Below, piece after piece: positions 1 through 50,083 of a stretch of DNA of 50,083 nt (its first letter is position 1; each line of letters opens with the position of its first letter). The notes below the pieces were generated by a model. It was not told the DNA's origin. It made no database searches and worked only from the letters and a program-made list of their open reading frames with translations. Both the position numbers and the translations under genes were made by a program. The stretch is from an uncultured Candidatus Woesearchaeota archaeon (GTDB lineage Archaea; Nanobdellota; Nanobdellia; Woesearchaeales; GW2011-AR9): the NCBI GenBank assembly GCA_902529885.1, contig CABZYC010000003.1, positions 1 through 50,083 of the forward strand. The letters are read 5' to 3'.

Positions 1-1
1 A

Positions 2-2215
2 GGCGACATTGGTTCTGGTAAAACAAGTATTTTGATGGCTATTGAATTCGCTTTATTTGGTGCGTCAAGAACAGACCTCCCTGCAGACTCATTGCTACAT
101 TCAAAAAGTAATAATGGGTCAGTGACATTAGATTTTGATTGTGACAAGAATTATATTATTAATAGACCATTACAACGTGTAAAAAATACAGTTAAACAAA
201 TGCCTGGGACCATACAATTCGATGGTACTGAACATAAACTTACTGCTACAGAAATGCGTAGCAAGATGTTAGAAGTATTAGGGTACCCTGAATCCCTATT
301 AACTAAAACTAAAAATGATCTGTTCCGCTACACAGTTTATTGTCCACAAGACCATATGCGAACAATATTAGAATCGCCAACAGAACAACGCCTAGAAATA
401 CTTAGAAAATTGTTTCACTTAGATAAGTATAAAAAAATAGTTGATAACACTGACATTTATTGTAAAGACGTACGGCCACAACTCAAAGTTTTATCAAGTA
501 CATTCCAAGATTTAAAAGAAAAAAGGCAAAGTGTAGAAAATATGCTTACAACCATTAATTCCGAACAAAAAAATCTTGACATAATCAAAAAAGAATATTC
601 GTTAATAGAATCAAAATGTGAAAAAAATCGTCAAGAACGAGAACTTATCAAAAAGATAGAACATCTTACCTTAGAATTTAATACCACACTCAAAATTAAC
701 AAACATAAAATTGAAGAATTACAAAAACTTTTCAAAAAAAATGAAATTTTAGCTAATAAGGTTGTACCAAATGTAATAAGCCTTCAGAATGAACTTTTAA
801 TACTTGACAAAAAAATTAAACAAGCATCATCATTTGATACAATGTTTGCTCACAAATATCAAGAATGGAAAATTAAACGAGATAATTCAAAAAAAATGTT
901 AGCGCAACCATTTAACGATATTACTGTACAATTAAAAAATAGGTTAGATGAACTTAACAAATATTCTATTGAAGAGGTTACCACAAACATAACAAGTATT
1001 ACTCAAAAAATAATGGTTGTTAAAGAAAAAATTGCAAGCAGTACAGCCTTAATTTGTGAACTTAATAATATGGTCGATAACTTGCAACATAATAATTGTA
1101 CATTTTGTGGCCAAGATATTACTAAAGATTACGCAGTGAAAAATGTTGAACAGAATAAACGAAAAATTAATGTTCAAAAATCAACAGTGGAAGTTCTGCA
1201 AAAATCGCTTGAACAACTTGAGAAAGATCGTACCATTAAATTGAAAGAGCAAGTGTTAGCAAAACAAGCAATAAAAGATGTCCCAACTATCAATAATCAA
1301 ATTGAACAAATTCTAAAACAAAAAATAGATAGAGATAATGCAAAAAAAATGTTACTTGAACCAGAACCTGCGTACATAAGTAAAACCAAAGAGTTAACCA
1401 CTCGTTACATTGAAATTCAAAAAAAATATCTTGAAGCTAAAGAAATGAGTGCTAAAATTGAAAGTGCTAAAAATGAACAAGAAACTATTTTACAACAAGA
1501 AAAAAAGTTAATAAAAGAAAATCAAGATATTCTCTCGAAAATTCAATCTTATAAAAAACCGGTTATTAACGAAGTTGAATTTGAAGAAGATGAAAATGAA
1601 TTAAAAAAGTTAGAAAAACAAAAGATAGAGTTTACAAGTTCTATTAAACATAAAAATGTGCAGTTTAAACTCCTTAATAATGATTTAAATAAAATGCTTG
1701 AACAAAAAAAGTCTTATGATACCCTCAAAGAACGACACGATTGGTTAACAGATACATTTACACCGCTCCTTAATCTTATTGAACGAGAACAGTTTGCTAA
1801 AATATACAGTGTGTGTAATGAATCATTCCAATACTGGTTCCAATACTTATTACGTAATAAAAATATGTATGCATGCCTTGACAATAGTTTTACACCATAC
1901 ATAGAGCAAGATACAGTCGTACCATTCAATTATCTTAGCGGAGGTGAACGGACTGCTACATCGCTTGCATACAGATTAGCATTATCAACAGTAATAAACC
2001 AACTACTTGATACAATCAAAACTAAAGGTTTGCTTATACTTGATGAGCCTACCGATGGTTTTAGTAATGAACAGATACAATCTTTAAACGAGTTATTAAA
2101 AGAGTTACCAGTAACCCAAATACTTTTAGTAAGCCACGATTTAGCCTTAGAATCAATGGTTAACAGAGTGTACCATATTAAAAAGCAAAATGGGTGCTCA
2201 CGAATAATCGAATAA
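2..2215 (+). CDS. rad50: Rad50-like SMC-family ATPase, 5' truncated by window edge
   Basis: Open frame reads in from position 2 with Walker A GDIGSGKTSIL; long coiled coil; CxxC zinc hook NCTFCGQDI; ABC signature YLSGGERTA; Walker B LLILDEPTDG; D/H-loop region LLVSHD. Confidence 0.93.
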   Translation, partial: GDIGSGKTSILMAIEFALFGASRTDLPADSLLHSKSNNGSVTLDFDCDKNYIINRPLQRVKNTVKQMPGTIQFDGTEHKLTATEMRSKMLEVLGYPESLLTKTKNDLFRYTVYCPQDHMRTILESPTEQRLEILRKLFHLDKYKKIVDNTDIYCKDVRPQLKVLSSTFQDLKEKRQSVENMLTTINSEQKNLDIIKKEYSLIESKCEKNRQERELIKKIEHLTLEFNTTLKINKHKIEELQKLFKKNEILANKVVPNVISLQNELLILDKKIKQASSFDTMFAHKYQEWKIKRDNSKKMLAQPFNDITVQLKNRLDELNKYSIEEVTTNITSITQKIMVVKEKIASSTALICELNNMVDNLQHNNCTFCGQDITKDYAVKNVEQNKRKINVQKSTVEVLQKSLEQLEKDRTIKLKEQVLAKQAIKDVPTINNQIEQILKQKIDRDNAKKMLLEPEPAYISKTKELTTRYIEIQKKYLEAKEMSAKIESAKNEQETILQQEKKLIKENQDILSKIQSYKKPVINEVEFEEDENELKKLEKQKIEFTSSIKHKNVQFKLLNNDLNKMLEQKKSYDTLKERHDWLTDTFTPLLNLIEREQFAKIYSVCNESFQYWFQYLLRNKNMYACLDNSFTPYIEQDTVVPFNYLSGGERTATSLAYRLALSTVINQLLDTIKTKGLLILDEPTDGFSNEQIQSLNELLKELPVTQILLVSHDLALESMVNRVYHIKKQNGCSRIIE

Positions 2216-4297
2216 ACCTTGTTGCTTACTTTTTACTAACTTGATTAAAGGAGAGACTATTTTTAATAACTGTTTTTCAACATAGTAAGTTTTATCATAA
2301 TCTGTAGCAAAACGAAGGTCTTCTGCCCGATCACCAATCCTTCCTTTACCTGGACAAACAATGTACTCAATATTGTCGCCAACCCTTGTTTTAATTCCAC
2401 GTTCTTTATTTTTTGAATATACAGCAATATGAGGGGGCCGGACCTTATAATCCTGTGGCCTTTTTTTGAGCCTAGCACGTATGACCAAATCTTTTAATTC
2501 AACTTTTCCAGACTGTAACTTCTCAACTGCAGATTGCACAATATTTTCTGCATTTTTGTTGCCTTCAAGAATAGACGTTATTACATTATACTGTACTTCT
2601 CGAACAAAAGGACAATAGTTACGTCGAACATATTCAAACCCTACAATCTTTGGAGTGTCTGAGAGTAAAGCATACTTCTTTTTCGCGCCGCCACCCTGTC
2701 GACTTTCAACAAAAAGGCCTTTCTGAAAATAACCTTCACACTCAATCTCCATGATACCAGGTAAACTTTTATTAACGTTATCAACAAAATGTCCTGCTTG
2801 TTTTCTAGTATGTTTGTTTAGTGCAATCATGATACTGTCTGTATCACTATAAACAACTTTGAACCCTTCTTTTTCAGCAGCTTTTATCACCTTAGTAATA
2901 TAATATCGTGCATACGCAGTTATTGCACGAGCACACTCTCGGCTGTGCCACCGACTACGTAAAAAACCCATATACCCATAAAAACTGTTTGCTAACAATT
3001 TAAGTGCATAAATAAGTGAAGCACGAGCTTTATTTGGTGCAGTTTTCTGCTCTTTTTTTAGTTCTATCCGACGAAGTATTATACTCTCTAAAACAGTGGG
3101 GATAAACGTGAACGTATCATCAAAACATAAATTCTCGCCAGGTACACTCGCGCCTTTACCTAAACTTTCAAAACCAATATTATGACTAATAATAATAGTG
3201 GGATACAAACTTAAAAAATCGAATACAGCAATGTTGTCATACACACCAGGTACTGGTTCACGCACAAGTGCCCCAGGGACAGGTCCACGACTTTCAGTTT
3301 GAGGGATTAACGGAAATAATTGATCATACTCCTGAGCTTTGATATACAAATAAGCTTCAACAAGTTTACTAAAACTGCCGCGTACAAGAGTATCAAGATT
3401 GTATTGTAAAATATCACAAAAGGTAAACAAATTATCTTCAAAATGTTTATACAGGTCAAAAGTAATTTTGGCATCTTGTAAATTATATTTGATATACTCA
3501 TCAAATTTACCTTTCTCAAAAGCGGGTGCTAGCCCAGAAATATCAATATCATGCTTACCTGTATTAAGTATATATTTTGCTACATTATCTAAGCTATACT
3601 TGTCAAGCTTCCAACTGTTACCCAATAAATGTTTTACTGCTTTATACAAATCAACATGGATAGTATCACCAAAATCGATCTTATCCCTAAAACAATGATC
3701 AACATTATTCACAATACAACGGTCAACCAAATAAGGAAAATCAAAACGGTCACTGTTATACCCAATTATTATGTCATAATTACCCATTATTTTTTGGCAT
3801 ATAGCCAACATCGTTTTTTCGTCATTGTGCACAATAGCAGACTTAGCTTTTTTCCAGGTGTGAACCTCTGAAATATCATCACCATAATATCCAATACTTA
3901 TACAAGGATGACGCCTACTATTAAGCTCAAAATGTGGGGCATACACTTCAATGTCTATTGCTAGGACTCGAGGAGCAATATAAGGTTCACATAATTCCAA
4001 ATTTTCATCATAAGATTTGAAAGGCTGTATGTTATACTCACGCATAAACTTTTGTACTACAGGAACATCAGCTTCATAAGCATCAACCTCTGTGTTGGTT
4101 GTACGATGTTTGTAAACAGTGACTTTCTTACCTTTAAGCAACAAGGATTCTTTTCCATCAAAAGGTAAGTCATCTTGTTTTTCTTTAAAATAAACATATG
4201 GCACATAAGATTTTTTAATAGTCTTTGGCCCATTCTCATCACGGCCAGATAACAAGATATGACCTTCATTATACCGTATACTATAAACACTGATCAC
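2198..4297 (-). CDS. polB: Family B DNA polymerase (699 aa)
   Basis: Exo motifs AIDIEVYAP, IIGYNSDRFDFPYL, YNLQDAKITFDLY; pol motifs DFLSLYPTIII, KLLANSFYGYMGF, VVYSDTDSIMI; C-terminal PIP-like QQGLFDYS. Confidence 0.95.
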   Translation of the reverse strand: MISVYSIRYNEGHILLSGRDENGPKTIKKSYVPYVYFKEKQDDLPFDGKESLLLKGKKVTVYKHRTTNTEVDAYEADVPVVQKFMREYNIQPFKSYDENLELCEPYIAPRVLAIDIEVYAPHFELNSRRHPCISIGYYGDDISEVHTWKKAKSAIVHNDEKTMLAICQKIMGNYDIIIGYNSDRFDFPYLVDRCIVNNVDHCFRDKIDFGDTIHVDLYKAVKHLLGNSWKLDKYSLDNVAKYILNTGKHDIDISGLAPAFEKGKFDEYIKYNLQDAKITFDLYKHFEDNLFTFCDILQYNLDTLVRGSFSKLVEAYLYIKAQEYDQLFPLIPQTESRGPVPGALVREPVPGVYDNIAVFDFLSLYPTIIISHNIGFESLGKGASVPGENLCFDDTFTFIPTVLESIILRRIELKKEQKTAPNKARASLIYALKLLANSFYGYMGFLRSRWHSRECARAITAYARYYITKVIKAAEKEGFKVVYSDTDSIMIALNKHTRKQAGHFVDNVNKSLPGIMEIECEGYFQKGLFVESRQGGGAKKKYALLSDTPKIVGFEYVRRNYCPFVREVQYNVITSILEGNKNAENIVQSAVEKLQSGKVELKDLVIRARLKKRPQDYKVRPPHIAVYSKNKERGIKTRVGDNIEYIVCPGKGRIGDRAEDLRFATDYDKTYYVEKQLLKIVSPLIKLVKSKQQGLFDYS

Positions 4298-4782
4298 GGT
4301 CTTCTCCGAAGACTTTTTACTAAATAGTTGTCACCTTGTTTCTCTAACACAACTTCTGTATCACCTTGTTTCTTAATCTCTGGTTTTGGACCCGAACGTT
4401 CCATGTACCCTTTCAACGTTATCATTAAATCGTCTAATTGTTCGCTGCTTACTGCTAAAGGTTCCCAACTCAAAATGTCCTTGTGCACTGGTACAACCTC
4501 AATGTGGCCGTGTGCAACTGTTTGACCAGCTCCTAACCCTGAATTCACAAGTAGGTATGTTCCTTGCACAGGATACTTGTCAAACATTTTTCCAGCAGTG
4601 TCTAATGCTAAAGAAATAGTGTCAGCAATTATCTTATCATCAGAAAGTTCCATGATTGCAACATGTTTTTTAGGTGCGACGACAACGCTACCTTCAACCA
4701 CAGCAGAAGAAGCAATAATGGCATTAGCATGATCTGATTCCATGATGAACTCTTTTTTAGAATCACAGATCTCACAAGTCAT
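4294..4782 (-). CDS. HIT-family protein (histidine triad-like)
   Basis: CEICDS N-terminus; VVAPKKHVAIM; HGHIEVVPVHKD degenerate triad; 4-nt overlap with polB start. Confidence 0.75.
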   Translation of the reverse strand: MTCEICDSKKEFIMESDHANAIIASSAVVEGSVVVAPKKHVAIMELSDDKIIADTISLALDTAGKMFDKYPVQGTYLLVNSGLGAGQTVAHGHIEVVPVHKDILSWEPLAVSSEQLDDLMITLKGYMERSGPKPEIKKQGDTEVVLEKQGDNYLVKSLRRRP

Positions 4783-5390
4783 TTGAATAACCCCGCTATT
4801 TCGTCAAGGTCAACTTCACCAGTATCACCACTCTTCTCCACTGAAGAATCATCTTTAACACTACTTTCTCCAGCTTCAGCCTTAGTTTCTTTTTCGTCTA
4901 TTTCTGTAGAGTTGGAGTTAGAATTAGTCTTTTCTTCAACAATTGATTCTAATTCTTTTTCATCATTCTCAACATCTTGCTCAGTAGTGTTAAGATTATC
5001 AGCTATTAGAGAAGCATACTTCTGACGCGTGTCTGTGTCTACATGAACCGGTTCATGCTGTAACAAACCGTCACCTGTCTTTCGAGGAATTATGTGCACG
5101 GAAACGTGGGGTATACGCTGACCCGCAACAGCACCAGAACGTAATAGTGTAGTGGTACCATCACTCCTGAACACTTTTAATAAAATCTTACTTACTTTGG
5201 ATGCAACCTGGAAAAGGTGTGCAGCCAATTCTTTATCATTGTTTAAAATGTGAACATGTTTTTTAGGTATAACTAATGAATGTCCAACGGTCCCAGGTTG
5301 AATATCTAATGTTACAAGACATAAATCGTCTTCATAATACGTCTTACTTGGAATTTCCCCCTTCACTATTTTACAAAAAATGCAATCCAT
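4779..5390 (-). CDS. HIT-family protein with acidic low-complexity C-terminal tail
   Basis: MDCIFCKIVKGEIPSK, HSLVIPKKHVHIL, HVSVHIIPRK histidine triad; about 80-residue E/D/S/N-rich tail ending EVDLDEIAGLFK. Confidence 0.9.
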   Translation of the reverse strand: MDCIFCKIVKGEIPSKTYYEDDLCLVTLDIQPGTVGHSLVIPKKHVHILNNDKELAAHLFQVASKVSKILLKVFRSDGTTTLLRSGAVAGQRIPHVSVHIIPRKTGDGLLQHEPVHVDTDTRQKYASLIADNLNTTEQDVENDEKELESIVEEKTNSNSNSTEIDEKETKAEAGESSVKDDSSVEKSGDTGEVDLDEIAGLFK

Positions 5391-5414
5391 GATTTTTGTA
5401 TACCACTCACACTT

Positions 5415-6233
5415 TTAATGATTACGCAGGAAGCCTTGTACATTCTTAAAATGAAGTTTTACAAACAGTTTTGGATCATGACCACGCTCTAACAATTCCT
5501 GTAATGCCCATTGTACATGCGTGCTTCCTTTAGGAATCCTAAACCCTGCTTGACGACTCAGATTGTTTATTTGTTCTAAAGCAGCAGCACGAGCTAAAAC
5601 ACTTGCAGCTGCAACCTCTACATACTTTAATTCAGCTTTAGTTTCACGAATGTCACCAACTAAACAACCAGGATACTTGTCAACCACGTGTGTTCCTCCA
5701 CCTAAAGCCTTAGCAGTTTTTTCATGCAAAGTGTTCAGTACTTTGGTTACACCATTAAATTGGTTATATTCAGAAGGTGTTAAAGTAATAATGCTACATT
5801 CCACTTCTTGTTTAATACGTTGTGCAAGACCGATTATGTGTGAATCTTTTAGAAGTTTACTATCGGACACACCCAACTCCAATAACGTTCGCCTGGAAAC
5901 ATCGTTACCTTTGACAGCAGCAACAACTATGCCACCGAACGTGTCACCTTTCAAACTTTCATCAGTACCTATCACGTTCCCTAACTCTTTACGAAAATGA
6001 ATTTTTTCTTTAGCTTTAGCAATACCCGAACTTTCCATCTTGTGAACAGTACGTTCTGTGTCTTCACCCACTAATTGTATTGTACCAGTGTTATAAAAAG
6101 TTAAATGCTGTTTTGGTTTAGACCGTTTGAATCGTGCTTTTTCATACACAGTTTTAGTGTCTAAAGCAGTAAAATTTTCTTTTTCAACAAACCGATATAA
6201 CAATTCTGGGTCAGAACAGTGTAGTACAACCAT
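5415..6233 (-). CDS. rnhC: Ribonuclease HIII-like
   Basis: TBP-like N-terminal segment (LTFYNTGTIQLVG), GTDESLKGDTFGG active-site motif, VSDSKLLKD, VVDKYPG, ELKYVEVAAASVLARAA. Confidence 0.82.
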   Translation of the reverse strand: MVVLHCSDPELLYRFVEKENFTALDTKTVYEKARFKRSKPKQHLTFYNTGTIQLVGEDTERTVHKMESSGIAKAKEKIHFRKELGNVIGTDESLKGDTFGGIVVAAVKGNDVSRRTLLELGVSDSKLLKDSHIIGLAQRIKQEVECSIITLTPSEYNQFNGVTKVLNTLHEKTAKALGGGTHVVDKYPGCLVGDIRETKAELKYVEVAAASVLARAAALEQINNLSRQAGFRIPKGSTHVQWALQELLERGHDPKLFVKLHFKNVQGFLRNH

Positions 6234-6259
6234 GAATGTTAATTAACATGAAATTGTAC

Positions 6260-6841
6260 TTAAACATATTGATTTAATGTAGATTGACACAAATCTTTGT
6301 ACGGTTTCCAATGACGCCGGAAAATTTTTGGGTATTTGGCCCAATTTTTTTTTAAAAAATCCTGGGTTTTACTATCACTCAAATAACCACTACCACAATC
6401 AACACCATATCTCTTTTTCAGGTACGCTAACGTCTGGTCACGGTAAACTTTAGCAATTATGCTCGCGGCCGCCACACAATGATGTTCTTCAGCTTTATGT
6501 TGTACCACTAAATTACCTTCAACCAACTTAGACAATTGTGTTTTATACGCTTTAAGATTTATACTAGGACAGTCCACATAAGCAGTAGTAAACGAAAAAT
6601 GCGATAGCATAATAGAAGTAACCAAACACTCAATATCGTTCATGTTACCTTGTTCTAACACCCATACAGGTATGGACACCGCAACATGGGGTAAACAAAC
6701 TAATTTACTGAAAAGTTCATCACGCTGTTTTTTAGAGTAAAGTTTACTATCCTTCACAAGAAAACCTGGGTCAACACAAGCAGCCATTACAAGTGGCCCA
6801 ATAATACATCCTCGACCTGCTTCGTCAACGCCTACGTTCAT
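6260..6841 (-). CDS. rnhB: Ribonuclease HII
   Basis: NVGVDEAGRGCIIGPLVMA, VKDSKLYSKKQRDELF, YVDCPS, HHCVAAASIIAKVYRD; C-terminal QSTLNQYV PIP-like motif. Confidence 0.93.
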   Translation of the reverse strand: MNVGVDEAGRGCIIGPLVMAACVDPGFLVKDSKLYSKKQRDELFSKLVCLPHVAVSIPVWVLEQGNMNDIECLVTSIMLSHFSFTTAYVDCPSINLKAYKTQLSKLVEGNLVVQHKAEEHHCVAAASIIAKVYRDQTLAYLKKRYGVDCGSGYLSDSKTQDFLKKNWAKYPKIFRRHWKPYKDLCQSTLNQYV

Positions 6842-7119
6842 AATCCGAAAGCTCGAGTGAAGTCTTGCATACGACGATATTCAGCAATAAATTCGTGACC
6901 TTGCACAGTCAAATGTACTTCCTTAAACGTTGACTTTTTTTTCTGTACGTCAACAACAGAAATCAGTTTTTTCTCAACAAGTTCAGTCATATAATTCTTC
7001 AATAATTTATGGCTTAAATTACTTTTGTACATTAACTGGGTTGGTCGTATTTTACCACCTTTATTTTGTACAGCTAACAAAATGTCGTGGATCAATTCCA
7101 ATCTTGACCTTCGAGTCAT
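6838..7119 (-). CDS. Archaeal winged-helix DNA-binding protein
   Basis: 93 aa: RRSRLELIHDILLAVQ...PTQLMYKSNLSHKLLKNYMTELVEKKLI...LTVQGHEFIAEYRRM wHTH pattern; ATGA overlap with rnhB. Confidence 0.75.
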   Translation of the reverse strand: MTRRSRLELIHDILLAVQNKGGKIRPTQLMYKSNLSHKLLKNYMTELVEKKLISVVDVQKKKSTFKEVHLTVQGHEFIAEYRRMQDFTRAFGL

Positions 7120-7817
7120 TTTACTACCTTCCTAAATATCTTAAATAACGTGTAATAAGCACACAACATTAAACATTCTGCAAACACATACAGGGTGTGG
7201 GTGTAAGGTACAATCGCATAACATGCGTGTGCAAGACAAAGTAAAAAAACGGCTGTCCCTAAAGCAGTGCCTGTACCATGGTTCAAATACTGTTTCCTAT
7301 AATTTATACTTGCACCTGCCAAAATAATTAAAGAAGTTATAGCATAAATTGGATAACTGTAAGTTGCAACCAAGGCTAACATAGCCAAAAATGATGCGAA
7401 TACTGCAAGCTGGATCACTTCATAGGTATTATCAAGACGATTACGGGATGGTTGACTCAAAAAGAATATCATTGACCAAGCACCAAGTAATAAAAGGAAA
7501 TGAGTGAAATAAACCAGTCGGTACAATAAGTTTACAGAGGGGATACTATTTGATATTGGTTCTAATAATACTGCAGTAACATCACGTACACTACTATAAT
7601 ACAAAATGCTGTTCAAAAAGAGTTTTGTCAATAAACTAAATACAACTAAAAGTAATGCCACTAAAAAGTAAAGGTGGCGACGGTCTGAACTAAGCTTGTA
7701 CACTTTACAGGCGTACGCACTCACTAAACAAACCATAAAAACGCTTAATATACTAAAAAGTATGTCTACCTCTTGAAACATAAGTGGAACTTCGAATAAA
7801 CGTAACATACAAAGCAT
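7116..7817 (-). CDS. Polytopic membrane protein (about 7 TM), unknown
   Basis: 233 aa with regularly spaced hydrophobic segments; ATGA overlap with the wHTH gene. Confidence 0.65.
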   Translation of the reverse strand: MLCMLRLFEVPLMFQEVDILFSILSVFMVCLVSAYACKVYKLSSDRRHLYFLVALLLVVFSLLTKLFLNSILYYSSVRDVTAVLLEPISNSIPSVNLLYRLVYFTHFLLLLGAWSMIFFLSQPSRNRLDNTYEVIQLAVFASFLAMLALVATYSYPIYAITSLIILAGASINYRKQYLNHGTGTALGTAVFLLCLAHACYAIVPYTHTLYVFAECLMLCAYYTLFKIFRKVVK

Positions 7818-7848
7818 TTACCTTGTTTATTTTAAAAGATTTATGTAC

Positions 7849-10056
7849 TCAATCTAAAGGAACACCGCTCCATAACTTAAAGTCTTCAGAGGGGCTATAA
7901 GAACCAAACGTGAAATATGCAGGAGAATTTTGACCAAAATGACCGTACTGCATGTTGCTCCAACTTTGAGCCCCACGATTTGCAAAGCTGCCCATAGTAC
8001 CACCAATGGGGCTCCCCAAATATTTCCATGCTTTACTTAAACTACTAAACGCCCCTTTATCTAAATCAAAATCTGCGCCAGGCTCCACAATCAGTTCACC
8101 ATCATATCCATTCTTCTTTAGGACTTCAATCATTTCTTTTATTGGCGCGTTACCTTCCCCTGGCGCCAAATGTTCGTCACCGTAGCCATAATTATCGTCA
8201 ACATGCACATGGCCAATAATATCCTCTTTAGCCATATAATCCACCATCTCTAAAGCCCATTTATCAAAATTTTGATCGTTCTGTTCTACTGATTTGCTTG
8301 GATCACTTTTCCAAAATTTCCTCCATATGTTTAAATGGCCAAGGTCAAGCGTAGCTTTCAAATGGTTCCGTGCAAGCTTATTAGCTTCCTTATCACTTTT
8401 ACCGAACTCATCTTTTAACTTTTGAGCCATTACACTACGTGACTCTTTAACCAATTTCACAAGTTCTACTGGGTGACTCCCGTAAGCTTCAGGGAACAAA
8501 TTTTCTAATGCTACAAAAATATCTTTTTTCAACTTTTTTTTATTACGTAAAATGTCTGATTTACGCATTGCATGAATGCCTGCACGAGCATAACTATCAA
8601 ACGCTTCGTTTAAAGCGTAATCTTCTGAACTTTGAATATATTTTATGGTCTCAAGCGTTTCTGCAACCTGTGCAGATTGTGCAGCGGACCTATTTTGCAT
8701 AAAACGTAATGAACTCTTTTTATTTTCAATCTCCTTCTTAATTAAATCAATCACACTTTCAGATTTTGAAGAGTTTAATTCGGGAAGCATCCTTGAAATA
8801 TTGTCTGAGACTGACCGCATTAATTTATATTTCTCATCTTCTGGTAAAGAATCGTCAAGCTTTTGATAAAATGCCTCTGCCTTCTTAAGCTCCTTCAAAG
8901 ATTTTGCCATCTCATCAAACTGTTGCACTGACTCACCAACAAACCCGCGTGCTTGTGCTGCTTGATTTTCAAGTTGTTGTATTATAAGAACTGAATCAAC
9001 ATCAACCTTTATTGAGCCCAATGATTTTGCATTTTTTATTCCGTCTTGAAACATGTAAGGATCAGCATACTTGTCCCATGCTTGTGGATTATCATTATAA
9101 GAACCATATTTCTTAATAAAATTACGAGCATTCTCTTCCATCTCAAGCGCATCTTTACGAGCTTCATCTTCACCATAATATTCAGTCTTAAAATCTTTTG
9201 TATCTTTATCAAACAATACTACTCGATCAGATCTTCGCGTAACTTTGTTACCGAGATAATCAATATAATCATCTGGTTTGACCCACACTTTGTTTTCTTC
9301 ATCAAAATATTCTTTACCGCCAAACTCTTCCCACTCAGGCGTGCCCGGTTGATATCGTTTAAATTTTGGACGTTGCATACCTTTACCTGGTTGATACCGT
9401 GAAACGTAACTGCCAGTCCGACTATCTACCAGTTCTACAGGCGCAGAACGTGATTCGCCTTCAAAACTTTCAAATTTATTTTTATACTGGTTCATGAATG
9501 ATGGTAACTTCTCATCACCAGTATTCCATTTAGCACGGCTTAAAGGTCGACCTTTCTCGCCTGTATGTACCACTATGGCACCACCATGACTCACATCTTG
9601 TGCAAAGTCTATTGCCCGCTTAATTTCGTCTAAGCTACGCTCTTTTGAATTTTTGTCAAAACCATTCTGTGTCTGACCGGCTAACCCTGAAACACCCACG
9701 TTAGTGTGCAACGTGAAATCTACACGGTTAACAGTAGCAGCTTCACGTAATGCTTGCCGTTGTAGTTTACCAAAATATTCTGGGCTCATATTACCAGCAC
9801 TACTTTTACCGCCAGGTGTCCCACGAAATCCTAATTCAATCGTTTTAGCACCAGCACGAATCTTACTTGCAATACCCGCAACATCCCTTGCACTACCCAT
9901 CCCTACTTGAAAACTCATACCTAAATCACCAGCTTTCACACCAACATCTTGTGTGTGATTGTGGTCACCACAATTATGCCCATGCGATTCTGGTTCTACA
10001 TCGTTCGCAAAATATTCGCGGTCCATAGCATTGAAATATCCTGTCCCAAATTCCAT
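7849..10056 (-). CDS. Xylose isomerase-like/AP endonuclease family 2-like TIM barrel with large internal insertion
   Basis: N-terminal half GAKTIELGFRGTPGG, VDFTLHTNVG, GGAIVVHTGE; C-terminal half TLDLGHLNIW, DIIGHVHVDDNYGYGDEHLAPGEGNAPIKEMIEVLKKNGYDGELIVEPG; about 400 aa helical/charged insert between them. Confidence 0.7.
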   Translation of the reverse strand: MEFGTGYFNAMDREYFANDVEPESHGHNCGDHNHTQDVGVKAGDLGMSFQVGMGSARDVAGIASKIRAGAKTIELGFRGTPGGKSSAGNMSPEYFGKLQRQALREAATVNRVDFTLHTNVGVSGLAGQTQNGFDKNSKERSLDEIKRAIDFAQDVSHGGAIVVHTGEKGRPLSRAKWNTGDEKLPSFMNQYKNKFESFEGESRSAPVELVDSRTGSYVSRYQPGKGMQRPKFKRYQPGTPEWEEFGGKEYFDEENKVWVKPDDYIDYLGNKVTRRSDRVVLFDKDTKDFKTEYYGEDEARKDALEMEENARNFIKKYGSYNDNPQAWDKYADPYMFQDGIKNAKSLGSIKVDVDSVLIIQQLENQAAQARGFVGESVQQFDEMAKSLKELKKAEAFYQKLDDSLPEDEKYKLMRSVSDNISRMLPELNSSKSESVIDLIKKEIENKKSSLRFMQNRSAAQSAQVAETLETIKYIQSSEDYALNEAFDSYARAGIHAMRKSDILRNKKKLKKDIFVALENLFPEAYGSHPVELVKLVKESRSVMAQKLKDEFGKSDKEANKLARNHLKATLDLGHLNIWRKFWKSDPSKSVEQNDQNFDKWALEMVDYMAKEDIIGHVHVDDNYGYGDEHLAPGEGNAPIKEMIEVLKKNGYDGELIVEPGADFDLDKGAFSSLSKAWKYLGSPIGGTMGSFANRGAQSWSNMQYGHFGQNSPAYFTFGSYSPSEDFKLWSGVPLD

Positions 10057-10057
10057 T

Positions 10058-11689
10058 CTACCACGACACCATCCTGTGCGACTTTTTAAAATAATGAAAT
10101 ATGCTAAATGCTACTTTATCAGCAGCGTTCAATTTGTTTTTGGCACGCTTGCCTTTATCTAAAACAAGCGAATAATCTTTCACCTTTTCATCCAAAACAC
10201 TACTATGTTGTACAACCTCTCCGGTTGCTTCTTGTAGATACATGTATAATTCGTCGCCTAACGATTTCATACTTTCATGCACAACTTGACTTATGTTACC
10301 CACAAGTTCTAACTCTTCACGTTTTTTCAAACGAACGTATTGGTTAACTTCATCTTTGTTCCAATCATACGCACGAACTTCAATGTTCATCAAACCTGTA
10401 TGTACAGGACCACGCTGAAAATCTCTTTGACTAGTCATCTGAGGTCTTGTACGAAACTGGAACGTTACCAATACTGCGCCTGTCTTAGCAGGATGATGTC
10501 CTAAAATTTCGACGTCTAACATTGACCCTTCAAAATGTGTTAACAAGTCAGGAGTTAACTGCTGTTTACTTTTCAAAGATAAACGTTGCGCGTTACGCAA
10601 ATATGGTTTTAACCAAGCAACGTACATCTGAATAATGTCATGATGCTGTTTAAGATATTTTACTTGGAACGATCGTCTACTAATATGCTCTTTATGCGTG
10701 CGGTCACGCCAAGTATAATATTGGTTCAATTGTCTTCGTAAAACTCGTAACACTGAATCGTTAAAATCACTTTTTAAGTCCTGAACATACTGTTCAAGTT
10801 CAGTGTCACCATGCAAAGGCGGAACATCAAAAAAAAGGTCTGGCAAAGATAAAAATTCCAAATTGGACGCCATACCGTACACACTGGCAGGATTTTTACC
10901 GCCGCCCTGCACTAAATCTATAAAAAAACCTTTTAAGGTAACTTCATCTTGTTTTTTACGTTGTTTCAACGGTTTTTTGAGTTCGTCAGCAACACCACTA
11001 TAATAATCTAACCGTTCATCCAGTATACGTAATTCTCTTACAATCTGGAACAATTCTTTTGTCATTTGACCAACACTACGTTGGTACTGCGTTATTTTAT
11101 CTTGTTGTAACCCTAACCGCTGCTGAGTAACACCAAAAAAACTGCTATTCTCACTGGCTGCGAATGCATCTTCAAGTTTGTCAACAATCGGGTAAGACCT
11201 CCGCAAAGTGTCAAGCACCCAAAAGTATGGTTCTTCCAAGTTCATATCTGGTACTTCCCACACCAAATTGAAACGTGCAGAAGATTTTGGAAAACCAGAC
11301 AGAATATAATCGTCAGAAATTGAAGAGCTTATACGCTCAACCAATTCTTCATCTGCATCTCCTAAATTGTACGTTCCGCCGTTCAACGGTACATATTGTC
11401 CTTTATCATGGCCCACTAGAACTGTTTTGTTCATTAAACTGTTAATTAGTTTCAAAGCGTTAGCACCACGAACTTTTACAGAACCACTTTTTGTATGAAT
11501 TAAGGATGCACCATCTTTAACATAATGAGCATTATGCTCATTGCTAGGGCCCCTTTTAAGCCCAAACTTTTGAAAGTCAGCCGCCAACATTTTAGTTTTA
11601 ACACCGTGACAGTTATATTCTATAACGTATTTATCTTTACTGTTAGGGTTGATAAAACCGTAACGTATCAAAAGTTCACTACGTTCCAT
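10058..11689 (-). CDS. Conserved-looking hypothetical protein (543 aa)
   Basis: Long ORF on the coding strand, 1 nt upstream of the TIM-barrel gene; no family recognised by eye. Confidence 0.6.
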   Translation of the reverse strand: MERSELLIRYGFINPNSKDKYVIEYNCHGVKTKMLAADFQKFGLKRGPSNEHNAHYVKDGASLIHTKSGSVKVRGANALKLINSLMNKTVLVGHDKGQYVPLNGGTYNLGDADEELVERISSSISDDYILSGFPKSSARFNLVWEVPDMNLEEPYFWVLDTLRRSYPIVDKLEDAFAASENSSFFGVTQQRLGLQQDKITQYQRSVGQMTKELFQIVRELRILDERLDYYSGVADELKKPLKQRKKQDEVTLKGFFIDLVQGGGKNPASVYGMASNLEFLSLPDLFFDVPPLHGDTELEQYVQDLKSDFNDSVLRVLRRQLNQYYTWRDRTHKEHISRRSFQVKYLKQHHDIIQMYVAWLKPYLRNAQRLSLKSKQQLTPDLLTHFEGSMLDVEILGHHPAKTGAVLVTFQFRTRPQMTSQRDFQRGPVHTGLMNIEVRAYDWNKDEVNQYVRLKKREELELVGNISQVVHESMKSLGDELYMYLQEATGEVVQHSSVLDEKVKDYSLVLDKGKRAKNKLNAADKVAFSIFHYFKKSHRMVSW

Positions 11690-11725
11690 AGTAATAACGT
11701 AATATATTTACCCTTATATAGCTTG

Positions 11726-12838
11726 CTACAATAAGAATATTGAGTAAGATAATATGCCTACTAAACCAAACAAATATTTGTATCCGAAAAGCATGAAAAT
11801 AGTGATTGCAAGTAAGCGTCCGATAGAAATAAACATCTCACGAACAATAAAATATTCAATATGGTGCTCACCAACATATTTGTAATCTACTGCACCTAAA
11901 CTACTTTGACTTGCACCATGACTTAGACCTTGCATTAAAATTATTGCATAAACATGTTGTACTTGGTACACCATATGCCGTAAAAACCAAGATATACTCT
12001 CAAAAGGTATTGCGTAACGTAGCACATTGAAATAACCATACTTATCACCAACGCGCCCCATCATTACAGTCATGAAGACAGTTATAACACTTAGGACGGT
12101 TGCAACAATTCCTAACTTTACATAGCCACCAAGCACACCGTAAATTAAAAATGGCCAAAATACAGTGTTACCTATCGCCCATGCACCTTTCCAATAATAG
12201 TATGGTGCTAACCTCCAATATTCAGCAGAAACCACTCGGTCCCAATTAACATCGAAAGGTTCATGATGATCTTCGCTTAACAATAATAAAAATGCACTCC
12301 CTACCAAAATGATTGATGCAAAAAGGAAAGTGGTCATAAACCCTGAATGTTCAATAAGTATCCCACCTAGTAAAGGTCCAAACAAAGCCGGCAAAATTGT
12401 GGCTGCGTGCCGTATCCCAACTTGTTCACCCCTGTGTGATTCATCAGACACATAAAAAAATTCTAAGTGAATCCCTAACCAAAACATTGAGCGTGCCGCA
12501 CCAAATGTTGCTGCCGCAATAAAAAAAAGAAAAGTTGCAGATGGTATAAAATATAATGATAAAAAAGCGATGATGGTTAACGGGATAGAACAGATTGTAG
12601 CATGCTTCATTCCATAACGTGCAACTATCTTTCCTGCAAACGGGGAAACTAAAGCAAAAAAGATTGAAAAAATAATGTAAAATATACACATCATCTCTAT
12701 ACTATAACCTAATTCGTACACGAGGTATATTGGTGCGAAAAGTGCCACCATAGATGTTGCAAGACTTTGCAAAGCTACACTTGAATAGACCTGGTTAATC
12801 TCTCTTTCAAGTAAAACTTTCCACCACCCATGTTCCAT
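11726..12838 (-). CDS. Major facilitator superfamily transporter
   Basis: About 10-12 TM segments, PFAGKIVARYGMKHA loop, FGAARSMFWLGIHL, LPALFGPLLGGILIE; ORF opens at 12853, likely start ATG at 12838 (MEHGWWKV). Confidence 0.72.
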   Translation of the reverse strand: MEHGWWKVLLEREINQVYSSVALQSLATSMVALFAPIYLVYELGYSIEMMCIFYIIFSIFFALVSPFAGKIVARYGMKHATICSIPLTIIAFLSLYFIPSATFLFFIAAATFGAARSMFWLGIHLEFFYVSDESHRGEQVGIRHAATILPALFGPLLGGILIEHSGFMTTFLFASIILVGSAFLLLLSEDHHEPFDVNWDRVVSAEYWRLAPYYYWKGAWAIGNTVFWPFLIYGVLGGYVKLGIVATVLSVITVFMTVMMGRVGDKYGYFNVLRYAIPFESISWFLRHMVYQVQHVYAIILMQGLSHGASQSSLGAVDYKYVGEHHIEYFIVREMFISIGRLLAITIFMLFGYKYLFGLVGILSYSIFLL

Positions 12839-12917
12839 GATACAATAATTCAATTAATGGTTTATGAACCTTTCGAATCTAAACATTTATTAATTGTACA
12901 GAATCAAAAGGGATCAT

Positions 12918-12990
12918 GAGCCTGTGGTCTAGTAGCTATGACGTCCGCTTGACTTGCGGGAGATCCCCGGTGCAAATCCGGGTAGGCTCA
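12918..12990 (+). tRNA. tRNA-Val (anticodon GAC), no encoded CCA, atypical loops
   Basis: Acceptor GAGCCTG/TAGGCTC, D-stem GTCT..TGAC, anticodon stem TCCGC/GCGGG with loop TTGACTT, T stem CCCGG/CCGGG with loop TGCAAAT, discriminator A. Confidence 0.88.
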
Positions 12991-12998
12991 TTTTGACT

Positions 12999-13448
12999 AT
13001 GTACACATTCAAGCGTAACGCATCACGATTACTTGTACCAAAAATTAGTTTTTTATCTACCACTTTGTTTACAATCTATTTTATATTACGCTCACAAATT
13101 CATTGGATTCAATTGTCAGGAAGACAAGAAAATGTGGCTAACACAATATTACTCGTAACACTATTAGTCATTTATACAATGTTTATAATAAAATGGTACC
13201 AATTAAAACGGCATAGATTACATTTTTTTCCTGAACATTTAATGTTCGGACCACAAAAGATACCGTACACAAACATTGCTAAAGTTTCAACAAAAAGGGG
13301 CATGCTAGACAAAATTTTTCAAACGTATACCTTAACTGTTAACAAAACAAAAATTAAAGGGTTAATCCGCGAACATCTTGACAGTTACCTGCACACACTC
13401 ATTGAATCAATTGAAACCAGGAAGACTGACAGTCTTGACAGTGACTAA
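12999..13448 (+). CDS. Membrane protein with PH-like (YdbS/bPH2-type) domain
   Basis: Two hydrophobic N-terminal segments then [38 protein letters not shown] opens at 12954 inside the tRNA, so ATG 12999 preferred. Confidence 0.6.
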
Positions 13449-14897
13449 GGATTTGAATAAAGGTATTTTTAATGGTATTGCAAAACGAGTGAACGTGCTT
13501 GTAACAATAGCTTCACCTTTATCCAAGCTAGCAATAGTATTCATGTCCTTACTCAAATCTTGAGCACTACACTGTACCACTGCTGAACGTTCTGATTCCA
13601 TTTCTATCCCTAATATAATTTTAGTGTTCATGTTAGCCAACAAATGTTTTGGGATCTCTGACGGAATTTGAGTGATAGCTATTAGCCCCACACAAAACTT
13701 TCTACCTTCACGAGCAATAGTTTCGTAAACGTTACTACCCTTCTCAAGAACACGTTTACCTAACACACGAGGAGCCTCTTCTATCACTATGCTCACGGCA
13801 GCTTTAGTATCAATTACGCCTTCTCGCATATAACGTTTGTACCTACGCAACAATTCTTCTGATAATATGCTTCCAACCAACAATTCTGTTGCACCACTAA
13901 ATTGTGACGTGTCAATAATAACAGTTGCACCACGCTCAATTTCGTTGCACACATCACTCACGGTGTTATCACCCGTATTTTCAGTGAAAATGTTACGACA
14001 TAATAACTCGTTATCATTCACGTCAATGTTTAGTATGGACGACAATTTTCGTTGTACAACCTGTAACGTTTCATCACGAAAGTGACCGTCAACAGTCATA
14101 CCCAACAATAAACAGCGGACCCAATCACTTCCATACTTCCGGTAATAACTGTACAATGCTTGTTGTTGTGGGTCAGACAATGAAATAGTACCCATGAAAT
14201 GGTCTGGTTTTAACAAGCGAAGATTTAATTGAAGACGTAAAGCGCCTGGTGGTGGTGTGCTAAGTGTGTAATATGTCACTTTTTTGGCAGGATGATCTTT
14301 CAAACCATGGTTTGCACGCCCGTAATATTCGTCGTGAGGATCCAATATTAAAAAGCCTACCTGCGAACTTTCTTGAGCACCCCATAATAAGGTGTACATA
14401 AAATTGCTTTTACCTTTCCCTGTACTAGCAGCCACCAGAATGTGGTGAGTGAACATGTCTCTAGCAGGCATATACACTTCAACCGAACTGTGCATGTCCC
14501 CGTTACGTAACGTGCCCATCTTTACTGCGTCACGAGGTTTCAACAAAAATTTAAGATCTGTATCTGTAACATAACGCACAGAAGAAAAGGTAGTTGGTAA
14601 AACCTTGCATGTTCGAGGATTAGTATCAAGGATTAATAAGGGTTTTAAATAAGCCATTTGATACGTTCTTAAATGAGGGTCAATTATGTCAACCTCACTC
14701 TTATATTCCATACTAAGCCCAGCCATCATTTCCAGGTTTTGTTGAGATAATTGGCTACCGTACTGCAAGTCGTACACCTGTAACAAGTAATTCTTGTCAC
14801 CCTCAGCAACTAGTAATTGGCCTAATTCAATACGTGCATCTTTACGCACGCGTACTACCACCGTCGAAAAACTTCCGCTCACTATTTGACCTATCAT
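13407..14897 (-). CDS. herA: HerA-like DNA translocase ATPase
   Basis: HAS-barrel-like N-terminus, Walker [16 protein letters not shown], Walker [12 protein letters not shown], HerA-like C-terminus ([16 protein letters not shown]...LDKGEAIV). ORF opens with GTG 14918; ATG 14897 lies about 27 nt from TATA on the minus strand. Confidence 0.82.
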
Positions 14898-14953
14898 AAA
14901 CAAGGAGTTAGATCGCACGCTTTTATACTTAATGTTCAGCTGCCATCAAAAAG

Positions 14954-14961
14954 TTTATAAA
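14954..14961 (+). promoter_or_regulatory. TATA box for rpl35ae (TTTATAAA), leaderless spacing
   Basis: TTTATAAA ends 22 nt before the ATG at 14984. Confidence 0.7.
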
Positions 14962-14983
14962 TGGTTTAACGGCTTGAACTACT

Positions 14984-15238
14984 ATGGAAGCAACAGTAAT
15001 GCATTTTCGTCAAGGACGACACCACGTGAACCCGCACCAAATGATCTTAAAAATAGCGGATTCTCGAGAAAAAGCTGAAAAGTATGTAGGTAAAACTGTA
15101 ACCTGGAAAAGTCCGGCAGGCAAAGAGTTGAAAGGCCAAATCTCTGCGGCGCACGGTAACAGTGGTTGTGTACGCGCAATTTTTGCGGATGCAGGATTAC
15201 CTGGTCAAGCGATTGGACAGAAAGTTACTGTTCAATAA
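14984..15238 (+). CDS. rpl35ae: Ribosomal protein L35Ae (eL33)
   Basis: 84 aa: REKAEKYVGKTVTWKSPAGKELKGQISAAHGNSGCVRAIFADAGLPGQAIGQKVTVQ is characteristic. Confidence 0.92.
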   Translation: MEATVMHFRQGRHHVNPHQMILKIADSREKAEKYVGKTVTWKSPAGKELKGQISAAHGNSGCVRAIFADAGLPGQAIGQKVTVQ

Positions 15239-16226
15239 AATAACTATTTTCTATCCCATCATTATATTCATGCACAATCATTTTTGATTCACCCGGTGTG
15301 AAACATGCCCCATCCAGTTTTTGAGCAGCTTTACCATCATACATAACACGTTCACCCGAAATACGTTCACCGTCAATGTGACCTCCATGGTCATGACCGC
15401 CAAATTGGTACGTTGAATCATGGTTTGTTACAATAAGGTTTGATCCATACTTCCCATCTTTACTTTTATGCGTTACTAAAACGTCGGTCTCACCAGACAA
15501 ACGTTGTGTCTCTTCTGCAAAATAAGTGTTTACAACATCCTTATTTTTAATTAGCCAATCCCAACCATAATTAGCAACAATTTGTATTTTAGTCATACCT
15601 TGCCACCCAATACCTGTGTCAACACCTTGGTACGCCTCCATAAAATCTTGGAACGTCTTATCACTTTCACCAGTAGTTTTACGTTTAAGTTCAAGTAATA
15701 ATTGTACTTCATATCCCCTAAATGACTGTTTAATTTGCTGCTCAGTAACATTAGCTAAATAATGATGATCCTGTTTTAACACAGAAAATATTTTGTGTGC
15801 ACGATCTTCCTGTGCACTCTCATAGGTGTTTGTTGCACCTTTAAAATTGATGCCCTTACTTGAGTATGATCCCATATTATCTAAATGGACCATATTTGTT
15901 AGATTGTTTCGTGCGGACGATATAATATCGTGGTTCCCACTAACACCAATAACCTTAACACCCTGCTCTTTTAATTCTCCAATGGCACCATTCAATTTTT
16001 GGTACTCAGAATCAATAGTCTCATAAAACGTGGTTATAGCAGCATCAACACTGTCAACCTTTTTAATTTTCCAATATGCTTTAGACACCGCACTACCATC
16101 AAACAAATGACGGTGTTCTTTAAGATAATCACCTTGTAATACAACAATGTCTGGATTATGGTCTGCCGTCTTTAAAATAGCTTCTAAATTACCGTGCGGG
16201 TCACCCAATTGAACTATCTTTATCAC
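15225..16226 (-). CDS. Calcineurin-like metallophosphoesterase
   Basis: QLGDPHGN, VVLQGDYL, IGVSGNHDI, FGGHDHGGHID motifs. Confidence 0.87.
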   Translation of the reverse strand: MIKIVQLGDPHGNLEAILKTADHNPDIVVLQGDYLKEHRHLFDGSAVSKAYWKIKKVDSVDAAITTFYETIDSEYQKLNGAIGELKEQGVKVIGVSGNHDIISSARNNLTNMVHLDNMGSYSSKGINFKGATNTYESAQEDRAHKIFSVLKQDHHYLANVTEQQIKQSFRGYEVQLLLELKRKTTGESDKTFQDFMEAYQGVDTGIGWQGMTKIQIVANYGWDWLIKNKDVVNTYFAEETQRLSGETDVLVTHKSKDGKYGSNLIVTNHDSTYQFGGHDHGGHIDGERISGERVMYDGKAAQKLDGACFTPGESKMIVHEYNDGIENSYFIEQ

Positions 16227-16269
16227 TAATATAAAATAATAATCTTAATTTAAAAATATTAGTACTTAA

Positions 16270-16290
16270 AAGTGGTTAATTTTACCACTT
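16270..16290 (-). terminator. Putative hairpin terminator at end of the 16.3-25.7 kb operon
   Basis: Perfect 7-bp stem AAGTGGT(AAAATTA)ACCACTT on the minus strand, spanning the stop codon, followed by T-rich sequence. Confidence 0.55.
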
Positions 16291-17679
16291 ACCGTACTGC
16301 CGATGAACATCTTTAATATTATCCCAGTCATTAGGGATTGTTTTGATTGCACTAAATCTAGTTATTAAATCAGATATTGCATCACGTAAATCAGTTAAGT
16401 TCTGTTGAATAACTGTGTTTTGGGCCCAATAGTCAGTTTTTTTAATTTCTACCATCTTTTTCACCAATTTATATTTGGCATATGTGCCACCAGTTAATGT
16501 TGCGTCCATCAATTTTGCACAATTACTAAGATATTTGTGGCCATCACCTATATGGTTTGAAGATTCACGTTGCAACTCTTTAACAAGCAATGTGTGATAC
16601 CCCTTAACATTTTTGAACAGTTTTTTTACGCGTTTACGTTCAGGCTCACTATCTTTAGACATTGGACCAAAATGAGATACATCATTGAGGTACGCACGCA
16701 AAATGTTCATTATATGCTCTGTGTTTAATTTTGCACCACGAAATTCTATTGGCACAGCTTTTTTAGTATCTTTCTCCACATCTTTAATCAATGCTTTCAA
16801 ACTGGTATGGAACTGACCCAAATTATCACGAACTAGAATTTGATCTTTCGTTTTTACTTGGTCAGACAAAATATCTGCACTATCTTTAAGTGGGCGAAGA
16901 ACAGCCTCAACATGATGTTTTAAAGAAGTGTTAGAAACAGACCTAACTTGTTGTAACATTTCATCAACATCAGATACGTAAGTATTCATAAAACTATTAA
17001 CAAGATTCCAATTTGGACGACCACGAACTGCAGCCTGTGCATTAGCTAATTTTGTGTCAAAATCTTTTAGTTCGACAACCAATGCATGCTTACCGCTTTT
17101 ATCACGGCGGTCAAGCTCGCCAACGTCCCACGTTTGTTCTTTACCAGTTGACACATAATCTTCAACTTGCGTACGAAGCGCAGTCACAACTTCACGGATT
17201 GCAGACACATGCTGCATGTCCCTATCTTTTATTACCTTACGTGTTGCAGTAGTGTGCGTTTCTCTTGATTGAGTCTCAAGATTACTCATGATAACTTCAA
17301 GCTTATCAAACATAGTACGTATTTTACCAGTATGCTTAGCCTTCTCTGCCATGATTATACGCCGGCATTCACGAAGCTTGTCAACAGCAAGAACTAAATC
17401 ATCCTTAAAACGGTCATCTTTACCACGTTTTAAATGATTCTCAGAACTCATTAATTGGCGGTCAGCCTCATGCAATGCGTCAAAGAACGGTTTTAAAACG
17501 CCGCTACGTTGGAGTTTACTTCTGTTTTCTTTAACCTCTTTTTGCCTTTCATCAAACGTTGACTGCTCACTTGCAGTAGTATCACCACGTTTTACGTATG
17601 CATAAATCTCCGTAAAAGTTACATCCATCATTGCACGAAGTTTACGGTTATCATGGATAAATTTTTGTTGATCGTTCAT
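16282..17679 (-). CDS. Predicted helical/coiled-coil protein (465 aa), unknown
   Basis: Last ORF of the operon; heptad-rich, no signal or TM; 4-nt overlap with upstream gene. Confidence 0.65.
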   Translation of the reverse strand: MNDQQKFIHDNRKLRAMMDVTFTEIYAYVKRGDTTASEQSTFDERQKEVKENRSKLQRSGVLKPFFDALHEADRQLMSSENHLKRGKDDRFKDDLVLAVDKLRECRRIIMAEKAKHTGKIRTMFDKLEVIMSNLETQSRETHTTATRKVIKDRDMQHVSAIREVVTALRTQVEDYVSTGKEQTWDVGELDRRDKSGKHALVVELKDFDTKLANAQAAVRGRPNWNLVNSFMNTYVSDVDEMLQQVRSVSNTSLKHHVEAVLRPLKDSADILSDQVKTKDQILVRDNLGQFHTSLKALIKDVEKDTKKAVPIEFRGAKLNTEHIMNILRAYLNDVSHFGPMSKDSEPERKRVKKLFKNVKGYHTLLVKELQRESSNHIGDGHKYLSNCAKLMDATLTGGTYAKYKLVKKMVEIKKTDYWAQNTVIQQNLTDLRDAISDLITRFSAIKTIPNDWDNIKDVHRQYGKW

Positions 17680-18581
17680 GGTCGCCTCCCATTTATACGA
17701 ATTAAATCATTAATCATGTTTTCATACACCTGCATCCGAGCAGCAAAATTGTTTGCCATCTCACGAGTCTCACGGTCACTACGACGTACTCTTCGGAGCT
17801 GTGTCCATGCCTGGTGAACTTCACGGTTCGCTTTACGTAAGTGAGTGTGAGCTTTCACCTTCTGGTCTGGGTCAGTCCAATTGTTAGCAGCACTCTCTGC
17901 TTGTTCTAAGTGCTCACGAGCTTTCAATAACCTACTTTCAACAAACCTGAACTTGTTAGCACGCCGTCGTTCTGCAGCAGAAGCTGATTCAGGACGGCCA
18001 GTTGAATCTTCTTCCTCACTATCAGCACTATTAAATGTGAACATACGCCAAAGATATACAACCATCAAAATTGTCGGGATTAAAATTGCCCATTCAATAA
18101 TCTCATTATAAGATGTTATAACGCCAGGCGGCATACCGCCCGTGGCCCCGGAAGTTGCTGCTTCAAAAGCAGATAGTACAGCAATTGTTACAACAGTGAT
18201 GAAAAACTTGCCAACAATATGGCCCATATTCTCATCTTCACCTTCGCCAACCTTACGTATAATTAAACCGTAGCCACCAAGAATAATGACAATGAACGAT
18301 GTTGCACCGAGTATACCAAAACCTGCAAGCATACTTATTATCACTGCGCTAGGTATACCTATTGCTACTAAAAGACTAATTGCTAAAGATAAAACAGAAG
18401 CAATACGTTTTTTACCACCAATAAAAGAGGGAGATACACTGCTAGTTAGCACACCTTGGAACAATGCAAAAAATAAAATCCAAATTAAAAAGCGGGTCAT
18501 ACCAACATAACCCACAGACGTACCTAACCAACCTAACCCAAAAAGGTTCACAAAATCTATTATTGGGCCTCCGATCGGCAT
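17676..18581 (-). CDS. Membrane protein (about 4-5 TM) with C-terminal coiled coil, unknown
   Basis: TM block FLIWILFFALFQGVL...VLSLAISLLVAIGIPSAV then charged helices LLKAREHLEQAESAANNW; TAATG overlap with upstream gene. Confidence 0.68.
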   Translation of the reverse strand: MPIGGPIIDFVNLFGLGWLGTSVGYVGMTRFLIWILFFALFQGVLTSSVSPSFIGGKKRIASVLSLAISLLVAIGIPSAVIISMLAGFGILGATSFIVIILGGYGLIIRKVGEGEDENMGHIVGKFFITVVTIAVLSAFEAATSGATGGMPPGVITSYNEIIEWAILIPTILMVVYLWRMFTFNSADSEEEDSTGRPESASAAERRRANKFRFVESRLLKAREHLEQAESAANNWTDPDQKVKAHTHLRKANREVHQAWTQLRRVRRSDRETREMANNFAARMQVYENMINDLIRINGRRP

Positions 18582-19735
18582 TATATCTCACCCACTTTTT
18601 TATTAGTAGTTTTTTTCATTCTCTTACGTTCTCGATGAACTCTCTTCTCAAGTGTATGTAATTTTTTTATAATTGCTGCAGCCTGCCTATAAAAATCAGT
18701 CCAACTATCTCTACTACGTTCAAATGCATGCTTATTTCTTTCCAATAAAGTAAAAGCCTTCTGAAGTGTAGCTTCTATAGTACTCGCACCGTTTGTTTCA
18801 GAGATCGGTCTTTTTTTATCAACAAACTTCATTATTTGTTTGAACGCTTTTTCTAAAGCTTCATCACCCCTTTTAATACTCGGCACCTTTTTTGTCCGAA
18901 TTATTTTTGCTAATTTTTTATCTTCTTTAACAATTAACTTTCTTTCATTAATTAATGAAACCCATTGAGCCAATGTAAGATTAATTTGATCTTTTAAATC
19001 ACCATCAATATCATTCAAACTAGACTTCAGTTCTTTAATACGCGCGTCCATCTCTGCACGATGATGTTTATTAGCAGAGCTAATCCGATTATAATCATGA
19101 CTTTTTTTATCACCAGATTGATGATTATCCCGTTCTAACTTATTGAACTCTGAAGACCAGATATCAATTAGTTCATTCATTTTTTTAGAGTCATGCTCCG
19201 TTTTTTTAACGTCAGATAAAACACGGTTATAAGCCGTAATCATTCTTTGTTCATCACGCTTTTCTAAACGAACAATATTTTGTCCTTCTCGCTTCCATTG
19301 ACCAAGCTGGCACGCATGTTTTTCTAAACCTTTCACGTAAGCAAATAATGCGGCAGCTTCACGTTTTTTAAGGTTACCAGAAGAGAGATGAGCAGACAGT
19401 GCATGGTATAATGCTTCGAAAGCACCGTACATTTTATCACTTGAACGTTTTTCTAATTGGATCGCAGCAAGCGTACGAAGCTCAGTAGTGTAAAGCCTGT
19501 GAATATCTCTTTCCTCTTTCTTAAGATCCTGATTCTCTTTTTCTTCTGCCTTTTGCAAAGTTGGCGTAATAGGATTTTTTTTCTCATCAGGAGATGAACG
19601 AGGTTTCCTATTAGAAGAAGAAATGCTATTTCCATCATCCTCATTACTTGTTAAACTAAACACACCCAACATGAAAAAAATAAGACTTCCAAACATGCAC
19701 AATGCAGCAACCATCCCTAATGTTTCAGCTATCAT
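18581..19735 (-). CDS. TM-anchored coiled-coil protein, unknown
   Basis: ORF opens at 19789; ATG at 19735 (MIAETLGMVAALCMFGSLIFFMLGVF TM) forms ATGA overlap with the upstream stop, so preferred start. Confidence 0.66.
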   Translation of the reverse strand: MIAETLGMVAALCMFGSLIFFMLGVFSLTSNEDDGNSISSSNRKPRSSPDEKKNPITPTLQKAEEKENQDLKKEERDIHRLYTTELRTLAAIQLEKRSSDKMYGAFEALYHALSAHLSSGNLKKREAAALFAYVKGLEKHACQLGQWKREGQNIVRLEKRDEQRMITAYNRVLSDVKKTEHDSKKMNELIDIWSSEFNKLERDNHQSGDKKSHDYNRISSANKHHRAEMDARIKELKSSLNDIDGDLKDQINLTLAQWVSLINERKLIVKEDKKLAKIIRTKKVPSIKRGDEALEKAFKQIMKFVDKKRPISETNGASTIEATLQKAFTLLERNKHAFERSRDSWTDFYRQAAAIIKKLHTLEKRVHRERKRMKKTTNKKVGEI

Positions 19736-20712
19736 GTTGTCGTCACCCTTGTCCCAGATACACAGCCAAACAAAGTACCAGACTTCCAATCAGCAGCTTT
19801 ACCGGCTGCATCGAATAAAGCTTTGTTTTTACAGATATCATAACAAGTACGTTTCTGCGTCGTGCCAGCAGGATACTCAATGTTACCAACACTCTTTATT
19901 TTTTTATCATCAGTCATACAACGCCTATATGTCTTACCCATAGATCTGAATGTATGACCATATCCCTTCCCAACACTTGCCCAGGATGAAAAGCCAGGGC
20001 AACTTATTTCACAAGGAGGCGGGGGAAGATCTGGAGAAACACTAGCATCACCATCACCATCACCATCACCATCACCATCACCATCATCAGAGTTTTCAGG
20101 ATCTGTAGGTATTGCTTCACAACCACGTTTTTTATGCCAACTACCTGCATTAGTTATTTGTTGACCAGCTGGACACGACCTACAATTATCTGAGTTAAAT
20201 GAACAATCACTATTACATGTAACATCACCAATTAAAGTGGGTGTTTTACATTGTCGTTTATTGTAACTATACGTACTAAAAATAGAAGGTTCACAATCTT
20301 CTCCTGCATTCAAAACACCATCCCTACATTCACCGTCGGTTAGGTCTTCATCCTTAATACATTCACCTGAGCCAAAGTCGTATATCATCCCGTCAGGACA
20401 TTCAGTACAACCAGGGTAATTGCTTGCACCATTATCACATTTTTTAGGTACGCAAACACCATGCTCTAATATTTCGTCATCTTCACAAGGACTAGTTGGT
20501 TCAGGGCAAGTATCATCTACACAACAAGAACTACAACCACCTAAGTATATTCCACCTATATTATAATTCTGTAAATCTCCTTGATTTTGCGCAACACTAT
20601 TTGAAGCACAATACGGGTCACCAGGAAAAGCCATGCAAACAACGTGCAACGTAGTTATACCAGTGAAAAAAAGAAACACACCTGCCAACAATATTAATAA
20701 TCCTTTATTCAT
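19732..20712 (-). CDS. Secreted/membrane-anchored Cys-rich protein with (Gly-Asp) repeat
   Basis: N-terminal TM GLLILLAGVFLFFTGITTLHVVC; >20 Cys including DUF4215-like CRDGVLNAGEDCEPS..CNSDCSFNSDNC; DGDGDGDGDGDGDGD tract. Confidence 0.68.
   Translation of the reverse strand: MNKGLLILLAGVFLFFTGITTLHVVCMAFPGDPYCASNSVAQNQGDLQNYNIGGIYLGGCSSCCVDDTCPEPTSPCEDDEILEHGVCVPKKCDNGASNYPGCTECPDGMIYDFGSGECIKDEDLTDGECRDGVLNAGEDCEPSIFSTYSYNKRQCKTPTLIGDVTCNSDCSFNSDNCRSCPAGQQITNAGSWHKKRGCEAIPTDPENSDDGDGDGDGDGDGDASVSPDLPPPPCEISCPGFSSWASVGKGYGHTFRSMGKTYRRCMTDDKKIKSVGNIEYPAGTTQKRTCYDICKNKALFDAAGKAADWKSGTLFGCVSGTRVTTT
20047..20094. repeat. Hexanucleotide tandem repeat (ATCACC)x7 + ATCATC encoding Gly-Asp
   Basis: Seven perfect ATCACC units at 20047-20088, then ATCATC; translated on the minus strand as (GD)n. 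Confidence 0.95.
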
Positions 20713-20713
20713 T

Positions 20714-21163
20714 CTAAAACACCTCCGCTTTCTTTAATAATTGAAAGCTTACATAAAGACCTAAAGACAAAATTGCTATCGACATAGCTACAAACAAAAA
20801 TTGTCCAATTGGCTCCGCTATCTTTTCTAACAATCCATTTGGTGTTAAAAAAGTAATTAGAAGGGGACCCACCCAATTCAATATTTTTTTATTCTTTTCT
20901 TCAAAACCTTCAAAGACAGGTATCCGATTCATAGCTTCTTTAATCAACACGAAGGATATTACTAACAAAGCTATCTTAAGTACACCAACTGAGGCAACAG
21001 ACTCTTGAGTCATCCCGGTCATCCCATAAGGCACCATAGCCATTGTCGCCAGTATCATTTGAATTACACTTGCAAGTTGATCTTGTACGCCACCCATATT
21101 CATTGCGTGAACATTAGGTATCAAAGATAACATAGACAACACTTTTATTAAATTAAATCTCAT
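20714..21163 (-). CDS. Signal peptide + 3 TM small membrane protein (paralog B)
   Basis: MRFNLIKVLSMLSLIPNVHA signal-like; GVLKIALLVISFVLIKEAMNRIPVFEGFEEKNKKILNWVGPLLITFLTP; paralogous to 21413-21880. Confidence 0.68.
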   Translation of the reverse strand: MRFNLIKVLSMLSLIPNVHAMNMGGVQDQLASVIQMILATMAMVPYGMTGMTQESVASVGVLKIALLVISFVLIKEAMNRIPVFEGFEEKNKKILNWVGPLLITFLTPNGLLEKIAEPIGQFLFVAMSIAILSLGLYVSFQLLKKAEVF

Positions 21164-21165
21164 AT

Positions 21166-21411
21166 TTACATCATCCCCCTATTAGCATAATCAGTCCTGT
21201 ACACTAAATGATTATCTGATTCCAATCCATTATTAATCTCTGCTAAATTCATTGTGTTACCTTGATTCGTATTTGTAATCTGTGGTGCCCCGCTTACACC
21301 TGAACAGATGTCAGCAGCCGGGTCAACAACACATGCTACACCCATGAAAAACATGCTTAAAAACATTAAAATTATTGCAATCCCAAAACAAGCTATTGTC
21401 CAACGTTTCAT
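21166..21411 (-). CDS. Small single-TM protein with extracytoplasmic Cys pair, unknown
   Basis: 81 aa: MKRWTIACFGIAIILMFLSMFFMGVACVVDPAADICSG...; located between two paralogous 3-TM genes with 1-2 nt spacers. Confidence 0.6.
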   Translation of the reverse strand: MKRWTIACFGIAIILMFLSMFFMGVACVVDPAADICSGVSGAPQITNTNQGNTMNLAEINNGLESDNHLVYRTDYANRGMM

Positions 21412-21412
21412 A

Positions 21413-21880
21413 TTAGTATCCTGCCTCCTCTCTGCCCCAATCCCAGATATGCTTACACATAAAAAAGACTACGATACCCACTAATCCAACAAAAATAAGT
21501 AGAACTAAATCAGCTATCCCTTCAGACATACCAAGGATTAATTGAACTGGTGTCAAAACAACTAGTAATAACGATAAAACCCATTGAATGGTATGCTTGC
21601 TTTTCTTTTCAAACTCTTCAAAGATTGGTACCCTACGCATACCTTCTTTAATTAATACACCAAATATTATTGCGCATGCAATTTTTAACAACCCGGCAGA
21701 CGTAAGTTGTTCAATCGGTAAATTTTTCACTGCATTATAATCAGGAGATAACCTCACAAAAAGTAAGCCTATAGCTTGAACTATTTCCACTATTTTCCCA
21801 ATCGAATTTTGAAACATGTTAGCCTGCGTTTGAGCGAACACGGCTGGCACACTAGCCAAGAATAACATTAATCGCTTCAT
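21413..21880 (-). CDS. Signal peptide + 3 TM small membrane protein (paralog A)
   Basis: MKRLMLFLASVPAVFAQ signal peptide; GLLKIACAIIFGVLIKEGMRRVPIFEEFEKKSKHTIQWVLSLLLVVLTP; ATGA overlap with upstream gene. Confidence 0.68.
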   Translation of the reverse strand: MKRLMLFLASVPAVFAQTQANMFQNSIGKIVEIVQAIGLLFVRLSPDYNAVKNLPIEQLTSAGLLKIACAIIFGVLIKEGMRRVPIFEEFEKKSKHTIQWVLSLLLVVLTPVQLILGMSEGIADLVLLIFVGLVGIVVFFMCKHIWDWGREEAGY

Positions 21881-24800
21881 TTTTTCCCACCTCTATTTTC
21901 ACCTATCAATCTCACTGCCTCTTCTAACGCCTCAGAAATACGTTTGTTACAATATTCCTCTTCCGCATCCATCTTAAGTGAATATTGTTTAATGTGTCCA
22001 ATTGCCTTGTCAATATGTGCTATTGATTGAGAGATTAACTGCATTATCTGTTTAGGACTATTATTTTGTTGAGGTTTACCCATAGTGTCAACACCGGTTT
22101 TTAACCTGACCTTAACTTCTTCGAGCATACTAAACATGTTATGTGTCTCTTTAATCAACTTTGAATAATTACGTTTAAACCGACTATAATAAGAATATCT
22201 TGTTGCTTCGGCCCGAACTAATTGTTTAGCAGAAGGTTTGTTAAACAGTTCTTGTAATTGTTCAACATCACCCTTAAACTTCTTATAACCACCTGCTATC
22301 CCATCGAACATTCCATCAATCTGGGTAACATTTAATTGTGCTAATTTATCCACACTATTAATATCATTTAATTTGACCTTAATTTTTTCTAATTCATTTT
22401 CGTCAGCGATTATCTTCAAGGTTTCACCTTGTAAAATCTTATTAAATTGAATTACCTTATGTTCCATCTCAGGATTTTTAGAAACTTCTTCTGCAAACTT
22501 AATTTGCCTACGGGACAAGTGATGTTCTTTCCATACATTCTTTAAAGATTCACTTTGCTTATGTTTCAAAAGGTATGCATTTAATACATCTATCTTCACA
22601 GACGGCTTATCCTTAATATCTACCAAAGGACCAAACTTAGCACCTATACTTGCATCAATTAATGCACACACCGCAATTTGAGATAACTTGTCTTTACTAA
22701 GCAATTTCATTGCATGATTCCAAACTATAGGGATGTCATGCAAAACACCTGGAAGTGTAATGAAGTTGTGAATGTAATCGTCAACTTTCCCATCGTAAGC
22801 AGCATTCCTGTTTGCATCTTTATCATACGCCATATCATTAAGCCAAGTGTTTAAATTGTCATTACCATATTCTTTAGCAAGATGCACTAAGTCCCTAATG
22901 CCTTTCACCCCACCTAAGTGTACCAACGTATTCTGTTGTGGTAACCCAGGAATATGAGGCACTAAAGCAGAGTATAATATCTCATTCACCATTTTCGTAG
23001 TATCTCCATCACGGCCACTTAATGCGTACAACAATACTTCAATCAAAAATGTACTCCCCGATGAGCCAGTCGGCATTTGATGTTTTGCTTGGCTAAGCAT
23101 ATGGGCATTAACCTTAAGAGTACCCAAAATTGCCAGGACATAATAATTCTTTTCATCTGAGTCTCTTAGACATCCCCTCACTTGCCTCTCAACATCACGG
23201 ACATATTTAGACCCACTAATTACCTCGGAAGCAATCTGCTCTATATTTTTTAAACAATCTTTATTGACAGACAACCTTGGACGTATAATTGGTTCATTAA
23301 TTTTATCTTGGATCTTCTTCAAATCAAATCCGTGTGGTACAACATCTTCCAAAATGATACCAGGCTCTACTCCTACTTCTTTACCAACAACACGGTCATA
23401 CTTCGTAACACCATCAGCGTCAGCAAGGTTTAATATTGATTCAAATAATATGCAACCGTGTTTGTCCCACAGAGGTTTTATTTCACCTACTACTTTGGAT
23501 AAACGATTACCTTCCTCAGCAAAAAAATCAGTCGTACTCTTAAATCGTTCACGTGTTTCATTAAACAATTTTAATTCTTCGGGGCTACCTTTCGAATGAT
23601 TTTTGGCCGCAATACCGTTCTTTTGTTCCAATAACTTCAAAAATTGATTAATATGGTCTGCCCATCCACGGTAAAAACCATCATATATCCGTTGAAGGTC
23701 AGTATACAATGCACGCATCTCATCAGTCACACGATTATCTTTTGTTTGAATCAGTTTTGTTAAGTATGAATACAATGCCTCAAAACCATCTACAGGGATT
23801 TGTTGCCCAGTTGCTTTCTCAACACGCACCTCTACCAAATAGAATTCAGCTAGAGACTGTAAGTTCTCCCAACTATCCATCAACCTAGGAGAATCAGCGT
23901 GCACTTTTGTTATACGGTCTGCGTAGTGAGCGATACCTCGTTTACCAACCCACCAATCATACCAATCCTGAGTCTTCTTACTACATTTCACGTCAGTTGG
24001 AATTATAGGAATCGGTTTTATACCATGAGATAATGGAACCATAGATATGCCCATACCTTGCACTTCATCTTTACATAAGCCCTTTACACCCCATTTATTT
24101 ACTTTCTTAGCTTCATTAATTGCATAAAATAGACCTAACCTGAAATCCTCGTTTTGGTACAACGACTTTTTTGGGTTGAGTTCAACATAAACTTTTTTCA
24201 TTTTGTCAACATGTGAACGGTACAAAGATACGATTGCTTCAAACTCATTAACCATCATTGGAATTTGACTCTCATCAGCTAACATATTCAATTTTTTCAA
24301 AAAAGATTGTACACTACTAAAATAGATGAATTCTTTATTCTTATTTAATTCTAAAACACTATATACTCTTGATAATTCTTCAAAAGCAAAATGCATCTTT
24401 TTGTGTTCATTTTTATCAAAACGGAACTCACCTTTTTTATCAGATAAAAATGCGTGTAGCATTTGTATACCATCACGTAAACGGTAATCACTTTTTGCAT
24501 CACGCTTATCATCATAACGCCGTAAACAAATTAATAGGTCTTCACTTGCATCACGAAGTTTTTTTCGTGAATTCAAAGTTTTAAGACTTATATCTAATTT
24601 ATATAAGATATAGCCAATATGCCGCGGATCATTTTTATGGTCCCACAACCATTTAATCCCATAGCCATTGGTAGCCCAACAATTCCACCATGCTTCAAAC
24701 TCAGACCAATCAACAGGGCCTAATTTTGGATCTAATGTGAATAATGCACCAAATAGCCGATAATTCCACAATGTTTTCTCTACACGGTTAATACAGGAGA

Positions 24801-25692
24801 TCGCAGCAACGATTTCTGTGTCTGAGAACGAATTTAGTATGTTTAAATGAGATTGTAAGATAGTCAACATATTTTCTACTACCTTCACCATTTGATCATA
24901 ATCTTTTATGAACTGCCCTTCTTTAGTCTCACCCCAAATTTTCAAATAGTTTGTACGGTAAACCTCATAACATCTATGCATGTCATAAGATTCGTATTTA
25001 TGTAATTTAGGGGATTCTTTATAATTTTGTGTTTGTACGGATTTATTTGCTGAACGAAATAGTTCACTGTGGTATACGCCAAATGGATCATTCAAGATCA
25101 TGAAAGGAGTTTTTATATCTAATTTTTGACCTTCAGAAAGAACTGTTTTTCCGCCAACCTTCTTACCAGAACCAGAAACTTGCACATCACTGTACACAGT
25201 TGTGAAACCAGTTAGCATACGCATATTTTGAATACGATCATCAATATCGAAATTTGAATCAGAAGAATCATGCTTAGTATCGTTGACCCAATTTTGTAGG
25301 TTGTTAATTAACTCTTGCCGTTTACGAAGCATTTCTTTCCATGCTTGATTTGCAGTAGGATTCTTTAGCAATTTAGTTTTTTTGGAAGGCATACCTAGAA
25401 AAAACATGATAGATAATTGAGATATGTCTATCTTAACAGATGCATCAATTGCAATAATAGTATTATCTATGATTGGAGCATGATAATTATGCGTTATTTT
25501 GTCGCCGCCTTTAATCCCTGCATCCACTAAAGCTGCAGCAATAGCAGTAGCTTGCGCAGTAGGATCTGGTGTACTGCTAGCACCACTAAAATTAAGATCT
25601 TTTAACAAAAGGTATAAACCCCAAACAATCATTACTGCACCCACACTTATAGTTAAAGCAGCAACACCACCTATTAATCCAACTATCGCCAT
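21877..25692 (-). CDS. Giant TM-anchored helical protein (1271 aa), unknown; first gene of operon
   Basis: N-terminal TM AIVGLIGGVAALTISVGAVMIVWGLYLLL, then >1200 aa predominantly charged helical sequence; TATA-like element about 25-30 nt upstream. Confidence 0.7.
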   Translation of the reverse strand: MAIVGLIGGVAALTISVGAVMIVWGLYLLLKDLNFSGASSTPDPTAQATAIAAALVDAGIKGGDKITHNYHAPIIDNTIIAIDASVKIDISQLSIMFFLGMPSKKTKLLKNPTANQAWKEMLRKRQELINNLQNWVNDTKHDSSDSNFDIDDRIQNMRMLTGFTTVYSDVQVSGSGKKVGGKTVLSEGQKLDIKTPFMILNDPFGVYHSELFRSANKSVQTQNYKESPKLHKYESYDMHRCYEVYRTNYLKIWGETKEGQFIKDYDQMVKVVENMLTILQSHLNILNSFSDTEIVAAISCINRVEKTLWNYRLFGALFTLDPKLGPVDWSEFEAWWNCWATNGYGIKWLWDHKNDPRHIGYILYKLDISLKTLNSRKKLRDASEDLLICLRRYDDKRDAKSDYRLRDGIQMLHAFLSDKKGEFRFDKNEHKKMHFAFEELSRVYSVLELNKNKEFIYFSSVQSFLKKLNMLADESQIPMMVNEFEAIVSLYRSHVDKMKKVYVELNPKKSLYQNEDFRLGLFYAINEAKKVNKWGVKGLCKDEVQGMGISMVPLSHGIKPIPIIPTDVKCSKKTQDWYDWWVGKRGIAHYADRITKVHADSPRLMDSWENLQSLAEFYLVEVRVEKATGQQIPVDGFEALYSYLTKLIQTKDNRVTDEMRALYTDLQRIYDGFYRGWADHINQFLKLLEQKNGIAAKNHSKGSPEELKLFNETRERFKSTTDFFAEEGNRLSKVVGEIKPLWDKHGCILFESILNLADADGVTKYDRVVGKEVGVEPGIILEDVVPHGFDLKKIQDKINEPIIRPRLSVNKDCLKNIEQIASEVISGSKYVRDVERQVRGCLRDSDEKNYYVLAILGTLKVNAHMLSQAKHQMPTGSSGSTFLIEVLLYALSGRDGDTTKMVNEILYSALVPHIPGLPQQNTLVHLGGVKGIRDLVHLAKEYGNDNLNTWLNDMAYDKDANRNAAYDGKVDDYIHNFITLPGVLHDIPIVWNHAMKLLSKDKLSQIAVCALIDASIGAKFGPLVDIKDKPSVKIDVLNAYLLKHKQSESLKNVWKEHHLSRRQIKFAEEVSKNPEMEHKVIQFNKILQGETLKIIADENELEKIKVKLNDINSVDKLAQLNVTQIDGMFDGIAGGYKKFKGDVEQLQELFNKPSAKQLVRAEATRYSYYSRFKRNYSKLIKETHNMFSMLEEVKVRLKTGVDTMGKPQQNNSPKQIMQLISQSIAHIDKAIGHIKQYSLKMDAEEEYCNKRISEALEEAVRLIGENRGGKK

Positions 25693-25771
25693 GTTAAATT
25701 AGAGTATTTATTCATATAAAAACATATTGTACACCACATATCATTAAATAGCTATCAGGTAGCTATAAAAT

Positions 25772-26788
25772 ATGAAAAGGCCGTACCCTATATTGGTCGC
25801 ACTTGTTTGTTTAATCCTGTTCAGTTTAATCCTCATATTCAAGTTTATCCCAACACTCTTGTTAAGTGCAATCATTGCATACATTTTTTATCCGCTTTAT
25901 AAGAGGTTCCACAAGTATGTTCCAAGTTATGCAGCCATCATTAGTTGCACCATCTTAATCTTGATTATTTCTGTCCCAGCACTATTGCTTATTAACAGTT
26001 TAATACAAGAATCGTTCACAATAATTAACTTGTTACGTGAACTTTTAGTACAGAACCAAAGTACAGATTGTACAAATGCATTGTGTGAAACAATGCAAGG
26101 CATAGTGTACAATTCTAATCTTATGGCATACTTACAAAACATGCTTGACACATTTGCTTCAAACATCCTGCAAGCTACAAGTAAAATTATAACAAACATA
26201 CCCAAAATGGCACTTGAACTATTCATCTTTTTATTCACATTTTATTATTGTCTTAAAGATGGAAAGTCACTAGTAACATTTGTAGAAAAAGCTAGTAAAC
26301 AGATTAAAGGAATATTCACGTTACACCTTAAACACATGGACAACGTAATGAAAGCTATTGTGCACGGCTACTTTTTTGTAGCAATGTTGCAAGGAATATT
26401 AGCCCTACTTGGATACATCGTGTTAGGTGTACCAAACCCTTTCTTCTGGGGGTTTTTGACAGCAATCTTTGCCTTAGTACCATTAATTGGCACCGCGTTA
26501 ATTTGGGCACCATTAAGCATTATACTTTTTATCAAAGGTATTAGTTCAGATAACCTTTACACAATTATTAGTTCAATCATATTATTTGCGTACGGAGCAT
26601 TCATTATTAGTACTATTGACAATGTTGTTCGACCAAACATTATTGCTGCCAGAGTGAACGTGCACCCACTCACAATCTTGCTCGGTATCATCGGAGGACT
26701 ACAGATTGTTGGGCCAGCAGGATTCATTATAGGGCCAGTATTATTAAGTACAACCATCAGAATGGTACAAGATAGTGTGAACCAATAA
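25772..26788 (+). CDS. AI-2E transporter/PerM family membrane protein
   Basis: 338 aa; topology and C-terminal signature NPFFWGFLTAIFALVPLIGTALIWAP...GAFIISTIDNVVRPNIIAARVNVHPLTILLGIIGGLQIVGPAGFIIGPVL. Confidence 0.88.
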   Translation: MKRPYPILVALVCLILFSLILIFKFIPTLLLSAIIAYIFYPLYKRFHKYVPSYAAIISCTILILIISVPALLLINSLIQESFTIINLLRELLVQNQSTDCTNALCETMQGIVYNSNLMAYLQNMLDTFASNILQATSKIITNIPKMALELFIFLFTFYYCLKDGKSLVTFVEKASKQIKGIFTLHLKHMDNVMKAIVHGYFFVAMLQGILALLGYIVLGVPNPFFWGFLTAIFALVPLIGTALIWAPLSIILFIKGISSDNLYTIISSIILFAYGAFIISTIDNVVRPNIIAARVNVHPLTILLGIIGGLQIVGPAGFIIGPVLLSTTIRMVQDSVNQ

Positions 26789-26819
26789 TTATAATAACCA
26801 AAACTATATCTTATACCAC

Positions 26820-27554
26820 ATGAATATTAGAAACACGTCTATTGTTCTCGCAATAACATACTTCTGTGGACAATTGATCGCGTTATTACTTACCAGCACC
26901 ATCAAATTCAAACCGGTAGTTGGACAAAGTGGCAACTTATTCATTGGTTTTATTATTGCCCTAACACTACTGGTACTTTTAATCAAATTTAAATTAATTA
27001 ATATTTGGAGAGCATGGTACACGTTAGCAGTATTATTAAGCATCACGTTAACATTCAGCATTATCCTTGCACCATTTTATGCGTTTTTAATTGCTATCTT
27101 GTTTACAGTAACAAAAATGTTACATAAAACAACTATAAGCCATAATCTGACAGAACTGTTTATTTACCCAGGCCTCGCCATTTTTTTCACACCACATTTT
27201 AACGTGTTAAACATTAGCCTCCTATTAGTAATAATAGCTGTGTACGACATGTTCAGTGTATGGCGTAGTAAACATATGATCATGTTAGCTAAAGCACAAG
27301 AAAAAGCTGATATGTACACAGGGTATTATCTTCCAATGAATAAGGGCCACATCTTTTTGGGTGGTGGAGACATTGCATTCCCAATGTTGTTCACATCAGT
27401 CATGTTCCATGCATACGGGTGGACAGCATTGATTATCCCTTTTTTTACCACGGCAGCAGTATACAGTCTGTTCAAACTTAAACAGAAATATTTTCCAGCA
27501 ATGCTTGTACTAAGCCTTGCATGCTTGTTAACCCTACCTTTTTTCTTAGTATGA
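26820..27554 (+). CDS. Presenilin/SPP-like intramembrane aspartyl protease
   Basis: Polytopic; YD motif VIAVYDMFSVW, GxGD motif FLGGGDIAFPMLF, C-terminal LTLP (PALP-like). Confidence 0.8.
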   Translation: MNIRNTSIVLAITYFCGQLIALLLTSTIKFKPVVGQSGNLFIGFIIALTLLVLLIKFKLINIWRAWYTLAVLLSITLTFSIILAPFYAFLIAILFTVTKMLHKTTISHNLTELFIYPGLAIFFTPHFNVLNISLLLVIIAVYDMFSVWRSKHMIMLAKAQEKADMYTGYYLPMNKGHIFLGGGDIAFPMLFTSVMFHAYGWTALIIPFFTTAAVYSLFKLKQKYFPAMLVLSLACLLTLPFFLV

Positions 27555-28238
27555 ATAATACGTGTGTGCACCTTCAGGTTTTAACACCATACCGTCATGC
27601 GCAGCTATAACATCACGGTCAAGTTCACGTTGTGCGTCACGAGCAAGAACCATGAAATCGTCAGGGTGTATACCGCTCGCACAACGGTTCAACACAGTTA
27701 TTTTAGCGTTGATGGTACGCAAAACGTCTACTAAATGATCTTTCGGTACACCACGAGCGCCAACACTCACTATGAAAATGTCCATCTCATCTTGACAATA
27801 AGGTAACCCTTCACTACAATACAAAATTCGTGTGTGCGGCGTCTCAATAAAAACTTGGCTTGATACCCCGTTGAACTCAGTGGTAACACGACAGTTTCGT
27901 AACTGTACAGTGTTCGCTGCAGAATCAATTGAAGCACCAGACAAATCGTTCGCACGAATCTTTTCTCGGACAGAAACAGGCAAATAAACCGTCTCAACTT
28001 TACCAGTTGCACATGTTAAGTACACATCATTATTGTGAAGTAGCTGGTTACTACTTAACACAACCGTGCTTGTTTTACCAGGTAACAGTTTATAGTTCAC
28101 CATGTTCACCATACTGCCTGGCCCAGGGTCAACATGAATCTGTTCATCACGGAAGGTTACCATCATACCACCACTTTGCCGTCTACCTTGTAAACAAGAT
28201 TGTAAATCGCCGGCAGTCCCTAAAAAAGTTAATTTCAT
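27546..28238 (-). CDS. Metallo-beta-lactamase-fold protein with degenerate metal-binding motif
   Basis: MKLTFLGTAGDL...GGMMVTFRDEQIHVDPGPGS typical of an archaeal MBL family, but HxHxDH replaced by SSNQLLHNND. Confidence 0.72.
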   Translation of the reverse strand: MKLTFLGTAGDLQSCLQGRRQSGGMMVTFRDEQIHVDPGPGSMVNMVNYKLLPGKTSTVVLSSNQLLHNNDVYLTCATGKVETVYLPVSVREKIRANDLSGASIDSAANTVQLRNCRVTTEFNGVSSQVFIETPHTRILYCSEGLPYCQDEMDIFIVSVGARGVPKDHLVDVLRTINAKITVLNRCASGIHPDDFMVLARDAQRELDRDVIAAHDGMVLKPEGAHTYYSY

Positions 28239-28290
28239 ACCATCTTCGAGGCGTGAGGATGTTATAAATATTTAGGGTTTCACGAGAAGA

Positions 28291-28298
28291 TTTATAAA
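28291..28298 (+). promoter_or_regulatory. TATA box upstream of tRNA-His (TTTATAAA)
   Basis: TTTATAAA 26 nt before G-1 of the tRNA. Confidence 0.65.
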
Positions 28299-28324
28299 AT
28301 AGTTCATGTCAGTTCCTAAGTAAT

Positions 28325-28400
28325 GGCGACCGTTGTATAACGGCTAGTATACAAGACTGTGGATCTTGAGGAGGGGGTTCGATTCCCCCCGGTCGCCCCA
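28325..28400 (+). tRNA. tRNA-His (GTG) with encoded G-1 and CCA
   Basis: G-1 + GCGACCG/CGGTCGC acceptor, CAAGA-CTGTGGA-TCTTG anticodon arm, GGGGG-TTCGATT-CCCCC T arm, C73 then CCA. Confidence 0.96.
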
Positions 28401-28445
28401 TTTTATACAGTAAACTTTAAACGTTCACGACCATACCATACCCTC

Positions 28446-29684
28446 ATGAAATTTATTAAAGCCAAAGGTGTGAGGGATGTTGAACCACAAATTAAACTTC
28501 TAAAAAACGAAATGTTCAAGGTAATCCAAGACATATTTGAAAGTCATGGTCTTTTACCACTTGAAACACCTGTTATTGAACGATGGGAAACATTGTCTGC
28601 TAAATACGGAGCAGGGGAAGGCAGCGACGTGTTAAAAGAAACGTTCAAACTTCACGATCAAGGTGGGCGAGACCTGGGATTACGTTTTGAGCTTACAACA
28701 TCATTAGCACGGTACCTTGCAGAACGGCCAAACACAAAAATGCCATTTAAACGTTACGAGCTTGGGAGAGTCTACAGGGATGGCCCGCTTAAAGTAGGAC
28801 GGTACAGAGAATTTTGGCAGTGTGACGCAGACATTGTAGGGACAAACTCGTTGCAAGCAGACGCAGAATTGATTGCTATTATCCATAAAGGATTATCAAA
28901 ACTTAATATCGAACATGTTATTAAAATTAATAACCGGAAAATTTTAACGGGCATGTGTGAAGATGCAGGCGTTGATAATTCGCATGATGCCATTATTGCC
29001 ATAGATAAACTTGATAAAATTGGAGCGGAAGGTGTTGAGAAAGAGTTACAAGAACGTAACATTGAAATTAGTGCAACCCGACGTTTACTTCAACTTGTAC
29101 AGACACCGTTCAACGAATTAGATTTAATTAGCCAAGCTGGGAAAGATGGGATTGAAGAGCTTAAGAACGTTATTGAATTATGTAAACAGTATAATGTACC
29201 TTTAGAAATCAATACATCCTTAGCAAGAGGACAAGCATATTATACAGGAACCGTCATTGAAGCTTTCGCAATAAATTCAAAAATAACAAGTAGTATAGCT
29301 GCAGGTGGCCGTTACGATAACATGATTGGGGACTATATGGGTAACAAAACAGTGCCAGCAATAGGAATCTCTTTTGGTGCAGAACCAATCATGGACATTT
29401 TATCTGAGAATAAATCATTACGTCATTCTGCCAAATTCTTGTTTGTACCAATGAAAATTGAAGGAGCACCAATCGTTGAAAAAATGAGAAGTGAAGGTCT
29501 TAAAATTGAGCTTGCGTACGGAAAAAAAGGGTTAAGTAAATATCTTGATTATGCAAACGTGTTAAACATACCATACGTTATTATACACGGTGAAAAAGAA
29601 GTGCAGGCAGGAAATTATACGGTTAAAAATATGTCTACAGGCGAACAAACAACTGTAACTTTGGAACAACTCAAATGTCTTTAA
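28446..29684 (+). CDS. hisS: Histidyl-tRNA synthetase
   Basis: KAKGVRDVEP, LRFELTTSLARYLAE, YRDGPLKVGRYREFWQCDADIVG, ARGQAYYTGTVIEAF, AAGGRYDNMIGDY. ORF opens at 28359 inside the tRNA; ATG 28446 preferred. Confidence 0.93.
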   Translation: MKFIKAKGVRDVEPQIKLLKNEMFKVIQDIFESHGLLPLETPVIERWETLSAKYGAGEGSDVLKETFKLHDQGGRDLGLRFELTTSLARYLAERPNTKMPFKRYELGRVYRDGPLKVGRYREFWQCDADIVGTNSLQADAELIAIIHKGLSKLNIEHVIKINNRKILTGMCEDAGVDNSHDAIIAIDKLDKIGAEGVEKELQERNIEISATRRLLQLVQTPFNELDLISQAGKDGIEELKNVIELCKQYNVPLEINTSLARGQAYYTGTVIEAFAINSKITSSIAAGGRYDNMIGDYMGNKTVPAIGISFGAEPIMDILSENKSLRHSAKFLFVPMKIEGAPIVEKMRSEGLKIELAYGKKGLSKYLDYANVLNIPYVIIHGEKEVQAGNYTVKNMSTGEQTTVTLEQLKCL

Positions 29685-29833
29685 AACAAATGTTTGGATA
29701 CTTTTTGTTAATTGTATCCATCTTTAATTTTGGACTATTCATGTTTACGATCACAACACCAAAAATATTTTGGATAATTTTAATTTTAACGGCAATCCCT
29801 ACATTCACCATGTATCGTCAGGGTGCCGAGTAA
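29675..29833 (+). CDS. Small 2-TM protein (52 aa), overlaps hisS 3' end and map 3' end
   Basis: ATG 29675 to TAA 29833: MSLKQMFGYFLLIVSIFNFGLFMFTITTPKIFWIILILTAIPTFTMYRQGAE; below the length cut-off of the supplied ORF track. Confidence 0.5.
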   Translation: MSLKQMFGYFLLIVSIFNFGLFMFTITTPKIFWIILILTAIPTFTMYRQGAE

Positions 29834-30728
29834 TTACTTCTACACCGTCAGCTGTTACAATCATTGAATGTTCAAATTGTGCAACTAAACCGTTGGATAC
29901 CTCGCATAAAGGAGGGTAGTCTTGTAACACACCTTGTTTCACCAGTTCACGAAGGCCAAGCAGAGTTGTACCTTTACCAAACTGTTTAGTCAAATCTTTT
30001 GTACAAAATGGTAAGCCGTTACGCTGTTCAATGAACGCCATTATTTTTCGTGCTGCTGGCGACCGTACACTACGTTCGCTCACTTGCATAAAAATTGTAC
30101 TTTCACCCTTGTTACGTATTAATCCTTCACCATACGTTAAAAATGGTTCAATAGCAATCTCCATACCTTCCTCAATACGCGTTTTTTCTTCAGTGTTAAT
30201 TGCAGGTATACTAATACCAGCATGCACAGTGTACCGATCAATAGTGTGACCCGACAAATTCCGAATTACATTAAAACCATGCGCTGTTGCAACTTCATTA
30301 GTTCGTTGCCCAATCTCGCCAAGAGTTATACCTGGACGAATCACAGAAATAGTTTCTTTCAACGTGTTTTGTGTTGCTAAAATTAGTTCAGTATGATCAT
30401 TCGTACTAACCTCCACCGTCATTGCGTTATCTGCAAGCCAACCATTAATATGTACACCAATATCGATCTTTACAAGGTCGCCCCTGTCAAACGTTCCAAG
30501 ATCATCTTCTTTTGGACAAAAGTGGGCAGCACAATCATTGAGTGCCATCTGTGCCCAAGCAATTTCGCCGCCAAGTTCAATAATACGTGCTTCACAATAA
30601 TCCATTACACTAATATAACTAGCACCTTCAATAATACGTTCTGCGCCTTCCCTACGTACTTGCGCAGCAATTTTGCCAGCTTTACGTAAACAGTTTATCC
30701 GATCCATAATTTGCTTGTTAGCCCCCAC
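29805..30728 (-). CDS. map: Methionine aminopeptidase type II
   Basis: VKIDIGVHINGWLADNAMTV, LSGHTIDRY, MEIAIEPF, LVAQFEHSMIVT metal-ligand motifs. Confidence 0.92.
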   Translation of the reverse strand: MGANKQIMDRINCLRKAGKIAAQVRREGAERIIEGASYISVMDYCEARIIELGGEIAWAQMALNDCAAHFCPKEDDLGTFDRGDLVKIDIGVHINGWLADNAMTVEVSTNDHTELILATQNTLKETISVIRPGITLGEIGQRTNEVATAHGFNVIRNLSGHTIDRYTVHAGISIPAINTEEKTRIEEGMEIAIEPFLTYGEGLIRNKGESTIFMQVSERSVRSPAARKIMAFIEQRNGLPFCTKDLTKQFGKGTTLLGLRELVKQGVLQDYPPLCEVSNGLVAQFEHSMIVTADGVEVITRHPDDTW

Positions 30729-30733
30729 CTTTT

Positions 30734-31099
30734 TTAACGTTTACTGAATATTATGTTTTGATACACAATAAAACTGCAAATACTCAGCCCAGCAATTGTT
30801 AAAGCTAAGCTAAGCATGTAAGGTAAACCAATATGGTATACCAAGCCAAACACGAAAATGCTTTGTAACCCGCCGTTAAAAAGGTTGTACCCAGTAAATT
30901 TTGTGAATTGAGCATAACTTGGTTTTCCTTTAAAAACGTATTTTGATTGATGAAAATAGTTGTAAAAAATACCTGACAGCAAAGATATTACGTGTGTCAA
31001 AGGTAACCAAACAAAAAATGATAATGATCCTGCAACAATAAACTGTAACAAGGTTGCTGCGCCGCCACCTACTAAGAATCGCCCGAATTGTTTCACCAT
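30734..31099 (-). CDS. GtrA-like polysaccharide membrane protein
   Basis: KQFGRFLVGGGAATLLQFIV...LSGIFYNYFHQSKYVFKG..FTKFTGYNLFNGGLQ, 4 TM. Confidence 0.85.
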   Translation of the reverse strand: MVKQFGRFLVGGGAATLLQFIVAGSLSFFVWLPLTHVISLLSGIFYNYFHQSKYVFKGKPSYAQFTKFTGYNLFNGGLQSIFVFGLVYHIGLPYMLSLALTIAGLSICSFIVYQNIIFSKR

Positions 31100-31108
31100 T
31101 ACACAATT

Positions 31109-31825
31109 TTAGTTAGTCTTAATAAGATTTTGTACCAGATTGATAGTATCAGACGGAGAAGTAACAGTGTTACCATTCACACGATCATCACAAAATATTT
31201 CGTGGTCGTTACCACCCTTAAACGTTTTATCACCAAAAAAGTGTATCTCATCAAACTCTTTTAGAAACTGTAAACAATAACGTTTATCCCACCCTTTTGG
31301 AAACACGTCAAAACTTATCTGACCACCTATACTAAACGTAAGTTGAGGATACTTCTCTGATAAACTTGATACCATCAAAGAACGAACGTTATACTCCATA
31401 TCATACTGTTCAAATGTTTGCCGCTCATTTGTAGAACATGCACGACCAGGCGGGGCAACATTGATCATGCCACTACGATGTTCAATGAACGTCCCACGTT
31501 TAAATGGTAAGGAAACAGTAGACATATGCTGCATACAATCGTTAATCAAGGATTGGTACACATCTTCCCCTACCATTGAAACCATAGTACTATTATGAAA
31601 CATTTCCGCACCCCTATACCCTTGCACACCGTTCTGAGGGAACCAGTACGTAAACAAATCTATAGCGTCACCCAATTGTTCTTTTTGTTTTGCTAAATCA
31701 GAACCACCCACAAAACCAAGGGTGTAATGTTGCGTCGCTCGATTAAGAGTGTCAACCATCTCACCAGTTATCTTCTGACGTGCAGGGGTCAATGTACCAT
31801 CAACATCGAATAGTAAAAGTTTCAT
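31109..31825 (-). CDS. Eukaryote-type (HAD) phosphomannomutase
   Basis: FDVDGTLTPARQKIT, GFVGGSDLAKQKEQLG, LPFKRGTFIEHRSGMINVAPPGRACS, FSIGGQISFDVFPKGWDKRYCLQ, HFFGDKTFKGGNDHEIF. Confidence 0.92.
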   Translation of the reverse strand: MKLLLFDVDGTLTPARQKITGEMVDTLNRATQHYTLGFVGGSDLAKQKEQLGDAIDLFTYWFPQNGVQGYRGAEMFHNSTMVSMVGEDVYQSLINDCMQHMSTVSLPFKRGTFIEHRSGMINVAPPGRACSTNERQTFEQYDMEYNVRSLMVSSLSEKYPQLTFSIGGQISFDVFPKGWDKRYCLQFLKEFDEIHFFGDKTFKGGNDHEIFCDDRVNGNTVTSPSDTINLVQNLIKTN

Positions 31826-32385
31826 TGCCCTTTATACAATCGATCAAGTTGGTCGCAAACAGTGTGATAAACCATATTATGAACTGTTTGAATAACACCA
31901 GTATGGTTTGAAGGAACAATTATATTATCAAAATCTTTACAGATACCACCCGTTTTACCAAGTAATGCAAACTGTTCATGCTGGGCATACTTTGAACTTT
32001 CCTGAAATGCTTTGTAAATATTAGGACTGTTACCACTAGTAGTTATACCAAGAACTAAGCATGGTAAACTACGAAAAGCTTCTACCTGTCGAGAAAAAAC
32101 AGATTCATAATCAAAATCATTAGCAATACTTGTCAAGTTACTTGTGTTACTTGTTAATGCAATAGCTGGTAAACCACGACGCTCCCTATCTGAATATGTT
32201 CCAACCAACTCTGCAACAAAATGTTGTGCATCAGCAGCACTACCACCATTGCCTGCCACTAATAAAATTCCACCACGATCATACAAATTCTTTATACGAT
32301 CAACTAACCCTTCAATCTTTTTATCAACACCATTCATCTGCTCTAAAGTATTTTGAAGTTCTGTTTGATAACTGTTCCAATCCAT
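31822..32385 (-). CDS. gmhA: SIS-domain phosphoheptose isomerase-like (GmhA-like)
   Basis: GILLVAGNGGSAADAQHFVAELVG, LTSNTSNLTSIANDFDYESVFSRQVEA, LGITTSGNSPNI. Confidence 0.83.
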   Translation of the reverse strand: MDWNSYQTELQNTLEQMNGVDKKIEGLVDRIKNLYDRGGILLVAGNGGSAADAQHFVAELVGTYSDRERRGLPAIALTSNTSNLTSIANDFDYESVFSRQVEAFRSLPCLVLGITTSGNSPNIYKAFQESSKYAQHEQFALLGKTGGICKDFDNIIVPSNHTGVIQTVHNMVYHTVCDQLDRLYKGQ

Positions 32386-32451
32386 AGTTCCACCAAATTG
32401 CTTTGTTCTTTAAAGTATTATGGAAGTAAAATATAGATGAAGATAGAAACC

Positions 32452-32459
32452 TTTATAAA
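32452..32459 (+). promoter_or_regulatory. TATA box upstream of 5S rRNA
   Basis: TTTATAAA about 21-24 nt before the inferred 5S 5' end. Confidence 0.6.
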
Positions 32460-32479
32460 TAAAACATTTCCCCTACCTT

Positions 32480-32592
32480 ATTGACGGTCATAAAGACGAG
32501 GTACACCTGTACCCATCTCGAACACAGAAGTTAAGCTTCGTCTTGTACTGCTTTGTACTGTACTTATGTACGGGAACAGCAGTATGCTGTCT
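32480..32592 (+). rRNA. rrf: 5S ribosomal RNA (boundaries approximate)
   Basis: GACGGTCATAAAGACGAGGTACACCTGTACCCATCTCGAACACAGAAGTTAAGC core; helix I GACGGT/GCTGTC; T6 tract just after. Confidence 0.92.
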
Positions 32593-32635
32593 TTTTTCAT
32601 AACATTCTTAAACATATTGTTAAATAACTTGTTTC

Positions 32636-33343
32636 ATGAAAGTAATATTGTTAGCTGCTGGTTATGGAACACGATTATACCCCTTAACAAAAGATATGCC
32701 AAAAGCACTCATTAAAATCAATAAAATCACAATATTAGATAGGATTTTATCTGAATTGAAAAATGAAACCTGCCACCTAGTTACAAATAATAAATTTTAT
32801 AATCATTTTTTACAACATAGTATGGGCCAGTATTCCGTGATTAACGATGGCACTTCATCAAACGATGACCGGCTTGGTGCGGTCGGTGACATAATATATA
32901 CAATAAAGATAAAATCAATTAACGACGATGTATTAATCATAAATACAGACAATATGTTTGGTTGTAAAATCCAAGAATTTATTCAATTCGCACAATCACA
33001 ACCATATTCAGTCACAGCTTGTAAAGATATGCAGCACAAAGATAATGTACGAGGAAGATTTGGAGTTGTTGTACACAATCAAAATAATATTGTTACTCAG
33101 TTCCAAGAAAAACCAAGTGAGCCACTAAGTACATTAGCGTCAGTTGGACTATATTACATCAAAAAAAAAGATCTTAACTTCATGAAGGAATGTGCACAAA
33201 GGTCCGCAGATAATACAGGGGACATGATACAGTATCTTGTAGAAAAAACTAAAGTTGCAGCGTGGCCATTTTCACAAGCTTGGAGTGATGTGGGAACACA
33301 TGATAGCTTAAAAGAAGCATCATTATTGTTTAAAACAAGGTAA
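32636..33343 (+). CDS. Sugar-phosphate nucleotidyltransferase
   Basis: KVILLAAGYGTRLYPLTKDMPKALIKI, DVLIINTDNMF, GDMIQYLVE, AWSDVGTHDSL. Confidence 0.9.
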   Translation: MKVILLAAGYGTRLYPLTKDMPKALIKINKITILDRILSELKNETCHLVTNNKFYNHFLQHSMGQYSVINDGTSSNDDRLGAVGDIIYTIKIKSINDDVLIINTDNMFGCKIQEFIQFAQSQPYSVTACKDMQHKDNVRGRFGVVVHNQNNIVTQFQEKPSEPLSTLASVGLYYIKKKDLNFMKECAQRSADNTGDMIQYLVEKTKVAAWPFSQAWSDVGTHDSLKEASLLFKTR

Positions 33344-33349
33344 ATAAAA

Positions 33350-34024
33350 ATGGATTACATAATTATACCAGCATATAATGAAGAGAAAGTTATTCAGAAA
33401 ACATTAGAAGAACTATATCAAGAAGGTTATACAAAAAATATAGTCATCATCGATGATTGTTCAACAGATAACACAAAAATGATTGCTACTAAATTCGGTT
33501 TTTTAATAGAACAAAAAATAAATAAAGGGCAAGGCGCAGCATTACGAACCGGTATTAAATATGCACTCGAACAAGGTGCAAAAAAAATAGTCACATTCGA
33601 TTCAGATGGACAACATGACCCAAAAGACATAAGACTAATATTAGACGAATTAGATAAATTCGAAGTTGTCTTAGGTTCAAGATTTATTGGGCAAACAACA
33701 AATTTACCTTTCTTAAGAAGGGTTATGTTGAAAGGATCAGTTATACTTTGCAGATTATTTTATGGATTGAAATTAACAGATAGCCACAATGGCCTAAGAG
33801 GATTTAGATCAGAATCAGCATCAAAAATAATGATTACAGAAGACAGAATGTTACATGCATCAGAAATATTACAACGAATCTCCGAACAAAAATTTTCATA
33901 TACGGAAGTTCCAGTTCATATTAGATACACAGAATACAGTTTAAAAAAAGGCCAAAGCATATGGAATGCTTTCAATATTCTAAAAGGAATGATAAAATTA
34001 AAAATTTATTCTAAGCAAGAATAA
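33350..34024 (+). CDS. Family 2 glycosyltransferase (dolichyl-phosphate sugar synthase-like)
   Basis: YIIIPAYNEEKVIQKTLEEL, VIIDDCSTDNT, NKGQGAALRTGI, FDSDGQHDP, LGSRF. Confidence 0.9.
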   Translation: MDYIIIPAYNEEKVIQKTLEELYQEGYTKNIVIIDDCSTDNTKMIATKFGFLIEQKINKGQGAALRTGIKYALEQGAKKIVTFDSDGQHDPKDIRLILDELDKFEVVLGSRFIGQTTNLPFLRRVMLKGSVILCRLFYGLKLTDSHNGLRGFRSESASKIMITEDRMLHASEILQRISEQKFSYTEVPVHIRYTEYSLKKGQSIWNAFNILKGMIKLKIYSKQE

Positions 34025-36501
34025 TCACTTTCCCAAATCATAACTTTACCAACACTATTTGATTGACCAGTATATAACAAGTTGTAACAATCAGATGAAC
34101 CAACATAATACATATTAGCAAACATTCCACCTACCAGTTCCACCGAAGAAAGATAACCTGTAGATTTTGTACTATCAATGTATATGCCAAGGCCAGTGTC
34201 TACATCATTGAAAATGATATTGTTGTCAACTTGTACTACCTCAAGATCATAATTCCCTGAAACATTGACTGCCCCAGTAGATTTTGTGTAGACTACAGTC
34301 AAACTTAATGATTGAACATTAACCTCACAGAACAATTCATCATCACCACTACAAGAAAATGAAGATAACAATTGAGGATATGGAGAGATATAATTATCTC
34401 CTCCTTGCTGCATACCATTATATTCATTCACTGCAATAGAATCAGTTAAACCATAATCATTCTTTAACATTGATAAAGCTTCAGAAGCAGGAAGACCATG
34501 AACAGCTTGAAACATTTCTGCACGAGTGAAATTCCATGCACCAAAATGGCCCCAAACAGAGGATTTACCTACCATATCCCCACTTGCAACCACTATACTA
34601 TTGTCTGCATCACAGTGAGTATAATCTAATGTTTCCATTGGAAGGCCTAGCTCAATAAAAACCTTTTCGGCACCAGCTAAAGGAAGTACAACGATGGTTT
34701 CTAGTATATCTATTGTTTCTTGGTATCCACCAGTATGATTAACTAATGTTTCAAAAGCAGTGTTTTGTCCACAGTTTAACATCCTAATTATACCAGTCGA
34801 CAGATATTCATTACTAGACAATGCCTTCCCAACCCAATACGCATTATAACCAACTTGAGTACCACCATCGAAAGTTACAGGGCGGTCTGCCACAGACCTG
34901 AACCAATAACCAAAGTCCCACCAAGAAGTCATAATCACGTCTTCAGAAACATTATCACGAACAAAAGTTAGACTATTATACCAACCATCATCCATACTAG
35001 GTACAGAAGATTGTGCAATCACTACACCAGAAGATATAGATGGAAGGAAGATAATACTTACAACTATTAGTGAAACCAATTTAGTTATGTTTACAGGTAT
35101 CTTTAAACTATCAAAAGCTGCTTTTGGGACTACACATAGAATAAACTGTACAAAATAAGCTAACCCAATTATAAATGGGAAGATTACCAATAAAATGAAC
35201 CTTATACCTTTACCAGTAGTATAAATTGCTGCTAACCACCAAATAAGGAGATACACTGCAATAAAATAATCTCTTTTTTTGTATGCCAAATATAATGCAT
35301 AACAAGTTCCAATTAAAGATAAAATTAAGATTAATTGACCACCAAGTTGACTTATTACACGATCAATACCAACTGCATTCAATTCTGCAACGGTTGTAAA
35401 AATGTTTGGCCATAAACTAATAACTGCTACACTCTTGAAATTTAATAACGAGTTTAATGGTTGTAGATATGCCGTGAAAAAATTGGAAGGTGACGTGAAA
35501 AGACCAGTTGAAATAAAAGTGACTATGTGAAAAATAATTGCCCGATGTAAACCAACTTCCTTTTTTTGAACTAATTTCAATATTAAGTCCACAACTATTG
35601 CAAAAGTGAATAATACAAGTGTAAACCACCAAGCACTCCAAGCATAGGAATACACACCCATTAAAAAACCAGATAATGCTGCTGCAACAAGCGCAGTTTT
35701 ACCTTTACCTAAACGGTAAAGCCAAATTGTTAAAAATGGAAATAAAAGAACGTAAATATCTGTATCGCTTGATTCACCAGTTGTTCGAGATACAAAAAAC
35801 ATGGAAGTTGCCAGCACTACTCCCGCAACAAGAGCAGCAAGAGGACTTAATTCTCTCGAGAAAAATAAGTATGCAGAGAAAACTGTCAAAGTCACCATCA
35901 ATACGCCTACCATGAAAAAAGAATAATTTAATGTGAAGTCGCCAAATAGGTTTAGAAACTTATGCCATAAAGAAGAGATGGTTGCATGAAATGTATCACC
36001 ATAATCTCTACCTAGCGGTGCTAAACGATAAGAGTCAACCACATTACCCTCTTCACCAATGGTATCACCAGCCATGCCATATTCAAGCTCATAATATACT
36101 TGCCGTTGATAATGATAAGGATCAATACCCAATAAATAAGTCTGACCGTTTTCATCTTGGTACACAGAACGAATCTGTTCTGACAATAACCCCACCTGTT
36201 CATTTAATTCTACCTGATTATCTGATACAAACGTGGCTAACTCCTTATCAATCAAAACCTGTTTGTTAGCATCAGGTAAGTTTGGATACTGTTGATTTAT
36301 AGAAGAAGCAATCTGCCCTTCATAAAAATTCATTACATTGATCTCCGCCTGTGTATCTGCTAAAGGGAGATATAATGGTTGAACACGAGTCCAAACAGTG
36401 AAAGATAATAAAGCTAAAAGTAACACAAAGTAAACATACTTCATGGGTATTTTAGAGATCGTAGTACGAAATGTTTCGTAATATTGAGATAACTGTTTCA
36501 T
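34006..36501 (-). CDS. aglB: Oligosaccharyltransferase STT3/AglB
   Basis: 831 aa, multi-TM N-terminal half with TGESSDTD, catalytic TSWWDFGYWFRSVADRPVTFDGG (WWDxG). Confidence 0.92.
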   Translation of the reverse strand: MKQLSQYYETFRTTISKIPMKYVYFVLLLALLSFTVWTRVQPLYLPLADTQAEINVMNFYEGQIASSINQQYPNLPDANKQVLIDKELATFVSDNQVELNEQVGLLSEQIRSVYQDENGQTYLLGIDPYHYQRQVYYELEYGMAGDTIGEEGNVVDSYRLAPLGRDYGDTFHATISSLWHKFLNLFGDFTLNYSFFMVGVLMVTLTVFSAYLFFSRELSPLAALVAGVVLATSMFFVSRTTGESSDTDIYVLLFPFLTIWLYRLGKGKTALVAAALSGFLMGVYSYAWSAWWFTLVLFTFAIVVDLILKLVQKKEVGLHRAIIFHIVTFISTGLFTSPSNFFTAYLQPLNSLLNFKSVAVISLWPNIFTTVAELNAVGIDRVISQLGGQLILILSLIGTCYALYLAYKKRDYFIAVYLLIWWLAAIYTTGKGIRFILLVIFPFIIGLAYFVQFILCVVPKAAFDSLKIPVNITKLVSLIVVSIIFLPSISSGVVIAQSSVPSMDDGWYNSLTFVRDNVSEDVIMTSWWDFGYWFRSVADRPVTFDGGTQVGYNAYWVGKALSSNEYLSTGIIRMLNCGQNTAFETLVNHTGGYQETIDILETIVVLPLAGAEKVFIELGLPMETLDYTHCDADNSIVVASGDMVGKSSVWGHFGAWNFTRAEMFQAVHGLPASEALSMLKNDYGLTDSIAVNEYNGMQQGGDNYISPYPQLLSSFSCSGDDELFCEVNVQSLSLTVVYTKSTGAVNVSGNYDLEVVQVDNNIIFNDVDTGLGIYIDSTKSTGYLSSVELVGGMFANMYYVGSSDCYNLLYTGQSNSVGKVMIWESDYSCLE

Positions 36502-36550
36502 GCCATCTTGACATAAGAAGGTATATTTAAGAGTTTATATAATTAAGAAG

Positions 36551-36574
36551 AAAAAAAAAAAGGTAAAAAACCTT
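36551..36574 (-). terminator. Intrinsic-like terminator of S-layer gene
   Basis: Minus strand AAGGT(TTTTT)ACCTT followed by an uninterrupted T-tract of about 11, starting in the stop codon. Confidence 0.7.
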
Positions 36575-39140
36575 ATTCTACACTACTGATAGAAGCACTG
36601 CTTGAGGTTGAACCTTCAACAGTTGATTCCATACCAGATAATTCGCTTGCACGAGTAGCTAATACTTCACCAGCTAAAACGGTGTCATCAGCACTGTAAC
36701 CTGCAACTAACATAGCTACACTGTCACCATTCTCAAACAACTTAATCCGAGCAACACCAGGAGTGAATCCTTCTGAACAGTCGCTAGGACTACCCATTAA
36801 TTCAGCAGCAACAGTGTTTACACATGGACCACCAACAACGATTAAGTTCTGAGCACTCACGGAACTAATTTCACTGTCAAACTTGTTTGCGTCAACAGGA
36901 ATAGCTACACGTTCAGCACTACCACTCGAAGTAGCTACACTGTATGTTGCACCACTGGTTACATAGATTTTAACTTCAGCTTGCTCACTAGGTACCTGAA
37001 TCTCGTAATCTTCAGGGGATGAAGAACTACTTGAATCTTCAACAACTTTACTTCCGTAGAATGTACGGTAGATGGTTAAGTCGCTATCTTCAGGATCAGA
37101 TTCACTTGTTTCGTTGGTCATTACAGTTTCATTGATACTTGGGTCAATTTCACTGTCTGAATCAACTGAAAAGTTACCAGCAAACACAACGACACTCGCG
37201 TCAGCAGTATCATCATACTTGTCTGTATCATCTACAGTCACAGTAATTGCTAACTCTGCATCAGTAACACCACTATCATTCCAGTTACCTTCAGCACCTA
37301 ATGAAGCATTCATTAAAGCCATACTGTTTAATGTTGAAAACTGTACTAGGTTGTTATCATCAGTACGAACATCCAATGTTACCGCATTACCTTGAGCAGT
37401 TGCATCAAAACCTAAACCTGATTCAGCTAAGCTTGCACCAGTATACATAATGTTCCAATCATCAGCTGAACTAGCATCTGTACTTTCTGAAAACTGAGTT
37501 AAAGTTCCAGCAGTGTCATTTAGATACTTTGTACCGTTACTAAATGTAAAGGTTGTACCACCTAATTTAATATCAAAAGTACAATCTGTACTATCAGTTA
37601 AACTACGCTCGATTGATTCACCACTGATTAAGTTAGTAAAGTATACTTTAGCATTGTCTTCGTCACACTGGTCAGCACTGTCGTAACGTAATAAGTAAGA
37701 CTTAGCATCGTTATCAGCAGTTGAAGGATCTTCGTTGTGTAAGAAGAAGTAGTCATCTTCAGTAATACTATAGTTCATAATGTTTAGAACAAAAGCTTCA
37801 TCTTCATCTTCACCAAGCAAGATTACATCATAATCTTCATCACCGTACGCAACATCAAATGAAACGTCTCCACCCTGTAATTCTAGGTCAATACTTAACT
37901 GTGCGTCACTTTCAGTGTAATATACGTCTAACTGATCCATTGAAGGAATGTACATCTCTGCAAATTCAATATCCCAGTTTTTAGTGAATAATAAGTCAGC
38001 TTCATCTAATTCTGAATCTTCACTTAGTTTGTCACCAGCAGCCAAGTAATAATCATCTTGTGCAGTAATGGTAATATTAAATGAATCAATGGATACTTCA
38101 TCAGAGGTTAATGTTTCATCAAACATAACAGCTAAACCGTTAATTGTTTCTTCGTTAACTTTTACACTTCCACCAGATGCACTGTCAGTTAAAACGATCT
38201 TGTCAGCACCTAAGAAGAACTTAGCACGATGAATACCACCAGCATACTCTTGGTAAGTAATATCATATACACCAACAGTTAAACCACTGTCTAATACATC
38301 AGTATCACCATCTTCTAATTTGTTGGTTGTCTCACCATTAATTACAAACTGTACTTCTTCGGTTGAACTTGAACCAGTTGTATCTACGGAAAGTAAGGTT
38401 ACTTCGTAATCTTCACCATCAATCTCGAATGTTGCAGTTTCAGCTTCTTCTAATGAACCACTCACAGAACCACCCATAAGAGTTAACTTAGGACCGTTTG
38501 TTTCGTTCTCAGCCAATACAATTGTGTAAGTTACACCAAATAAAGTGATTTCCTCATCTTCAATATCTTCATAACGGTCGTTATCATCAATATCTGATTC
38601 TAAAGCAGTAGTGAACTCAACTTCATACTTAGCAAACATATCGTTGTTTTCAATTAAGTATAAGTAATCAAGAACATCGTCTTCTTCTTGGAAAGCCACA
38701 GTAGGAGAATTTCCATCAGGGTTCAAGTATAAGTACTGTTCAAATTCAGCAGTTCCTTTACTATTAGCAACTTCACCATCAGCTAAAGCATCTAATTCAC
38801 TATCACTTAAGTATGACTCAATATCATCTAAAGATTCACCAACTTCTAAAAAGTTTGAACTTGTTTCAGCTAACCAACTGTCACCTTCAATTACAGTTAC
38901 AGTAGATTCACTGTCAGAACCAGATAAAAACATGCTGTTAGTAATATCGATTGCAGCAGCAGTGTCAGCAGACTTTGCGTTGTCACCAATTACAATATAA
39001 CCGTTAAACGTTCCACCATCAACGAACATATCAGGATATTCGTTTAGGTCTGCAGCTAAAGCACCCATCATGGTTGCACCAAGCATGGTTGCACCTGTTG
39101 CTACAGCAGTAATCTTCTTAAATAATTTATTTGTATTCAT
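36573..39140 (-). CDS. S-layer protein (855 aa)
   Basis: Signal peptide MNTNKLFKKITAVATGATMLGATMMGALA, DLNEYPDMFVDGGTFNGYIVIGDNAKSADTAAAIDI; acidic beta-rich; NTVAAELMGSPSDCSEGFTPGVARIKLFENGDSVAMLVAGYSADDT as in archaeal S-layer C-termini. Confidence 0.88.
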   Translation of the reverse strand: MNTNKLFKKITAVATGATMLGATMMGALAADLNEYPDMFVDGGTFNGYIVIGDNAKSADTAAAIDITNSMFLSGSDSESTVTVIEGDSWLAETSSNFLEVGESLDDIESYLSDSELDALADGEVANSKGTAEFEQYLYLNPDGNSPTVAFQEEDDVLDYLYLIENNDMFAKYEVEFTTALESDIDDNDRYEDIEDEEITLFGVTYTIVLAENETNGPKLTLMGGSVSGSLEEAETATFEIDGEDYEVTLLSVDTTGSSSTEEVQFVINGETTNKLEDGDTDVLDSGLTVGVYDITYQEYAGGIHRAKFFLGADKIVLTDSASGGSVKVNEETINGLAVMFDETLTSDEVSIDSFNITITAQDDYYLAAGDKLSEDSELDEADLLFTKNWDIEFAEMYIPSMDQLDVYYTESDAQLSIDLELQGGDVSFDVAYGDEDYDVILLGEDEDEAFVLNIMNYSITEDDYFFLHNEDPSTADNDAKSYLLRYDSADQCDEDNAKVYFTNLISGESIERSLTDSTDCTFDIKLGGTTFTFSNGTKYLNDTAGTLTQFSESTDASSADDWNIMYTGASLAESGLGFDATAQGNAVTLDVRTDDNNLVQFSTLNSMALMNASLGAEGNWNDSGVTDAELAITVTVDDTDKYDDTADASVVVFAGNFSVDSDSEIDPSINETVMTNETSESDPEDSDLTIYRTFYGSKVVEDSSSSSSPEDYEIQVPSEQAEVKIYVTSGATYSVATSSGSAERVAIPVDANKFDSEISSVSAQNLIVVGGPCVNTVAAELMGSPSDCSEGFTPGVARIKLFENGDSVAMLVAGYSADDTVLAGEVLATRASELSGMESTVEGSTSSSASISSVE

Positions 39141-39268
39141 AGTATATATTACACCTTTAATACTTTACTGGCACTAGCACCACCCATAAAAATTCCGAAA
39201 AGGACTCGATAGAAATCCTTTTTCGTCCCCATGGACGATACGCGTACGTATTGTAAAGTATACATTTA
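39141..39268 (-). promoter_or_regulatory. Predicted long structured 5' leader of S-layer mRNA
   Basis: Three consecutive hairpins: 39238-39251 (ATACG/CGTAT), 39224-39237 (CGTCC/GGACG), 39196-39225 (CGAAAAGGA/TCCTTTTTCG); SD-like AAAGGTG upstream of ATG. Confidence 0.6.
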
Positions 39269-39290
39269 ACCCTAAAACTACCATTTTCGG

Positions 39291-39298
39291 TTTATAAG
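39291..39298 (-). promoter_or_regulatory. BRE/TATA of S-layer gene (CGAAAGG-CTTATAAA)
   Basis: Minus-strand CGAAAGGCTTATAAAC; best TATA in the intergenic region, about 150 nt from the ATG. Confidence 0.6.
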
Positions 39299-39338
39299 CC
39301 TTTCGAAAAAATAAGCCTGTTCAAACACACTAAATCTT

Positions 39339-39353
39339 GATTAAAGCTTAATC
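39339..39353. promoter_or_regulatory. Operator-like inverted repeat GATTAA-AGC-TTAATC
   Basis: 6-bp perfect inverted repeat with 3-nt spacer, between the S-layer and helicase promoters. Confidence 0.4.
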
Positions 39354-39453
39354 CATACAATATCCCCTGTTTTAGCGTGTCATGACCGCCCAGTAACTAA
39401 TAGAACTATCTTCCATCAAAAGATGTATAAAGTGGAGTATACCAATCTAACAC

Positions 39454-40092
39454 ATGATCCCGAAAAATCTCCCATCATTCGTGAGAGACCATTATAAAAA
39501 TATTAAACAACTTACACCCATCCAACAAAAGTGTGTAAACAACGGTCTTCTTGAAGAGAGCAATATTATTGCGTGTGCACCAACCGCTAGTGGGAAAACA
39601 CTAGTAGGCACAATGGCTATGATGTCCAAAATTGATAAAGGAAAAGTAATCTACATTGCACCTTTACGGGCACTTGCCCAAGAAAAATATGCTGCTTACA
39701 AAAAATTGTTAGAAAACACAGAGTATAATTGTATGATTAGTACAGGTGAGAGTGAACAGTCTGAATATCTCGGGAGATATGATCTATTAATCTTAACTAC
39801 TGAAAAACTTGACTCTTGCATTAGACAAGGTGCATCTTGGATTAATGAGATTGCATGCGTGGTCATTGATGAAATACACTTATTACACGATACCTCAAGA
39901 GGACCAACATTAGAAATTATCCTTACTTTACTTATGACCTTAACAAAATGTCAATTGATTGGATTATCTGCAACGATCGGGAACCCAGAAGAACTTGCAA
40001 AATGGCTTGATGCAACATTAGTACAAGATTCCTGGAGACCAGTAGAACTTAAGAAGGGGATCTATACAAACAAACTAGAATTTTTCAGCTAG
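39454..40092 (+). CDS. Hel308/Ski2-like helicase RecA1 domain only (truncated or split)
   Basis: Q-motif LTPIQQKCV, APTASGKT, APLRALAQEK, TTEKLDS, DEIHLL, LSATIGN, then WRPVELKKGIYTNKLEFFS stop; no motifs IV-VI. Confidence 0.82.
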   Translation: MIPKNLPSFVRDHYKNIKQLTPIQQKCVNNGLLEESNIIACAPTASGKTLVGTMAMMSKIDKGKVIYIAPLRALAQEKYAAYKKLLENTEYNCMISTGESEQSEYLGRYDLLILTTEKLDSCIRQGASWINEIACVVIDEIHLLHDTSRGPTLEIILTLLMTLTKCQLIGLSATIGNPEELAKWLDATLVQDSWRPVELKKGIYTNKLEFFS

Positions 40093-40851
40093 TTTCCCTT
40101 GATTATAATAATCAATCGCGCGCATCATTTCACCTAAACCTTGACATGCACGACCCAACTCATTCAAAATCACACTATCGTGAGGATCCACAGACAATGC
40201 TTTAAGCAAATAGCGTTTTGCTGCAGAATAATCTGACAATTCGTTGCAGACAAGGCCAAGCCGGGAATGAAGGCCAGGAAAATGGTCATTATGCCCCACC
40301 ATCCGTTCCAAAATCTTACGTGCTTCCAAATAACTCTCTTTAGCAACAAGCATGTTTGCCATGCGCATCATGCCAGAAACGTCGCCGTCAAGGTCTGCCA
40401 TTAAACCGTTGACTAACGAATGTGCTACGTCAAGATCGCCAACAGCAATAGCGCTACGAAGGCCACGGTGCATAGTTTGTTCATCTAGACAGATAGTACT
40501 ATCATGAGTTTTTACAATAGGAAGGCCCATCTCAAAAGATAATAAAGCATTCCGACGAATGATCCTAGCTTCAATACCATTATTAACGTGTACATGATAG
40601 GACTTTGATCGGTCAAGTTTCAAAATACGGTGTATCAATAAATCATCAACAAACTCGCTTGAATGAATAAAAAAAAGGTGGTCACCACTAGCGTATCGCC
40701 AAGCTTGTTCCCAACTAAGGCCAGGGTAAGATTTGTAACCTTCCAATGGAGCTATACCACAAAGTACAATTTCAACAGATGAAGGTACATTAGATAACAC
40801 TCTTTCCACCTCTACACGTTCTTTGCAATCAATGATTATTGTCAGGTCCAC
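40075..40851 (-). CDS. Protein with GT2-like N-terminus and C-terminal TPR repeats
   Basis: MDLTIIIDCKERVEVERVLSNVPSSVEIVL...GDHLFFIHSSEF; TPR-like FPGLHSRLGLVCNELSDYSAAKRYLLKALSVDPHDSVILNELGRACQGLGEMMRAIDYYNQG. Confidence 0.65.
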   Translation of the reverse strand: MDLTIIIDCKERVEVERVLSNVPSSVEIVLCGIAPLEGYKSYPGLSWEQAWRYASGDHLFFIHSSEFVDDLLIHRILKLDRSKSYHVHVNNGIEARIIRRNALLSFEMGLPIVKTHDSTICLDEQTMHRGLRSAIAVGDLDVAHSLVNGLMADLDGDVSGMMRMANMLVAKESYLEARKILERMVGHNDHFPGLHSRLGLVCNELSDYSAAKRYLLKALSVDPHDSVILNELGRACQGLGEMMRAIDYYNQGKLAEKF

Positions 40852-41929
40852 GAATCAGATTGTACAATTGTTTGTACACCTCAAGAGGTTTTGAAGAATA
40901 TTGTCTTAATAAACTAATTGCTTGTGTAGGCAAATAATTGTGGACTATCAGAAATCCTGCATACTGTGTAACATTTCGTGGTTTTAAATCATAATGGCTT
41001 CGTTCAAAATCAATCATAACAACATCCCCATTAACAATAATGTTTGAACGGGGTCGACGTAATTCTTCTTTAGTTATACCAAGTTTATCTAACTCAAAAC
41101 ATTGACGTATTAATTCACGTAACATTTTCGTTGTATGTTTCACTTTATGGAATGCCTTACCTTCAATGAAGTTCATAACTACATGCACATCATCGTGACG
41201 AACATAGCTCGGCCCAATGCCCACTTTATTCACTGCCTGTAACATTTGAGCTTCTTTAACCACTTGCACGGAAGGTTTAGCAAACCCTTGCTGTGATTTT
41301 ATAACCACCTTTTGACCTGAAAGATTGCCAGTCCATAGTACACCATGTTTACCATGTGTCAAATAAACAATACCCATTACGTCCTTCGTTGCAAACCACA
41401 CAGCGCTTTTCCATAAGCGGTATACGTACAACGTTTCACCTAACCCTACAAATTGCTCATTAACTTTTTCATAAGACAACATCAAACTATCAGCGTGCCG
41501 TAAAATAATTGAAGATTGAGACAAGTTACTGAATAACAAGTATATTGATCCATTATCGTGCAAGTAACTAACTGCTTGGTCCAAAAATTGTAAAATAAAT
41601 TCATACCCTTGTTTACCCCCATACAATGCTTTATCAGCCACGACATTGCCACCAATAACATCGTTTGGTAAATATGGGGGATTACAGATAATAGTATCAA
41701 ACTCACCCAAAATATCTGTGAACAGATCCGAACAAACATATCTCGGACCAGGATTATGTATTCTTGCATAATCTAAGCTAAGGGAGTCAATGTCTACGGC
41801 AGTTACTGACAGCCCTTGTTTAGCCAATGACCCAGCTATAACGCCAGATCCGGTACACATCTCTAAAATGATCCCATGTGGCTTGATTGAATTTAACAAC
41901 AAGTAACTATCTTCAGCAGGCTCGTACAT
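40829..41929 (-). CDS. HemK/Mtq2-like methyltransferase fused to RIO/Bud32-like kinase domain
   Basis: MYEPAEDSYLLLNSI, LEMCTGSGVIAGSLA, IICNPPYLP; C-terminal VVIKSQQG, VVMNFIEGKAFHKV, EELRRPRSNIIVNGDVVMIDFERSHYDLKPRNVTQY. Confidence 0.82.
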   Translation of the reverse strand: MYEPAEDSYLLLNSIKPHGIILEMCTGSGVIAGSLAKQGLSVTAVDIDSLSLDYARIHNPGPRYVCSDLFTDILGEFDTIICNPPYLPNDVIGGNVVADKALYGGKQGYEFILQFLDQAVSYLHDNGSIYLLFSNLSQSSIILRHADSLMLSYEKVNEQFVGLGETLYVYRLWKSAVWFATKDVMGIVYLTHGKHGVLWTGNLSGQKVVIKSQQGFAKPSVQVVKEAQMLQAVNKVGIGPSYVRHDDVHVVMNFIEGKAFHKVKHTTKMLRELIRQCFELDKLGITKEELRRPRSNIIVNGDVVMIDFERSHYDLKPRNVTQYAGFLIVHNYLPTQAISLLRQYSSKPLEVYKQLYNLIRGPDNNH

Positions 41930-41974
41930 ATAACCTTAAAAAAACATCTACATTAAGAATCTTCTTCTATAATG

Positions 41975-41982
41975 TTTATAAA
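41975..41982 (+). promoter_or_regulatory. TATA box of galE (TTTATAAA)
   Basis: TTTATAAA ends 21 nt before the ATG at 42004. Confidence 0.65.
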
Positions 41983-42003
41983 CTAATATGTCAATGGTAC
42001 AAT

Positions 42004-42894
42004 ATGAACGTATTAGTTACAGGTGGAGCAGGTTACATTGGTAGTGCAGCTGTGAAAATGCTTATTGAAGACGGTTACACAGTAACAATCATAGACAATA
42101 TGTCAAAAGGGCAAGAACGCTTAATCCATCAAGAAGCAGAATTTCATAAAATAGACTTGACTGATAAGGAGACATTAAAAAGTGTATTCAATAAAAAATA
42201 CGATGCCATCATCCATTTTGCGGGGTACAAAGCAGCAGGAGAATCCATGAGAAATGCTCCTAAATATAGTCAAAATATTGTGGGTACAATCAATCTTTTA
42301 GACTGCATGGTAGAAAATAAAGTACCAAAAATTATCTTTTCATCTTCAGCAGCTGTATACGGTGAACCAGAACGTGGAACCATCGACGAAAATCATCCAA
42401 CCGTACCAGTTAACTATTATGGATTTGGTAAACTTGCGTGTGAACAAATAATTGAGTGGTACGCAAAAATTCATGCTATTAATTTTGTGAACTTGAGATA
42501 TTTTAACGTGATCGGGGACGTTGGATTACAGTATAAAGATCCTGCACCTGAAAACATTTTGCCTATCATTGACCAAGTGATTAATGGTGAACGTGAACAC
42601 CTAACCATCTTTGGTGATGATTACCCCACGCGCGATGGTACCTGTATAAGAGACTACATTGAATTACGAGACCTTGTATACGCACACATTTTAGCGTTAC
42701 AACTAAATTCGTCAGAAATAATTAACCTGGGAACTGGGACAGGTATGACTGTCCTAGAACTTATTAAAAAAATTGAAACTGAGCGTAATGTTACAATCCC
42801 CTACAAAATTGGTCAACGGCGCCCAGGTGACCCTGCGGCCTTGAAAGCTTCTAATGAAAAAGCTAAAAAAATGTTGCATTGGTCCCCACAATGA
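42004..42894 (+). CDS. galE: UDP-glucose 4-epimerase-like (short C-terminus)
   Basis: MNVLVTGGAGYIGSAAVKML, SSSAAVYGEPE, YYGFGKLACE, LRYFNVIG, RDGTCIRDYI, GTGTGMTVLELIK. ORF opens at 41887; ATG 42004 preferred. Confidence 0.87.
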   Translation: MNVLVTGGAGYIGSAAVKMLIEDGYTVTIIDNMSKGQERLIHQEAEFHKIDLTDKETLKSVFNKKYDAIIHFAGYKAAGESMRNAPKYSQNIVGTINLLDCMVENKVPKIIFSSSAAVYGEPERGTIDENHPTVPVNYYGFGKLACEQIIEWYAKIHAINFVNLRYFNVIGDVGLQYKDPAPENILPIIDQVINGEREHLTIFGDDYPTRDGTCIRDYIELRDLVYAHILALQLNSSEIINLGTGTGMTVLELIKKIETERNVTIPYKIGQRRPGDPAALKASNEKAKKMLHWSPQ

Positions 42895-43856
42895 AATATT
42901 TTTATGATACTAACAAGTACGACGATGCCATTGACAGAAGCATTAAAGTGTTTATTGAAAAAATCAAAACTACAAAAAGGTTATATGAATATGTTGACGT
43001 CATAGGAATTACAGGAACAGCAGCCCGAGGGCAAGCATATAGCAAAGGTAGCGATATTGATATTTATTGTATCACAAAATACCTAAACCCATTGCATGAA
43101 CATAAGTTGCAAAAAGTGTTCGCGTCAAGTTTTTCTAATATTAAAATTGATCATTCATTACTTGTTTTTGCACCGAGTGTGCATAATAAACCAGACTTAA
43201 TGTATTATGAATTTACACATTGTGGCATTAAATTATATGGAAACATGCCAGATAAAATATCCATTAACAAAATTCCAAAGTGGGAAGGAATACGGTTACT
43301 GACATTCAAAGGTAACCCTTTCCTTGCATCATTACATACAAATAAATTTGATTATAATTATGCTAAGTTACTCTTGGGCATAGGAGAAGCATTCTTAGTA
43401 TTAAACAGAACATACGTTGCAGATAGTTTACTACGACAAAAAAAAGTAGTACAAAACAAAATATTACAAAATATTGAAGGGTTCATTGAAGAATATAATA
43501 CATGTTGCCAATACAAGTTCCATCAAAAAATGTTTGATACTACCAAGGAAGCACGGATCAAAAAAGGGTTAGTTATTTTACAAAAAGCATGGGATCTGTA
43601 CCTTAGACAGTATTGTGATTCTAACCAAGTTCAACTTGAAAAAATTAAGCCAAGCCCACTACAACAAATTGCAAGCCGTCTATTCTATACTATTAACTAC
43701 TACAAATATTTCGGAAAAATAAAAGTTACCTTATCTGAACCTTTCATTAAAGAAATTCAGTTAATACAAGAGTATCTTAACACTGAAAATGAAAAACTAC
43801 GACAAAAAATCTGTGAATCTTGGAAGGTTTCACCAAGATTTTGGTATTCAAAATAA
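42891..43856 (+). CDS. Nucleotidyltransferase-fold protein
   Basis: GITGTAARGQAYSKGSDIDIYCI matches the GS..D-x-D NTase core; ATGA overlap with galE. Confidence 0.72.
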   Translation: MKYFYDTNKYDDAIDRSIKVFIEKIKTTKRLYEYVDVIGITGTAARGQAYSKGSDIDIYCITKYLNPLHEHKLQKVFASSFSNIKIDHSLLVFAPSVHNKPDLMYYEFTHCGIKLYGNMPDKISINKIPKWEGIRLLTFKGNPFLASLHTNKFDYNYAKLLLGIGEAFLVLNRTYVADSLLRQKKVVQNKILQNIEGFIEEYNTCCQYKFHQKMFDTTKEARIKKGLVILQKAWDLYLRQYCDSNQVQLEKIKPSPLQQIASRLFYTINYYKYFGKIKVTLSEPFIKEIQLIQEYLNTENEKLRQKICESWKVSPRFWYSK

Positions 43857-45038
43857 AGATTTACCAGCAATGTCTTTTGGAATTTTATCCTTTAAACCAA
43901 TTGCTTCAAGCATGGTTGGCATTAGATCAATAACGGAAGGATTATCACCTTTAAGATCCCTGTTACAAAGTAATACACCCAATGAATCTTTATGATCAGG
44001 CCAATACCCGTGCATACCTTTCGTATTGAACTTGACTGGTGCAAAATAGTCAGGGAATACTCGAAAGCCCGGATCAACAAGAAACATTAAATTGCCCCAT
44101 TTATCATCGTCAAACCGAATTTTATATTTCTCTTGTAATGTATCATCTAAATGATTTACATTCTCAATCTGTGAAACAGCGTCAATAATCTGTTGTTTTA
44201 TAGTATTATCTTTTACCTTGAAGCGTACCATTGTTGAATCGTAGAAGACTAAATAATCCTTAACTGGTTTCAAAGATAATTTATCAACGACTTCTTTTAC
44301 ATTTACTGATCCCTTTACTTCAACCATCCCGTGGTCCGAGAATATAAATAAATTCACGTCACCAAACTTCTTCCTAGCTTCTTCATACATAGCGCTTATC
44401 TTTGTGTCAAGTCGTGCCATAATATCATGAATCTCTTTTGAAGTTGGCCCATTGTAATGACCGACAGGGTCAGTTTCGTACACAAAAAAATGGTCCACAA
44501 CATTATCAGACACAGCCCAGTCCTCAATTTTAATACCTTCACCATATAAGGGGTGGGTACCAGTTGCACATGAAAACATTGAAACTTTATTTTCTTTTAA
44601 GATAGTGAAAAAAGTAGGGTCATAATCTAAACTTTGATTATAATTGAAATATCCTGCTTGTTTTGGATCAACACTTGCAGGAACAGGTAAAATTTTTTGT
44701 TTATACCATTCAGGAAACAAATTTTTATATTTTGATGCATAAAAAGGAAATTTTAATCCACTAATACCAACTCGACGTATAATAGAAGGTACATACATCA
44801 ACCACCTCATCCATTTGAAAGGGCTTTTATCTTCTTCAAAACTGTACACCAAAAATTTCCCGTGATCTTCCTGATATTTACTTGTCCAGATTGAAGGATG
44901 AATCCCAGCAGAGTATCCTAGCATAGTTCCCAATTCAGAATAGTAATTCTCACTCTTCAATTTATGAAGAAAAGGCGTATTATGTCTTGTTATGTAATCA
45001 GACCGTACTGCATCCACAAAAAATATTAACGTTTTCAT
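43848..45038 (-). CDS. Type I phosphodiesterase/alkaline phosphatase superfamily protein
   Basis: KTLIFFVDAVRSDYITRHNTPFLHKL; FIFSDHGMVEVKG; GMHGYWPDHKD. Confidence 0.8.
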   Translation of the reverse strand: MKTLIFFVDAVRSDYITRHNTPFLHKLKSENYYSELGTMLGYSAGIHPSIWTSKYQEDHGKFLVYSFEEDKSPFKWMRWLMYVPSIIRRVGISGLKFPFYASKYKNLFPEWYKQKILPVPASVDPKQAGYFNYNQSLDYDPTFFTILKENKVSMFSCATGTHPLYGEGIKIEDWAVSDNVVDHFFVYETDPVGHYNGPTSKEIHDIMARLDTKISAMYEEARKKFGDVNLFIFSDHGMVEVKGSVNVKEVVDKLSLKPVKDYLVFYDSTMVRFKVKDNTIKQQIIDAVSQIENVNHLDDTLQEKYKIRFDDDKWGNLMFLVDPGFRVFPDYFAPVKFNTKGMHGYWPDHKDSLGVLLCNRDLKGDNPSVIDLMPTMLEAIGLKDKIPKDIAGKSLF

Positions 45039-46033
45039 TTTGTTATTCTCTCAAAACTCTCTTTGAACTTGTCACATTGATTTTTTTTATTATACATCAT
45101 CGCTTTCTGACGCAAATTATCCAACAACAACGACCTATGGTCTTCAGACATGTTAATCATATTTATCATTGAATCTGCAATAGCTTTATAGTCGTCTTGA
45201 TCAGTAACTACTACATCGGTTTTTAAAACTTCTGCATTACCATTCCTCATCCCTAACAATGGGGCCACACCAGAAAGTACATACTCAAGGCCACTACAAC
45301 CAAACGGTTCAAAAACGCTAACATTATACCCCACTATTGATCTGCTTGTATACTTCGAAAAATCGGTTTTCCAACCTTCAAAATGCACATTATTCAAATT
45401 TAAAATTTGTACTTCGTTTTTTAATTGATCTTTTTGTGGGCCGTCACCAACAATCCATAAATTCGTGTTCTTGAACTCTGATTGTACTAATTGGAAAGCC
45501 CGTAATAAATTAAGAAGATTTTTTTCAGGAGATAGCCTGCCTATGTAAAGAATATCTTTGGCTTCTTTTTTAGTATTAAAATGGTATCTTTCAGTATCAA
45601 CAAATGGGTAAACCACAGGAATATCATATGGCAATGATAAAGATTTTTGTATAAAATTTTTACTAATCTCACTGTCAGAAATTACATTATCAATACTACC
45701 CAAAAAAAAATCGAAGTACCATTTTTTAACACCACGTAAATTTGGATAGGTCATATGAAAAAGTGCATCCGCATCATGATATACAATCTGTATATCTTTA
45801 CGTAAAACTTTCAAGATACGAGCAAAATATAGTCCCGCAAAACCTTCGCAAAGTAAGTTTGAACCTTTACTAATCTTAACATAATAATAAGGTAATGTGA
45901 TCATACAGAAAAACGGAATTAAAATGAAAGGCATCCAGCTCGGAGAAGGTTTGATTATAGTTGCTTTAATTGCTTGGGCAAAGCCTTGATGTACAAAATG
46001 GGACTTTGGTATATTCTGAATAAAATAGTTCAT
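45035..46033 (-). CDS. Family 4 glycosyltransferase
   Basis: DILYIGRLSPEKNLLNLLRAFQLV, LWIVGDGPQKDQL, VSVFEPFGCSGLEYVLSGVAPL. Confidence 0.88.
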   Translation of the reverse strand: MNYFIQNIPKSHFVHQGFAQAIKATIIKPSPSWMPFILIPFFCMITLPYYYVKISKGSNLLCEGFAGLYFARILKVLRKDIQIVYHDADALFHMTYPNLRGVKKWYFDFFLGSIDNVISDSEISKNFIQKSLSLPYDIPVVYPFVDTERYHFNTKKEAKDILYIGRLSPEKNLLNLLRAFQLVQSEFKNTNLWIVGDGPQKDQLKNEVQILNLNNVHFEGWKTDFSKYTSRSIVGYNVSVFEPFGCSGLEYVLSGVAPLLGMRNGNAEVLKTDVVVTDQDDYKAIADSMINMINMSEDHRSLLLDNLRQKAMMYNKKNQCDKFKESFERITK

Positions 46034-46659
46034 TTTTTACAAGACCACAGAAATACATGAGCAAAAAAATTACGGTTTATATTCCGAAACAAGCCTTTGA
46101 AGCCAGATATCTTCACATCAGAAAAATACTTCTTTAGTAATCTACTTAATATCTGCAAATTAAAAAAACGAATGTGTTCGTCATTGAATGCTTTTCCTGG
46201 CCTGTTTAGTAAAAAACCCATACGTGCCCGAAGATTAAAGGCATTTGGCGTAGACCCAACAAACGATCCACCTCTCTTAAGAACTCTACCTGATTCTTTG
46301 ATTATTTCTTCATAGTAAAATAAATGTTCAATTACCTCTGAAAGAATCACCATATCAAAAGTTTCATCAGGGAATGGCAATGGATCACCATCAAAACCAG
46401 CTTCGATTGCTTTAACACCATATGTCTCCTCCATATATTTTACAGCATGAATATTGAAATCAACAATAGTTACATCATTGTCTTTTACAAAATATTTAGT
46501 AACATCACCAAATTGACAACCTAAATCTAATATCTTTAAACCAGAAGGATTACCTGCTAAAGCATACAACGCTGCACCTCTATCAGAAACTTTTAGGTGC
46601 TTATTTCCTTCAACATTTATTCTTGTATGAGCATTCTCATAAAAATTTTTTAGATTCAT
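46030..46659 (-). CDS. Class I SAM-dependent methyltransferase
   Basis: LKILDLGCQFGDVTKYF, FDMVILSEVIEHLFYYEEIIKESGRVLKRGGSFVGSTPN. Confidence 0.87.
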   Translation of the reverse strand: MNLKNFYENAHTRINVEGNKHLKVSDRGAALYALAGNPSGLKILDLGCQFGDVTKYFVKDNDVTIVDFNIHAVKYMEETYGVKAIEAGFDGDPLPFPDETFDMVILSEVIEHLFYYEEIIKESGRVLKRGGSFVGSTPNAFNLRARMGFLLNRPGKAFNDEHIRFFNLQILSRLLKKYFSDVKISGFKGLFRNINRNFFAHVFLWSCKK

Positions 46660-46801
46660 AATAGATCTTATACCGTTTTATTTATATGTTTATAGGAACA
46701 TAAACTCATTACACACCAAAAAATACACAAGACCATAAGAGAATATATACGAACACCCTATCAAAACCATAAAAACTTCTCGTAAATCTGAATTTTAGAT
46801 A

Positions 46802-48289
46802 TTAATTTCTAGAGTATACAACCTCCAAATCACCCCGGGTAATTAATTTACACAAAGCAATCATTACTAAATAAAGAAATAGGCTGAATATAAATGTTAG
46901 AATCAAACTTGTCAAACCTGAAATTGGTATCAAAGACTTAGATATGAAAGTCAAGTATAAAGCATATAATATGTTACAAAATATGATCTTTGTGAAAAGA
47001 CCATAATCTATTGATAAAACAGTCAATTTTGTACAGATTAATACGAATGCAACAAAAACCATCAGTGCATAACTAATCAGTGTTGCAAATGCAGCTCCGT
47101 TAAGACCAATGATATTGATAAGCGTGTAATTAAAAATTATATTTATTATCCCACCAAAGATAATTATTTTATTGTTTATTTCGGGTAAATTAAAACTATT
47201 AAATAATATTGTTAATAGTCCAAATACAGTGGAAATAATTGAACTAACTGCTAATATCTTCAATGCACTACTCGCACCAATATATTCCAACGGAAATAGA
47301 AATCTCAATATACTATTGGAATGTATACACATGAAAATGCTGACAGGTATGATCGTAATGAGTAAATATTTAAAAACTAGATTCACGTATAAGTTCATAG
47401 ATTGTATCTTTTTTTGGTTATATAACTCAAGAATAACAGGCATTAAAACTACAGTAAAACATGATAAAAAGAAGGTTGGTAATTTAGCTATGGGAACAGC
47501 AATATTATACAAACCTACCGTTTCAAAATTAGTTAATATCGTAAGCATATAGGTGTCCATATAATTTAATATGTAAGTACTGGCTAGAAAAAGAACATTA
47601 GCATTAGCAAATTTAATTACCTTTGGAATATAATTTGTGTTAGAACTTTTTTGGGAAGTATTATTGGCAAAAAATCTCTTGTAAATATACCAACTAAACA
47701 CAGGGAATAGCAATAAATGCGATAAGAATAAACCGATTACAGGAGATAACATACCTAACCCTAATTTAAAACAAATCAGTGTAAACACGAGCAAGAATAT
47801 GTTTCTTGTAAGGTCATACAAAGAATAAATTTTTAGTTGTTTCAAAACACGAGTTATTATCAAGATAAATTGAAAGAAAACCTCGTAAAGAGCATAAAAA
47901 ATCGCTAGAGAGATTAAAATAAAAGCACCACCAGAGGATTTCAGATAATACTGTTCAATTATTGATGAACAAGATATAACTATTATTAAAAATAGCGCTG
48001 CTGTTTTAAACTTAAAACTAAAATAGTAACGAAGTAAGTCTAGTAAACCAGTATTATCCCGTTTAGTCATGCAAAGAGATGCAAAGCGTACAAATGCCTC
48101 ATTTCTGCCAAAAGGAATGAATGTAATTGCAAAAAGAATTAAAGAAACAACACTATAATACAAACCATAATCAGCAACACTTAGATTTATGGCCATTAGA
48201 TACCTAAATAGATAAGCCGATATACTGATTAGTATACTAGTTATAATCATCCATTTTGTACCATTGATTATATCTTGCTTTAATCCCAT
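46802..48289 (-). CDS. Wzx-type polysaccharide flippase (MATE/MOP superfamily)
   Basis: 495 aa, 12-14 TM; MGLKQDIINGTKWMIITS, LSVADYGLYYSVVSLILFAITFIPFG. Confidence 0.83.
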   Translation of the reverse strand: MGLKQDIINGTKWMIITSILISISAYLFRYLMAINLSVADYGLYYSVVSLILFAITFIPFGRNEAFVRFASLCMTKRDNTGLLDLLRYYFSFKFKTAALFLIIVISCSSIIEQYYLKSSGGAFILISLAIFYALYEVFFQFILIITRVLKQLKIYSLYDLTRNIFLLVFTLICFKLGLGMLSPVIGLFLSHLLLFPVFSWYIYKRFFANNTSQKSSNTNYIPKVIKFANANVLFLASTYILNYMDTYMLTILTNFETVGLYNIAVPIAKLPTFFLSCFTVVLMPVILELYNQKKIQSMNLYVNLVFKYLLITIIPVSIFMCIHSNSILRFLFPLEYIGASSALKILAVSSIISTVFGLLTILFNSFNLPEINNKIIIFGGIINIIFNYTLINIIGLNGAAFATLISYALMVFVAFVLICTKLTVLSIDYGLFTKIIFCNILYALYLTFISKSLIPISGLTSLILTFIFSLFLYLVMIALCKLITRGDLEVVYSRN

Positions 48290-49362
48290 GTTGCTACCTT
48301 ACTTAGTATTTCGTGTACTTGTACATTTTTAATAGCGTCATTTCTTGTACAAATTTTTGCATTACAATGAGTACATCTTTGTTCTGAATTGATCAGAATA
48401 GAGCTATTACCGTATGGAGACATAACATTTAGATCAGTGGTTGAACTGTAAATAACTATACTTGGTATTCTGAATGCCGAAGCAACGTGACTAGACATAG
48501 ACTCCAGACAGATTACCTTCCCACATTCAGGGATCAAAGCAAAATATTCTCTCAGACTGACTTTACCAGCCATGTTTATGGCATTGGTACCCTTACAGAC
48601 TATAGTGGATCTTTTAATATCATTATCAAAAACTAATACACAATAACTTTGTTGCAATTCCTTAATCAATTTATTGAAATTATGTAATGGCCATTGTCTT
48701 TTTTGATCGGTCGTTCCAGGATTAATGCCCATAATGGGTTTTGACATATTTAGTGAAGTAATAAGCTGTTTTGCCTGACTTTTTTCTGTTTCAGATAAAA
48801 ATATTTGTGGTGACGATATCTTATTACAACCTAGTAAATTCAAATTTTGTAGAATCATGTGTTGCGAATGATCACACACAATATGTTCTGATAGCAAAAA
48901 ACCTAAGCCCCGATACCTATAACCAATTGAATATCGACCTAATAAACAAGCCAACAAAATGTTTCTTGGTTCCGTATGTAAATCATACACAAGATCGTAC
49001 TTCCTAAAATTTTGCAGTGTGAACCTTAACACATTAAAATATCCACAGGAATCGTTCTTATGTAACCAAGGAGTGTTCAAACAAATGACTTCATCTACAT
49101 TAGGATTATTTTGTAAAACGCTGGATGAGGATGACCTACATAACACTGTTATTTTAGAGTCAGGGTATCTCTTTTTAGCTTCAAAGAAAAAGGGAGTAGC
49201 CAGTACCATATCCCCAATATAGTCATTTTTCAAAATAAGAATGTTATTAATCGATTTTGGTTTCTTAATTAGAAAGCGAAATGGACGGAATATGATACTG
49301 CACATTAAGTCAAAGCAGAATAAAAAAGGTACGTAAATCTTGTTTACCTTATACTTTATCAT
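48280..49362 (-). CDS. Family 9 glycosyltransferase (heptosyltransferase-like)
   Basis: ILILKNDYIGDMVLATPFFFEAKKRYPDSKITVL, YDLVYDLHTEPRN, MGINPGTTDQKRQWP, GKVSLREYFALIPECGKVICLESMSSHVASAF. Confidence 0.87.
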   Translation of the reverse strand: MIKYKVNKIYVPFLFCFDLMCSIIFRPFRFLIKKPKSINNILILKNDYIGDMVLATPFFFEAKKRYPDSKITVLCRSSSSSVLQNNPNVDEVICLNTPWLHKNDSCGYFNVLRFTLQNFRKYDLVYDLHTEPRNILLACLLGRYSIGYRYRGLGFLLSEHIVCDHSQHMILQNLNLLGCNKISSPQIFLSETEKSQAKQLITSLNMSKPIMGINPGTTDQKRQWPLHNFNKLIKELQQSYCVLVFDNDIKRSTIVCKGTNAINMAGKVSLREYFALIPECGKVICLESMSSHVASAFRIPSIVIYSSTTDLNVMSPYGNSSILINSEQRCTHCNAKICTRNDAIKNVQVHEILSKVATWD

Positions 49363-50075
49363 TTATAAAAAACACCTAAAATATTAATGGAGAATGGACC
49401 ATCATCACCACCGAATCGCATCTGGACAAAAGACTTAATATTTTCTAAGTATGCAAAAATAAAGAATATAGTAGAACCAATTAAAGTTTTAAACGAAGTC
49501 GTGTTAATCATGGGATATTTAATAGGTAGTACCTCACACTTGCTGTACGAAGAAAAAAGCTGCTTCAAACTTTCAGTGCAAAATGGTGTGTTATGGGTTA
49601 AGTCAGACATATATTTTTTTAAACCCATACTATTCAGGACATTTGGAACTTCAATTAAACAAAAGCCACCTTCATTCAATGTATCATACATCTGTTCAAC
49701 TAATACATAACATTGGTCCTTTGGCATATGTTCAAGTACATGTTTCATTACAATTACATCGAATTTTTTAGTATTTTCTTTCAAAAACGATGCAATCTCA
49801 TCTTGTATAATTACGATATCATTCATATCCGCTACAGATTGGATACAATCTTTGTCTAAATCTACCCCAGTAATATCTGTGCACCCTGAAGCTTGAAGAT
49901 ACCTCAATAAATTACCATTACTGCCGAATCCTAATTCCAAAATAGATAAATCTTTATCAAGGAAAAAACGCGCATAATTTCTTCTTATAAACTTCTGATT
50001 ATGAGCAAAATGATAGTTGCTAGCGCCTCTTATATTATGATTCCCTGACTGAATCAATTTAAGGTTTTTATTCAT
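49359..50075 (-). CDS. Class I SAM-dependent methyltransferase
   Basis: LSILELGFGSNGNLLRYLQASGCTDITGVDLDKDCIQSV, FDVIVMKHVLEHMPKDQ, LNEGGFCLIEVPN. Confidence 0.87.
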   Translation of the reverse strand: MNKNLKLIQSGNHNIRGASNYHFAHNQKFIRRNYARFFLDKDLSILELGFGSNGNLLRYLQASGCTDITGVDLDKDCIQSVADMNDIVIIQDEIASFLKENTKKFDVIVMKHVLEHMPKDQCYVLVEQMYDTLNEGGFCLIEVPNVLNSMGLKKYMSDLTHNTPFCTESLKQLFSSYSKCEVLPIKYPMINTTSFKTLIGSTIFFIFAYLENIKSFVQMRFGGDDGPFSINILGVFYK

Positions 50076-50083
50076 GTTTCTCT

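Follow-up and report, generated by a model that had tools for sequence, protein, structure and literature searches.

Regulation of the S-layer gene slpA of Thermus thermophilus acts on its untranslated leader. The S-layer gene analysed here is likewise predicted to have a long, probably regulated leader; the Thermus system, which is bacterial and unrelated in both protein and RNA, offers a lead rather than a test. The nearest working analogue is the leader of L7Ae, a protein that, in archaea, autoregulates its own mRNA by binding to it (PMC5539422). As in the L7Ae k-turn leaders of Sulfolobus and other archaea, we are dealing with the 5' leader of a single archaeal gene, defined by BRE/TATA and carrying a Shine-Dalgarno (SD) motif, and the bound-protein mechanism is the model that, by analogy, we propose for the S-layer element (PMC5539422). 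The two differ in their position and gene: the L7Ae site is a k-turn adjoining the SD of a ribosomal-protein gene, whereas the S-layer element lies 40–118 nt from the ATG of a surface-protein gene. Moreover, a k-turn (a 3-nt bulge and, next to it on the 3' side, sheared G.A pairs in tandem, with GA on both strands) was not found in the element in 37 sequences; on the opposite strand, a single U stands between AAAA and CGAA.

The leaders of ribosomal-protein genes, including the archaeal S15, eL15 and L4 (PMC7247131), resemble the S-layer element in being gene-specific, lineage-restricted and covarying, and in having been found by comparative genomics. In contrast to those leaders, the element precedes a gene for a secreted protein, and no second match in the genome, rRNA included, suggests rRNA mimicry. 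Woesearchaeota, DPANN and S-layers are not mentioned in that study (PMC7247131). The 5' UTR of Haloferax HVO_1309, which contains a bulge-helix-bulge (BHB) intron (PMC7714728), shares with the S-layer leader a 4-bp helix, asymmetric loops and the setting of a long archaeal 5' UTR, but its canonical BHB differs from the element in loop sizes and in the sequence invariance seen here. The slaA, slaB and alba 5' UTRs of Sulfolobus, which belong to abundant archaeal proteins, have been used as expression enhancers; they contain an SD motif and raise protein yield (PMC11627041). What counts in that work is that they bear an SD (the UTR of alba has a length of 14 nt), whereas the S-layer element is a covarying structure. 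This was the sole relevant study that our search of open-access papers on S-layer leaders returned, and the search found no such element described for an S-layer gene or for DPANN archaea.

The S-layer gene and its predicted leader

The window, i.e. the whole 50,083-nt stretch of DNA analysed, is contig C3 of a 677-kb woesearchaeal genome (G000) that is 95% complete. Most family members have genomes of 0.9–1.5 Mb, so that G000 is about one half to two thirds of their size. The S-layer protein gene occupies positions 36573–39140 of the minus strand and encodes 855 aa with a signal peptide-like N terminus and the Pfam domain S_layer_C (PF05124; E 1.4e-10, 41.5 bits against a curated cut-off of 23.9). 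Homologues were present in 92 of 99 related genomes, the closest at 40–50% protein identity. Downstream, on the same strand, lies a gene for an STT3/AglB oligosaccharyltransferase (34006–36501; Pfam STT3, E 3e-24). On the other side, a DEAD helicase ORF starts at 39454, divergent from the S-layer gene. This ORF (39454–40092, plus strand) has just 212 aa, and the genes after it lie on the other strand; it may represent a helicase that has been truncated or split. At L107, too, the S-layer gene has a divergent helicase fragment upstream of it.

The initial annotation placed a BRE/TATA upstream of the S-layer gene and derived from it a start near 39268 and a leader of about 128 nt. We located this promoter, CGAAAGG-CTTATAAA, at 39305–39291 of the minus strand, which gives the same predicted transcription start and leader length, and found it also in relatives. 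When the upstream regions of about 70 S-layer homologues were compared, almost all members of the window's family had a single GCGAAAGRCTTATAAA or close variant of it, situated 147–248 nt upstream of the ATG. Many of the order's other families have similar boxes about as far from the gene. Leader lengths inferred from these promoters, with a TATA-to-start rule of 29 nt, were 118–219 nt (median 151) in 36 family members. The conservation of the promoter thus argues for a long S-layer leader in all relatives.

Further upstream of the S-layer TATA box, many relatives (L003, L004, L006, L007, L009 and others) contain the palindrome TAGAACNNNGTTCTA followed by TCATTTTAAAATGA-like repeats. The palindrome, which is present in zero to two copies per genome and also at genes other than that of the S-layer, is probably a transcription factor site. 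The window retains, at about 39395–39410, only the half-like GATAGTTCTATT of it.

The conserved leader element

The leader almost certainly harbours a conserved, S-layer-specific RNA element. In the window, the covariance model (R2) spans positions 39172–39245 of the minus strand with 49.4 bits and E 1e-8, and covers one long imperfect hairpin; the G000 leader is among the more diverged, as scores reach up to 75 bits elsewhere in the family. The element of about 75 nt is built from a lower stem, an asymmetric loop, a CGAA/UUCG helix, a second small loop and an apical stem, and the family leaders share the pattern CGUCUAUAAAAU-CGAA-AAGG...loop...CC-N-UUCG-GAAU-UUUUAUGGACG. The 5' arm of the lower stem (CGUCCAUGGGG, 39227–39237, columns 10–20) pairs with the 3' arm (UUUUAUGGGUG, 39181–39191, columns 64–74) in both the MFE fold and the alignment. 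Double changes were observed at 10 of its 11 pairs, and the window has GGGG.UUUU wobble pairs where its relatives have AAAA-UUUU. The core helix, with an asymmetric A-rich loop on either side, is formed by CGAA (39222–39225, columns 22–25; 36–37 of 37 sequences) and UUCG (39196–39199, columns 56–59; 34–37 of 37). The 3' asymmetric loop that follows, GAAU at 39192–39195, has the consensus N-A-A-Y, with A61 in 34 of the 37 sequences and A62 and Y63 in all of them. The apical stem-loop (39201–39219, columns 28–54) has a covarying stem, and a loop whose sequence and length are free across the family. Over the many genera of the family, the CGAA, the AA after it, the UUCG and the N-A-A-Y after it are near-invariant, whereas in the outer and apical stems the letters are free and pairing alone is kept. 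The lower stem starts 8–68 nt (median 33.5) after the predicted transcription start and ends 40–118 nt upstream of the ATG, from which it is separated by an unconserved linker.

The window leader folded at −39.3 kcal/mol, compared with −26.2 ± 3.3 kcal/mol for shuffled sequences (z −4.0), and was more stable than all of 200 dinucleotide shuffles. Three adjacent hairpins had been proposed in this region. Their sequences are present, but the MFE fold is one long hairpin and not three. Hairpins 1 (39238–39251) and 2 (39224–39237) had an ensemble pairing probability of 0.00 and no counterpart in relatives, and a fold constrained to contain them was less favourable by about 6 kcal/mol (−32.4 vs −38.6 kcal/mol); in the conserved fold, 39237–39227 pairs with 39191–39181 and not with itself. 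The suggested competition between hairpins 1 and 2 found no comparative support as a switch. Hairpin 3 (39196–39225) overlaps the apical arm of the long hairpin, and its nine stated pairs, read at these coordinates, include one A.C mismatch and one G-U. Its outer part, CGAA (39225–39222) with UUCG (39199–39196), is the conserved core, whereas the rest does not belong to it.

To evaluate covariation, we aligned 37 leaders with MAFFT on sequence only (alignment A1), took the structure from one member (L004) and counted it on all. Pairing was possible in 85.0% of cells, as opposed to 38–52% when the partner was slid by 1–3 columns, and 17 of 23 pairs showed double-sided changes. In a tree-aware null, where the columns evolved independently of one another along the tree and the number of changes was kept as observed, the pairing fraction was 0.701 ± 0.029 (observed 0.850) and the number of double-change cells was 33 ± 8 (observed 95); neither observed value was reached in 1000 simulations. 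The lower and apical helices each passed the pairing test separately (0/1000 each), and the apical stem had 60 double-change cells against 18.6 ± 6.1 in the null (0/1000). An R-scape-like all-pairs test, which was underpowered, gave no single pair with E < 0.05 (the best, E 0.32, was a true pair), so the support lies at the level of helices. The 4-bp core is near-invariant, and covariation therefore cannot test its pairs. The 37 elements folded at a mean z of −4.1, with 35 of them below −2, and stable folds, of −18 to −34 kcal/mol, were seen in all members.

Read in the S-layer sense, the alignment contained 146 G-U cells (163 expected from shuffling) and only 26 A-C cells (54 expected, range 38–69 in 2000 shuffles). 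That G-U is kept and A-C depleted indicates that the transcript in the S-layer sense is the selected form, and not DNA or antisense RNA; a DNA cruciform is disfavoured on the same grounds. We also considered a second promoter inside the element (TATAAAAT in many relatives), which was rejected because the box is lost in the window (ATGGGGA) and in others while the pairing persists. The initial annotation regarded the leader as a possible stability element or riboregulator, an idea that a lack of compensatory changes in relatives would have refuted. Such changes proved abundant and, together with the S-layer-specific single copy and the conserved promoter, they support the broad idea in part, whereas the proposed three-hairpin architecture is not supported.

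The covariance model located the element in 40 of the 51 family genomes (Woesearchaeota), and in 24 of the 26 of good quality. Strong matches occurred one per genome, before the S-layer gene, and the match in the window is the sole one in its own genome. Genomes with multiple S-layer-like genes (e.g. nine matches in G022) carry one element, the paralogues being without it. G019 (L080/L107), which was outside the training set, was found at E 1.6e-14. Searches covering 292 genomes at the level of the order and 378 at that of the class produced no credible match beyond the family. On inspection, weak matches in G300 (L102), G010:C10, G044:C44, G026:C2 and G088 lay inside or beside other genes, and that of L102 is a hairpin resembling a terminator, whose alignment to the model contains a large insert; the second matches in G026 and G044 and the only match in G010 are weak and chance-like. 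Most genomes without a match have no S-layer start on their contigs. In the good-quality genome G034 (L037), the element is truly absent while the promoter and the SD hairpin are present, a natural deletion which means that the element is dispensable in at least one lineage. When the window leader and 10 relatives were compared with Rfam 15, no family matched in a relevant way, even with E values as lax as 1–5 admitted.

The S-layer leaders of other families (L023, L024, L028, L041, L042, L049–L069) are strongly structured and unrelated in sequence to the element, with a mean fold z of −3.1 for 21 leaders of other families of the order. In several of them, AAGATAGCC recurs a short way upstream of the SD hairpin. 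Leader elements of their own may thus exist in other families.

The Shine-Dalgarno hairpin

Judging by its genomic occurrences, a second hairpin, around the Shine-Dalgarno motif, is S-layer-specific across the order. In the window it reads GUAUUA-AAGGUG-UAAUAU (39146–39163, minus strand), which is the local version of AAACAC-GGAGGU-GUGUUU in relatives, with arms changed on both sides, and it is not the local MFE. The AAAGGUG noted earlier about 10 nt before the AUG includes the SD AGGUG (39156–39152), which lies 11 nt from the ATG and matches the 3' end of the 16S rRNA of the same genome (...GGATCACCTCCTTTC; tail GAUCACCUCC). In most members, the hairpin encloses the SD, mostly leaving GGAG in the loop. 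The exact 16-mer AACACGGAGGTGTGTT occurred once per genome in 26 of the 51 family genomes, each time at the S-layer start, and zero times in the same genomes when read backwards. Of 119 genomes from the order, 38 contained the 14-mer AACACGGAGGTGTT, mostly once each, and, wherever coordinates were comparable, at the S-layer start, with G082 as an exception. An arm-swap test in other families gave an arm match of 5.81, above the maximum of 5.74 in 2000 permutations; within the window's family the test is uninformative because the arms hardly vary there.

Possible modes of action

The shape conserved in the family and its occurrence once per genome before the S-layer gene suggest that the element very probably controls the amount of coat protein made. 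We put the probability that it acts via a bound protein on the translation or stability of the S-layer mRNA at roughly 55%. According to this model, the leader of about 130 nt would combine a family-specific cis-acting element with a separate hairpin presenting the SD. A fixed core in a free frame points to a recognition site, and the putative protein partner could be a dedicated regulator, or else the S-layer precursor could bind its own leader. Such binding would set the translation or the lifetime of the mRNA, and the SD hairpin would serve as the ribosome-loading end. The unconserved linker of 40–118 nt favours a bound factor over direct base-pair masking of the SD.

A passive role is doubtful but has several observations on its side. 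The element could be a stability clamp, a long 5'-proximal hairpin that shields the mRNA from exonucleases with no specific partner. Very high abundance is to be expected of the S-layer mRNA, every member has the stable fold (−18 to −34 kcal/mol) within 8–68 nt (median 33.5) of the predicted start, and the leaders of other families are structured (mean z −3.1, 21 leaders) yet unrelated in sequence. However, the distance from the predicted start varies, and a clamp needs no fixed letters, so that the near-invariance of CGAA, AA, UUCG and AAY argues against it. The same invariance bears on the most interesting rival, a processing site in the form of a relaxed BHB, at which the archaeal splicing endonuclease would remove the apical stem-loop from the leader. 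The 4-bp central helix is there (CGAA/UUCG in 34–37 of 37 sequences), with an asymmetric loop 3' of the helix on each own strand, and there is an experimental precedent in the 46-nt intron of the 192-nt Haloferax 5' UTR (PMC7714728). Nevertheless, two 3-nt bulges on opposite strands, with only paired nucleotides facing them, were not found in the 37 sequences. On the 5' side, AA faces one nucleotide (a 2 × 1 loop), and on the 3' side NAAY faces a U (1 × 4), which leaves a 3-nt bulge only if U21 pairs with R60, as it can in 27 of 37. Since a BHB also needs no fixed sequence, yet the helix is invariant, we did not class the element as a BHB and consider processing unlikely.

It is quite improbable that the leader is a ligand or temperature switch, with the element as a small riboswitch or the SD hairpin as a thermosensor. 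The asymmetric internal loops are conserved and the hairpin encloses the SD in most members, but GGAG is mostly left in its loop, the linker is unconserved, and we saw no conserved alternative fold in which the element would pair with the SD. Occurrence at one gene per genome argues against a metabolite switch, as these usually sit on several. The UUCGGAAUUUUU that follows the apical hairpin in many members could make that hairpin plus U5 a terminator and the lower stem an antiterminator. Such transcription attenuation is very unlikely, because about 11 of 38 members have an interrupted U5, and in some of these the opposite arm has changed to match (AGGA/UUCU in L044 and L070; C20-G64 in L012); pairing is kept and the U run is not, so that the hairpin with an intact U run of an intrinsic terminator is not upheld across the 38 members. 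Finally, the window leader contains a 27-codon ORF (MGTKKDFYRVLFGIFMGGASASKVLKV; 39149–39232, minus strand; 38 codons from an earlier ATG) that ends just before the S-layer start codon. No comparable ORF or conserved peptide was present in 35 relatives, and a leader peptide is hardly credible.

Returning to the bound-protein model, we can extend it, as a tentative speculation that may well not hold, to a dedicated archaeal RNA-protein feedback: the family-specific leader RNA would be read by the S-layer precursor, or by a factor linked to secretion, and coat synthesis would thereby be matched to surface demand. In that case, it would possibly be the first cis-regulatory element to be described on an mRNA of DPANN archaea, and likewise the first for any archaeal S-layer gene. 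The alignment, the covariance model and point mutants of the element are ready for direct tests. The S-layer mRNA plausibly ranks with the most abundant messages in these minimal, probably host-dependent cells, and the conserved element would offer a handle on the control of their main surface protein.
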